From positions 10,909,943-10,973,942 of the forward strand of contig OX387603.1 in assembly GCA_947568835.1 (NCBI GenBank): a stretch of DNA of 64,000 nt, given 5' to 3'. A program made the translations under genes and the position numbers. Of the stretch, positions 1 to 64,000 are shown piece by piece. The stretch comes from Protonemura montana (lineage: Eukaryota > Arthropoda > Insecta > Plecoptera > Nemouridae). Within the stretch, counting starts at the first letter, position 1, and each line of letters begins with the position of its first letter. Under the pieces are notes generated by a model. The model did not search any database. It was not told the origin of the DNA and saw only the letters and a program-made list of their open reading frames with translations.

Positions 1-1720
1 ACATATTTTACAGCTTTTGGTAATAACTAAAAAAAAAACAAAAAAAAAATCCAAAACTGCAAGCTGACTGGTAAGGCTGAGATGTACTTTGCTGCGCCTA
101 GAGCTGAAACCTAGCCAAACAAGATCTGCGATGATACTGACGACTCCATCTGTAACGATGTCATGAAATAGCACACCTTATGCACAAAAGTTAAGATCTT
201 CTGGAACTGGTAAAGACATGGAATACAATGGTGATCAGGATTGGAACCATGAAAACTTCCAGTTGCAGAAGTTATCTCCATCCAGAAGGATTTCCCTAAC
301 CTTCAAGCAAACAAAATTGGAACCATGAAGAACTCTGGGCTGGATGGCTGTTTTGGATTTAGAATTGAAAGAACTGAACTTGCTGGAATTCTGGCAGATA
401 GTGGAAGTAAAGATCCACTTCAAGAACCCCTTTTCTTAACGTGTTATTCATTACACAGTAATCAAAACAATTCGAGCCATCCCCCACCAAACCACTCACT
501 TTGAACATAGCCCCTTATACATTTGTACCCAAATACACAATCACCTTCCCTCATTTAAACATTTATCTACTTTAATCTTAATGATATCACCATACTATTG
601 TAAACCTGACTTTGCCCACACAGGCATAATGTACCTTTCACCAGGAAAAATACAAATACAATCAAAATACAAATGATCTTTAAAGGAAAGCCATGATAGG
701 TGCCTACTACACAGTTAATAATATTTTAGAGTAAAAGCTATAGTTCTATGATTTCAACGTTTGTTTTTAAATGGCCTAGCTGCATAGCATTAGTAAACCT
801 TTTTATCAGGAAAAGAAATGTTCGAATATCTAGCAAACATATTCTATAATGTGATAACACTTCATTAGTTCTTGTACACACCTATGCTACGTACCTGGTG
901 GTGGTGCAGCTGCTGTTCACCTGCCGTGCCTATGTCGAGTTTGAAGCTTCATCAAAGTGCAGGCGAAATTTACTGGCGGAATGCTCGCACAACTGTCTCA
1001 TGGAGGCGTCTGAAACAACATTCCTCTGTCATAGCTCACAGAATACATTACCAATAAAAAATAAATTAACAGCTATCCCTAACGTAAAAAAAGGTCAAAG
1101 GGGTCATTTTTTAGTTCAATATTTTGTAACATTCTAAAAAATATTTAATTTAGTTTTCACATCTACATTTTAAAATAGAATATGCCTATTTTGCAAAGCG
1201 GATTGTCAAACTTAACTCTGATTGGAAGTTGAGATGGAGATCGAGTTCGAGAAAGGCCAGATCGACCAAACTCATTAAATAGTTTCAAGGCACCAAGTAA
1301 TCTAAAAATCTTGCTATGTACCCAATTTGCAAAAATCTTTTTACTTTCTACACCATAGTAGTAGCTTTAAATTCCCATTGATTGCCATGAGAAGTCACAG
1401 AAAACTGCAACCTGGGTAATAGGCCACCTGAATCAAACGTTGACCTGTCTATTTGCGAAAGATCCGGGAAAGCCGGTCGCTAGTATCAAATGTGGGGCCA
1501 CCTAATATCAAGGTGGACCTATATTCTGTTCCAGCTTTTTATGCAGTATGGTAGACAGGCAAGTCCTTTTAAGGACTGCAAACCCATCTTAAAAGACCTG
1601 TTACCATAAAACTACAACTTTTATCAATGGTGGGCCCCGAGAACCTTTGAAAAATCATAAGAATTAATGTTTTCGTCTCAAATCTAATTTTCTGAAGCTG
1701 CATATTCTAAACACTTGGGT
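1..1720. other. AT-rich intergenic DNA, no confident gene
   Basis: No exon chain with consistent phase was found here. The only coding-like island is on the minus strand at about 951-1027. After an acceptor-like TTGTTTCAG, the frame reads ASMRQLCEHSASKFRLHF and stops a few residues later, as a terminal exon would. No upstream partner exon was identified, so it is recorded as a hint only. The rest is AT-rich sequence with short runs of A and no recognisable repeat. Confidence 0.4.
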
Positions 1721-1732
1721 TGCCAGCGTTAA

Positions 1733-2180
1733 ATTATTATTATTATTATTTGTGGTGTTTAACGACGCACTGTTTTGACAACTGGCCCTGCGGCACTGGT
1801 CTAATGGCGTCGGTGAATGAGTGGATGATGATGAGGATGATGATGAACCTAACCTAGCCTAAAAGGGAGGAGGGGAAACCCAGTGCCGGCACGTAGCCTA
1901 CTCCTGTCGAAGAGCACCAAGGGGACCACCGGCTTCACGTCCCTTTCGAAGGACGGTACAACTCGAACAGCAGGATTCCTCCACAAATCCATGCTGTCGA
2001 GAGGTTGATAAGCAAGGCGAATGAAGTTGCTGTACTAACTTTCATCCCTCCAACCTCTCTCCCGAACAGAACTGGTCATGTGTATAATGGTCACCCATTC
2101 AATACCTGACTCAGCGCAGTGTTGCTTAACTTTGGTGATCTAATGAGAACCAGTGTTTCCAACATGCCAAACCATTCGGT
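1733..2180 (-). mobile_element. 5S rRNA-derived SINE, full length
   Basis: On the minus strand the element starts with a head that resembles 5S rRNA: ACACCGGTTCTCGT-like, then GATCACCGAAGTTAAGCAAC-like, then GGTATTGAATGGGTGACC. These cover the 5S internal promoter (box A, intermediate element, start of box C). A unique body follows, ending in a (TTA/AAT)n tail at the plus-strand left edge. The flanks GCCAGCGTTAA (1722-1732) and GCCAGCATTAA (2181-2191) look like an 11-bp target-site duplication with one mismatch. 5S-derived SINEs are the SINE3 class; transcription by RNA polymerase III from the head is inferred. Confidence 0.85.
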
Positions 2181-2399
2181 GCCAGCATTAATGATCTCGT
2201 CTCTGCTATTACTGTCTTCTTAAAGTTATAAATATTATGGTTTAAGGGCAAGCGCGACATGTTAAATCCGCTGCATAAGTGACTCACAGCTCTGGGAACC
2301 AAAGCAAGCTCTGTTTTCAAAGCCATGTTGCATCAATCATTTTATCTTTATTGGCATTTGCATCAAGTAGTCATCAAAAAACCCCTTGACCACTTATGT

Positions 2400-2479
2400 A
2401 CTTATAGGGCCTTTCACCAACCACTAGTACTTCTTAATAACAAAACTACTTGCTCGTGACGGAAGCGTTTGATTGCAGT
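2400..2479. repeat. Diverged duplicated segment, copy 1 left half
   Basis: This stretch (GGGCCTTTCACCAACCA onward, ending GTTTGATTGCAGT) resembles 4036-4115. The match resumes after the hAT-like insertion at 2480-3595. It is a diverged segmental or dispersed repeat of unknown origin; no coding frame is shared by the copies. Confidence 0.55.
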
Positions 2480-3595
2480 TAGAGGTGGTCAACGCTCACA
2501 ACTTTGAGCGTTGAGCGTGAATGTGCACGCACTACAAATTGTCAAGCGTGATCGTGCATGGCATTCAGTCACGCGTCAATTGTCACACGCGTGTCACACA
2601 GTAAGGGTAAACCACAATAAAAAATCTTGTGGTTCAAATTCTTATAAAATTCCATCTTTGTGTGACAAAAGACGTCTAAGAATGCGCACTACGCCGTGTA
2701 AAACAGCTCGAGTAGCAGAAGCAGCAGTGTTTAAATTTCGTCATTTAATTTCAAATGACTTTAGTTTCAGGGAAGTGCGCAGCGAAATAAGGCGAAGAAG
2801 TCTTTTTAATCAGAGATTTAAAAGTTTTAAGAAATTAAAAATGTTTGTAATCGAATTGATGACTCAAGTCTGAAATGGGGCTTTATGCACCACATCCAGT
2901 GAACAGTGATAGCATAGATGATGTGTTTTTGGCAGACGATTAGCTTGGAATACAGATTGAGTGCCAGGCATTGATTGAACTTTGTTGACAACAACATACT
3001 ACGGCCTAACGAAATTACTAGTGAGCATGCATCCGATTGATGGAGGTAATTTGGATATCGGTGTATCTATGCTTTACCTCCCGCCCCTCCCATAGTTAAA
3101 AAGTGCATTGTTTACACCTGATAAGGTAAATCTTAGGTTTTTTTTCCAAGGATGCTCAAAGGGCCAATATTAGTCTAAGTCGTTCCTACTACGAGCTGAT
3201 TTGACAAACGAGATCATTTTCTATATAACGTTACATGCTTTTGGGCGGTGGGGACTGGGGATAGAAACCACAAAAATTGATGGGTGAGCCCGCAAAACAA
3301 AGTTCTGCCACAGATTAAAAGTCATCAATCAATTTTTGCTCAAAGATGTAATTTTTGGTACTGTTGCTCGAGAATATTTGCAAATAGTATCAATAAATCT
3401 GATTTTTCGTTTGCCGCAAATCTCCATTGGTGATACGCCCATGGTTATCACCCAATGTTTCAAATTTTGTAAAATTTTGTCGTGCGTGAGCAAGAATGGC
3501 TTAAAAAAAGCATGCTTGATTGAGCATGGTAAAAAATAATTTTTTGTGAGTCGTGACCTGTCGTTAATGGATTTCCACTCACGCGACCACCTCTA
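2480..3595. mobile_element. Non-autonomous hAT-like transposon, about 1.1 kb
   Basis: The element begins TAGAGGTGGTC and ends GACCACCTCTA, an 11-bp terminal inverted repeat. It is flanked by ATTGCAGT (2472-2479) and ATTACAGT (3596-3603), an 8-bp duplication with one mismatch. Eight-base duplications are diagnostic of hAT elements. The longest internal frame (2511-2873, plus) shows no transposase motif I recognise. It splits a duplicated segment whose second, uninterrupted copy lies at 4036-4350, an independent record of the insertion. Confidence 0.8.
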
Positions 3596-3603
3596 ATTAC
3601 AGT

Positions 3604-3840
3604 ACCTTTTGTTTTCTTGCAATACTGCAAAATTTCTTCGCACATGGCTGGTCCCTTGCATTGAAGTTCGTGCGTGGTCGGCTACGTCATCGAAGCTGGA
3701 GGCCGAGTAAAACGCTGACGGCTGCTCAGCTGTTTCTCTGAGGTGTGAGCTCTGCATGGTGCGATGACTTTGTCCTGATTTTCCTCGGTCTGTAATCAAA
3801 TTTCATTGTTAGAAGTCTTTTCTGAAGTGCAGCATTTTTG
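3604..3840. repeat. Diverged duplicated segment, copy 1 right half
   Basis: Continuation of the segment interrupted at 2480. The shared landmarks with 4120-4350 are GCTGGTCCCT, a GATGAC/GATGTTGTCCTGA block, CTGTAATNAAATTTCA-like sequence and CTGAAGTGCAGC/CTAAAGTGCAGC. Similarity is moderate and interrupted. Confidence 0.5.
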
Positions 3841-4035
3841 TGTGAATATTTTTTTGAGTTCAAGTGAGAACTCAAATGGATGTAACAGTAAAGAAAGTTT
3901 TTTTTTTTAATTAAAGCGTAAAATATTTGGTCTTATCTCAAAATTTGAAAAAAAGGCAGATCAACCAGGCGAATATTGAATTGTTGAGGTGGTACAAACA
4001 TTGTGAAACAGTTGTGAATCAATCACTTTTACATG

Positions 4036-4350
4036 CTTAAAGGGCCTTTCATCAATCACAATCTATTCTTATTACCAAAACTTACATTCTAGTGATGGAT
4101 GCTTTTGATTGCAGATCCTTTGAGTTGAAGTTAAGGCGTCATCGGCTCAGTCTTTGAAGTCTTGGTTTCAGCGCAAAACGCTTGCCGTTACCTAATGTTA
4201 CTCGTTTTGTTCTTCTCGGCACTCAGCTGGTCCCTAGCGAAGAGAACTCGGCATGATGCAGTGATGTTGTCCTGAGATTCCCCGACCTGTAATTACATTT
4301 CACTGTTAAAGCTTCCTAGAGCATGTAAAGACTTTCCTAAAGTGCAGCAG
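4036..4350. repeat. Diverged duplicated segment, copy 2 (uninterrupted)
   Basis: This is the intact counterpart of 2400-2479 plus 3604-3840. It runs from GGGCCTTTCATCAATCA through GATTGCAGATC to CTAAAGTGCAGC. It has no long open frame and no terminal repeats I could define. Confidence 0.5.
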
Positions 4351-4359
4351 GCTTAGGGA

Positions 4360-7300
4360 AACATGTGCTAGAAAAGTGTCGTATGGTCTTCAAATTTGGA
4401 AGGGTTGCAAGAAAGCCGGTGGCAGCACACGTACGTTCAGGAAAATATGAAGATGAATTTAATAGCGAAGTATTGTAACGCAACAGCTGCACAAAGTTTG
4501 TACTCATTTACGAGTGCATTACAAATCTTGTGGCTGCTGCCGAACTGGTCTGGACGTTTGAGAGGCAAGGATAAGGAAAATTGAAAGGTAAGGGAGGCTG
4601 GGGTTGGGCTGAGCCAACAGGGCTACATGGGCACATTTTAACTGCTTTCCTTAAGATTGTAATGGAAAATAATATTTGCTACATACAAGAGAGCAGAAAA
4701 CGTGTAGGTAATTTGAAGCTGTAAAAATGGATGGAAATAATTATGCATACAAAGTCGGTATTCGGCCAGAAGGATCTAAGAGATTGAGTAAAAATGTCAA
4801 ATATAGCATAGAAAACTCTGAAAAAATATTTTCCTTTGTGGTTGAAACTAGCATTGTGAATTACAAAATAGCTAAGTACTAATAAAAAGGAAGAGTAAAA
4901 TTATTGGGTGTCTTTGAATAAACTTTTGTATTAATGTGGTGCAGGAATGTGGGATCATAAATGTGGACTGCAAGCCTTGCAATAATTAGGACCGGTTTGA
5001 TTTCAATGCAAAATAAGCAAAGAAAGCAATTAATTAAGAAACTGTCGTGAAAATTTGGTTATACCTATCTATAAAAATCTCATAGGTTCCGAAATTTTCC
5101 AAGAGACAGTGAACTAGAAGTTGAAGACTAAAGAAAACGTTGGAAAATTATGGAAATGGATTTTCCATTGGCGAGCGAAAAAGCGAATCAATGTATTCGA
5201 TTATTTGTACGGTTAATTAAAATATGTGTTTAATGTGAAAATGGCGAGCTAACAATAGAAAACCTGTTGTTAGTTAAGTCTTGCATACTTTTCGCACGAC
5301 CCCAAGCAAATTTCAATGCACAATTATTGTGCAGTTATTCGGTTAATTAATAGTGCGTAGGTCTCTAAATTTTTAGTAATACCATAGTGGAGAGGTGTAT
5401 GTAACTTACAGAACTGGTTTTGTCAGAATTTGCACACTTTTAGTACAATAAATCACGTTTTCTTTGCTACTGGGTCGACCGGGTACCCACCGAACGGTTT
5501 CCCGGCGCAAAATGGCGGAGATCGGTCATGTTCCTGTGCCCCGGCCAAAGGAAGGCCATCGTCGGCACGTGCCGTTATACTCAGCGGAGAACAATGTCGA
5601 CCAATGGCGACCGACTTCTGGATTATATTTGAGAAGTGAAAATTACCAAGAAATTCGTTGAAATGAAAGGCCCGTGAAAGAAATATGAAAATAGTGGAGA
5701 TAATTATAGAAAATAAATATTATCGTCAAGTTTCCCATGTACCACCCACTACATTTTTTAACTAGAATATCAATTAGGGTAATAATTCGACCTTTGTATT
5801 CTGGTCTGGCCTTCAGGCAGACAAAGCCGGCAAAACTAATTTCATGGAACGAGACGAAACTAAAGTATTCGGATTGTTAATTTATTGATGTCATCAAAAT
5901 AAAACCAAATATGAAACTTACCGGACGGTGCTGATCGTGATTTGAGGAACGATAACACTAATTTTTTTCGATTTTGATCGGAGGTATTTCAAGCGAGTTC
6001 ACTTCCATTGCCGTGAAACGGAAAACGGAAGGAAGATGGCGCGTATCTCCTCACCCAAGTCCAAAGTCATATTGGAGGGTAATAAAAATATTCGTAACAA
6101 AAATATCTGCGGGTTTCATACTGATGTTCAGATAAAAAAAATATGTATGGGCGAAACTTGAAATAGGTTGGGTACCAAACTCAAACTAACTGGGTGAAGC
6201 CAAATCGGCGAAAACACTCTCAAGACTTCCTTTGCCTATCGCAGTGACCCGAGAGGTCAAAATATTTTACACGGACACACGTGAACCGAAATTAACAGGA
6301 AGATGGCACAACTTATTAGACATACCTTATTTCGTAATAATAGCGCTGGGTCAAAAAGAGATCACTTACAGAATTACACCGACGCGGTGGAAAGGAGTTG
6401 TCAGGTTTATTTGCCAGACAATTTCTTGGCCGACAAGTTCACGCTGACCTTGCCGGTCACCAGCCGCCCTCTAGTTACAAATCGCGTCGCAGTTAGTGCG
6501 GGGAAGTCGCCTTTCGTTCCATATTTTTCAAACATGGATTTAAAATAACGTCCATTTGAAAACTAATAAAATCAAGCAAACATAGTCAAATCCAATTAAA
6601 ACTGCAAATGCGCTATAAGCATAGCTAGCATGCGCTAGCATACTTGACAAGTGTTCACAAAAACAAAACGAACCAACTTTAGCATGGTTAGTATGTTTTT
6701 TGTCCAATTCCAATCAACCCACCTCAATTCAAATCACAAAACATCTCGGCCCTACTCGTCGTGCCCTGTTTAGAAGACAAAGCTCGAGCAAAGACCATGG
6801 ATGGAGTTATACTTTTCTTTTAGTGTGTCATACTACACCAATGACAATACGCGTACATGTTGCTGCAGCTGTTGTGGTCGCTGTTATGAAATCTCTGGCA
6901 AATCGCTGGCCGGGTTGTCAATCTTTTGGATGGAAGCTTTGAGTGTAGCCATAATATGAAACCAATCTCAGTTGAAGATTCCGCATGCAGCTTACATGTG
7001 ATTCAAATATAGGTACTTTGCTTGTTATTATTTGACTGGGAAACGTTATTTCACACGATCTGTTGCTGCTAGCATCGGCCTGCTAGTCCACCTCGGGTCG
7101 GTGACATTCCGAACGTAGTGATGGGATAGTATCGTTAGTCAACCCTCACAATATTGAATCAAATCGCAATACTTTATATGAAAACTGTCTAGTTGACGCT
7201 GAAAAATGCAGTTAACACTGCATATGAGTTGTTATTCGGGTATTAAGTCGTTGCACTCGCAAGATTTTCCAAGATCTGCTTCTTTCCTAGAGATAGTATG

Positions 7301-8745
7301 TCTCGCAATCTCTTACTCACGGTTTAATTCACTATTAGTAATTCCCTCGAGCTATTTCATGTAAATTCACTGCCGATCAGTGCTGGCCAAATCCGGGCTG
7401 TTTTGAAAAGTAGAAATTCTTTGCTTCCGCAATACTAGCCAAAGTTTGACCTACTAACGGACGCTCTCTGATTTCTACATGGTCCTCTGGGAGGGATGGT
7501 GAATACCGCCCCTACTCTAGCAACAGCTCCACCGCCTCATGCTTCGTACTTTTAAATCATGCAGCGAGTTAAAGTCGTTCAGGATTTTTCATACCTAATA
7601 CAATCGTTGAATACTAACCTAATTCCTTTAATAGCCACCATGATTGCCCATGAATTAGAACAGCTTGAAATCAATTTCCTGGAATACGTTTGTGAACCAC
7701 TGATGGGCCGGAAACTTCTTTTAATGGGCCCACAAAGAAGCATGCATTTGGTGGTGTGATTTTTATATTACCTTTTAAAAGTCTGGGCACTATAAACAAC
7801 TAATCACAATCGTCAATCATGATACCTGTATTATCCTGCATCATCTTTGCATCACCTTTGACCTGCATATGCTTACATTGCCTGGAGGTGAAAACAGCGT
7901 TCGTTTCTTTCTTGAGACTTACATATCGTAATGGAATTGCAGCTATCAAACGCTTTGCTGCTCAGTTTTTAGTGTGAGCACATGTTATTGAACAATTATT
8001 CATTGTTATTTCTAACCATAAGTGCGGTGATTGAACTCGGCCAGTTGTCATCGGCATGGCCAACATATTAGCTTGGTAGGAGATCTAGCAATGCATGGCT
8101 CTCTGATTTTAGTTGCATCACATTTTTCTGGATTTTATGTCTAGAACGATTGTCTGGAATGAATGTCTGTATGTCTAGGTATATTCTAAAAGTGAGGGTA
8201 GTTGACGGAAGATATTTCCTTCTGTTGGTGTTCTACGTGGGTCAGACAGAGACAGAGCCTAACCCCGGCAGCGGTGTGCGAGAGAGAAGATAATGTCATG
8301 TTTTGCTTCTCTCACGAACGTGCCTCATATACATTACATGACGGCAATGCTAGGATATAACTAGGGAACTTCACTAGAGTTTTTTTTGTGTGCTCCAATT
8401 TAGTTTCAAATTTTGCACTAGAGGCCCGTTACTTTCCAGCAAATCTTAAGTTTGTTCCTTTAGGTTTCTACTGTCTACCCATAATATCACTAATCACCAG
8501 TCCACGCTATTCGAAGGTCATGCTAGTGTCTTCTCCATCTGTCTTTCATTCGCCGAGGCCCGGACTCGCCATTCACACCCTGCGGTAGGTTATAGCTGCA
8601 ATATCATCGCACAATTATTGGAAGAGGGGGGCTAAAAATTAAATCTTCAGAAATTGAACTCCTTTCAATATCAACAGACAATAAGTATCAGTTATGGCTT
8701 TATGGTGGGCTCTTCGCTGGGCCCTTTACTGGGCACTCGGCCCTT
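4360..8745. other. Long non-coding interval, no confident gene
   Basis: The longest frames here are under 90 codons and lack coding signature or homology I recognise. A frame starting ATG at about 5511 in good Kozak context (CAAAATGGCGG) encodes about 49 residues ending in a stop near 5659 (MAEIGHVPVPRPKEG...). It could be a first exon or micro-ORF, but no partner was found. Sequence near 7118 (TAGTGATGGGATAGTATCG) resembles a hAT terminus, but no matching end was found. Confidence 0.4.
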
Positions 8746-8749
8746 CCCT

Positions 8750-8905
8750 GGGACCTCCGAAGTTAAGCAACACTGCGTTGGGTCAGGTATTGGATAGGTG
8801 ACCACCGAACGGTTTGTCGTGTTGAAACACCGGTCCTTGTGAGATCACCTAAGTTAAGCAACACTACGCTGGGGCAGGTATTGGAAGGTACATGACCGAG
8901 ATAAA
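8750..8905 (+). mobile_element. 5S-derived SINE fragment with two heads
   Basis: Two 5S-rRNA-like modules lie head to tail. Each contains AAGTTAAGCAACACTRCG and GGTATTGGA. The second is introduced by the SINE's own leader (ACCGAACGGTTTG...GTTGAAACACCGGT). No SINE body follows, so this is a 5' fragment or a dimeric-head derivative. A genuine 5S gene is excluded because the 3' third of 5S rRNA is missing in both modules. Confidence 0.7.
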
Positions 8906-9910
8906 GTGGAGCAATGGTAAGAATAACCTCACAAAATAGCGTCATACACATGTAAACAAATAATTAATAGTTAATAATAATAATAATTAATAATAACTAA
9001 TATTCTAAGGTCCATCATAACCAAAGAATAAAAACAAAGAATGATCAAAAGCAATTCTTTATTTGCAGCATCTACAATTTGTATTTCAAACCTGACGGTT
9101 CCCAACAGGTCGTAGCTGCAGAACAGCATGTGTTAAGTTACGGCACAACAGATGGTTTCCTGATCCAACATCTAAAAGGTATGTCTCTGTTGCTTGTGGC
9201 TAAAGCTGGCAAAATTGTAATTCAAAATTTCGAAACAACATCTAACTGAATATTATTTCTAGGCCAAAAAGACACAGCCTAGGTACTGCGTAGTCTATGG
9301 AAAGGATGGAAAATGACTTGCATCGGACAGCACTGATAAAAATGTCATCATTTGGGCGTGAAAGCTCGAAGGCGTTCTCAAGTACTTATATATATTTTAT
9401 TAGACATTTTAATATTTGTCCTACTATAAACTAGGAAAAACACTTTTTCAAACTGGGTTTTTGAATGGTAAGTAAAAACAACTAATTTTCCAGATATTTG
9501 GTGACATGTATTTTACTTCAACAAAGGTCTCTGTGACATTTTGCCGCAAAGTCCAACCTTGATGAAGTAACAGGCATACGTTGCAAAACCTCGGGAAAAT
9601 CAGTTGTTCTTAGCATTGAAAAGCCCAGTATTTAAATATCTTTTAAATATATCTAGGGATTAGGTTAGATAAAGTAGACATGAGTCAAATTAATCATAAT
9701 AATCTGGGGAAGACGTAACATTATTTTAGGTTTGATGTTATGATGTGTTTTTTGGATTTGCTCTGCATTGAAGAGGTTTGCGGCCCTCGGAAAGGTCTAA
9801 CGTCTCGACGTTTTGAAAAGGCACGGCTCGTCATCTTCAGGAGAATGATGTTGTTTGTTGTTCAGTTAAAAAATTCAGTTAAAACAACATTATTCCTACC
9901 CGTTCCGTTC
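8906..9910. other. AT-rich intergenic DNA with degenerate repeat remnants
   Basis: No gene seen. Around 9785-9845 the minus strand reads like the widespread LINE or Penelope 3'-region phrase (CTGAAGATGACGAGCCGTG...AAACGTCGAGACGTTAGACC). This is a hint of a retroelement remnant, not a firm call. Confidence 0.35.
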
Positions 9911-9913
9911 CTA

Positions 9914-9975
9914 CCCTTGTAGGCTAGGTTAGGTACATCATCACCCACTCCATCATCATCATTACCCACCCACAG
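9914..9975 (+). mobile_element. 5S-SINE body fragment
   Basis: A short match to the SINE family body in the plus orientation: AGGCTAGGTTAGGT, then CATCATCA and CCACTCC blocks. Only the region before the 3' tail is recognisable, so it is a truncated copy. Confidence 0.45.
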
Positions 9976-10194
9976 GAACCGAACTCAAACAGTGTGGCAC
10001 AGAATGCTCACTTCGAAGAGATGCTGTGTTTCTCCGGCAAAGACGTGCTGAGCATCAAGGCTTCATTGTTCCCCGTGCATCGTCAGAAGCTGCTTGGATT
10101 GTCAGAAGCTGCTTGGATTCGTGGTCGGTTTCTGCGGGGGAAAGGTGTTCTGACGTCTACGGTGGAGGTGCCGCTCTCCACGCCCATGTACTAA
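9976..10194 (+). CDS. Candidate exon or retroelement ORF fragment, unknown
   Basis: After an acceptor-like CCCACCCACAG at 9961-9975, one frame stays open for 72 codons to a TAA at 10192. It has a coding-like composition unlike its AT-rich neighbours (EPNSNSVAQNAHFEEM..., ending VEVPLSTPMY). It contains an 18-19 bp direct duplication around 10084-10120 (TCAGAAGCTGCTTGGATT twice). I do not recognise the protein. It sits between SINE debris and low-complexity DNA, so a transposon-derived fragment is at least as likely as a host exon. Confidence 0.3.
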   Translation, partial: EPNSNSVAQNAHFEEMLCFSGKDVLSIKASLFPVHRQKLLGLSEAAWIRGRFLRGKGVLTSTVEVPLSTPMY

Positions 10195-10950
10195 TAGTTC
10201 AAGAAGAAGCAGTTCCAGTAAGTGGACACAGATCTATAAATATATGTATTATCTATCTATGTACTTACGTATCTATTTATATATTTATCCCAACTAAATC
10301 AATTGTCCCCTCCCCACCTCTTAACCTGATACCAGCGCTACATTCAACAGTCAGTCATAACATCTCTAACAACAGTAACAAACACAAAATGCGGAAACCT
10401 TTATATTCTCGGGAATTCTAGAACTTTCTCTACAATTGTACCACTCGACGCCAAGTTTCTTCTTCGTTAAGTTGGACTTCCTCTCTCTTTTCTTTTTAAC
10501 CACAACAAATATCCAGTCTCTTGGTAGCCTATTCACAATATCTGGCCTCTTGGCACCCTATTCACAATATCCAGCCTCTTTGTTTATTTTATTTATTTAT
10601 TATTTTCTTCAATTGAACAAAGAACAAAGTTATGTGAAGTATGGGGTCAACAAAATACTAAAATAGTAAAAATAGTAAGAATGTCACAAGAACATCCATG
10701 AATGATCCCAATATCACTCGAGTTTGACAACAAGAAATCACAATAACAGTGAATAATAAAAAAAAACAATAAGATACAATAAAAGAATACAATGGGATAC
10801 ATTCAAAACATTCGTACAAGCAACACAAATGCGTTAGGTCATTTTATAAAGTATTTACTTAAACCACAGATTCTTAAACTATAAAAACACTTTTTTACTA
10901 AATACTGTTTTAGTTTACTTTTAAACAAGGATTGTGAGGCACCTTATTTG

Positions 10951-11499
10951 CAGTGGTGTAGTCGAGGGTATACGCGGGTATACGTCGTATACCCAAAAAA
11001 CTTTTTGACACCGAGCGTATACCCAAAAAACTTTTTGACACCGAGCGTATACCCAAAAAATATATACAGGGTATACGCCCAATAAATACTCTTTGCAAAA
11101 CTTTAAAATGTGTTTTGCAACGACAATTCTTAATCTCCCAACAACCTGCACTATAAAAACTCGAAAAGCAAAGTTTATTCCGAATAGTGAGTAGTCCATG
11201 TATAGTATGGTTCGTATGATCTGGATGGGTATGCAATGGTTTTTCTAAGCAATCAACGTACTTATTCAACCCACCCGAGGAAAGCGCGATTGCAGCTACC
11301 CCAACACCAAGTAGTAGTTTTAGTGTTGATAGAAATGAACTATCTATGAACTATAACTAGTGAATAGACTGAAGGTAAAGAATTATAACCCCCCCCCCCC
11401 CCCCCCCACAGTACCTAACCTAGTGATGACCACGGTATTTGGAACTCACAGCCTGATATCCCAGCATATGCCCAAAAAAAATGTAGGACTACACCACTG
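10951..11499. mobile_element. Non-autonomous hAT transposon, 549 bp
   Basis: The termini are CAGTGGTGTAGTC and its inverse GACTACACCACTG (one or two mismatches just inside). The element is flanked by a perfect 8-bp duplication, CTTATTTG, at 10943-10950 and 11500-11507. CAGTGGTG-type ends with 8-bp duplications are characteristic of hAT. Inside are a 30-bp tandem repeat (10986-11060) and a 19-base C run (11389-11407). Minus-strand frames of 92 and 119 codons show no complete transposase domain, so the copy is non-autonomous. Confidence 0.9.
10986..11060. repeat. 30-bp tandem repeat, 2.5 units
   Basis: The unit CGTATACCCAAAAAACTTTT plus TGACACCGAG occurs at 10986-11015 and 11016-11045, with a half unit at 11046-11060. 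It lies inside the hAT element near its left end. Further GTATACCC words on both sides could be subterminal transposase-binding repeats, an inference from how hAT elements are built. Confidence 0.8.
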
Positions 11500-11717
11500 C
11501 TTATTTGTATTATAGAAATAAAAGGTTTTTCCTAAGTCTATGTTTTAATCAAGAGAGGACACATTTTATTTTTCTTGAGAAGAAGTGTTTCAGTTGACCC
11601 TTGTCATTTAGTAAATGGAAATTAAATTGATGTAAAATAAATAAGCCTGTAAATTCTGCACCTTTGTGGTGATTGTAGAAGGGATTAAGAACTGTATCGT
11701 GAATCAAGTGTGTGTAT

Positions 11718-11925
11718 TTAATGTTCTAGGTCTGCATACGTGGTGGCATGCATGGGTGTACCTGGGGGTGACTGCCATGCCCTAGCCCTGGCTGCCTTGG
11801 ATGGCCCCTTGACATGGCCAGGCATGTTCTGTGCCACACCAAAGATCTCAAGCTCCTCGAGCTCCTGGCAGACTTCCAGGTAGGGCAAGGTTTCATCACA
11901 CAACAGCAAACCCTTCTACATAGTC
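11718..11925 (-). CDS. Candidate exon on minus strand, unknown
   Basis: A GC-richer island in AT-rich DNA keeps one minus-strand frame open for about 63 codons (LPYLEVCQELEELEIFG...). It ends close to a TAG within the island. The composition looks coding, but no homology is recognised and no splice partner was found. A degenerate retrocopy or transposon fragment is an equally good explanation. Confidence 0.25.
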
Positions 11926-11999
11926 CTATCTTTTATTTCAAATCAACAGCTTTTATAAAAAAAAATTAATAAAATTACTTCATTTAAATCAGTCCTAGC

Positions 12000-12697
12000 C
12001 AGGGACCGGAATCGTAATTAATTGATATTTTTTTAGGATTGGAATCAGAATTTTTATTTTCTGGTAAATGGAATTGGAATCAGAATCGAAATTTTTTCTT
12101 TTAGTCAATTGGAATTGGAATCGGAATTTTTACTTTTAGTCAGTCGGATTTTTTTTTTTTACCTTAAAAATGTTATTCATAATTAACACTGTCTATGTGG
12201 TCTATGGGCTGAACTAGCTGAGAATAAAACAGGTAGGTTGGTCGGTAAAAATTTATCTTGGTTTTATCATGGTTATTTGTGGTATTTTTGTTTCGACTGC
12301 CAATTCCATTCTTTGCAGCCCATGGGTACTTTCGATGGTTTGATTTTCAGTGCAAAGTCGTGTAGGGCGGCTGTCGACTTACCGAAGTGAGAACACTATA
12401 GTTTCATTCTTGTAGGCAGCTTCTTGACTATGAGGAAAGAAGATTTGAAATTTTATAGAATGGAAATCAAAGTTTGCTTTTTTATAATTTGTATTTTGAT
12501 AGAGACCAAACAGAACAATTAAAATCAAAATCAACATTTTTACTGTGAGTTTTCTGGGATCGGAAGTTTTCTTAGGAGCTTTCCGGGATCGGAATTGGAA
12601 TTTTTATTATTTTCCGGGTGGAATCGAAATCGGAATTGGAATTCATATTTTGTGTAACTTGGAATTGGAATCGAAAAACATAAAAATTTCGGTCCTG
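12000..12697. mobile_element. Degenerate hAT-like element, about 0.7 kb
   Basis: The left end CAGGGACCGGAAT and right end ATTTCGGTCCTG form an imperfect inverted repeat. The flanks GTCCTAGC (11992-11999) and GTCGTAAC (12698-12705) match at 6 of 8 bases and fit the hAT pattern of T at position 2 and A at position 7 only in part. Both subterminal regions are filled with degenerate GGAATTGGAATCGGAAT-type repeats. The interior (12290-12400) resembles the interior of the hAT copy at 31949-33462 (GGCTRYCGACTTNCCGAAGTGA), so they are probably relatives. Confidence 0.6.
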
Positions 12698-12705
12698 GTC
12701 GTAAC

Positions 12706-14350
12706 CCTTCTTATTATTGGGAACACTAATAACTTTTAAAAATGTGTGTTCAAACAAGGTTTGGAATCTGGATCTTCACCTGTTGCAGGTTACTTGGACA
12801 TGTTATTTTTGAGAAGATTTTAGTGCATTTGATGAGAATGGTGGATCTCGGGGGAGAAGAACCACACTGTACCGCATAACATACGTCTTTCAGCACTTTT
12901 GCCAAAATTTGAGAGAAAAAGAAAAATTAAATTGCATAAAAATGCATTCCGATGTTAAAAATGCTGAATGATCTTGCATGGGTTCCATATCCCCTTGCCA
13001 TGGTACCAAATCGTTTGAAGTGTGCTCGTGATTTAAGCGTCGATCTCGCGGCGGTGAGCTGGATGCTGACTCCTTCCGTGCCCGAGCTGCTTGTGTCATA
13101 ACCTGGATTGGAATTAATGAAGTGAATTCGGTAGCGAATACGCCACTGCCACCATCCTAGTAGTATTGGCCCCTAGGCAAGCATGATAAAATGAGAATGG
13201 AAAAAGAGCGATTGACTACTGGTTCAGAGGTCCGTCTAAGACAATACTCAGAATAGTTGGGAACTGAGGCGAAGCAAAGAGAACATTTGTATTGACAATC
13301 ACAATAGAACGATAATTTAATATAAAAAACTCACATGATGAAGATACAGTAGAACACGTCAAGCTCAAACGAGAACCAAGATCCGAGTCCCCGAGACCCT
13401 ACACTTCGAGTTGGTAGAACCCTGCGTGACTCAGTTACATCCCCTCTCTACACCCTTAGCTGTCCTGTTAGGGTGGGCACAGGTTCAGAGCGACGATGGC
13501 TTGGTGCCACAAAGATAGGAATTTAGAGTGCTGCTAAATTGGCAAGCTTTTAAGAAAGAGAAACCATTATGAATGTTATAATCTGGCCATTGTGCCACAA
13601 TAATTATAGATCGCGAGAAGAAATAGGAATTCACCCCCGACGTGTAGGCGTTCTTGGTTCACGTCTCTACGTATACATGAATGATATGGGAATAATATAT
13701 AATCTAATAATCTTAGATATAAACACACATATAACTATATTAACACACACTCAACACTTGCGCACCAGGGTAGGTGCTGTGAAGCCGCGCAGCTATTCAA
13801 GCGAAGCCATCACGAACAACAACCGACGTTTGCATGTTTGATTTGGCACAGGTAGGCAGGGACAGAGAAACTTTTGTGTTAATTAACCTTATATAAAACC
13901 TGTAATCAAGATGACGTCCATTTCAAGTAATAGGGACTGTGGCTATGTGGGGTTGTCGTTATGTGTCACTTTGCATTTGGATGTAGTTTCTTTATGGTAA
14001 TAGCAAAAATTGGTTAAAACAGCTGGAAATAGTTTTAATTTGTACATTGTTTTTGTAATTGTTTTTATTGTCTTATTATTCCTACGAATGGACAGACAGT
14101 TGCACAAATTTGTACAGATAATTTACTGCTTACAATAATGCAATACATCTTATAGTCATATAAAAATTTAAATTATAAACATTAAACATTAATATAAAAC
14201 TCAAACAAAAAATTATAAAATTATAAAATTACCTTAAATAGTTTGATGAGATTTGACTTAAGTACAGATCAGGGAAAAAATGTTATTAATTAGGAAACCA
14301 TACAAACACTAAAATAGTAACATTAACAGTTATAGTAATGAGGGCCAACT
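12706..14350. other. Non-coding DNA, no confident gene
   Basis: Short frames near 12960-13100 (both strands) and 13569-13841 are open but show no homology or splice context. The last part (14040-14350) is very AT-rich and probably belongs to the 3' UTR of the LINE fragment immediately to the right, which reads on the minus strand. Confidence 0.35.
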
Positions 14351-14354
14351 TGAA

Positions 14355-14640
14355 TTAAGCACAAGAATAAAATTCACCTTCAATGAGAAATGATTTCAGT
14401 GAGAGTTTAAAGGTGTTGATCCTGGATGACTTTAAATTATTGGGCAGCAAGTTGAATAGCATAAAGCTGGAAAGTTTAACTTGTCGTTAAATTTGTGCTA
14501 AGGCCATGGAATCTCTTTGAACCTCAAAGCCACCCCTGCTCCACGTATGATGATTGTGACCACTTGTAGGAAAAAAGTTGGCATTCATCTTTATAAAAAT
14601 TAAGAGTTTGAAAATATACAAGCTTGGCAACGTCATTATT
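14355..14640 (-). mobile_element. LINE 3' end (C-terminus of reverse-transcriptase ORF)
   Basis: On the minus strand the frame ends LFNLLPNNLKSSRINTFKLS and then LKSFLIEGEFYSCA before a TAA at 14355-14357. 'FNxLPxxLKxxxxxxxFKxxLKxFL' followed by a short tail is the typical C-terminus of non-LTR retrotransposon ORF2 proteins. Upstream sequence (to about 14640) reads as the preceding part with frameshifts. The rest of the element is missing, consistent with 5' truncation. The clade cannot be decided from this piece. Confidence 0.65.
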
Positions 14641-14767
14641 TTTAGATTGATACATTTTTTACGGCACGTTGAATTCGGTTCAAATTGAGTAAAATTCTTA
14701 CAACTTTTTTTTTTTAAATTTTTAAGGGGTTAAAGGGTTGTGAACATTCGGACTGAAAGTATTAGTA

Positions 14768-15995
14768 ATGGCATATGAGGAATGGCACAAGTTTGTTCAC
14801 ATGCGCTTTTTGGTAAGGGACCTATATGAGGATGCTTTTAGGTCAAAATTCCTGAATGTAGTTCCCCACAAATGCATTTTAAACTTCAGCACACATTACT
14901 ATCAAGTCAAACTATTTTTAGTATTGGATGCATATTGCTCTCATGCCGACTGCCATAAGTTCAAATTTGTGGTCAAAGAAAAATCCTGCAGCAGGGAATC
15001 GTATGGTAGTTCGTGTGTTGTGCGATGACGTCCCTGTGTGCCACAAAGAGATGCGGACAAGTCAGTTACGCGGTGTGAAGCGAATTGAAGAAAAGCGCGC
15101 GCTAAAACACATGACACCCAAGGCGTGTGAGGCGGAACAGTTGCTCGTGGCAAAGGATAGCTCGGATGCACTCCTTGAAGGGAATATCCTAGGAGTCAAA
15201 TCTGTTGATGAGTACCGCCAACGGTACCGCAAGGCGAGATCAGAAGCTTTATCAGAATTTGATCTCGATCAAAATCCATTTAAAGATCTGTTCTTGTTGC
15301 AAGAGTCAAAGTGCGACAAAAAGTATGGAAATGCACAGATACAGTCTGTGGGTAGACCCTTGCACGTGTATGTGTTCAGTCTTGAACAGCTGAGCGTCGT
15401 GAAGCAGGTTGGCGCTAGGAGGGCAAAACTCCCGACGCTCTACTCTGACGCAACTGGCAATTTCGTGGAGAAGATGTTGTACGAGCGCAAGCAAGTCTTA
15501 TACTACGCCTGCGTCATTGACATTGACAATATCATATTCCCTGTGCTCGAAATGATAACAAATCAACATTTTAGTGGTCATGTCGCGGCTTTCTGTATCA
15601 GCTATTGTCACTACGCTGAAAAACATGCTAACGAGTGGCCATTGTTTAGCGGCGTTGTCTTCGACTTTTTATTCGCAATCATAAATGGGGTTTGCTTGGC
15701 ATTCAATCACATGGATCTGTCTGAGTATTTTTGTCACCAAAAAATGCTAAAACTAAACGCCTTGGCTCCCTTAAACCAAAAAGTGATACTGTGTACGAAC
15801 CTTTTCTCAAAAGCAGTAAAAAACTCAGTGAAATGCTCCCAGGTACACACAAAATTTATTGCACGAAGAATTAAGATCAATAACTTTGATTTTAACGACA
15901 TACAAGCGAATGCATTAGTAATTTGTAAGGCTTTTGACACCACATACAATAATTGTACACTTCCAATGTTGATAAAAGATAGGGAAAAAATGTAG
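14768..15995 (+). pseudogene. MULE-type transposase remnant (NOF/foldback-like)
   Basis: Two overlapping frames together give one protein. 14768-14980 supplies the N-terminal part, ending in a zinc-knuckle-like CSHADCHKFKFVV. The frame opening at 14928 continues with NPAAGNRMVVRV, then a QLRGVKR motif, then LPTLYSDATGNFVEKM and LYYACVIDIDN, then a PVLEMITN motif. This order (C/H motif, 'QLRGxxR', 'YxDATGxxxxK', 'LYYAxVV', 'PVxEMxTN', 'FNxMxLxxYF') is that of NOF-FB-like MULE transposases common in insect genomes. The D of SDATG would be the first catalytic aspartate. The change of frame near 14980 and the degraded region after residue 265 indicate a dead copy. Terminal repeats were not found. 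Confidence 0.65.
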
Positions 15996-15999
15996 TAGA

Positions 16000-16563
16000 G
16001 TAGAATGAAACTGGATGATGAATTGTTTATAATTATAATTTAATTTTATGTTATTATCAAAATCCTATATGAGAGTATAACAGCTAATGTGAAAAAATGT
16101 ATTTCAAAATAGCATCTGCTAAATAAAAATATTACATACATGCAACTGGCTATTAATTTTCACCGCGCTTTTATCCATGATCTGTTCGTTAGTTTTCATA
16201 TTTGAGTTTAGAGGGCAGTAGCAATCAAATGTACATAATCTTATGTATACTTCCATGCCCGCGCCGGCAACTGCGTCATTGCCAGGTCTAGTTAGAGATC
16301 TTATCGTTTGATCTACAAACAAAATTAATAATTAGTTAGTGAGAATCTAAGAACACGTTTTGCATTTTAAATAATTCAATTGTTTCATGAGGTAGGGAAA
16401 ACGGGAAAATGAGAAAATTACTAATTTGTTAATTGATATATAAATTGCATTAACCAAAACTTGGCAGCACTGAGCTCTGAGTCTAAACACTTTCAAAAAT
16501 GTCGGCAGAGTTGATTGACTGATTACTTTTGGTGATTGTTAATTATTAAAATAGAATTTCATA
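16000..16563. other. Intergenic and putative SPAG7 promoter
   Basis: AT-rich DNA with no gene. The SPAG7 start codon follows at 16564. No TATA box stands out, as is usual for housekeeping genes. Confidence 0.4.
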
Positions 16564-18345
16564 ATGGATCTTCTTGGTTCAATTTTGAACTCGATGGATA
16601 AGCCGCCTTCTGTGAGCGACAAGCAGAGAGATTTAATTAAAAGTGAGTACTTTTATCACTATTGCGCTCAAACATAACCAAACTTTCCCACCTAACTACC
16701 AAAGCTTACCAATCCACCTACTTGGGTACCTTTCGTTCCATTATTTCTTATCTTTCCTCCTGTATTAACTCTGCGTTTTTTTTTTTTTTTTAGAACAAAA
16801 AGAGGAGATGTTAAAAAAACAGAATCGTGAAAGACAGAAGCTAGACGAATTCAGAGCCCAGGTCAGTCCAGTTCATTCAATTTTCTATTTATTGGCATTG
16901 ACAATCTCAATATCGGGCCATTTACTAAGTAAAATGGTTGCTTTCAGGTGGAAGCTCGTGTCAGTAAGTTTATGCGCGACGAAGATGCACGTAGTAAGGC
17001 ACTGCCTCCTATGGATCAAATTCAGCGAAGTGTTGTGTGAGTAACTTGTTCAATGCAATGCTACTCAATGTGAATTGGCTTCGACAAAAAAGAAGCTGAC
17101 CACCAAACCAATCTTGCAGCCACGACGTTGCTGAAGTAGCAGGTGTAGTAGCTGTGTCTGCGGGTGAGGAAGGTGAAGATCGACATATCGTGCTGTTCAA
17201 ACGTGACGCAGCTCCATGCGAGGCAGAGCTTGCAGCTTTGCGACGAGGAGACACCTGGGACCCTGTCGCTCACAAGCTTAACCAACTGGTATGTACCGAA
17301 TTTGTTACCTTAAATTAATCTAGTAGATTTACACTAAAGGTCAGCATTAGTCTGCCACTTAGAAAGTCACAGGAAGAAATTTTGACAAGATTTTATTTTT
17401 AAATATGCTGCCTGCATTTGGCTTCCAAATACCTAATTCAAATTTGCAAATGAAACAATTTGTGTGTCAAGGCAAAGTTGCTACTAATTGGTCTCAATTA
17501 CTTTTCTTGCTTCTATCAGCTTTTTTTTATACTTAGACAAATGTATACCACAATAGCTGTTCTACTGGCATTGTCAGTATCTGGCAAAAACAAAACCAAG
17601 TTCCTTGCTACCTCTGCTACAAATACTGTCAATAATTCAATAATAGTAATTGCCTAATAACAAGATTTCAATCCAAAAAACCCATAGCAAAGATGTGTGC
17701 CATTGCAGAAAGCAGAGCAGCAGGAAGCTGAAAACGAGACTCCTTCCGCACCGTTCACGCCAGCCACAAACTACAAGGAGAAGTACCAGCACCTCATTGG
17801 TCGCGAGTCTGCCAAGGAAGCAGCGCGGGCCACTCAGACTAATACTCATTATGGCAACGGTAGGTTCCATGACAAAAACATTAGGAATATAATACTCCGG
17901 GATATTAGTTTTTGCTCCACCACGTTCCTAAACTCTCTGGATTGCCTACTCTCAATAATTGCCAGTAGATATTGGATTGTCATTGTTTTCTATCCATTAG
18001 AAGAAGTTCTTGTTTTTCATTAATTTAATAACTTCAATAGAATAGGTTTCAAAGAAATAGGTTGAAAAAATTAGGAATGGTGTTTTGAAACGTGGCAAAC
18101 AGTCCCCTTTTTTTGTGTCAACAAGAAATTGAAAAATGTGGTGTGTTGAAAAATTACATGTCTAGCAGGGAAAGAGTTTGATGGAACTGTGTGAAATAAA
18201 CGCCTTGTCCTTTCCAGTGCCCAGCAAGAACAAGAAGGATCAGCGTTCTATTGAGCAGACTCTGGCGGACATCCGAACAGCAAAACGCCTCAAAACAGCC
18301 CACAGTTCTGCAGATGGTAACGAGGGAAAGCCAGCGCCTATCTGA
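16564..18345 (+). CDS. SPAG7: SPAG7-like R3H-domain protein
   Basis: Six exons join in phase: 16564-16642, 16794-16861, 16948-17036, 17120-17288, 17709-17859 and 18218-18345. They encode 227 residues, the same length I recall for vertebrate SPAG7. The N-terminus MDLLGSILNSMDKPPSVSDK matches the family. A lysine- and glutamate-rich coiled segment follows, then the R3H-like core (KFMRDEDARSKALPPMDQIQ, then RSVVHDVAEVAG). The C-terminal block NYKEKYQHLIGRESAKEAAR is also conserved, followed by the family's RSIEQTLADI-like helix. R3H domains bind single-stranded nucleic acid; SPAG7 is a nuclear protein of poorly known role. The stop lies 120 bp from the EXOC8 stop on the other strand, so the 3' UTRs overlap. 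Confidence 0.93.
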
Positions 18346-18393
18346 GCTGCCGGAATTTGTGTACATAGACGTCTAGGATTTTGCTTTAACTTA

Positions 18394-18402
18394 TTTATTA
18401 AA
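18394..18402. terminator. Overlapping bidirectional poly(A) signals
   Basis: The nine bases TTTATTAAA contain AATAAA on the minus strand (18394-18399), suitable for EXOC8. They also contain ATTAAA on the plus strand (18397-18402), suitable for SPAG7. The site lies between the two convergent stop codons (18345 and 18466). Use by both genes is inferred. Confidence 0.5.
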
Positions 18403-18465
18403 CTACCTACACCCCACAAAAAAATCTCGTTATTTCCTTGGATGGCTTCTTTTAGTTTCGTATGG

Positions 18466-21400
18466 CTAGATAAACTCTGTGCTGGTGTAGAGAACTTTGG
18501 CCGCTCCGACTTTGCGCTCTCGCTGAATTTGCGCCAATCGAGCGCAAGGCACACCGACACGCTTCTCAAAGCTGCTGGTAGCAAGTGGGAGAACGCCCTC
18601 CAAAAGAAACGCAGCGTTCTTCTGGATTAGAGGTGCCTGAAAAAAAAAAGTCTTTACTACTCGGACTTAATGCAAAGGTAAATTAAGGTGCCGGGCTCTT
18701 CCATTTATGTAAGCAGAAACACACAGAAATGGGTAGAAAATAGCTCAAGCGATAAAATGCCAGTTACTTGATATCATGGTAATCACTATAAGGTAATAAT
18801 AAGGTGAAAATCATATCATGACAGATTTTTGATGACAGCAAACTATATTCCATACAGTGAGAGGACATACTTTTCTGGCAGAGGCACCACTGCTTGTTTT
18901 GGAGTGACGAGCGGGCCAACTGTCAATTTTTTTAAAACACTACATATCATCCTCTCTGATGTTGGCCATTCTTCTTTTACTTAAAAGCTTTAGCCGCACC
19001 AAGTTGTCTTGTTTTTAGAGTCATCATAGGAATATTGCTTTTACCATTTATAACAATCTTAGGAATTATTTTGCAGATTTAAGAAATATTTTGAAATCTT
19101 GTCACTGAAATGTTACTCACGAGTTGGTAGCAATGCTGGAGGGGAGGGGGGCAGTCTCTATACTAGCATTTATCAATCAAGAAACAAGATAATGTAATCC
19201 ACCACCAAGCCACTTAAGTCACTATCTGAAATCGCAACTGCTCACCTCTTGGCGTAGGGCAGAATTGGCCAGGGAGGCATCGACGTGTGCGAGCTGCGCA
19301 GCGAAGACAGTGGCCAGCGTCTCCTCGATGGCAGGAGCCAGCTCGGCGCTGAACAGCTTCACGCAGTCATCCAGCAGCGACAGGAACAGCTTGGTGAACG
19401 TAACCGTATTGTTGGTCAGTTCCAGCCAGCTGTCTCCTATAGGGGCACGATATCAATCAGAGCTTGCACAATATCTTCTATAATCTACCTATTTCCTACT
19501 TATACCGGTACTGCAAATATATAACCTGGCTGAAATGTGGTTAGCACAGCAAAACTAGCTTTGAAAGTCTAAGACACAATTGGTTTCTTTTCTGACTATT
19601 CTTAAAGGTTCCTCCTCGTTACGGCAGTAATTGGACATTTTTGTAATTAGGTCTTTGTAAAATTTTTAAAGGCTCATCTCTAGCTAGTCCTAAGTTCAAT
19701 TTCTTGGCAAAAACCATTAACATTATCTTTTACTAGTTAAGTAAATACACACATTCTATATGTTCCAGTCTGTGGTCTACACTGATTTTTTTTCTGTGGG
19801 AAAATAAAAAAACAGCCAAGTAAAGGATGTTTAATAGTAGATTCATTGCTCGACAGCTAAAGCGGTGCTAAGATTATCTGACACCAAAATATAATTCCAT
19901 CCTCTTATTTCATCATTAGTATGAGCATCTCAAACTAACGACTACAAACTGCCAATAAATATACTATACTTACTAAAAAATCAACCCTAACTATCCAACA
20001 AGGACCGCATTCAACATCGGCACCAACTCACCGGTAATGTACCGCTGCGTGCCGGGAAGCCCGAGAGCATCCAGCTCGTCTGTGAGGCGCAAGGCAGCGG
20101 CACGAGATCCGAGACCCGCGGGCCGCCACCGATCGTCTTGGGCACGTAGCTTCACAGAGTCCGCCAACTTTAGTCGAGCATCGCGCAGAGCAGCCTCTAG
20201 TGGAGCGCGAAGCCGGCCATCTAGCTGGTAGCCCAGGTCCAAGCCGAGGTCGGTAGTGGCGGCGCACTGTGACCTCAGCGTCGTGACACATTCTGCGAGG
20301 GTCGACGTAGGGGTTTGCGGCACAAGGACTTGCTTCACGAGGTGGCTGGAGAGGTGGCTCAGTTCACTGCCTGCCCATACTGCAAAGCCTGAGAGAGGGG
20401 TTTTCAATTTCAATTTATTTTGCAATGGTACCATCTTTGCTTGCTTACATAGTAAATGCAATCTAAGGCCTTTTTTGACGTGTTTTATAGTTATTACTTA
20501 TTATTCATCGGCAGAGAATAGCAAACATCATTTAAAAACTTGCTCAGAGCTTGCGTAGAAAACTATCTTTGAATGTAATTGTTTTGGAGTTCATTTTTCT
20601 ATAAATTTGCTCTAATGCACCTCAGTAATTAAGTCTCATTTGAAGGAGTAACTCACCAGAAGCGCACTCTGGTGGGAAGAGGCGCTGGAATTCGAGCGCA
20701 GCGTCATGCAGGCTGCGGAAGAATCCGGCTGCGGCCTGTTCCGTGTACACTGCAGGGCTGGCATCTCGTCGCACCGCCCGAAGACGGGACTTCAGCAGAC
20801 TGGAGCACAGTCCCAGGAACAGGCCCAGTGCCTATTTCATACAAATAAGCACCATATTTGCATTGCATTTAAATAAAAAATTGGCATCCTTTCAAGGAAT
20901 TGAACACTCATAATACAATACAAGTTGATGCTAGAGCCAGGTATACAGATACTAAATGACAAATGGCTATGCTCATGGTACTAAGAATTGGTTGTCATTA
21001 TTTTAATTATATTAGTAACAATTTGGCTACAATAAGAGTGGTAACTACAGACATAAAAACATGTCAGGTGCAATGAAGAGTAGTCATCACAGCAGGAAAT
21101 GAAACCACTCCAAGATTGCAATGTAAATTGTTAATTGATTTAACAAATGGATTTCAATAAGATTTGAATTCCCTATGTGAGAGATAATCTGAGGTATCAA
21201 CCTGACGGGGAGACTGACCTGTGTGGATCTGTCAAGCCTGTGCAGCAAACGTACAGATCGCCGTGCAGCACGAAGTCCTCCATGAGGGGACTTGTCGGGC
21301 GAGACCTTGAGGTCGCGAGCTAGGTCCTCGACCAACGCAAGACCGCATGCTGCCACCTGCAACGCAGAAAGCACCACATAAGTACAATGAGTATGATGAT

Positions 21401-24400
21401 GATGACAAGATGTAATGGCGGCCTGCGAGAGTGAAGGTAGACTCGGTTTTATACAAGCTGTCCAAAGTTTCTTGGACACAATATGTAATCATGTTTTAAA
21501 GTGAAGTGCTAAGAATATTTAATTTAGTGATTTAATTTATTTAAACGAAGTCATTTGACTAGAGGAGAATGGGAGAAAGCAAACAAAACAAGATTTGTCA
21601 AAGTGTTTGTTACTTTTTACTTAAGAAAAATTCTAATGACTCGTAAATTTCTCCCAAAAAATTATAAATAAAGAATAAACTCAAAAGAAGTCTCTACTTG
21701 AAGGATGCATAATTAATTGGCACTAAGTAAACTAAGGCGTTTGTACTCGAACAAGTAAAACGTAGCTATATCCCAACCTTGACTCTGATTGGGTCCAGCG
21801 AAGGGTCGGGATCAGACGCGAGATGTTTTGTGGCGCGCAACCAAAGGTCGGCTGCGGCTTCAAAGTGGCGCTGGGCCAATGACACGTCTAGCTCGTCTGC
21901 GACGTCCAGAAGCCAGTCGGGTGTCTCGTTTTCGCTTTCGCCTCCCCCTGCAGAATTCCCGTTGACCCACTAGGGCACAGGACAATACTCAAGTTGGTAT
22001 CAAAAAGTTTCAACTCTTAGCACTGTGGTTAAGTTATAGTGCAGGCAGAGTGAATATATATTTATAAGGGAGAAAATAACAAGAAGTAAATAATCAATGC
22101 CTAGTTTTAAGAATGAATAGTTGAACACATTTTGAATAGTGTACAAATATTAATTTGTATTTTGTAGCTTTATTTTTGACTACCTAAATAAAAACCTTAC
22201 AAACAAACTAAAAAATGAATTACTAATCTTAGATCTGGGTTATGCTCTGAACTCCAGTTAGTTATCTTTAAATAAGAACTGCTCGTAAATAGGCTGCATA
22301 TTTTATTATTACGAAAACCATTGAACTTCTCTTTGTTGTTTCCAATTTGAAAACTACTGACTTTCTTCATGCCAGATTTCCATTAATAGTTTTAAAAATG
22401 CATTTTGTTACACAAGACAATTTTTCTTCTGTCAAAGTGCAGAAATAACTAACCCAAACCAAGGAATGGCTTTTAAAGCTCGACTTTTAACATTTTATCA
22501 TCCAACAACTCTGCTCCATCAAGTGATGCATCAGAAGCGCATGTGCATGTTCAGCTCAACTTAATAGAACAACTTGTATCATTGTACCGCTACCGACTTA
22601 CCAGGGACTCGCGTGAGTTTCCACTGCCGCCAGCGGCAAACGCCGCTGCCCCCTGAGATACTCGTTTAGCGGCCTCACACGCGTCATGCCATGCCTTCTT
22701 GGCTGGCGCCTGCACAGTTCCCAAGGCTGCCTGTAAACCGAACCAGCACAGGTAAGAATCAGCGATGCTCATCCAATTTAATATCAACTTATTTCCAAAA
22801 GACTTTCTGTAATATTATTCTTACAATGGAATGAAATAAACAGTAGTCTGTGTGAGTAGAGGAGTGTGAAAAAAGAATGCAAAGTAAGTCCAGTACAGAG
22901 CAGCATTTTTGATGACACAAAATTGGTCAAATTTAACATGAAATATATACACGAAGTATGTGTAGGTATATAAATTATATATAGGTACTAGATAATAACT
23001 AGCACTTTTGAAATTTTATCCCTAACAAAATATAATGACTTATTTATTTGTATTTTGTTCACATAGTAACAATCTGCGATACTTGTGGGCACGAAAATTT
23101 TTGAAATTTGTCGCTGGGGACTTATGAGACATAGTTTTAATCAAGAGGTATCTTTCATTCATTCAAAAATCATGCACTTCTGCAGCTCCCCACGACAATA
23201 TTTACCTCATTACACTTGTCAGACACATGCTAACTTTATCTAGCCTAAGCAGGTAGCCCCAGGTTTTTTTATAGCCTTACCTTCTTAGCAGCATCGCAGG
23301 CATCCAACCAGGCCTTTTTGGCGGGCGGCGAGGGACATTGGAAGAGTCGAGCATGTGGAAACGCAAGCAGTTTGACGCCATTGGTCAGGCCCGGTGCGTC
23401 ACGCACGTTCACCACTGCCAGACTTGCCAGCGGGAATATCGCGTGCCAGCGGAAACGGACGGGTCCCGTTCTGATCAGACAACGATCGAAATCTTAATTA
23501 AGCGGGTTGAAACTCTGAAGTGGTCTCAGGGTGGCACAACCATATTTTTTACCAGATTACTTCAGAGGTGTAAAGCTCTGTTAATAGTAATGCTGATGGA
23601 AATGCACAATATCTTGGCAAAAATGTTTGTTTTGCATTGTTAATATGTTGTCGAAAGAAAATTGCAACTCATCAGCTATAGAATGGAATTTCATCTCTTA
23701 GAACTGTTGAATTGCTACTGCTTTGACAACAACTTTGGAAGGTGAAGTATTCCACCATCCTCTAGTTATTAATAACCTCATCTTAAAGACCCACCTGTTG
23801 GATATCCAAGTGGCCAGCATAAGAGCATCACTGAGTAGGTAAGCCCGCACCCGTTGAATGGCGCTGTTATCTGATTGGTCTAGCTCAAGGAGATCTCCCT
23901 CGTGTACTAAGTGTCGACCCGGAACGTCCAGAAGACCCTGTTCATTAAATCACAAGTCATGGAGCTGTACTAACTAGTCATAGCTAACTTTTAATCTCGA
24001 TTAATGAGACATTTAATTCATTAGGGACAATTTACGATTTCTAATAACATCATTGGCAAACAAATCAATTAGAAGACAAAAAAATTAGAATTCTACCTTC
24101 AAAAATTTTGAAGAGTATTTACATTCTTAATTCAAAAGGTAATGAAAGAATGTAGTTTGTGATGTTTAACTACCTACTGTTTTGACAATGGGCCATGTGG
24201 CACCGGGCTAACGGTGCCAGGCAATGATTGGAGGCTGCACAATTTATTCAATCTATACTAGCTTCAGAAAAAATTTAACACTGACCCATTCTCCAGAACT
24301 AATGCCAACACTCACCCCACATCCCTCTACTTTCTCCAAAATGCCTGCTAGCGCTCTACGGCGTTCATCCTCTCCCGTCGCTGCCTTGTCTTCTTCGGCA

Positions 24401-25102
24401 GCTGGGGCCTCCGCTACAGCCGGCTGCGACATCGAGGGCGATGAGAGCGCTGCCAGCAGCAACCGCTGCTCAGTCAGCAAATGAGAGAGCGCATACATTT
24501 CGGTCTCGAGGTCTAGCTAAGAGTTAAGGTTTATAAAGAATCTAGTTTGTTAGTTCAATTATTATTATTATTATTGTGGGGTTTAGTGGCACGACAGCAT
24601 TCAAGTAAATTCAAGTGGCATGAAAGGATACGAGAGATCTCTTTGGCTGTTTCAATGAATTGCATGTAATTATGGTAGACATTCTTCTTAAGTGAGCCAC
24701 TTGTTGACTCCGCGAGTGCCTGAATACGCTGCCTTTGTTGCTGCAGCTCTTGGCCACCAACACATCGCCGCGATAGATCCAAAACATCTGTAACAGAAAA
24801 AATTACATCTTTTGATTGTTTACTGGTTTTATTAATGATCTGATGCATCTGATTTGCATCTGATGTTCTTTTTATATGAATTAAAGGGATTTTTAAAAAG
24901 GAATGGTGGGCGTGATCGCAACGAAAATAAATGCAAGAGCTTATTGACTGAACCGAAGGCAAGACAATCCTACGAGATACGTGAGATGTGGTTTGACCTG
25001 AGTTATTTCACTGATTTTCGCTAGATATGTTGGTTACATACGTTTTTCTGGATTAAAATCGGCAGCCCCAATCTTTTTGACAAACGCAACATTGTCCGCC
25101 AT
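18466..25102 (-). CDS. EXOC8: Exocyst complex component 8 (Exo84)
   Basis: Twelve exons (minus): 25102-25042, 24787-24632, 24512-24316, 23937-23795, 23470-23281, 22730-22602, 21969-21778, 21356-21219, 20831-20657, 20388-20032, 19436-19246 and 18621-18466. All phases agree, giving 694 residues (human about 725). The start is MADNVAFVKKIGAADF. The Vps51/Exo84 coiled-coil signature follows (QRQRIQALAE, NYMQFIETAKEIS, MYALSHLLTEQR), then ILEKVEGC and a PH domain (HLVHEGDLLELD ... MLATWI ... LAVVNVRDAPG ... PHARLFQC). The C-terminal helical exocyst region begins LLDVADELDVSLAQRHFEAA. The protein is a subunit of the exocyst, which tethers secretory vesicles at the plasma membrane; the PH domain binds Ral GTPase or lipids in mammals. 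A 16-residue segment at the PH end is duplicated across exons 5 and 6. Confidence 0.95.
24166..24232 (-). mobile_element. 5S-SINE 3' fragment in EXOC8 intron 3
   Basis: GTTTAACTACCTACTGTTTTG through GGTGCCAGGCAATGA matches the 3' part of the SINE family, diverged. No tail or duplication can be defined, so it is an old truncated copy. A second fragment of the same 3' end (TTATTATTGTGGGGTTTAGTGG) lies at 24559-24600 in intron 2. Confidence 0.5.
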
Positions 25103-25265
25103 CTTCAACACTCGATTGTCATTTGTGACAGTTCGTGTACAGTTGGCTTCAAAAGAAATGGATCAATGAAATTTGTAGAAGGTCAACCACGACAGGAGTT
25201 TTGTAGGTTTGGCTCAGTTTGGCTCGTCCTTTGCGCGACTGGAAGTTTCATTTCTACTTTGTGAA
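25103..25265. promoter_or_regulatory. Bidirectional promoter of EXOC8 and EXOSC10
   Basis: Only 163 bp separate the two divergent start codons (25100-25102 minus and 25266-25268 plus). The core promoters and both 5' UTRs must therefore share or overlap this interval, unless one gene has an upstream non-coding exon. No TATA box is visible. Coordinated constitutive expression is inferred. Confidence 0.7.
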
Positions 25266-28200
25266 ATGGAATCGAACGTAGCCGAGGTATCGGGCAGCTC
25301 AAAAAATGGGGATACAGTCACCGAAACAAAGATTGCTGAACCTACTTTGGGAGGCTTCGAAACTTTCGAGGAGTTTATAAAGGTATAAAAGCATGCTTGA
25401 GCATTTCCTAACCTCCCCACGTGTTCACATTTTGAATCCTTTGACCCCATGATACTATTTATCGTCAAAATTTAATTTTGCGAATAACTTAACACTTGGT
25501 TTGAAAAAAATCCTTTTTATCTCTTTGAGTTGATTAATATTTTTGTAATTTTCAGGCAGGGTTCCGCCCGCTTGTCGAGGCAACCAGATTCGCCAATGGA
25601 CTGCCGACAGATCACGATTGGGATCTTTACATGGGCTACCCTTCTTTCCCCGGGATAATGAATGCTGAGGCTGATAAAATTTTGGAACTGTAAGTATTGC
25701 CCAGAATCAGCATTTTCTCTTACGTAGGTAGGCGACTGATCTGATACTTCTACCATTGAAAACTGCTACCATAATTTTTGAATGCATTTTCTTGTTGCAG
25801 CATGCAGTTGATACTAAAGCACCAGGGCATCCGTGGAAATCTTGCAAAGCGTCCGATGGATGATCAGGTTGAACTTCTAATAGATGCCAACGATGCCATC
25901 CTAGAGCGTGTGGTAAGAGAATTCTGAAGTCAAAATTCCTTTTAGAGATAATTGACAGACTTTCCCTGGAAAAGGGTCAAGCTATCAATGTACCATTACA
26001 TGGTTAACTTAAAGATACTGGTTTGAATGAGAAACTTTATTATGATTATAATTAGATATCACACCGTTTTCTGAACATGAATATTTTCTTCTAAATGTCA
26101 CACTGCCAGTTGCAGTAGATACATTTTTTGAATCATGTTGCAGTGCACAAAGCTAGATGAGATTGAAGGCTTGCGACCTGCCCCGGAACCGTCTCTTGTC
26201 GAAGTCTGCGGCCCAACTGGTCCTGCGCCGGTTTCCGGTTCGTGGAACGCGGCACCGACTGCAAAGGGCATGCGTCTGCTGGCCGCGACTAACGTCCAAC
26301 GACCTCAGACAAGCTTCAAAGACAAGGTCGACAACTCGCGGACGCCATTCATACCCAGAATCACCAAGAAACCAAATGCTATCGTTCCATTGGCCGTACG
26401 ACTTGAGGTTTCGTTGGATGGTGTTGAGAGGTAATACAGCGACTGGTGTTTACATTGTGGTGCTTATTTTTATGACCTTGTCTGTTATAAATAGCGCTCC
26501 TAGATTGGTGCTCAAACTACTCATTTGGGTCCAAGATTCGACTTTGAGATACAGTAATAAAATACCTTTTTTATGTGTTTGTCTTGATTTGGAGTTATTT
26601 GTGGTCTGTGACAGTTTCACAATTTGTTTTGTTGTATTTTCATTTTTTTTCTTTCTTTCTGAGAACCGTTATGATTTTTTTAACTGAAATTATTCCTATA
26701 ACAATAAACTTAATTTTTTTCTTGCTTTAGAGGCAGCCATTGGTGCAGAAAGATTATATTAATAAGAAGAAGCTAAAAGTTTCTAAATACTCTCTTAGTT
26801 AGATATTAGTAAGGCTATGTTCAGGGTTTTGCAAAGAAAGGAGATACATTTTCTCATCACTTCCACACAGTAATCACCACTCACATTGTCCAACCGCATT
26901 GATCACAGTTACAGCCACCCGTACGAAGCAGAACTAGAACAGTGGACCGTACCTCCAGCGCAACTCCTCGCCCGCACTCCGCGGCCCCCGCCAGCTGTCG
27001 ATGCTACGCCGCTGGTGGAGGTTACAACACCCGCACAGTTGCCCGCCATGCTTGCCGACCTCCGCAAGCACAAAGAGCTTGCCGTCGATCTCGAGCACCA
27101 TTCTTACCGCTCTTTCCAAGGATTCACGTGTCTCATGCAAATTTCGACGCGGGACACCGACTATCTGGTTGATACTCTGACGTTGCGCGAGCATTTGCAT
27201 TGCCTCAATGAGGTGTTTACAGATCCTGATATTGTGAAGGTAGGATCAAGCTTCAAAACCAACTAGGACATTTTTTTTAATATGCAAGTATTTTTGCTAT
27301 TATTGTTTTAATGAAAAAAAAGTCTGATGAAATCTAAATCCAATATTTAGTTAATTTGAGGTACCTAAGTATTCTTTGAAAGCGTGTCATTGAGGAGATA
27401 AAGATTATTTATTTATTTTCTTAATGTGTTTCTATGAGCCTGTGTGGACAAAATTTCCACTTAAGTGAAAAGTTTGTCTGCCATGTTGTCGAGTGTTTTC
27501 TTCCAAACCGTCTTCTGACGTAGCCACTGGTTGATAGTACGGCTGAACGAAAGCTGGTTTCTCGATTACATCATAGTAGCCTTTGACCCTCTCTAAAAAG
27601 TTTATGGTAAGATGATTGACTTTGTCACGGCAGAACTCATTTCTTGGCATCTTATTAAATAGTGAACTTTGAAATAAAATTTGAGTTTTGTTATTGAGTA
27701 CCATTGAAGTCATAATACATACATACATGTAACTACCATAGCCTTAAAATGTTGCCATAAAATGTGTGGAATTTGAATATTCTGCTAGGTGCTACCCAAA
27801 ACTATGGTAGTAACTGTTACTATTACCATACCCTACTTCGGTAACACTTAACTCACGTATTGCCCCGAGAGTGTCGGCGAAGAACCACATTGATCGTTTT
27901 GTCAAAGTCTCAAAGACTAGGAGTCTGGCAAACTGCTATCTCGCTGAGATATTTCGTTATGCTCAGGTCCTCCACGGATCCGACCACGACGTCGAGTGGC
28001 TGCAGCGAGACCTATGCTGCTATCTGGTGAACATGTTCGACACGCATCAAGCTGCCAAGTTGCTCAGTATGCCTCACCTGTCGTTGGCTTACCTGCTGCA
28101 ACACTACTGCAAAGTGAGTGCACACAATTGCTTAGTTATCATATGACGTCATATCCAAACGTTCGGCCAAAACGCGGCCACGTTTGTTTATCTACCGTAT

Positions 28201-31200
28201 GCAATTGGGTTCAAAAATAGTAGACAAATATGTAATTTTTCTCTTCGCTACTGCAGATGTCTTCAATATTTTTTAATGCTTACTCAATTGCTGACGGTTA
28301 TAATTATATTTTACAGTACTATTTGTATTGTTTTTATGATTGTAGATTCTCGAAAGGGCTAATTTGATGAATCAATATCTTTAATTGTAAGTCAAGGTTC
28401 CTTCATTTATATTTAACATTTTCCCAATTTTTGTCCAGGTTAGCGCTGATAAGCGTTTCCAGCTGGCTGACTGGCGCATTCGGCCGCTGCCGCAGGAACT
28501 GAAGCGGTATGCTCGTGAGGATACTCACCACCTGCTCTACGTGTACGATCTGATGACCAACCAGCTCCTAGAAGCAGGCGAAAACATGCTCGGCGCAGTC
28601 TACTCGCGAGGGGTCGTGCTATGTCAGAGGGTTCGTTTTCTTGCCACCACAAAGCTCAGTACAAAATGCAAACATTTTTCTTGCTGCCTAACTGTAAGAA
28701 TTGGCTGATTTGTGGATCATAGGCCATCCATAGGTCTACAGGGAACATTTTTAAGAATTGCTACAAATAAAAAACTGGCTGTATGACTTTGAGGTATCCA
28801 TATATCTAGGGACACAATTTCTGCTACGCATTTTATTTATTCATTTATTTCTTTTATTCTTTTAATTTTTCACAATTATACACATATAATGCATTTTAGG
28901 TACACATAAAGAAAACAAAAAAAAAATGACCAAGTGAATAATCCTGCATAAGTCACACTTGTGTGTAGGCTTGTATGTATGTATGTATGTATGTATATAT
29001 GTTTATTGCATGAATAGTTGTTAATACATAATACATGTCAATGGGTCACATTCAAAGTAGTAATATTAGAATAATGCATCCTAACATCACTTTTTGTTGT
29101 TCCATGCAACCTTCTTCTATAATTAAGACTATGCCTGTAAGTCTGACTTCTCATCCTCTAGTTGGTACATTTTTTTAACTTCTTTTTTGAATTTTTCTGG
29201 TCCATATGTCTTGGTTTTTTCTGGTAATAGGTTATATAGTGATGTTCCAAAGTGTGTGAAAGAGGCGCAGTACTTTTTTGTTCGGTGGTGTTGCGTGGCA
29301 TCAAAGCATGCGTGTAGCATCAAAATATAAATTGATGCTACGTGTTACATTGCAACGTGTTTTTACATGGGTAGTTAATTATTTCCCAGCGTCCGTGCTT
29401 CTCTTTCTAGCGGTAGAATTGACATTTTAAGAAGACCTGGCATGAATATCTAAGAATTATTGAGAAACTTGTTAGTGCTACCTTAACCTTAAGGAAACTA
29501 ATTGAATCTTTCTGTTGGTCAGCGCTATGTGAAGCCACCCTGGGACACTGAAGGTCACATGGCATTAGCGCGACGCACTCAGCGACTGCTCGACAACAAA
29601 CAGGTGTTTGCGCTGAAACAGCTGTACGAGTGGCGCGACCTCACTGCGCGTCAGGAGGACGAGAGCACAGGGTAAAGACCGACAGCATTTGTAAATAAGA
29701 CTAGATCTGCTTATCAATGTCAGCATAACGGTGTTAATGGTTGTGATGTTTTGACAGTTAAGGAAGATTGATTAAGTTACAAAAAATATACACTGACAAT
29801 TCAGTAGACAACAAGAAATTGAGTAATTTAATACACATGGATTTTGACAAAGACTTGGATATGTTTCTATTTGTCTTCATTTCTTTAATTTACTTTTGGT
29901 ATAGATCTTGGTAAAAAAAAATCAAATCGGTAAGAAAAATGTACTGGTGATCATTTGTAGTTTTTACCCATAGGTTTGCTCTCATAAACACAATCTGACT
30001 GGCAAATTATTATAAATGTGATTAATGGCTGATTTAACTGCCAGCTTCTTTCCTCTTTACAAAGTTTTACCTTCCTCTCCCTGGTCGCTTATAAAACTGG
30101 TTTGATTTTGTGCTGGCTCCAAATGTCACTTTCCTCCAGTTTCTGATAGGGCTTCTAATTATTGTCTATGTATATTTAGTTTTCTCTAGAAAGTACCTCA
30201 ACTGATTTGCTTTCGGTTAATGCTAGTATTGTGTCTTCCGCTAATGCAACTGACAGATTAACCGACTGTTTCCAGCTACATATTGCCTAACCACATGCTG
30301 CTGGGCGTGTCTGAAGCGTTGCCGAGGGAGATGCAGGGTATCCTAGCTTGCTGCAACCCGGTGCCGCCACTAGTCCGACAGCATCTTGTGCAGCTCCACC
30401 AGATGATCCTCCGTGCTCGCGACCAATCACTTGTGAAGGTAGAAACGATTCCCTTCCCCTTGCCGACTGAGAGATTTGCAGCGATGCACTTCGCTGCATT
30501 TGGGTATAATGTACAGTTACCGTTTTGTCATGACTTGGGGGGACTACCTTATCAGGCTCTTTAACTACAGGAGCAGAATAAACAATTAACCTTCAAAATG
30601 TGATGTGGACCTCTTAATTATTCTATATATATACTCATTGTGCGCATAACATTGCATCTGGTCAGCAGGAGCTTGTAGAGAAATAATATTAATATTAAGT
30701 ACCAAATATTTCTTGCTCAAGTAGAGTTATGTTACCATTCCTGATACCTGGTATTTCTAGCATAATTGCAAAATGGGCTATCCTTTATATCAAAATGCAA
30801 TTCTGAAGGTGATTGTTAGTCTTATGAAAAAAATGAACATTCAACTGCCAAATTGTTTTTGATAATGTGAGTATTTTCTTGGAGCTCTGCAAGTTTATTT
30901 AATAAGTTAGCAGCTAAATTTGGACTATTTAGGCAAATAACTAATTGTGATATATGCTTATTTGTATTTGCAACTGCTATTTGCCATGCTCGGTTAATAA
31001 AGGTCTCATACTCATATTTGCACACATCTCCGTATTTTCACCATCTGCTCATTAGACCCAGGAAAGATTAAAGGTTCATTACTTGATGGTGGATAATAAT
31101 TGGCGACATGTAAATTTTGCATGTCGATTTTTCAACAGATACCTTGACGTTCCTCACAGGTAGCTTAATGTGGGTTACATAGATAGGCAAATGCCAGCAC

Positions 31201-32015
31201 TACAGGTCTTTGTAGTTGTCACTGATTTGTAATTTCTATTATTCACAAGTTGAAATCCCAATGTGGTATTGCAACCAACCTGGCCTTACAACCTTACGCA
31301 GATTTACCATATAATAAATAAAGGTGTAATATATGACCTTTCTAGTGCTGTACTTTCTGACTTTGAATTCCAGATCGAAATTCAATTGCACTTTAACAGA
31401 TACATAATTAAAGAACTTGTATTTTACTGCTGGTGATTGAACTTTTTCAGTGCTTAATAATTCACTATTTTAGAAGCAAATTTTCTTAGATCCAAGCGAG
31501 TTAGTTCCATTCTGATATTGGGCACTGTGGTTTTTAATTCAATTGAAGATCAGAATTAAAGTTGGTACTGATTTGTATCAACCAGACATCCGATAGTTAA
31601 AAACAACCACACCATATGTTGTCGACGAAGCAGGCACAAGGCCAAAGTTGGCACGCCTGGAATGCTAGGTAAGCGATTTCCGTCCATTCTATGATCACTA
31701 TGACACTTCCGTACGCAGATTAGTAGAATTGGTAAATTAATTATTATTTAAGTGAATATTTTCCACAGAAATGAACCAAAAATTTCAATCGGCCATAGAA
31801 TATAAGAATGTGTTAGGTTCTTTGCAGGTAACACAAAAGTTGGTGACTAAACCTTGATCAGAATTGATCAAAACACAATTGTGCTGATCATGCAAGACAT
31901 CACCAGGGTTTCTTTCAATCAGCTCAACTTTCAACTGTGACCTCAAACCAGTGATGTATTCGTAAAAATTTTAGTGGGGGTACGCAAAAATGACCCATTT
32001 TTTTGTGTCGGCGGG

Positions 32016-32046
<31 letters not shown>

Positions 32047-35000
32047 ACCCAAGGCGAATGCACCGAAAGAGTGGGGAAATAAGGGGCTTCGGGCGCAGCT
32101 CCAAGTTAATTTTTATTCTAAGGTTTCTTTTGGAGTCAATTTACGATGAAATTGGGCTTGGAATGACATGGTCAGAACTGTATTTTTAATTACGTAATGA
32201 TTTTGAGAAAATTAAATTAATGCCGCCCTCTCATGTCTACACATTCCCACATTGTTGCAGTCTTTAAATTTGGTGGGGATTCGGGAATTTGGTACAAGAA
32301 AGTCAATCATTTTAATCGAATACTGGTTTTAATTTTTGTTGAAACTATCCATAGTTACGCGCGTACTTTCGCGTTGAGGAGATTACATCAGTTTTATTAT
32401 TTGTGGTGTTTAACGACGCACTGTTTTGACAACTGGCCATGCGGCACTGGTCTAATGGCGTCGGTGAATGAGTGGATGATGATGATGAACCTAACCTAGC
32501 CTAGAAGGGAGGAGGGGAAACCCGATGCCGGCACGTAGCCTACTCCTGTCGAAGACCAAGGGGACCACCGGCTTCACGTCCCTTCCGAAGGACGGTACAA
32601 CTCGAACAGTTGGATTCCTCCACAAATCCATGCTGTCGAGAGGTTGATAAGCAAGGCGAGTGAAGTTGCTGTACTAACTTTCATCCCTCCAACCTCTCTC
32701 CCGAACAGAACTGGTCATGTGTATAATGGTTACCTATCCAAAACCTGACCCAGTGCAGTGTTGCTTAACTTCGGTGATTTAACGAGAACCGGTGTTTCCA
32801 ACGCGCCAAACCGTGTGGTTTAAATCAGTTTCCACAATGACTCTTTTTCATTGGGCTCCTTGCTGCTGCGTGATGCGACGATGGTGATGTCTTCAACTTC
32901 CCCCAAACCAAATTTTGTTTTTTTAGGAGGACCAAGGCCCCAAAGGGAACGCAAATCCACTTGCTTCCTCTTCTGCATCTTGAATTGAACTAACTCGTCC
33001 AGTGTGGCTCGTGTGTGGCATTTTGGTTATTGTTTGTATTTTTGTCTTTCCTGCGAATTCTTATTATTTACGCGGGTTTGTTTCGGAGACCGCCGTGCAA
33101 CGCCGCGAAAGCGGCTACCGACTTCCCGAAGTGATAACAGTAACATGGTTCTAACTAAACCCTTTGTTGCGAGTCGCGACACCGACATAGTTCCAGCTCT
33201 GGTTCCAGCCTACCTACTCTTAGTACATTCTTGGTAGGTTTATTTTTAAGTAAGTGGATTATTAGGAATGAAACCCTTAACTGGAATATTTTCGTCTTGA
33301 AAATAAAGAAGTGCACGATATTTCGAATAATCATAATTTAATACTGCGTTCCTGTGCGTTCACCTGCGTTCCCTCAAAAGTTTAAAGTGGGGGTACGGCC
33401 AAAAATAAAATAAATAGTGGGTGGACTGCGTACACCCGCGTGCATTGACCAATACATCACTGCCTCAAACCTGAATGAAAGTCATGTGCATACAGATAAT
33501 GGAGGAGACGCGTCCGGCACATCAGCGACCAGCATGGGCAGCAGAGAGAGATCCGGAAGCGCCACTGCATTGTCCACACGACCTCTCGCGCTCAGCCGAG
33601 TTCCGAGATGACCTGCCTGTCCTGCTCACTGCGGCCAAAAGCAGCATCCCGCCGCGACGCACAAAGGTGCGCGCCAAGCGCCCCACGTTATCTGTGTTTG
33701 ATCTCGTGCTCAAGGTGTGTGAAGGGTGGGGAATCATGTATTTATTTGTTATTTTTAGTCACAGCCATCCTGTATACTGAAAATTCATATCAAGTTTGAA
33801 AGCAGGTGTGCCAAGCGGCTGGTATAAAGACTGGAAGAGGGTGGAAAAAACACAACTTACCATAAATGACAAATGTCTTAGATCCCTAAGATGTAGAAAG
33901 TTGTTGAACGCTATCAACTGTTGTCGGCTATTGTCTAGTTTGCTCATTTTACACTTTTACACTCAGCGCAATCTAGGCAGGAGACGACTCTCACCATTTT
34001 TTGCAATTAGTGTTTTAGTTATTTTTAGGTAGGGTTTCCTTCATTCTCTTCCCAGGTCATAAATCTAACTTGAATTACTGGTGAATTTGATTGCATTTAA
34101 GATTTGTCTCATGACTATTAGTTAGGATTTGATTATTCCAATCTCCATCCCTTACAAGTTACAGGGAATATATTTTCAATCTGATAATAGAATACCACTT
34201 ATGCCTCGAAATTGTCACCAAAACATGAATCTCTTTTGGGTGGCTTTAGTTATGAATTTGAGCTTTAGTGTAAGCAGGTTCATAATCCCAAATACATTTC
34301 CATCACTCTGGGTAACATGGGGATGATGGGGGACATCAAATCTGATAAGTTTTAAATTGATCGAGAAAAACGGGTCATTTCTAGGCCTAACATAAGTTTG
34401 GTTTTGTCTGCAGATCTCAAAGGGCCTCCCAGAAAGGCTGCAGCAGGTGCACTTTTTAAGCCCTTACCAGCGGTGCAAGGCGGTGCAGCCATTTGTTCAG
34501 GCCCAGGCAGAGGAGGAGGCCAAGAGCAAGGAGGCCGAGCTGGCTGCTTCAGAGGTGGCCAAGGAGGACACAGAGAACCAGGATAGGATGGCTCGCGTGA
34601 GTACACCAACACCCTCTACTTGTCATAAATTGTGCCTTATTTTTGGTGCTTTTTTCCGGTTGGTGCATACTACTTTTGCACATTGTGCGCACTTCGAGAT
34701 TTTTATCGTATCAACATGGGTAAATACCTATGAACACTGGATCAAAGTATTAAATGCCAATTGCTAAAGATAGCCGATGTACTTCGACATTTTGACTTCT
34801 ACCCTGCCATATCTATCAACATCATTTTTTATGTATTCGGCCATTCCTACCTTGAAATGTTTTCTTTCTTTTCTTTTCCTCTCTTCCCCTCTTCATAAAC
34901 CCTGCTACTTTATCAAGAATTGCCAAGATAAATGAACATTACGTGTATTTTTAACTACATTGACCATTATGCTGTTATGGCAACCATTCCATCATCGCCC

Positions 35001-35887
35001 ATATTTTTTTCTACCCGCAGCTTGCAGCCCATTTGATCGCCGAGAAAGAACGGCTGGAACTGCAGCCACTCCGCCAGCAGAAGCGTTCCCGGGTGGAAAC
35101 CACCGAGCCAGAAGCAAAACGAAACAAAATCGCCGTACCAGAGCCTGTTCAGGTCAAGGTGGAGCCTGTCGAGCCGGTTCCTCCCAAGGCGAAGGTCATA
35201 ACTTCACAATCAGCTCAGAATGTGGTGCCAAGGAATCAGAGCAAGCGGAGTATAAAACGCCAGAAGAAAGCCGAAAAGGCGGAACAGACGCCCTTCCAAC
35301 CTTTCGATTACAGCGCGGTTGATTTCGGCGCGTTTAAGGGGGGGAGTGCGGTCCCTTCAAAAATCGGCAATAAGCAGAAAAAACACAAGGCCAAGGTATG
35401 TTTATTTATCCTCACTGTTGTGATAAAGAAGGAAAGCAAAGAAACACTACTTACCGGAGAAGAAAATTGCGCTTCCTCTCTTTACCTCTTTACAATCAAT
35501 ATCCACCACCTGGCACCCTATTTTCATTATTTATTCCTAGATTCTCAAGTTTTGTTGCGGTTACCTTTTGCTTCACATTCTGAAATCTCTTGCTGTAACA
35601 GACCACACTCTTGATGCAAACTCTCTGCAGTCATCAACGTTTAGATTTGAATTCAAACATTTTTCATAATAGATGATTAACTTAAAAATAATTTGGCAGG
35701 TTTTAGTGTGATTAATCCTAGACCATTGCCTTTTGCATAATTAGAAATACACATGCACTGAATTATTTAGTCCATATTTGAAGTCAACCAGTATTGTAGT
35801 GAATCCAAACCAAGATTGTTCTCTTTCTCCTTCCAGGGCAATAAGAAGTTCAATAATAAGAGTATGACCTTCCCTGGTAAGAAGTAA
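25266..35887 (+). CDS. EXOSC10: Exosome 3'-5' exoribonuclease EXOSC10/Rrp6
   Basis: Thirteen exons in phase: 25266-25382, 25556-25689, 25801-25912, 26144-26430, 26909-27239, 27967-28113, 28439-28630, 29523-29671, 30276-30438, 33496-33714, 34414-34596, 35021-35395 and 35837-35887; 819 residues. An N-terminal PMC2NT domain (about 30-120) is followed by the Rrp6 linker YSHPYEAELEQW. The DEDD-y exonuclease has Exo I DLE (D277, E279), Exo II GSDHDVEWLQ (about D335) and Exo III Y400-x3-D404 (RYAREDTHHLL). An HRDC domain follows (about 465-545, YILPNHMLL, GILACCNPVPPLVRQ). The basic C-terminus ends in the conserved motifs PFDYSAVDFGAF and NKSMTFPGKK. It trims rRNA, snoRNA and aberrant RNA as part of the nuclear exosome. 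The donor of exon 4 was set at 26430 because only that restores phase into exon 5. Intron 9 is the longest and contains a hAT element with a SINE inside it. Confidence 0.95.
28970..29340 (-). mobile_element. LINE 3' end with (ATAC)n tail in EXOSC10 intron 7
   Basis: The minus-strand frame 29323-29129 ends HFGTSLYNLLPEKTKTYGPE and then KFKKEVKKMYQLEDEK before the stop. This is the typical C-terminal tail of a non-LTR retrotransposon reverse-transcriptase ORF. After about 120 bases of 3' UTR the element ends in a GTAT/ATAC microsatellite at 28976-28996. It is 5' truncated, and its tail differs from the LINE fragment at 49.2 kb, so at least two families are present. Confidence 0.65.
30439..31940. 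other. EXOSC10 intron 9, left part
   Basis: Non-coding intron. A minus-strand frame at 31025-30822 (CKYEYETFINRAWQIA..., ending in a stop) may be another retroelement remnant, but it lacks a diagnostic motif. Nothing else was recognised. Confidence 0.35.
31949..33462. mobile_element. Non-autonomous hAT transposon hosting a SINE, 1.5 kb
   Basis: The termini CAGTGATGTATTCG and (inverted) CAGTGATGTATTGG are flanked by a perfect 8-bp duplication, CCTCAAAC, at 31941-31948 and 33463-33470. The subterminal sequence TGGGGGTACG occurs in inverted orientation at both ends. A 25-base G run lies at 32013-32037. A full-length 5S-SINE (32395-32820) was inserted later, as it has its own duplication. Without the SINE the element is about 1.08 kb and carries no recognisable transposase. 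It ends 33 bp before the acceptor of EXOSC10 exon 10. Confidence 0.92.
32395..32820 (-). mobile_element. 5S rRNA-derived SINE, full length, inside the hAT element
   Basis: On the minus strand: SINE leader, 5S-like head (ACACCGGTTCTCGTTAAATCACCGAAG, then TTAAGCAACACTGC), shared body, and an (AAT)n tail, here short. The flanks TACATCAGTTT (32384-32394) and TAAATCAGTTT (32821-32831) give an 11-bp target duplication with one mismatch. Sequence is close to the copies at 1733 and 41936. Confidence 0.88.
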
Positions 35888-35944
35888 CAAGACATCATGC
35901 TGCACTTCTTCATCGTCAAGTTTTTCACCCATGTATAAAAAAAA

Positions 35945-35950
35945 AATAAA
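35945..35950 (+). terminator. EXOSC10 poly(A) signal
   Basis: AATAAA lies 58 bases after the EXOSC10 stop codon, in an A-rich context. A second AATAAA near 36020 is an alternative. Confidence 0.55.
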
Positions 35951-36313
35951 ACAAATCTGCTACTGACACTTATCACCTAAGGTTTCATTTGTATCCCATT
36001 CATTCCTGCAATCCTGAGAATAAAAGATTTCAATCTTTGCTGCCTAACAAAGAGAAATGCATAGTGAAGGAAAGTAAGAGGATGTCTTCCTGCTCTCTCA
36101 ACCAATAATTTCAAAGAAGTTGATTAACAGTTCACAGTCAAGTGAAATAACAACACCACAAGTTGGATTTTCAACATTTTATCAGTAAAAAATCATAACA
36201 GTCTAAATTTGATCCCAACCTTCCTGTCTGAAAAGCAATGTTCACATTTATAGCTGCAACAAGACAGCGAATGAAACGATCAATACATATATCTGTATTT
36301 TAATGAGGTTTTT

Positions 36314-36319
36314 TTTATT
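36314..36319 (-). terminator. HSP60 poly(A) signal
   Basis: AATAAA on the minus strand about 120 bases beyond the HSP60 stop (36441), followed by an A/T-rich stretch. EXOSC10 and HSP60 are convergent, with about 550 bp between stops. Confidence 0.5.
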
Positions 36320-36440
36320 AAAGAGTGCTACAAAACTGATCGCAGCTACTAACAAGTATGTACATGTGTGGCGGCGCAGCGCAGACAGGGGGCGAGCGGA
36401 ATGGGTCGGCGTGCGCCGCCGGTTCTCTCCTAACAACAAC

Positions 36441-39066
36441 CTACATCATGCCGCCCATACCTCCCATTCCTCCCATGCCCCCCATACCACCCATGCCGCC
36501 CATGCCGCCCATGCCTGCTGGTGCGTCTTCTTTGGGTATGTCAGTGACGACAGCTTCCGCTGTCGTCAATAATGAAGCAACGCCGGCTGCGTCGGTTAAA
36601 GCTGTGCGAACCACCTGCGAAAATCATAAAAAGTTAGACAAAAGAATTTTTAATTCCTAAGATCGAATAGAAAACAAAACTCTACATTTTTCTTCACACA
36701 GTTTTGCATGCAAATGTTTATTTTGCCTCTATGATTGTGAGATTGAAAAATGCGGACATAAATTTTGCATATAAGTGTTTTCTAGCTCATGAACATACCT
36801 TAGTGGGGTCAATGATGCCCTGCTCGAACATGTTGACATACTGATTGTTTAGGGCATCGTATCCCCAGTCCTGCTCGCCTTCCTCAACTTTGCTGACAAC
36901 AACACTGGCATCGATTCCAGCATTCTTTGCAATCTGCATGCAAGGCATACGCAGCGCCTTGCGCACAATGCCGATACCAATCAGCTGATCCTGGTTGGTT
37001 GGTGTCAGGGTAAGCAGCATGGGGATGCAACGGAGGAGAGCGGTGCCACCACCAGCGACGATTCCCTCCTCGACAGCAGCACGGGTTGCGTTGAGAGCAT
37101 CATTGACGCGATCCTTCTTCTCGTTTACTTCCACTTCGCTTGATCCGCCAACTTTGAGGACAGCAACACCTGAGCTGAGACGGGCCAAGCGTTCCTGAAG
37201 CTTTTCCTTCTCGTACTCCGAAGTGGTGTCAGCAATCTGATCTCGGAGCTGTGCAGATCGGCGCTCTACATCCGAAGTCTTGCCCTTGCCTTTGAGCATC
37301 AGGGTGTCATCCTTGGTTACGGTCAGCTCGCCAATCTGGCCAAGATCACTGAGTTGCACATCCTCAATCTTAACGAGGTTGCCTTCGTCACCAAAAACAA
37401 TACCGCCAGACGAGACGGCAATATCATGGAGGGTGGCCTTGCGGTTGTCACCAAAACCAGGGGCCTTAACAGCCACTACTTGCAGGCCAATCTTGAGTCT
37501 GTTGACGACCAGAGTCGAGAGGGCTTCACCGTCGACGTCTTCGGCAATGATAAGCAGCGGTTTTCGCTGAGCATTGGCCAACTCGAGGGCTGGGATAATA
37601 GACTGCACGGTTGAGATTTTTTTTTCACTCAGAAGGACTAGGGCATCTTGGAATTCGACCTTAGCACCTACCAAGAGAAAATGATAATAGTTGAGCATTC
37701 TTTGGTATGGGGCCTTTTCTAGTATTTTTTATGAATTTTTAGTCAATTCTTTATCTACTAAAAATGAGCATATAATAGCACAAATCAAGAAATTTTGCAT
37801 ACATATCCAAGTTTAGAAAATAGCTTTTTACTGAAACCTGGCACCATTTTTTATTCACTATCTTTACTAACGGAGTACTCACCCTTGGAGCTGTTGATAA
37901 AGTAAGGCGAAATGTACCCGCGGTCAAACTTCATTCCCTCGATAACTTCTAATTCGTCTACAAGGGTCTTGCCATCTTTGACTGTAATGACACCCTCCTT
38001 GCCAACACGCTTCATGGCATTTGAGATGAGCTCTCCAATGGCACGGTCGCCATTGGCTGAGATGGTGGCAACCTGTGCAATCTCCTCGGGCGTGGTCACT
38101 GGCCGTGACAGTCTCTTCAGCTCCGTTTTGATGCCTTCGACCGCTAGCATCACGCCTAAAGAAAAAAAAAAAACATTTTGTTTTATGGACACTACATAAT
38201 TAATGCATACTATCATTCAGGCAATTGTTTAGGTGAAATTCTTATGAGTTGGTATCATTTAAAACTTGGTACATTTTTGTATTGCAGACTATATAAATAC
38301 AAATTCCTTGGGCAGAAAAAATTTTCAAACAATGCCACTATATTATTTCATATTTAATGATTATTACATGATCATTTCAATGATCATTAAAGGGTATTAA
38401 AATTATTTGTTATTGCTCACCTCTTCGGATTTCAATAGGATTGGCACCCTTGCTAATCTTCTCAAAGCCCTCTTTGGCAATAGCCCGAGCTAGAACAGTG
38501 GCAGTTGTAGTTCCATCTCCTGCCTCCTCATTTGTGTTGTTTGCCACGTCTTGCACCAATCGCGCACCAATATTTTGGAAGCGATCTTTGAGCTCTACCC
38601 CTTTGGCAACAGTCACTCCATCCTGCAAGATAAATATTTGTTTAATTGTAATTGTAATTTATTTGCGTCCTCTTACAATTGTACAAGGTAGTACCGTGGT
38701 AAGGTATGATTAAAAATATCAAGTAATAATGTGTAACGTAATGAGAGTGCATAAATATGCACAAGACTCAGGTACTATTAGGAAGGTTGGATACATCTTA
38801 TTTATCGGCTTTAATGAAAAGTGGTCAAGTATACACCAGGAAATACCACTTGCCTTCGTTATCTTAGGACTACCCCACGACTGCTCCAGGATAACGTTGC
38901 GGCCCTTTGGCCCCATTGTAACGGCCACAGCATCGGCCAAAATGTCAACTCCCTGGAGCATCAGCGCTCGAACCTCTGGCCCAAACCGAACATCTTTTGC
39001 AAATGTGCGTCTCTGGCAGACTTGTCTTAATGCCGCCGATCGAAGAACAGTGGGAAGACGATGCAT
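36441..39066 (-). CDS. HSPD1: Mitochondrial chaperonin HSP60
   Basis: Five coding exons (minus): 39066-38854, 38622-38421, 38155-37883, 37667-36799 and 36614-36441; 576 residues (human 573). An N-terminal mitochondrial presequence ([20 protein letters not shown]) precedes [15 protein letters not shown]. Chaperonin signatures are [17 protein letters not shown], the ATP-site [31 protein letters not shown] and [18 protein letters not shown]. The C-terminus is the flexible (MGG)7-MM tail. It forms the seven-membered matrix folding ring that works with HSP10. The intron after exon 1 has a GC donor (AAG|GCAAGT). A strong acceptor (AATTTTCAG) directly abuts the ATG, so at least one 5' non-coding exon is expected upstream. 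The start at 39066 is the first ATG in frame after that acceptor. Confidence 0.97.
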
Positions 39067-39536
39067 CTGAAAATTAATTCGATGGTTCTGTTTACCACAC
39101 AGAGTCCAGTACAATCTACTGCTAATTCACATTATGCGGGTCCAAGGTACACCCTCCTCGAGCCGGGAGCTGAATTATATTTCTCCATCTCAGGCTTATT
39201 TTTGTCGTATTCTTATGTTTGTAAGTGTAGTTAAGTGTATGAAGTAGTTGGTATGAAGCAAATAAGATACCTTTTTGGAGAATTTCTACGATATTTCTGG
39301 CAAGCTAGATTCCTGAGACCACGATGCTAGCAGCGACGACGTGAAGAGAGAGATTCACAGAATGCACATGTCGTCTCGGACCTTGAGTGTGCATAAGACA
39401 AAATAGTGAACAAATTTATCCAAAGTAGCTTTTACTACAGACAAAAGTTCAATCAGTATTCATGATAAATAAATAAAAGTGATGTGATTTTAGACTTACA
39501 TTCAAGAGCCACCGTAAAACAAAATTATTTTGAGGA

Positions 39537-40042
39537 TCACAACAATGTTGATAGTTTTAGTGCTCGGTTTGGGGAACAAACATGGTCTTCTGAATTTTCT
39601 AGAAGGAGTATGAAAAACATGACGTAACATTTCTCTGTACTTACCTTTCATCGGTGATCTACATTTCGGAGCAAGAAAATTTTGATTATTGCGAACAATT
39701 TTTCTGTGACATTTACTGAACGTATAGTCAATAAATATTGGTATTTCATCATTAATTACAAAAGGCTTGACATAGTTCAGCCGCTTCCCGCTAGAGCGTC
39801 GTCTATTATTCTCCTCGTGGGTTGCAGCCGTGAATTTTGTTTCTGCTAAATTCAGGAAAAGATCTGCTGGTTGATCGCCGTACAACCTGAAAAGGAGCTA
39901 ATCTCAAAGTTGCATATTTCGCTACATTCCTAGTCGTCCAAAAATGGTTTTCACAAGTAGAATGGTAATTATCCGATTATTCTTTTATTCCTTAGCCTAA
40001 CCTTTGGCCTAGGATTGTCGGCCTAGGCCTAAACACCTCCAT
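39537..40042 (-). CDS. Putative small gene nested between HSP60 and HSP10
   Basis: Three minus-strand exons fit in phase: 40042-40002, 39886-39645 and 39598-39537; 114 residues. They read [14 protein letters not shown], then LYGDQPADLFLNLAETKF..., then a basic middle (NNRRRSSGKRLNYVKPF) and a short tail ending KLSTLL. Splice signals are reasonable (TTTTCAG acceptor, AAAG|GTAAGT donor, TCCTTCTAG acceptor), but the last intron is only 46 bases. Reading through it instead gives a different C-terminus. The start codon lies inside HSP10 intron 1, so the two 5' ends would overlap. I do not recognise the family. The open 81-codon middle exon with flanking splice sites is the main evidence; a chance frame is possible. 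Confidence 0.45.
39592..39604. promoter_or_regulatory. Three-unit heat-shock element
   Basis: GAA-tt-TTC-ta-GAA is a perfect alternation of three nGAAn units, the binding site of the HSF1 trimer. It lies 526 bp from the HSP60 start codon and 340 bp from the HSP10 start codon. That is the interval expected to carry the shared heat-shock promoter of this conserved head-to-head pair. It overlaps the predicted last exon boundary of the nested candidate gene. Confidence 0.65.
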
Positions 40043-40766
40043 AATTTCAGCTTGCGGCGTCGAAGAGACTTGTACCTCTGTTCGACCGCGTACTGATCCA
40101 GCGATCCGAGGCTCTGACCAAGACTGCAGGAGGCATTGTGATCCCAGAGAAAGCGCAGGCAAAGGTGCTCAAGGGAACTGTTGTTGCCATCGGACCCGGA
40201 GCGCGGAACTCTGTAAGTGTTATAACTTTGCCGTTTTGTATTTTAGTTTGCATACTATTTAAAGTGTTAATGTCATCATTTTGAATAACTTTTGGAGGTC
40301 TTGCTATAAAGTTCCTATTTTTGTTGCAAAATATGAATCAGCAAAATTAGGTACATACTTCATTTTCAATATTACCATTATAAGAACATATTAGCTGGAT
40401 AAGTGAGCAAATACAGTCGGACAGTTCAGAAAGAAACCGGATCATTCTTTTATGACGCTACCTAGCTATGGGCTCTAAACAAATTACGTAAAAATGGAAT
40501 TTGAATTCCAGCAAATTAAATTTAAATGATTTTAAACTTAAGTTAAACAAAACTTAACAAAACTTACAACAAATCTATGAATATGGCATTTTTAATACTA
40601 GAGATTTTGTTTTCATTTGCAGAAAGGAGAAGTTGTGCCTTTGTCGGTGAAGGTAGGTGACATGGTACTCTTGCCTGAATACGGTGGCACAAAGGTTGAC
40701 CTAGAAGATGACCGCGAACTACACCTCTTCCGTGAATCAGACATCCTTGCCAAGATCGAAAAGTGA
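39944..40766 (+). CDS. HSPE1: Mitochondrial co-chaperonin HSP10
   Basis: Three exons: 39944-39964, 40051-40212 and 40623-40766; 108 residues (family 100-105). It reads [22 protein letters not shown], then [49 protein letters not shown] and ILAKIEK. The mobile loop (about residues 25-40, [11 protein letters not shown]) contacts HSP60. It forms the heptameric lid of the matrix chaperonin. The head-to-head position with HSP60 is conserved across animals and usually means a shared promoter. The first exon encodes only seven residues; the start was chosen because it is the only ATG with a phase-0 donor. Confidence 0.96.
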
Positions 40767-40845
40767 GCATGGCAATTTAGCTGCTAGCCAAATGTAGTCC
40801 TCGTTTACCTCTTCGTGCTCGGTTTTTTTTTGTAATTTAAAGTGA

Positions 40846-40851
40846 AATAAA
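40846..40851 (+). terminator. HSP10 poly(A) signal
   Basis: AATAAA 80 bases after the HSP10 stop codon, followed by a T-rich stretch. Confidence 0.65.
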
Positions 40852-40866
40852 ACATTGTTTTTGTAC

Positions 40867-41836
40867 CAGTGGCTATTAATTGTTTGATAGTAGACTTGTT
40901 AGAATTGTATGTTGGGTACGTTATGCGATGCAATCAACACATTAATTTGCAACTTATTAAAGATGATTTTTATTAAAATTTTGCTATGGTTTAGTGGTTT
41001 TGTGTTTCTTGGAAAATCATAAGATGTTTAGATACCCAATTAAAGTGGTGTTGCTGCCTTTGTTAAGGGATTTGAACATTTTGGCTGATGTGGTCAACAA
41101 GAAGAGGAATTTAAAACATAAAATTCTCCTGAATTTATATGCACTTCATAATATACACATTAGGATTGCAGAAACAACTTATCTCTTGTAGAGATGTAGT
41201 TGTAGATATCTTTAGCAACTGGTAATACACTGGTCGCAAAGTTTCCATCTCAGATAGTTTTTCGAGATTCATGTAATTTTCACTATTAATGGCATTATTT
41301 TAGGCGTCATTCATTATCGCCTGAGCTTGTAGTTCATAATTGTCCAAAAATTAATTCAGTAAAAGGTGCCAAAAACCAGGCAAATTAATTGGAAAACATA
41401 ATTACGAGTGATTCTCGTCATAATTTGCGTATCACATCGTAATAAAGAGAGAAAAAAAAAGTATATTTTCTGTTGCCTGCAGACTTCAGATGATTTGTTT
41501 GTCAGAATTCCTGTATCCTCGCGTTTTTGGAAAAGTCGCGGTTTCAAAACAGCTTTCAATCGCGCTACATACGCTACCTAGGGGCAACATTTGCAACTGA
41601 CTGTTATTAGTTTCTAAAGTAGCCACTAGAGAGCAGATTTGCTACTGTGCAAGCTATATTATTTCAAAAAATCCTATTCTGTATCTATATCACATTCCCG
41701 GCTCCCACAGCACTGGATTCACAGAAAATAGGTTTGTTACCCTTTTCACCTTGAATACGTCTCGAGAAGAGTTTGCTTGAAAATTGAATAGTCTTACTTT
41801 TCAATTCCATTCGTTCAGCTTTATAACTGTCTACAC
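40867..41836. other. Intergenic DNA after HSP10
   Basis: AT-rich. A 65-codon plus frame at 40994-41191 has no homology I recognise and no splice context. No repeat recognised until the SINE complex begins at about 41837. Confidence 0.4.
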
Positions 41837-42712
41837 GGATTGGCGTGTTGGAACACCGGTTCGTATGAGATCAACGAAGTTAAGCACACTGCGCAGAGTC
41901 AGGTACTGGATGGATGACCATTATCTACCTGACCATTATTATTTGTGGTGTTTAACGATGCACTGTTATGACAACTGGCCCTGCGGCACTGGTCTAATGG
42001 CGTCGGTGAATGAGTGGATGATGATGAGGATGATGATGAACCTAACCTAGCTTAGAAGGGAGGAGGGGAACCCGGTGCCGGCACGTAGCCTACGCCTGTC
42101 GAAAAGCACCAAGGGGACCACCGGCTTCACGTCCCTTTCGAAGGACGGTACAACTCGAACAGCAGGATTCCTCCACAAATCCATGCTGTCGAGAGGTTGA
42201 TAAGCGAGGCGAATGAAGTTGCTGTACTAACTTTCATCCCTCCAACCTCTCTCCCGAACAGAACTGGTCATGTGTATAATGGTCACCCATTCAATAACTG
42301 ACTCAGCGCAGTGTTGCTTAACTTCGGTGATCTAACGAGAATCGGTGTTTCCAACACGCCAAACCGTTCGGTCTCTACCTGACCAGTTCTGTATGGTAGA
42401 ACGGTTGGGAGGATTAAATTTAGTACAACAACTTCACTCGCCTTGCTTAATAACCTCTCGACAGCATGGATTTGGGGAGGAATCCTGTTCTTCGTGTTGT
42501 ACCGTCCTTAGAAAGGGACGGTATGCCGGTGGTCCCCTTGGTGCTCTTTGACAAGCCCGGCACCGAGCTACCGCCGGCACCGAGTTTACCCTCCTCCATT
42601 CTAGGCTAGGTTAGGTTCATCATTATCAACTCATTAATCGAGACTGAGCAGTGCCGTAGGGCCCGTTGTCAAAACACTGCGTAAATCACAATAATCAATA
42701 AATCAATCATTC
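41837..42712 (+). mobile_element. 5S-SINE (host copy) split by a second SINE
   Basis: The plus-oriented copy begins with the leader and 5S-like head (TTGGCGTGTTGGAACACCGG ... GAAGTTAAGCACACTGCGC ... GGATGGATGACC) at 41837-41935. It resumes with the body at 42386 (GTTCTGTATGGTAGAACGG...) and ends in a degenerate tail near 42712. It is more diverged than the copy inserted into it, so the family was active over more than one period. Confidence 0.8.
41936..42373 (-). mobile_element. 5S-SINE inserted into another SINE
   Basis: A full-length minus-oriented copy (438 bp) lies inside the plus-oriented SINE. It is flanked by a perfect 12-bp duplication, TCTACCTGACCA, at 41924-41935 and 42374-42385. 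The body carries the same GATGATGAGGATGATGATGA block as the copy at 1733. Confidence 0.9.
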
Positions 42713-45281
42713 GACAGCAGCATTAATTGTGAGCCTTCCTGTCCTAGCCTGCTTTAGGTTCCTTGGTACCTAGGTATCAGGTGCAAATGTTTCAAATGTA
42801 TTGCGAAAATATTTTGAGTCATTGGAACTACACAATTTGTATTTATTATTAGTTATCACGTACTCGTAATTATACATTTACATGTGCCATAGATGGCAAT
42901 CATAGACAAATGCACCCACAATTTAAGTATACAAACAATTAACGACCTCCTGACAACCGTGTAATTAAAGCACCAAAAAATGAGTCAAAGTGACGAAAAA
43001 CACCATAACAGTCAGTTTTTAGGTCGTCCACAATATTTTATTTGATTTCCATAACCATTTACAATCGACGCATGTTGACACTTCTTCACAAACGAACCTA
43101 TCCATCTGATTTAGTACAAAAATTCAGCCGAAATTGAATAGTGCATCACTTTGTCGAAAATTACTTTGTCACCTGAACTAGGGTAGAGAAAACTTGTACA
43201 TCTCAAGATACAAATCAATTGCTCTGCAGCACACCGCCAAAAGAATTTCCTCCACCCTTACATCCACCCCATCAATTAAATCGCCCCCACCCCCAGCTGA
43301 CAAGTGCAACACAAACAAACGCACGTGTTCCCCATCATCTCGACCCATGTTGCAATTAATCCCCACTCTGCTTCGCGTTAGCCCTTCATTATATCAGCTG
43401 CCGGCGTCGCGTGACGTCGCCGGCCTGGGGACGCCGTCGGCGGCCACGTGGGGTGGACGCCGTCGAGCGAGACGCCCTCGGGGGGTCGAGGAACACGCGA
43501 CGACGACCCTGCGTGCACGTGTGGTGGGTCACGGCCCAGCGACGCGATGGACAATCGCTTCCTTCCGATTGCTATCGGATATGTGTTAAATATGTTTATT
43601 TGTGATGTTTGCATCTGGACGCATCTTTGAGGTGGACTTTATTGATGAAAATTTGATGCTTTGATGAAATATCATTTCGATGTTTATCTCTTTAATAGAG
43701 CAAGTTACAGGGCAGTCAAAATCAAAGGTCGAGTTGGCTGCGTGGGGTAGGGTTTGTCAATTTTGTCAATTTCTCAATAAATTCTTGTTCACTTCTCGAA
43801 GATCATAAACTAATTGTTTTTTTAAACACCCTTCGAAATTCTTCAAATGCCAAATGTTACGCGCGATTGAGGTCCTTTTAAAACTTTTTGTGAGCATTTT
43901 ATTTTTCTTCTCACACCAATGCGCACAAATATGTCAATCATCGGGCAATGGCTGAGGATCATGCATTTGAGTTATTTTCAATTTCAGATCACCATATTGT
44001 CCTGAACAAATTATATGGCAACATTTCTCGCAATATTAATTTGCTTCACAAATCATACTATACTTTCTTTTCACAACCTTTGACAACCATTGTCAAAGAA
44101 TGCATTTATCTCTTTGTTGACATTTCAAAGAGCAGCGCCTTAGCTTGTCTTTGCCACAAAGCGTCGACGGCGCCGGCGTCGCGACGCCGATGATAACGCT
44201 CCGTGGGAAGTGTCTCACCTGGCCGATGGGCGTGGCGACGCACCCTCCAACTACTTGCACAATGGCGCCGAGTTATTCCTGCGACGCTCACTTTGAGATC
44301 TCGATTGTTTGTAATCAGGGCAGAGGGGCAATCATGCAAAGGAGCGTTCTCTAACGGAGTCCTACGTTAGGCGTGGTGGGCCTAACCCCCACCCCACTCT
44401 ACGCAAAAAACATTTTTGTTCCCTTATTGATAAAGAAACTGGAATTGGGGGGGGGGGGGGGGGGGGGTGGAAGTTCCAAGAAAATATTGCATTCAAGATT
44501 ATATTTAAACAAATCTCCGTTTTTTTGTTTTTTTTTAAATGCTAATTGAATTGTTTTTGAAAAGCATTTAAAGCTTGAATGAACGAAAACGAAAAAGGAA
44601 CGAAATGTCGATTTTATAAAATTCTCTTTACAAGAAGCCAGCCACGCCAATGCCACAATGGCTCGGTTTCGCACTTAAGTCTTGAGAAAAACCTATAAGT
44701 ACTTAGAAATGATCCTGCATACGCCTAAATTCGTGCCTCGAGGTCCGTTTATATCGTTTATTTTACTGGCTCTTCTTTGGTCTTCGTTGGCGTCTTTTTG
44801 ACGTGCAGTCGGGTTAGGGGTTCTTTCCCGTATCACAGAATGTCTTTTTGCCTTCCAATTTCATTGAGGCCACTATCAACGTGGACCAATAGCAAGTGCG
44901 TTTTTACATACTCCGGAGTTTTTTCAGATTCAGCGTACGACATGCATCTTCTCTTCGAGGTGGCGAGAGGAATTAGCGTAACACCATTGCACACGTAAAA
45001 TACGACGCATTACTTGCATCAAAACGTTGTATGCAACGGTTTTCCACATTTGGTATATGTCTCTTGTCAGAATCCTACCGTTGTCCGGCATCAAACTGAG
45101 TTATACTTCGATTTAGAATTTGGGGACAAGCCGGAATAATCGTTCCCTTGACCTATTATATAGCCCAGGAACATCTTGTGGACTCTGAAAGTCTTCAACT
45201 ACGAAGTTAGAGTTGGTAAGTTGACAGTGACCTCTCCTCTCGTGACGGAATCCTCTCACGAGGCATGCTCTCGACGACGAC
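42713..45281. other. Gene-free region downstream of ptf1a
   Basis: No gene. 43180-43620 and 44140-44400 are GC-rich islands that are open in several frames on both strands with arginine- and proline-rich translations, as expected of GC-rich non-coding DNA. They contain several E-boxes (CACGTG near 43323, 43445 and 43511). A 21-base G run lies at 44447-44467. These islands could be cis-regulatory; one composite site at 44202-44221 is listed separately. Confidence 0.4.
44202..44221 (-). promoter_or_regulatory. Candidate PTF1 composite site downstream of ptf1a
   Basis: On the minus strand: E-box CAGGTG, six bases, TTCCCACG. The TTCCCACG half is the inverse of CGTGGGAA, the RBPJ/Su(H) consensus. 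PTF1A is known to act with an E-protein and RBPJ/RBPJL on an E-box plus TC-box at helical spacing, including sites near its own gene. The site lies about 1.06 kb past the ptf1a stop. Function is inferred. Confidence 0.5.
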
Positions 45282-48066
45282 CTAGCGTGGCGTGGGCAGA
45301 TCGGGTCGTCCGCGGGGGTCTTCAGGAGTCCACAATTTGGCGAACATCACTCCTCGACACGCGTTCTCCTTGTCGCTCGACCAGGAGAGAGAATGTGCTG
45401 CGAATGGAGCTCCGTACCCTCCTGTAGGAATAAGGAATAATAAGTTGGGCCTCGGGCCACATTAGGTGCTTGCGATATTTAATAACTCTCCAACAGAGTA
45501 CAGAGATTTCTAAAACCATATTTTCAAGATTTTACGCAACGTTTTTCTAACCATGTGTTATTGTTTTTTGTTTGCTTTCATGTTTTTTGTTTTTTTATAA
45601 AATGCATTGAATGTTAAAGTGACCGCGCAACAATTTTCCACGTAACGTGTATGTTTTTAACGAGACGTCAGGACTTTAAGTGGCAAATTCAGCACCCATT
45701 TTGTTAAATAACTTTTGAATTCTAAAATCGTTAGAAATAAATGGTGACATGGTAACACCAACGAATACACTGACAGTGACCGTCCAGACATATCAGGGAT
45801 GTATGACTGCTGGAAAACGTGATAAAATGGATTCAGAGAATGTTCACTACTCTTTAGGTAATCTTCCCGTATCGTTGATATTAATTTTCATGCGTGTGAG
45901 CTGGATTTACAAAGAATGACCGGGAAGATTGCATATTTGCGGGCGAAAGACTGGAGCGTTGAGAACGCATAGAAAAGTGTCATTTGAAAAAGCACTAAAA
46001 TTGTATGCGTTATGGAAAACACGTCTAACTATTCCTTTTGAGTTGATGATAGGATTGGTTTTTGTTTCATTTTTATTTTACATTAAATAGTAAGAAACGA
46101 ACTACTAAACGCAGAAAATCATGATGCCATGCGGTAGGTTGAGAATAAATGCATGGCAAACGTTTATAGGTCTGATGCGAGCCGCTAATTTCCCTTCGAA
46201 AGAAACCCCATGCTTTGATGTATCGTGGGAATAATTCCCCGACAGCCACATGCATGGAATGCCGGCTCTAGTGGAATCGGGGATCGATGCTGACTGACAC
46301 TCGCGCCGTGGCTCAGCACTGCAGCCGCATCCCCCACAAACAGCTCTCTGGCTGCCAATATTAGCGGAGACAATCGTCCTATGAGCCGATATTTTCTTTG
46401 TGGGATAGAGGGAATCAAGATGACTGAGAATTTTAAGCCTACGAATGCTATTTTAGCAATTAAGTGAAATTATTGCGCAAACAAGACAATTTCCTCTCGT
46501 TGTCGTCGTGTCAGAAACATCTATCGAGGGTCGTCTGTGACCGGGGCAAAACTTACATTTGTGCCTATCTATTGGGGAAGAGGTAAGGTCGATATGCTAT
46601 ACAACAGTGATATGACTAATCATGCACTGCTAAGGTTTAAACTATGCTCTGCGATACTTGATAATGAAGTTAAATAATGTACTGTTAAATAAACAACTGA
46701 TAATGGAGTCAGTGGACCACACTGGACTATGGAGTCACTATCAATTATATATTTAACTTGACATAATAAAACTTGCCCTAACTTCAGGTCCTCCTTGATT
46801 CCTTGATACTTTTCAACTTCTCGAAAACAACTGGTATGTCCCCACAATAAACCCACAGTATTCCCATTACCCACAGTGGCTGCAGTAGGTATCCACAATA
46901 ACCACATCCCACTAACCATGTCTCAGCGCCTTTAAAAATTGCGTGGCAAGTACAAAAAAAGGCCAAACCGTTCAACATCACTTATGCACTTATGCACTCA
47001 CCCCTAAGAATGACCTTTTTTGGTTCCTCTCGAGGGGGCTGACTGGAGACGCCCGTGGGCCCTCCACCCCCCGCGGCGGCCATCTTGTCGGAGGCCACCA
47101 GATCGGACAGGAAGCCGATGTAGCCGATGGCCAGCTTGAGGGTGTCCACCTTGCTCAGTCGCTTCTCGTAAGGTAGAGTCGGGATGTGCGCACGCAGCCC
47201 TTCGAACGCGTCGTTGATGCTCTGCATTCGTCTGCGCTCGCGCAGGTTGGCGGCATGTCGCTGCTGAAAATTTCACGCGCAGGCGTCAGTTTTTGGTGTA
47301 GTCAGGTGGTACTTTTGCTCATAGTCAGAATCAACTCAGGATTAGTCTTTCGAGTCTGCCGAAAGCTGCCAGATGCCTTTTTTTGGCATTTTCTTTTGGA
47401 ATAAGTAGGCAGAAGTATGGCTAGGCTGCCAGAGAACTGTGCGTGCTACAATAATGCCACTTACAAACAAACTACTAACCACTTACTATGCAGTGTAAAG
47501 TGCGTAGATTGGGACCTGTTTTAAGCAAGGGTCTTCGAAAGCTTTCAGTTTACTTGCGTTTCAATATTTTGCTGAGCTTCTATCTCGCTTATGTAGGACG
47601 GCAATCATTTTAAATAATCGAATGTTTATGTCAAGGGATGACTTGCGCATTTAACCAAGGCAATACTATATTAACCTACTTAATCGATTATGAAATAGAA
47701 TAGGTAGGTACTACATAGAAAACCATATCCATGCATGCAGTGAAGAAACAAGATGACCAAGAAGAGAAAAAAGATTGAAAGATGTGAAATCGCCTTCAAA
47801 ATCACCACTCTCCCACATTTAAATCCCAATCATGCTGTTATTGCTGCGCTGACCTGCACCTGCTGCTGTGGACACTTGCTGCGCCGGGTCGTGGACTCGC
47901 TGCCACTGGAGGCGCTGCACTCAGACGAACAAGAAGACGCTGTGTCGTAGAGGAACAGGTCCGTGGAACTCGAGCACGAGTTGGAACCCCCTGCCGCCAG
48001 GTAGCTCTGCGGGTCCAGCAGGAAGCCCCCGGGGCCCTTATCCAGTTCGGGCAGCCCGTCGAACAT
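45282..48066 (-). CDS. PTF1A: bHLH transcription factor PTF1A (fly Fer1 orthologue)
   Basis: Three exons (minus): 48066-47854, 47263-47002 and 45421-45282; 204 residues. Exon 1 is serine-rich ([20 protein letters not shown]). Exon 2 holds the basic region and both helices: [20 protein letters not shown], then [20 protein letters not shown], then [16 protein letters not shown], nearly identical to vertebrate PTF1A. Exon 3 holds the conserved RBPJ-interaction segment: [12 protein letters not shown] and then [14 protein letters not shown]; the tryptophans of both blocks are present. It forms the PTF1 trimer with an E-protein and RBPJ and specifies pancreas and GABAergic neurons in vertebrates. 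It is shorter than the vertebrate protein. The frame is open upstream of ATG 48066 to an acceptor-like ATCCAG near 48145, so an extra 5' exon is possible. Confidence 0.93.
46224..46252 (+). promoter_or_regulatory. RBPJ-like site with nearby E-box in ptf1a intron 2
   Basis: CGTGGGAA (46224-46231) matches the RBPJ/Su(H) consensus. CACATG follows at 46247-46252, 15 bases away, roughly two helical turns. Weaker than the six-base-spaced sites because the E-box core is not the preferred one. Confidence 0.3.
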
Positions 48067-48784
48067 GGTGGGCACCTTTGGGGACGTTGCTAGGTTGGTG
48101 GTAAACGGGTGGTCCAAAATTGGCACTCGCTGGATTGGCCAAAGCGTTTCGCCCTAATTTGGTGGTCTTTGATTTCCAGAACTAGTTCGAAGAACTATAA
48201 AGTCACTTGGTAGCGCGTGAAGATCTCACAAAAACGTTCGTTGGAATATACACTTTTTCATGCCAGTCTGCTAAACCTCTAAGGCGTCGTCGTATGTTAC
48301 GTATGGCCCATTATTTCCTATTTAAGTGACCTTTAAGTATGTGTGGTCACGTTGCCCCTAAGACCTTAGTAAAGTACACACACGTAATTTCGATTAACCT
48401 TTCGACCCCTAAACCCAATACCGAGACCACTAAACGACCCTTCACCTCTCTCTGAACGGCAACCTGTGAACGACCCTGTGAGGCCTACTGTCGCTCGCTA
48501 GGTCGATGTCGAAGTGGCTCCCGTAGTCCCTTGGGAGACCGACGCCGCAGTAAGATGGCGCCGAGCGACGCCAATCGGCGCCGGGGGGCGGCGTCGACGT
48601 GGCCAATGAGGCATTGTCGCGGCCGGTGGTCCACCCTTATTTGCTCCCTGCGTGATCTGCTGGAGCGGTGTAGGTGGTCGACATGAAAATGGATCGGCAA
48701 AGGCCGCTGGCGAAGGGATGCGAAATTTGTTGTTTTTAATCATATACATTACCGCTCCTTGTATGATAGGTATAAGGTAATTGA

Positions 48785-48905
48785 TTGATTTGTGGTGTTT
48801 GACGACGCACTGTTTTGACGAAGGGCCCAGCGGCACTGGCCTTGTGGCGTCGGTGAATGAGTGGAGTGGAAGATGATGAAGATGTTGATGAACTTAACTG
48901 TATTA
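48785..48905 (-). mobile_element. 5S-SINE 3' fragment
   Basis: TTTGTGGTGTTTGACGACGC through GGCGTCGGTGAATGAGTGG and GATGATGAAG matches the 3' 110 bp of the family. The rest is missing, so it is truncated at its 5' side. Confidence 0.7.
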
Positions 48906-49204
48906 GGTAATATGTAAGAGGTAAGGTATACAGTGCACGATTTGTTTTTCCTTCTAACTATACATGGCAGTTCCGCAATTTTTTCTGGGCATGCTGGGTG
49001 AAATAAGTAATATGCGTAGAGTATGTACAAGATGTGTAGCACTTCGCTGTCCAACAAATAACCGGAACCACATTGCCTGCTAGGCAGGCGCGCATAGGCC
49101 CAAGGTTGTGATCACACCCCGAGCCTCGATATAATTTCGGGCCTCAGCCTAAATTGAGTACGTGCTTGCCTGGAACTGGCAGCTAATTAATAACAATATA
49201 TAAT

Positions 49205-49545
49205 AATAATAATAATAATGGTTTTTTATTCCGGCAACAAAATATACATACAAAGATATATATACATAAATATTGTTATGAAATACGTTAAATAAAAACC
49301 AAATTAATATCTTTGTCTTTCTATCCACGTATTTGTTTGTGTTATTGCGATAATGAATCTCTACAAATTACATGTATATGAATGGTAGTTTCTTTTATCA
49401 ATGCTCCGGAGATATCGAATGTTCTCAGTAGCATCGAGCTTGAACTATACATTCGTTGCTGGTAAGCCACCGCCGTGCTATGTAGAAGGATGCAATATTC
49501 TGCTTTGGGTTTGGTTTGGACGCTATTTTCGAGTTTCATAGTATT
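49205..49545 (-). mobile_element. LINE 3' end with (ATT)n tail
   Basis: On the minus strand a reverse-transcriptase-like C-terminal frame (49539-49342) is followed by a 3' UTR ending CCGGAATAAAAAACC and then (ATT)n at 49200-49219. The (ATT)n tail resembles the 5S-SINE tail, so this LINE family is a candidate partner for SINE mobilisation. That is an inference, because no other shared 3' sequence is evident. Confidence 0.45.
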
Positions 49546-51317
49546 TTAGTACATGGAATTACCAACACTGACGGAAAGATCACCCTAACAACATTACAAA
49601 AATGCCTTTCAGTCATTCTTGGAACGAACTACGAGAAGTCGGAATGAACTTCCGAGGCTTTTCCGAACGACCGACCTTTGAAAAGAGTATTATTCTAGCA
49701 AATAGCTGTTAGTAATAACAGGGAAATAGAAAGTACCGTTGAAAAGTACCGTTCCAGTATGAAGCCGAAAAGCTAGATACCACCAGTATGATTACAATTG
49801 AAATTATATGTTGCACACTTAAATTAACTGACACTTTCATACAGGTCGGCAGGGCGGCATTACCAAGTATTCAGTATCGAGCAAAGCGTTCTTTTACCGA
49901 ACCCGTGCATTGCCTGCAGCACCTTACATATTTAAGGAGCATTTCTCATGTGTTGCGGGCTTGTATATTCTGGACACCCAAAATCATATTACGAACAAAT
50001 TATTAAAGCAAGTTTGTTGGAATTCTTCGGAGAAACACTTTCAGCCGAGTGGCATAACCGGCCATAGGTAAACTCGGGTAAACTGACAATAGTAAGAATT
50101 CTCTCATCTTTAAGTTTAAACATATTTTCTCGGATTTGATATCCTGCTACAAACTGCAGTTTCCTCAATTATCTTTAGCCACGAAACAAAATAACGTGTT
50201 GATCTGGGCGATGCAGCCTTGCAGTGTGATGGGACTATGGACCATAGAGTTGGATCCAATTTCATGGCGAGAGCACCGTATCCCTAGTCCTGACTGCTAT
50301 CTAGATCCGGGACTCAATAGGGCTCGCAAAGTCCCCTGCACATGTAGCCTAGAAAGGGATATAATCTTCCAACTGTGGTCGAATTTGCTGGGTTCATATC
50401 TCTTCGACACATCTAGCCCCGAATTAAATGTTAACCCAATGAGCTTGAGAAAGAACGCCGTTGTTGTCAAACACCAAAGCAACACTTCTCCACGAGGCTG
50501 GTCCAAAACTTCATCAGCCACGTGTGCTTGTCCAGCTCTTGAGATAACCTCCGTCACGATAAGCTACGATAGCATACCACTTGCCATCACGAAATTGCCC
50601 TGCGAGATTTACAATATTGCATCGGGTTCGATCCCCAGCAGAGACGCATAATATCGACGTGCTCCCGCCCCACCCCACCGCAAGTAGCACGTGTGATTGT
50701 TGGTGCAGGTGCACGCACCGTCCTTTGTTTCCTGAACCTCGCGAGGGTTGATTGTTGACAGGGCGCGAATGAGTCAACGTTGCAGTTCAAAGGAGACGCC
50801 GCCCAGCGGTCTTAGCGCCGCCGTCGAAGACGAGTGGCCAGCGAGCCGTGGTCCATTGGATGAGCGCTCTTGCGTTGCCGACGACCCCTGAGCACGTGTT
50901 CAGTTCGTTCGACCCCCCTAGTTTAACACTTCATTGTTACTAGCTAATCCACTCAGGCGGGGCAAGGTGATCTGGATCACTCCATTATCTGGGCATTACA
51001 AACAAATTATGGACAGGGGCGCTCAATGGATTCGATACAATAGATGCAAGTTTTTGGGTATGGGGTTGCCGTGACCCCTTTTGAAGTGCGGTTTTGCGTT
51101 GCGGCAGCTGACGGGGACGGTCGAGGATAGGAAAGTGTCCAAAGAAGGAGTCGTTGTCGGCGTTGTCGTCTTCGGCGGCGGCGGCGGCAGCGGCGGCAGC
51201 GGCGGGGTCATTGAGGATAAACGTGTGAAAGAGAATGTTGGGCTGATGAAACTGTGAACATATTTGAGGTTTCTGGCCCACGGGATGGGGAGGAGAGGGG
51301 AGCTCGATATCGATCCA

Positions 51318-51336
51318 CAGGTGCGGCATTTCCCAC
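51318..51336 (+). promoter_or_regulatory. Candidate PTF1 composite site upstream of ptf1a
   Basis: CAGGTG, six bases (CGGCAT), TTCCCAC. It has the same E-box core, the same spacing and the same TC-box as the minus-strand site at 44202-44221. It lies about 3.25 kb upstream of the ptf1a start codon, in a GC-rich island. Autoregulation of ptf1a through such sites is established in vertebrates; here it is inferred. Confidence 0.5.
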
Positions 51337-52043
51337 CCGGCTTCCCGTCCTGTGACGTCACGGAACCTGGCGGGAAGAAAAACAGGGACGACAGGTCGGG
51401 AGACTTGTCGTATTGCAAAATTACGTACTCCGTTTCAAATAAAAATTTTGCTGCCATATCCTTACCTAAAATCTATGTATAACCACAGGTTTAACGAAAT
51501 ACATTCGAGTATATCGAAGCCAAGTTACAACCAAAGCTGTTACAATAGTAGTTCGATATCCATCCAATTCCATGGTGATATCAGATACATAAGCTCTTCG
51601 CCCATGATCACAGAACTGGAACACAAGCTTACCAAACGTATGCTTAACAGAGTCATAACTTCATGAGTCAAAACGTATTGCACTGAGTAAATTTGATCAG
51701 AATTTAGTTCAAGTTCAAATGGATGCAGATCATGCCGAACTTGTGATTTAAACGCCGCGGTTTGTTTGCCATGCTACGTCACAATCGTCAGTTTCCCCAC
51801 ACTTCATCACTCGAGGAAAGTCTGTCGCTCGAGCGCGCGACGCGTGCCTAACAGCTCGGGATATCTGTCTTTATCTGTCTTTTACATTATATTAATAAAT
51901 TTTAGGTGCTGTTTTTGATGCAACTGAGACTCAGAAACGCTGTGGCCTACGTTTTTCCGGTTTTTAAAGGCACAAGAGAAAAGGAGACCGGCTGCTTTGA
52001 GGTTATGTGTTGCTAGCTAAAGAACTTCAAGTGTGTTAAAAGG

Positions 52044-55000
52044 ATGGATTGCTTTGATCCCGAAATGGATATGGAAGGCCATTGCGTTGTCACAGCAACG
52101 CAGCCTCTAAAGGAAGCTCTAGAGCCTTTGAGTGACTTTGAGGACCACTGGCAGCGCACCGAAGGAGGCATCTTGCCAGGTATGCTCTCTTAAATTTCAC
52201 TGCAAACTGCAATCTACCCTAAACAAACCCCAGAAAAACTAACGTGATTCTTCCTCGACAGGCTCAGAGTATGCTTGGCTGAGTCGCGGCCCAAGGTTTC
52301 GGGTTGTTTCAACCTTGACCGGTGCCTCGGTGATGGACTGGAGCTTCAACTCGCCCCTTGAGAGAGCGGTCATCACTTGTGCTATTCCACTTCCTGTAAA
52401 TTTTGGCCTTAGACACAATGGAAAACAAGATATAGGTCTGCGGCTTGCAGTTGGCCTAATTGTAGAGGGACATGGAGGCTTGGTGGTTGTCTTAGCGACA
52501 GGTCCAGCCATTCGCACACGTGTGCTCAACTCAGTACGCGTGTACTCAAAAGTGAGTATGATAATCTTATCTGTTGAATCTATAACTTGCTTGAAATTGT
52601 TCTAAAACAATGCTTATTGTTTTATTTAAATTCGAGTAACATTTATAGTTAGAGCCAGCTATTAGAGACAATTATTCTGGGAAATACCTACAAATATTTC
52701 CATCAGTGTAGAGTCAAGTGTAGCTATTCCATCATCTAGTAAATATATTAAATATTAATGGTAGTTTGCTATAGGGTCATTCCATGTGTAATCACTCACT
52801 TTTAATTAAATTTCACTTTGACCGACCCAGATTTTGATGAAAATTGGTATACTTGTTAAGTTTGTTGACTTAGGGGCTATTTTTTTTTTTTTTTTTTTTT
52901 GGTCCAACCGTTCGGATATTACAAGGGGGGGAAGTTGGGGTCATTTTGCCCCCCGGGCGTGTAGTGACCACCCTTTCTACGCAATATCTAGGGTTCTATG
53001 GGAGCTACAGAGCTGGGAAAAAAATCATCTGAAAGGTAATTTCATACCCTACCTGAATATGGAAACAAAAATGACGATATGTTAATACGAATTTAATTGT
53101 GATTTTACACATCTGCATTTTCCAAAATGACCATATCGCTGATGAGTCATTTTTGATTTGCCTGATTTTTTTTCTATATATACAGAACATACATATGATC
53201 ATGTGTTCCAAAAATCAAGATGGGTGTTTTACCACTTTCCAAGAAAAAAAATTTTTTCTATAAAAAAGTGCCTTTTTGCCAGTAGAACAGCATTTTGATC
53301 ACAATTATTGTGATCAGAGCACTGGCATATATTTTATATTAAAGTTGATTTTTGTTTGCACAGTTGCATGTTCTTGAAATGTTATTCTCTACAATACAAA
53401 TCGATTGTTTGCCATATTCCTGTAAATCATGGATCAAGTTGAAACAGTTCATAGAAGTCAAAAGTTTGTTCATTTCTTGTCTGGACTTGCATCTACAAGA
53501 ATCTTAAAATGGTATTCCCTAGAATACAACTATAGATTGTTTGTCATGCTCCTGAATCATGGATCAAGTTGTAACAGGTTACAAGTAAAAAGTTTGGTAA
53601 TTTCTTGTCTGGACTAAAGCAATCAGTCTCTGGCCTCATGTTGATGAGGATAGAAGCTAATTTGCTCTCAAGCACCTTTTATTTAGAGATTCATAATGTG
53701 CTCAATTTGACTGTTCTTTGAAGAAGAATGTGGACCCATCGAAGATCTAGCGATTAAAAGCATTGAAAGTTTCAATAGTGACCAGCAGTTATCATTAGCT
53801 CTGCGTACTAAGTGTGATAATGTGAAGACCGTGTGTCATTTACATGAAAAGAAATTCCTTCGTCTGTATAGCTGTCACCACAAGTTATGCTGCGATCCGT
53901 TTCAGGCTCACTGTGGAATAGTGAAAGTTAATGGGTTAAGAGAAATTAATGCAGCATCCAGGACGAAATACTTGGAGATTGCCGACCTCATCCCTGGAAA
54001 GAAATTATGCTCAACTTGCCGTAAGCTGCTCTCGCTCAGGCTGAAGGAACTAACAACCGTTTCTGTTCTAACGCCAACTAAATCCACTGAACTTGACCTA
54101 CCTTTCGTGGACATACCCTGTGAAGCAGATGCCGTGAATCAGTCTTTAGCTGCATTTGGTGTGTCACCTATTAATACCACCAAACTAAAGGGTAAATCTA
54201 TGTTTTATTCGAAAAGAAAGTTCAGCGAAATAACACAAGGTGTAAAGAAGAGATTGGAACTAGTATCTCCCAGTAATGAAGAAATCAGCAAAGAAGATTT
54301 GACATCTTCAGAGGAGTGCAAGGACAGCATCCGTGATGGGTCAGAGATAATAGCACAACTGAAAGAAAAGTTTAAGACGAGTACCAGAAGCGAGAAAATA
54401 ACAATTTTATCTGTGCTTCCAAAAAGTTGGAGCATTAAGAGAATAATGCAAGAGTTCAATGCATCTAACCATTTGGTACGTAAAACCAAACAACTAGTAA
54501 AGGCCCAAGGGATACTGCCATCTGCAAATCAAAAAGCAGGAAAAACTCTTTCCCCTGATTGCATTCAACTGATTGAAGAGTTTTATGAAAATGATGATGT
54601 AAGCCGTGTCATGCCGGGTAAAAAAGATTTTGTCTCGGTTAAAGTGGGTGACAATCGAGTTCACCGCCAGAAGAGACTAGTGTTAAGCAACTTAAGTGAA
54701 GTGTATCGCAGCTTCAAAGATAAATATCCTGACATCAAGGTTGGATTCTCGAAGTTTGCAGAGCTCAGACCCAAACATTGTGTTCTGGCAGGAGCAGCTG
54801 GGACACATTCTGTCTGTGTCTGTACGATACACCAAAACGTTAAGTTGATGGCTTTGGGAGCAAAGCTGCCTTTGCTTTCAGACGGTACCATCAAATCATA
54901 CCAACACTGCCTTGCCAGCCTCATGTGCAACCCCCCGCTTCTCAACTGCTTTGTAGGAAAGTGTGGCAATTGTCCGGGAACCGATGAACTTCGTGAATGG

Positions 55001-58000
55001 CTAGAAATCTCATTCAGTGAAAATTTCATAGACTCTGTGACTTATAAACAGTGGCTGTCAACAGACAGATGTACCCTAGAGACAATTACGAAACCTACAG
55101 ATGAGTTTGTTGACTGTTTTATTGAAAAATGCATTTTATTAAGAAATCATGATTTTATTGCACGGCAGCAAGCGGCATTCATGCAGGAGAAGAAAGCCAA
55201 CCTTAAACCAGGGGAAGTTTTAGTAGTGGGCGACTTCGCTGAGAATTATTCTTTTGTGCTCCAGGATGCTGCACAAGGTTACCATTGGAATAACAGCCAA
55301 TGCACCCTTCACCCATTTGTGTGTTACTTTAAGCCTGAAGATCGAGACATACAACATTTAAGTTACGTTGTCATTTCTGACTCGCTAACTCATGACACCG
55401 TTACTGTGCACACTTTCCAAAAGCACCTGATAAGACACCTGAAACAAAACATTTCGGATGTATCCCATTTAATTTACTTTTCTGATGGAGCGGCAGCCCA
55501 ATATAAGAATAAGAAGAATTTTTCCAACTTGTGCCATCATGAAGTTGACTTCGAACTAACTGCTGAGTGGCATTTTTTTGCCACATCCCACGGTAAAGGA
55601 CCATGCGATGGAGTTGGTGGGACTGTAAAACGAAATGCAGCACGGGCAAGTTTACAGAAACCATATGCCGACCAAATAATGACGCCGATAGACTTTTACC
55701 GGTGGGCAACAGAAAATGTGTGGACTGTAAATTTTGTGTTTGTAGCCAATGAAGAGATTACAGCAAATGGCATCAAACTTAAAGAACGATTCAAAGAATT
55801 AAAAACTATCGTAGGCACAAGAAGCTTTCATGCGTTCTACCCAAAATCGCTAACTTCCTTACATGTGAAACACTTTTCTCTTTCTGAAGAAATCAACATT
55901 GTGAAGATTGTTGAGAAAAATGAAGAAGGAGAAGAAGAAGAAGAAGAAGAAGAGGAGGAAGCAACAGCAGCAGAAATACCCGAGTTTGAGTTCAAAGACG
56001 TGGGCAGTTTCATCACTGTAGCATACAACGAAGACTGGTGGCTAGCGTGTGTTCTTGAAAAATCATCACAGTCTCTTGAACTTCAAGTCAACTTTCTACA
56101 CCCTCATGGACCAGCTCCATCATATTTTTATCCCAGTGTACAAGACAAACTAATTGTAGCTTTTGCTGATGTTTTAACACTGGCCGACCCCAACACGGCA
56201 ACTGGTCGAACATACTTTTTGTCGGCTACAGACACCAACAGGGCAACAGCAGGGCTTATAAAATATGTACCTCAATAAGGTAAACTACATCTCTCTTAAG
56301 ATATGCAAATTTGTACTTCATAGTAGCTATGATTGTAAGTAATGATCATTTTCTTGAATGTTGTCTTAAATTCAGTTCATATTAATTTATATTATGAATG
56401 AATTTGCAGAAAACATTTTTTTTTCTTGGAAAGTAGTAGAACACCCATCTTGATTTTTGGAACACATGATCATATGTATGTTCTGTACATATAGAAAAAA
56501 AATCAGGCAAATCAAAAATGACTCATCAGCGATATGGTCATTTTGGAAAATGCAGATGTGTAAAATCACAATTAAATTCGTATTAACATATCGTCATTTT
56601 TGTTTCCATATTCAGGTAGGGTATGAAATTACCTTTCAGATGATTTTTTTCCCAGCTCTGTAGCTCCCATAGAACCCTAGATATTGCGTAGAAAGGGTGG
56701 TCACTACACGCGCGGGGGGCAAAATGACCCCAACTTCCCCCCCTTGTAATATCCGAACGGTTGGACCAAAAAAAAAAAAATTAAAAAATAGCCCCTAAGT
56801 CAACAAACTTAACAAGTATACCAATTTTCATCAAAATCTGGGTCGGTCAAAGTTTGAGGTGAGTGATTACACATGGAATGACCCTATAGCTGTATATAGT
56901 TGTACTAAAAATGAATGAGGTATTCATTGTATTGAGAAAGCTCAACTTTGAAAACACCTGTTGCATGGTATTGCAACCTTTCTGCGTGCATTGATGCCGT
57001 AAAAAGTTCACTTTTAAATTCAAGACAAACAATGCAAGATTTATATCTCATTCTGACCTTGTCTCGCTAGGTGTTGTCCATGGCTTTGGTGACCAGCGAG
57101 ATGCAAGACGACGATGAATCACCGCTGCACTCAGCGCTGTGCCGAATGCAGGGTGTACTTGCACTGGGTCTACTCGGTGGCGAAGTGCTGCTGCTGGATC
57201 TCAGGGCTGACGATTCCGAAACGGACCGATTTGGAGGCGGCGAGACGCATGTGATGCCGTTCACTGTGCGCGACGATCTTGTGCACAAGATGGCCGAGGC
57301 GGCAATCACTGGCGATCATCTTGCCCTGATGCTCAACTGTAAGCACCCCCTCTTACCAATGTTCTAATTTTCCTAAGTGCTAGTTTCTCAGTGTTCAGAA
57401 CATAACAGGCAGATTGTTTGTTATTTGCCTGGCAACAGCCAATCAGATGTTTTTAGTTTGTTAACAGTCAGTTAATTACTTTCAGTACGAAAAGTTACAC
57501 TGGAAAACCGGCTCTTAAGCTTGTTAGAAATTGAATGTCAGTAGATATGTGGAAAATTATTCCAGGGTCTGATTTCTAACTGTACAAAATAACTAGTAGG
57601 TTAGAAGCCGTGGTTTCTAAAACATTTCTAGAATCTCTTTAATGATGCATAAATTTGCCATGCTTTGGATTTTTTCTTGTTACTTATTTGTATCTTATGA
57701 AAGAGTAGCATCGATTTTAAATTTACTTATTTGCTCTTAAAAAACAGCCAGCTTCCTTCGTCTCCCACCGTGTTTAACACTGCGACACAATCATTTAATG
57801 TGTGATGTTTTTTTTCAGCGGGTTCGTTTGTTGAAGGGCAGTTCATGCTGCAGTCCCCTGATGGTAGAGTCAAGTCCAAGTCTTCAAAGAACCTGGTGGG
57901 CGTACCGTCGCTGCTTTATGTCCCGCAGTTGGCATCTCTTTGCATCGGTTTCAGCTTTGGAGTATTTCAGCTGTGGAGTCTCGCTGACTTCACCCTCCTG

Positions 58001-61000
58001 TGAGTTCCACGTTCCTTTCAAAGGAAGTTTCTATATTAGACACTAGATTTGAAACAAGTGTGAGGTATGCAAATTTTGAATCGATGCAGGATGTCAAAAT
58101 TATAAATGAATCTTTAGTAGTTTTCTTGATGATTAATTCCCACCCGTGAAATTGTTTTATTCGCCGGGTAGCGTGCTGTACTTTACCAGTATCCATTTAT
58201 TAGCATGGTTACAGTTGGCAAACATAGATGTAGACTTTTTATATTAGTCAGCTTCACAATACTCGAGTAATTCACATGCACTTGTTGAGATACACAAACG
58301 AAGACTAAGGAAACGACAGGTTAAATCAATACGCAAATGGCCACAATCAAATACCAAAGATAAACGATGAATTCTGTAAGCCGAAACAACACACTCAAGA
58401 TTTATTTTCTGCCGGGCTCATCGACAGGCTGACCTCACCGCTGCTGGAGTCGCCGCTGCCGGTTGTGCGATTATCATGGCAGCCTCCATCTGACGACCCG
58501 CGAGCTTGCTGCTACCTTTGGGCGGCGCACGCGCACCAGGGCAGTCGGCGCAACCCCATGGCGGCGCTGTATGCTCTCACGTGGGAGCGCTGTCGGCGCA
58601 TCGCCGGCTACGGTGATCTCTATCTGGTGGGTGGGAGAGCAAGGTGGCTATGTCGGGGTTCAAAGAATGGTGCTGTATATATCGGAGTCATTTTTGTTTC
58701 TGCCTGGTGGCACGGAGAGAGATTATTTTATTTCAAAGCATTCCTGGATATCTGTCAAAAAGTATATCAAGTTTAAGAGGTAACACAAATATTTTTGGGA
58801 TACTTGTTGAAGAGTCATACTCATATTCAACTAGGAGGATTGTTGTATTTTGCTACATATAATCATTTTAGGAAATAATTAACTATTACATTTACATCTG
58901 ATCGCAGCACTGAACCACTTTGCCATTACAATTTATTATTTAATAATGCTCTTATTCATTTACATTCAATAGGTACTACCAAACGGTATTACTGCTAATC
59001 TTTCCCTAAACAAAGTTTGTTGTGAAAAATGTTTAATTAATGGGAGTAGTCAGGATCAGTCATGATGAAGATTGCAGTGTGAAACCTGATCTATAGCTGC
59101 AGATGGAGTTATTTTCTTCTGTTCTCTCATTTGAAATACTTCTGGCTTCTTTCTTCAAACCTTGAATCATCTCTCACAAACCACAATAATAGCAAACTCT
59201 TCTGATCACAACTGCCTTTTAAAGTTACAAATGTGTTTGATTCCAGACACTGCAGTCTTGCCGTCTAGTGTTTGAGCTAGAGGTGGCTCCAGTGGACCAC
59301 GCAGATGACGTCTCGCTGATGGACGTTCAAACTGTGACACGGCGCCCGCCTGCTGGCGACGCAAGCCTCGCTTTGTTCTCGTGGAGCGCCGGTCATAAAG
59401 CAGGCGCGCTGCTTTTCGACCTCGATCAGTGGTATGTGACCACGTGAAATATTTGTTTATTGCTTCATTTATTGTTTTAAACGATGCACTGTTTTGATAA
59501 TGAGACCTGTGGCACTAGTCTAATGGCATTGCTGAATGAGTAGGTGGAGAACGATGATGATTAACCTAACCTAGCCTAAAAGTGAGGATGTAGACCTAGT
59601 GGCGGTACGTAACATCTCCTGTCGAGAGCACCAAGGGAACCTCGCGCTTAACGTCCCTTCTGAATCATGGGGCAACTCGCACAACAGGATTCCTCCACTT
59701 ATCCATGCTGTCGAGTGGTTGATCAGCAATTCGACTTAAGTTTATGTACTTCCTTTTATCACTCTAATCTCTGTCTCTTCCAAATAAAATTTTTCACAGA
59801 AATGATGGGTCTACCGTCCAATAATTAACATGGCAAAATAATGCTCAAATTCAGAGAGCTCTCGAGAACCAGTGTTACCTACGCACCAAACTCTCCAGCT
59901 CTGTAGCTTACCTCAATAGAAATGGCAGATTAGGAAACTAGGGAAATAGGGTTCATGGGCTACCTGGCTCAGATAAACACGGCAAACGTACTCGTAGAAC
60001 CCTCTTTTTCTTTTAAAATCAAGTGTATCTACCTCTGTATGTGCTGTTTCCTTCTTTCCCCTTCTCCAATTATCATTCCTGAGATTTGCAACAAGAATTA
60101 AACAAAATGTCGACCGTACAGGTACAAGGCGCAGATGCCGAACCGAGTCTGCGCCGGTGCTGAGACGTTCCTTGCGCGGTACTCGGTCGACCACGACGGC
60201 GACACGGACCAGCCGTATCTGGCCGCTCGACTTAATGATGCTAGCGTCACACGGTTCGACGCCATACGCCTTCGCGAGGAGCATTTCTTTCCGGCGTCCA
60301 CCTCCTTTCGTAAGTCGACCAATTTATGACGTAAAACACCTTTTATCACCTGCCAACACACTGAAAGTATATTTATTGAAAATAATAAAAAACGAGATTT
60401 CTTAGAGGCCTTGCTAGATGCAGCATGGTACTTTTTTTTTTTTTAAATCTTAAAAGGGACTGCGTATAAAATGCACTTTGCTACAGACAAAATTAGCAAA
60501 TTAAGGCGTAAAATCAGTGGCTGCTTAAATCTGTTTACGATATTTTTAAATTGGCTGCAAGCATACTTAGTTCCTACCATTAGGATTACAGTGTAGCACT
60601 TGAGTGAAAATTCGTTCAAGAAATGCCCCCCAGTATTGCTACCAATTCATGAATGAAATTTTAGTTAGTGATATCAGTGGCAGGATTTAAAAATACTTAC
60701 GCCTGCAAAATAATTTTTAAGATTGTTGAAATTGGTAGAAAAGTACTTGAAGCGCTTGAAGATAATGAATCGTTGCACTGAAAACGCTTAAGAGCAAAAA
60801 AATATGGTAGACATTAGTGGATGATTTGCAGTGTTTTTAAAAGTGACAGTTGGTCTGAATGTCACCCGAAAACGACTGGCGTAAAAGTATGTTCTCTCGC
60901 TGAATGGAGTGTTAAAAGACAATTACCAGAAAAGCTTCATCTAAAGAAAATCAGTCGCTGTGGTAGTCACTGTTCATCTGGCACCAGTAGTTTTGCCTAC

Positions 61001-63467
61001 ATGTAACATTTTTCAATCCAATTTAAAATGATTGATTTGGATTATGCTAGCAACCTATTTCCACCTAACCAAGCATGGCCTCTGCAACATTTCCAGACAC
61101 CACATGGCTTTTGGGCGACTGCGTGCTCCGCGCCACCCACCCTGGCGTGCAGGCACAGGCGCTCAAGGCGCTAACTCGCGCCGGCCCGATTGGCATTGCA
61201 GCTCCGACGGTGCTGTTCCGACGATGTGTCAACGCTGGGCTGCGACCCACGCTCAGCGATGCCGAGCCCACTTTCATCGACTCCACTGTGAGTTCCTCTG
61301 TGTTCAAGTTGCAAGAATATTATTTTGTGAATAGTCTTAGGTTGGGCAAAGTTCTACAAAAAACACTGGAAGAGGATGTAGAACATTTACCAATGTTGAA
61401 ATGGCTGTTGGCTACATATGACGAAAATTTACAATGTTTTGGCTGACGCCCTCTTCAAGGTAAACGACTCTTCTATCTATTCGTTTATCTCAAGTAAACA
61501 AGGTTGCAACCGAAATGTTGTAAACTTGGTTATCTTTAGCAGTCAACCATTTCTAGCTTGGTAATATGCGTTTCGCTGTTTCCACTTACCCAATTTGTTT
61601 ACCAGCCTTTGGGCTTTTACTTTTTTCTATATTTTTTTCTTGTGTGGTTTGGCTTCCTAGCAGTAGAATATTTTGTAAAGAGCAGGTTATTTCTAGAGAA
61701 GCCAATGGCAAGGTGATTGGGTTCACTCTCCAAGGTTGATATGACTTGATGCTGTTTGTTTGACGTAATAGTAAATCCAATGTGTCAAAGAATGAAACAT
61801 TGCTATTTTGGTCCGGATTCGTTGTGAACTACAATAAAACCGTTGTTTCCACTGTCGTTGCTCGGTTTGTGCAGGAATCACAGCGTGAGTTCCTACTGTC
61901 ACTGTGCCTGGAGCGGCAGCCGCGGCTGGCGCTGCGTTGTGCTCTGCACTGGGCCGATGGGATCCAAGAGGTGCTTGGCGGCTCACTGAACTGCTGGCTC
62001 GAGTGGGCATGGCAACAAGCCCGCGCAGCCAAGACGACTGCAGATGCCATCTGTGAGTACCTCTACTAACTGTTAGCGTTTTCTCGCATGCTGGGTAGAC
62101 TTGGGGGCGTTTGCAATAAGGCTCAGATAAAGTTATTTTTTTAACTTTGGGTTCCTTACGTTCTAAGAATTTGTTGTTGGTTTTTGGGATCAAGAGGTTA
62201 TCTGAATTTCTTGACATTGAAAAAGCAGGCAGTCAATGAATCATGGTTTTTTTTTTTTTTAAGAATTCAAAAGATTTAATGGCAGGTTTGCAAGTATTGA
62301 CTGACTTTAAGCCACACCTAAATTAGTACTCAGTAAACATTGTAACTGGCCACAGATTTTGGAAGAGCTAAGCTGCACAATACACACAAATATAGCTACT
62401 ATTTATTAATTTAACTCTAGTTTGGACAACTGCTTACCTACGAAGTGTTTTCTCTTCAGGCGTACCTTTGTTCGATCTGAGCGGTCGATCACTGGACTCG
62501 ATGGCACATGCCATGCTGCTGCTCGCTATTGGCCATGTTTGCCAACTGGCGTCCATATTCAAGCAGCTGCGAGACCACCTCGCAGACCGCAGGCTCACCA
62601 CTCGTAAGTGCCGTTCAAATTTTTTTTTTGGTGTTACTGGAGGAGGCTTTAAATATTATTGTTATTATTTATTGGTTTATTGATTTATTGATTGCGGCTC
62701 CTCAGCCTAGTTAAACATATCACATTTCATTGCTTACATTTCTCTGCATCTTTAACTTTACACCGAAATGCTTGGCAAGTTTCTGGTAGAGGATCCACAA
62801 CTACCTTCGGCATTTGCCGGTGTTGGTGTTATAACCTTTTTCAAATATTTTCACCTTGTGGTCACGTCTACCATGACAAAGATTTTTTTGCAAATTATCA
62901 CTGATAATAACTAATGTTTAAGAGCCATGTACTAAAATGGCTGAAAGTTGTAAATTTAAATACCAATTTGTGTATTGCAACCCTGAAAATCAAGACAATT
63001 CCTTTTCTCAGAATTGGAAACATAATGTACAGTCATCAACCTCAAATCTGTTGATGATCTTTTGCTAGTTGAGCTAGCGCTCTTCTAGTTTTGCCTAAAA
63101 TAAAAATGCAAATTCAAGCAAGTATTACGAAGGTGAATTCTAAACAAGCTAAAATATGGTGTATAAAAAAGAATTTGATGTTGTTGAACAAGTCCACTAA
63201 CGTGTTTTCAACGCACCCACTTGTCCAACTGATGTATTCCAGAAACCTAATGCAAGCAATGTTTCAGGCTTGGAGGAGACAGAGGAGCGTTGTGCTGCTC
63301 TTACCCTCGTTTCTCTCTATCTGGGTGGCGTGCGCTGGTTCGTGACAGCCGCCCTGCTTCCGGAACGGCCGGAATCTGACCCTATCTTGGCCAATGTACC
63401 ATTTCCCGCCGTTGCTCTGGCCGACAACTATAGACAGCGGCGCGTTGAGCTGCAGCGCACGCACCAG
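52044..63467 (+). CDS. AHCTF1: Nucleoporin ELYS/AHCTF1, N-terminal part (continues past window)
   Basis: Eleven exons in phase: 52044-52179, 52262-52551, 57071-57338, 57819-57999, 58428-58626, 59247-59431, 60122-60309, 61097-61287, 61875-62052, 62460-62603 and 63268-63467; 720 codons with no stop, so the 3' end is outside. ELYS has an N-terminal seven-bladed beta-propeller (here about residues 1-450) and an alpha-helical domain (from about 480), then AT-hooks not covered here. Matches to the family include DDPRACCYLWAAHAHQ (human NDPRNCCYLWAVQ), DLDQWYKAQMPNRV (human DINRWYHAQMPDSL), ICVPLFDLSGRSLD (human LCVPLFDGSCHFMD) and LYLGGVRWF. ELYS binds nucleosomes and recruits the Nup107-160 (Y) complex to chromatin after mitosis. 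Intron 2 (4.5 kb) hosts a 4.1-kb transposon and intron 6 hosts a SINE. The start is the first ATG with an in-phase donor. Confidence 0.9.
53371..53617 (+). repeat. Imperfect tandem duplication, about 120-bp unit, inside the transposon
   Basis: Two adjacent units share TTCTTGAAATGTTATTCTC / ATCTTAAAATGGTATTCCC, then GATTGTTTG, AATCATGGATCAAGTTG and TTTCTTGTCTGGACT. They lie between the left inverted repeat and the ORF, so they belong to the transposon's 5' region or first intron. Confidence 0.7.
53711..56278 (+). CDS. Putative DDE-type transposase, uncharacterised family
   Basis: The frame is open from 53711 to a TAA at 56276. No ATG exists near its start, so an upstream exon is likely spliced in, perhaps at the AG near 53722. 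Residues below count from the codon at 53822. The N-terminus has a Cys/His cluster (SCHHKLCCDP, LCSTCRKLL), probably a zinc-binding DNA-recognition domain. A helical region follows with LPKSWSIKRIMQEFNASNHL, like a helix-turn-helix. The candidate catalytic core has GDFAENYSF (D471), YFSDGAAAQYKNKKNF (D555) and HGKGPCDGVGGTVKR (D596). An acidic run of about a dozen glutamates (near 700) leads to a C-terminal module (VGSFITVAYNEDWWLACVLE) that looks like a Tudor- or SH3-like barrel. I have seen similar 'uncharacterised' arthropod and cnidarian proteins but cannot name the superfamily. Confidence 0.7.
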   Translation: MFFEEECGPIEDLAIKSIESFNSDQQLSLALRTKCDNVKTVCHLHEKKFLRLYSCHHKLCCDPFQAHCGIVKVNGLREINAASRTKYLEIADLIPGKKLCSTCRKLLSLRLKELTTVSVLTPTKSTELDLPFVDIPCEADAVNQSLAAFGVSPINTTKLKGKSMFYSKRKFSEITQGVKKRLELVSPSNEEISKEDLTSSEECKDSIRDGSEIIAQLKEKFKTSTRSEKITILSVLPKSWSIKRIMQEFNASNHLVRKTKQLVKAQGILPSANQKAGKTLSPDCIQLIEEFYENDDVSRVMPGKKDFVSVKVGDNRVHRQKRLVLSNLSEVYRSFKDKYPDIKVGFSKFAELRPKHCVLAGAAGTHSVCVCTIHQNVKLMALGAKLPLLSDGTIKSYQHCLASLMCNPPLLNCFVGKCGNCPGTDELREWLEISFSENFIDSVTYKQWLSTDRCTLETITKPTDEFVDCFIEKCILLRNHDFIARQQAAFMQEKKANLKPGEVLVVGDFAENYSFVLQDAAQGYHWNNSQCTLHPFVCYFKPEDRDIQHLSYVVISDSLTHDTVTVHTFQKHLIRHLKQNISDVSHLIYFSDGAAAQYKNKKNFSNLCHHEVDFELTAEWHFFATSHGKGPCDGVGGTVKRNAARASLQKPYADQIMTPIDFYRWATENVWTVNFVFVANEEITANGIKLKERFKELKTIVGTRSFHAFYPKSLTSLHVKHFSLSEEINIVKIVEKNEEGEEEEEEEEEEATAAEIPEFEFKDVGSFITVAYNEDWWLACVLEKSSQSLELQVNFLHPHGPAPSYFYPSVQDKLIVAFADVLTLADPNTATGRTYFLSATDTNRATAGLIKYVPQ
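57339..57818. other. ELYS intron 3
   Basis: Non-coding, no repeat recognised. The other ELYS introns (58000-58427, 58627-59246, 60310-61096, 61288-61874, 62053-62459 and 62604-63267) likewise show nothing beyond AT-rich DNA. Confidence 0.5.
59470..59893 (-). mobile_element. 5S-SINE, diverged full-length copy in ELYS intron 6
   Basis: The order of blocks matches the family: tail side TTTTAAACGATGCACTG, then AACCTAACCTAGCCTAAAAG, CAGGATTCCTCCAC and CATGCTGTCGAG, ending with GAGAACCAGTGTTACC and GCACCAAAC. It is clearly more diverged than the copies at 1733, 32395 and 41936, and no target duplication is visible, so it is an older insertion. Confidence 0.75.
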
Positions 63468-64000
63468 GTTAGTCAGAGGCAGTCGCAAACATGTTTTTTT
63501 TCTTAGAAACACTAGCTCTGAAATTATTTAAGGCATGTCTGAAGTGGATGAGATTTTTGATTCCGTAAGGATAGGGAGATAATCGAGATAGGGAGATAGG
63601 GAGATAGTTGGACTATTTCAATTTCTGAAAAATGCAAGAAATCTTGGAAAGCAACAATCTGGATAGCCGTTTGAAAACTAGTTTAAATTCAAACGCTTGC
63701 AATGTGCGAGTTATTTTATTATTATAATTAAATATAAATAAATATAATAAAATCTGGATAGCCAGTCATCAAGACCAAATCATAGACCACCTAATTGAAT
63801 CATTCATGTCTTGATAGTGTTACTACCTATGTTACTACCTGGCCTAGAAAAGTATGTTAGTGTTGATTCAATGCAATGCTGTCAAATTGTCAACTGCCAA
63901 AGGGGCTAGGATCCAATTAGTTGGTAGAGCTCTATTTGTCCCCAATCTATGTTACCCTAGTTCTTTTCAGTTTTGGACAAAAAAAAATTTCAATATCTCA
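63468..64000. other. ELYS intron 11, start
   Basis: After the donor GTTAGT at 63468 no further exon was identified up to the window edge. A short direct repeat (GATAGGGAGATA units) lies near 63570-63605. Confidence 0.5.

Follow-up and report, generated by a model that had tools for sequence, protein, structure and literature searches.

The 64,000-nucleotide stretch of Protonemura montana DNA analyzed here (the window) carries a long-armed inserted element, which raises two questions: to which class of DNA transposons does it belong, and has its family moved recently? An earlier note had described an apparently intact, recent and possibly active DNA transposon with three spaced aspartates in conserved-looking contexts. 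A DNA transposon that is recent, may still be active and has three aspartates resembling catalytic residues is well supported. We give a probability of roughly 75% to an autonomous cut-and-paste DNA transposon family (family A), most likely Sola (Sola2 type). A related family (family B) was found in the same genome.

Element structure and the transposase gene

The element is 4111 bp long, has the ends GGG...CCC, and spans window positions 52774-56884, exactly as the earlier note had placed it. Its near-identical inverted arms of about 480 bp were also confirmed; an ungapped comparison of positions 52815-53257 with 56411-56853 gives 98% complementarity across 443 nt, and the outer arm pair is perfect over 32 nt, of which 6 nt are flanking sequence. 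A search of the window for the 12-base terminus, with up to one mismatch, returned the two element ends only. The flank had been read as TATA or TA, and the first proved right; TATA on either side is a 4-bp duplication in the window copy, and sibling copies have 4-bp duplications as well. Location in an ELYS intron is supported by a match of the flanking exon peptides to ELYS-bb, the ELYS beta-propeller (E=1.5e-5), at 24.3 bits, slightly below the curated cut-off of 25.8 bits. The query consisted of exon peptides from either side of the element, chosen by eye and concatenated; single exon peptides gave one weak ELYS match (E=0.021). Features of the element are listed in Table 1.

Table 1. Features of the window copy, with positions in the window.
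Feature	Position	Strand	Remark
Target duplication, left copy (TATA)	52770..52773	.	TATA both sides; perfect 4-bp duplication in 27/29 copies
Left terminal inverted repeat, begins GGGTCATTCCATGTGTAATCACTCAC	52774..53257	+	
5' leader: two imperfect 130-bp direct repeats	53372..53615	+	Period 130, 1.9 copies, 83% matches
Transposase gene	53696..56278	+	860 codons + stop in family; codon 5 of window copy is TGA (T at 53708)
N-terminal Cys/His-rich region, codons 40-108	53813..54019	+	Partly conserved in family B (CCxPF...CxxCRK); no significant Pfam match
Second Cys/His cluster, codons 371-459	54806..55072	+	Conserved in family B (invariant columns)
Proposed catalytic Asp 1, D513 (DFAENY)	55232..55234	+	
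Proposed catalytic Asp 2, D597 (FSDGAA)	55484..55486	+	
Proposed catalytic Asp 3, D638 (CDGVGG)	55607..55609	+	
GAA repeat encoding acidic linker	55922..55961	+	
C-terminal module	55991..56275	+	Absent from the single ORF of family B
Right terminal inverted repeat	56411..56884	-	
Target duplication, right copy (TATA)	56885..56888	.	

The window copy is broken, and the siblings examined are not. Its gene begins with an ATG at 53696, and codon 5 is TGA where other copies have GGA. The frame is then open for 855 codons (53711-56278), in agreement with the ORF of more than 850 codons reported before, and all three aspartate motifs named at that time (GDFAENY, SDGAAAQYKN, GPCDGVGG) lie within it. 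An open stretch of 863 codons is present in 52 of the 53 scored copies, compared to 855 in the window copy, and one sibling (L010) has an ORF of 860 codons from its ATG. A missing 5' exon, which the earlier note had supposed, was therefore rejected; the nonsense change closes the frame in the window copy, and siblings with GGA encode 860 aa from the ATG. "Apparently intact" thus holds for the examined siblings but not for the window copy. Because of the stop at codon 5, the window copy is unlikely to produce a complete transposase; the following ATG in frame, codon 169, lies downstream of the N-terminal Cys/His region. It could still be mobilized by protein from other copies, since both of its ends are intact.

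The N-terminal Cys/His-rich region may bind DNA, and the second cluster is a candidate metal-binding site. On sequence evidence, D513, D597, and D638 are putative catalytic residues; the triad is conserved with a spacing of 83/40 in family A and 82/40 in family B, a comparison of two families only. The Tudor-like C-terminus proposed before found no support in Pfam or PDB sequence searches, and the family B ORF stops before that region. Similar uncharacterized proteins are widespread in invertebrates.

Copies, target duplications and age

Copies were sought in the 258.5-Mb assembly (34 contigs). The genome search scores best candidates only, so family counts were taken from exact or near-exact patterns. 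The start of the ORF, searched as a 31-base pattern, occurs 165 times (82+83) in the whole genome; among the 100 matches listed, T at the variable base occurs in the window copy only, and five contigs (C1 to C5) are already represented. The 26-base terminus has 328 exact copies (164+164), or 334 (167+167) with up to three mismatches. This amounts to about two ends per copy, which indicates that shortened derivatives or decayed copies keeping the 26-base end are few, although these counts are blind to copies with more than three mismatches in the terminus or without that end. In the exact-terminus list, one pair of ends lies 4110 apart and another 4112.

Other copies of the arms, a check named by the earlier note, are present; a 481-base left-arm piece found at least 40 places with 100% identity and a partial match at one more (best 40 of 499 candidates scored). 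With the protein as query, the scored places numbered 53, each of them given as 100% identical (best 53 of 493 candidates). Thirty loci were excised around the protein match; the element measures exactly 4111 bp in 29 of them and is interrupted in the other (L016). Two further copies (L063 and L065) are 4111 bp long with perfect duplications, so that 31 whole near-identical copies were read; in L064 a further copy, in reverse orientation, breaks the element after position 3624, and L001-L008, with one end each, were left out of this count.

The 4-bp duplication is perfect at 27 of the 29 copies and at both further uninterrupted copies; chance agreement of two random 4-mers at this composition is about 0.006. 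The duplications vary (TATA, TAAT, AAAT, ACAT, GTAT, and others). Their A+T content is 87% in the 27 cases, compared to 66% in the flanks; 12 of the 27 contain G or C, so they are AT-rich on average and do not follow AWWT. There are two exceptions, L030 (TTTT/TTAA), for which no explanation was found, and L017, which is accounted for by nesting and inversion. L016 and L017 form one composite with an outer ATAT duplication, in which a copy lies within the arm of another copy at TTAG (bases 87-90, counted from the end). From the way the pieces are ordered, a segment must have been inverted later. An intact arm has one TTAG, and after insertion there is one TTAG on each side. The empty site of this nested copy is therefore known, because its target is the element itself, while no clear empty sites of single copies were found among the sequences searched.

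Target duplications also bear on transposon class, and their length and sequence bear out the earlier statement that the element is not hAT, Tc1/mariner, piggyBac or MULE. Kolobok and piggyBac likewise make 4-bp duplications, and the purine-rich ends of the element (GG...CC) fit the 5'-RR/YY-3' rule given for Kolobok in the available excerpts. However, both groups use TTAA according to these excerpts, and TTAA occurs in 0 of the 27 perfect duplications here. Kolobok should also have a C/DxxH motif after its second and before its last catalytic residue, and visual inspection of the sequence displayed showed none. Kolobok and piggyBac were rejected on their TTAA specificity, and identity with either is highly improbable. 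Tc1/mariner was rejected because it makes a 2-bp TA duplication, compared to a variable 4-bp duplication here. The duplications of hAT (8 bp) and MULE (7-12 bp), and the TG...CA termini of Ginger, all as given in the available part of one account (PMC10741241), differ from the 4-bp duplications and GGG...CCC ends found here, and these classes were rejected as well.

Family A was probably caught during or just after a burst, and its spread is probably very recent, as many nearly identical full-length copies are present. Nine differences from the majority were counted in 119,219 bases (29 copies). Five are private changes, one each in L009, L013, L015, L029, and L034, and a TT-to-AA dinucleotide change at 4008-4009 is common to L018 and L024; L065, one of the further copies, has this change too. 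Private changes amount to 4.2e-5 per site (95% 1.4e-5 to 9.8e-5). Assumed rates between 3e-9 and 1e-8 mutations per site per generation, which are not those of this host, give a central age of about 4,000-14,000 generations (bounds 1,400-33,000), an estimate that gene conversion could lower. Gene conversion or homogenization during assembly might even account for the near-identity itself in place of a recent burst, and the TT-to-AA change, which makes the T run of the right arm more like the left arm, hints at arm-to-arm conversion. Against this explanation, separate 4-bp duplications accompany 27 of the 29 copies, flanks differ between copies, copies occur on at least five contigs, and the end counts leave space for few decayed copies. 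We regard it as quite improbable. Family A may still be active today.

A related family in the same genome

Family B was found using a degenerate HGKxxCDG pattern that excluded the codons of family A; this pattern has 138 places (64+74), family B among them, and a second such pattern gave equal counts. One full copy (C1:25744288-25748067) is 3780 bp long, with arms of about 505 bp, TATA duplications, and a 689-aa ORF. The proteins of the two families are 46% identical over 698 aa, and D513, D597, and D638 of family A correspond to positions 457, 540, and 581 in family B. The families agree in all of their first 12 terminal bases and have a similar short block further inside the arms. Family B thus resembles family A in its 12-nt terminus, 4-bp duplications, near-equal aspartate spacing, and long arms, but differs in its element length, in its shorter ORF without the C-terminal module, and in having palindromic and rearranged derivatives.

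There are 250 exact family B termini (127+123). The first 100 of these comprise 39 pairs (78 ends) and 22 single ends; among the 39 pairs, 22 enclose 3778-3784 bp and 17 are shorter, at 925-3694 bp, with recurring lengths of 3304, 3090, and 2723 bp. Full-length family B copies are also young. When seven were compared with L053 over 2440 bases, four were identical and one had a 1-base difference; the remaining two were shifted by an indel, and their difference counts of 968 and 210 were dropped. Short elements L061 and L062 are about 90-95% identical to family B, so this lineage has older derivatives too. Six palindromic loci each consist chiefly of a head-to-head duplication of the family B right end, one of them with a rearranged middle. 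Perfect 4-bp duplications are present at five of these six, and at L049/L050 the search for an exact right terminus found none. No third family was found by degenerate patterns, each of which covers some codon choices only; two of them missed even family B because its residue preceding DFAENY differs.

Probable assignment to the Sola group

Sola2 DNA transposons are said to have been described by Bao et al. in 2009. In the available parts of published accounts, Sola elements have a DDD transposase, 4-bp duplications, lengths of mostly 2-9 kb, and arms of 11-1124 bp (PMC10741241), and amoebozoan Sola2 elements have AT-rich 4-bp duplications (PMC3627910), of the form AWWT in one group, or ATAT, AAAT, and ATTT. 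Excerpts from other work list Sola-2 among putatively active elements of Hydra (PMC12220107) and report that Sola is abundant in Culex quinquefasciatus (PMC7728395). The family A duplications (27/29 copies, 2/2 further copies, and the nested TTAG case), their average A+T fraction of 0.87 compared to 0.66 in the flanks, without an AWWT pattern, and the 4111-bp length with arms of about 480 bp all agree with these descriptions. Family A is like Sola2 in its AT-rich 4-bp duplications, single large protein, and element size, and its three conserved aspartates may form a DDD triad like that of Sola. The AT-rich sites and the protein length point to Sola2; the protein has 860 aa here, compared to 888 aa in one published case, Sola2 DFa-2 of Dictyostelium fasciculatum, as given in the available part of that account (PMC3627910). 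Unlike amoebozoan Sola2 elements, for which the same excerpts give arms of 12-21 bp, family A has arms of about 480 bp and one ORF only, with no second gene seen.

Profile and sequence searches with the protein gave no significant match in Pfam (best E 0.05), PDB sequences (best E 0.26), NCBIfam (E 0.12), or PHROGs, where the best hit, to an integrase model, covered residues 491-580 of the ORF in the window copy (E=0.18) and is no evidence of relationship. No relative was found in phages and plasmids by tblastn, in IMG/VR by related-protein scans or terminus patterns, or in prokaryote genomes by related-protein scans; the queries in these scans were short peptide motifs of uneven quality, a few of them poor (e.g., a run of E). 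Among the titles listed by a literature search with the terminus letters, none concerned such an element. The earlier description of the superfamily as unresolved holds only in part, since the features tested fit published Sola and Sola2 descriptions.

The lack of a significant match in the libraries searched, and the separate two-family cluster with a common 12-nt terminus, would also suit a DDD superfamily that has yet to be named, one similar to Sola in size and in the length of its duplications but of separate ancestry. The ends do not settle this question, because Sola termini are very variable according to the available part of one account (PMC10741241). We consider such a superfamily unlikely, as the coarse features tested lie within the Sola description. 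Similarly unlikely is a new DDD superfamily or a deep new Sola branch, defined by two Cys/His clusters in the protein, a C-terminal module peculiar to the family, and ~480-bp arms, which would now be expanding in an animal genome as almost pure full-length autonomous copies without the usual internally deleted ones. Family A is probably a new Sola2-type family and not a demonstrated new superfamily, matched to Sola by description and not by sequence.

In the proposed mechanism, the Cys/His-rich N-terminus would allow the 860-aa protein to bind the long arms, and an RNase H-like DDD site (D513, D597, D638) would cut both element ends. Insertion at AT-rich targets would then proceed by 4-bp staggered cuts, and repair would turn these into the 4-bp duplication.

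To our knowledge, no Sola transposon has been shown to move in the laboratory. Family A offers many full-length copies that are almost identical, have intact frames and end precisely, which makes it well suited to tests of DNA cutting and joining in the Sola group. Families A (about two ends per copy) and B (many palindromic derivatives), present in one genome, also offer a useful case for the origin of non-autonomous copies.

Nested copies and a shared variant in family A

In the first nested pair of the 4111-bp Sola-like family A, one copy was inserted at TTAG within an arm of the other, and ATAT forms the outer duplication around the composite. The order of the pieces implies that this composite was partly inverted after nesting. 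In the second case, a copy is interrupted after position 3624 by another family A copy in reversed orientation; its 860-aa ORF, upstream of the interruption, is still open.

Three loci (L018, L024, and L065) have in common a TT-to-AA variant at family A positions 4008-4009, in the T run of the right arm, which brings this arm closer to the left-arm sequence. The variant may reflect a sublineage or arm-to-arm conversion.

Derivatives of family B

The 925-bp element L061 has a foldback-like form, with several tandem copies (~45 bp) of the family B terminal bases at both ends, and is flanked by ATGC. The palindromic elements consist chiefly of two inverted copies of the family B right end, with a transposase fragment in each arm. 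Some of their sizes recur (3304, 3090, and 2723 bp), as would be seen if the elements had been mobilized.

Locations of nested and derived elements (loci; assembly contigs) and of other exons in the window
Feature	Location	Strand	Pfam match
Nested family A pair, L016 and L017	G000:C1:22022459-22030684		
Second nested family A case, L064	G000:C4:3012150-3016450		
Family B derivative, L061	G000:C3:1485751-1486775		
Palindromic family B elements	L039-L042, L045-L050, L056-L057		
Basic helix-loop-helix exon	window 46982-47272	(-)	HLH, E=1.6e-21
Chaperonin 60 exon	window 36787-37728	(-)	Cpn60_TCP1, E=7.2e-28
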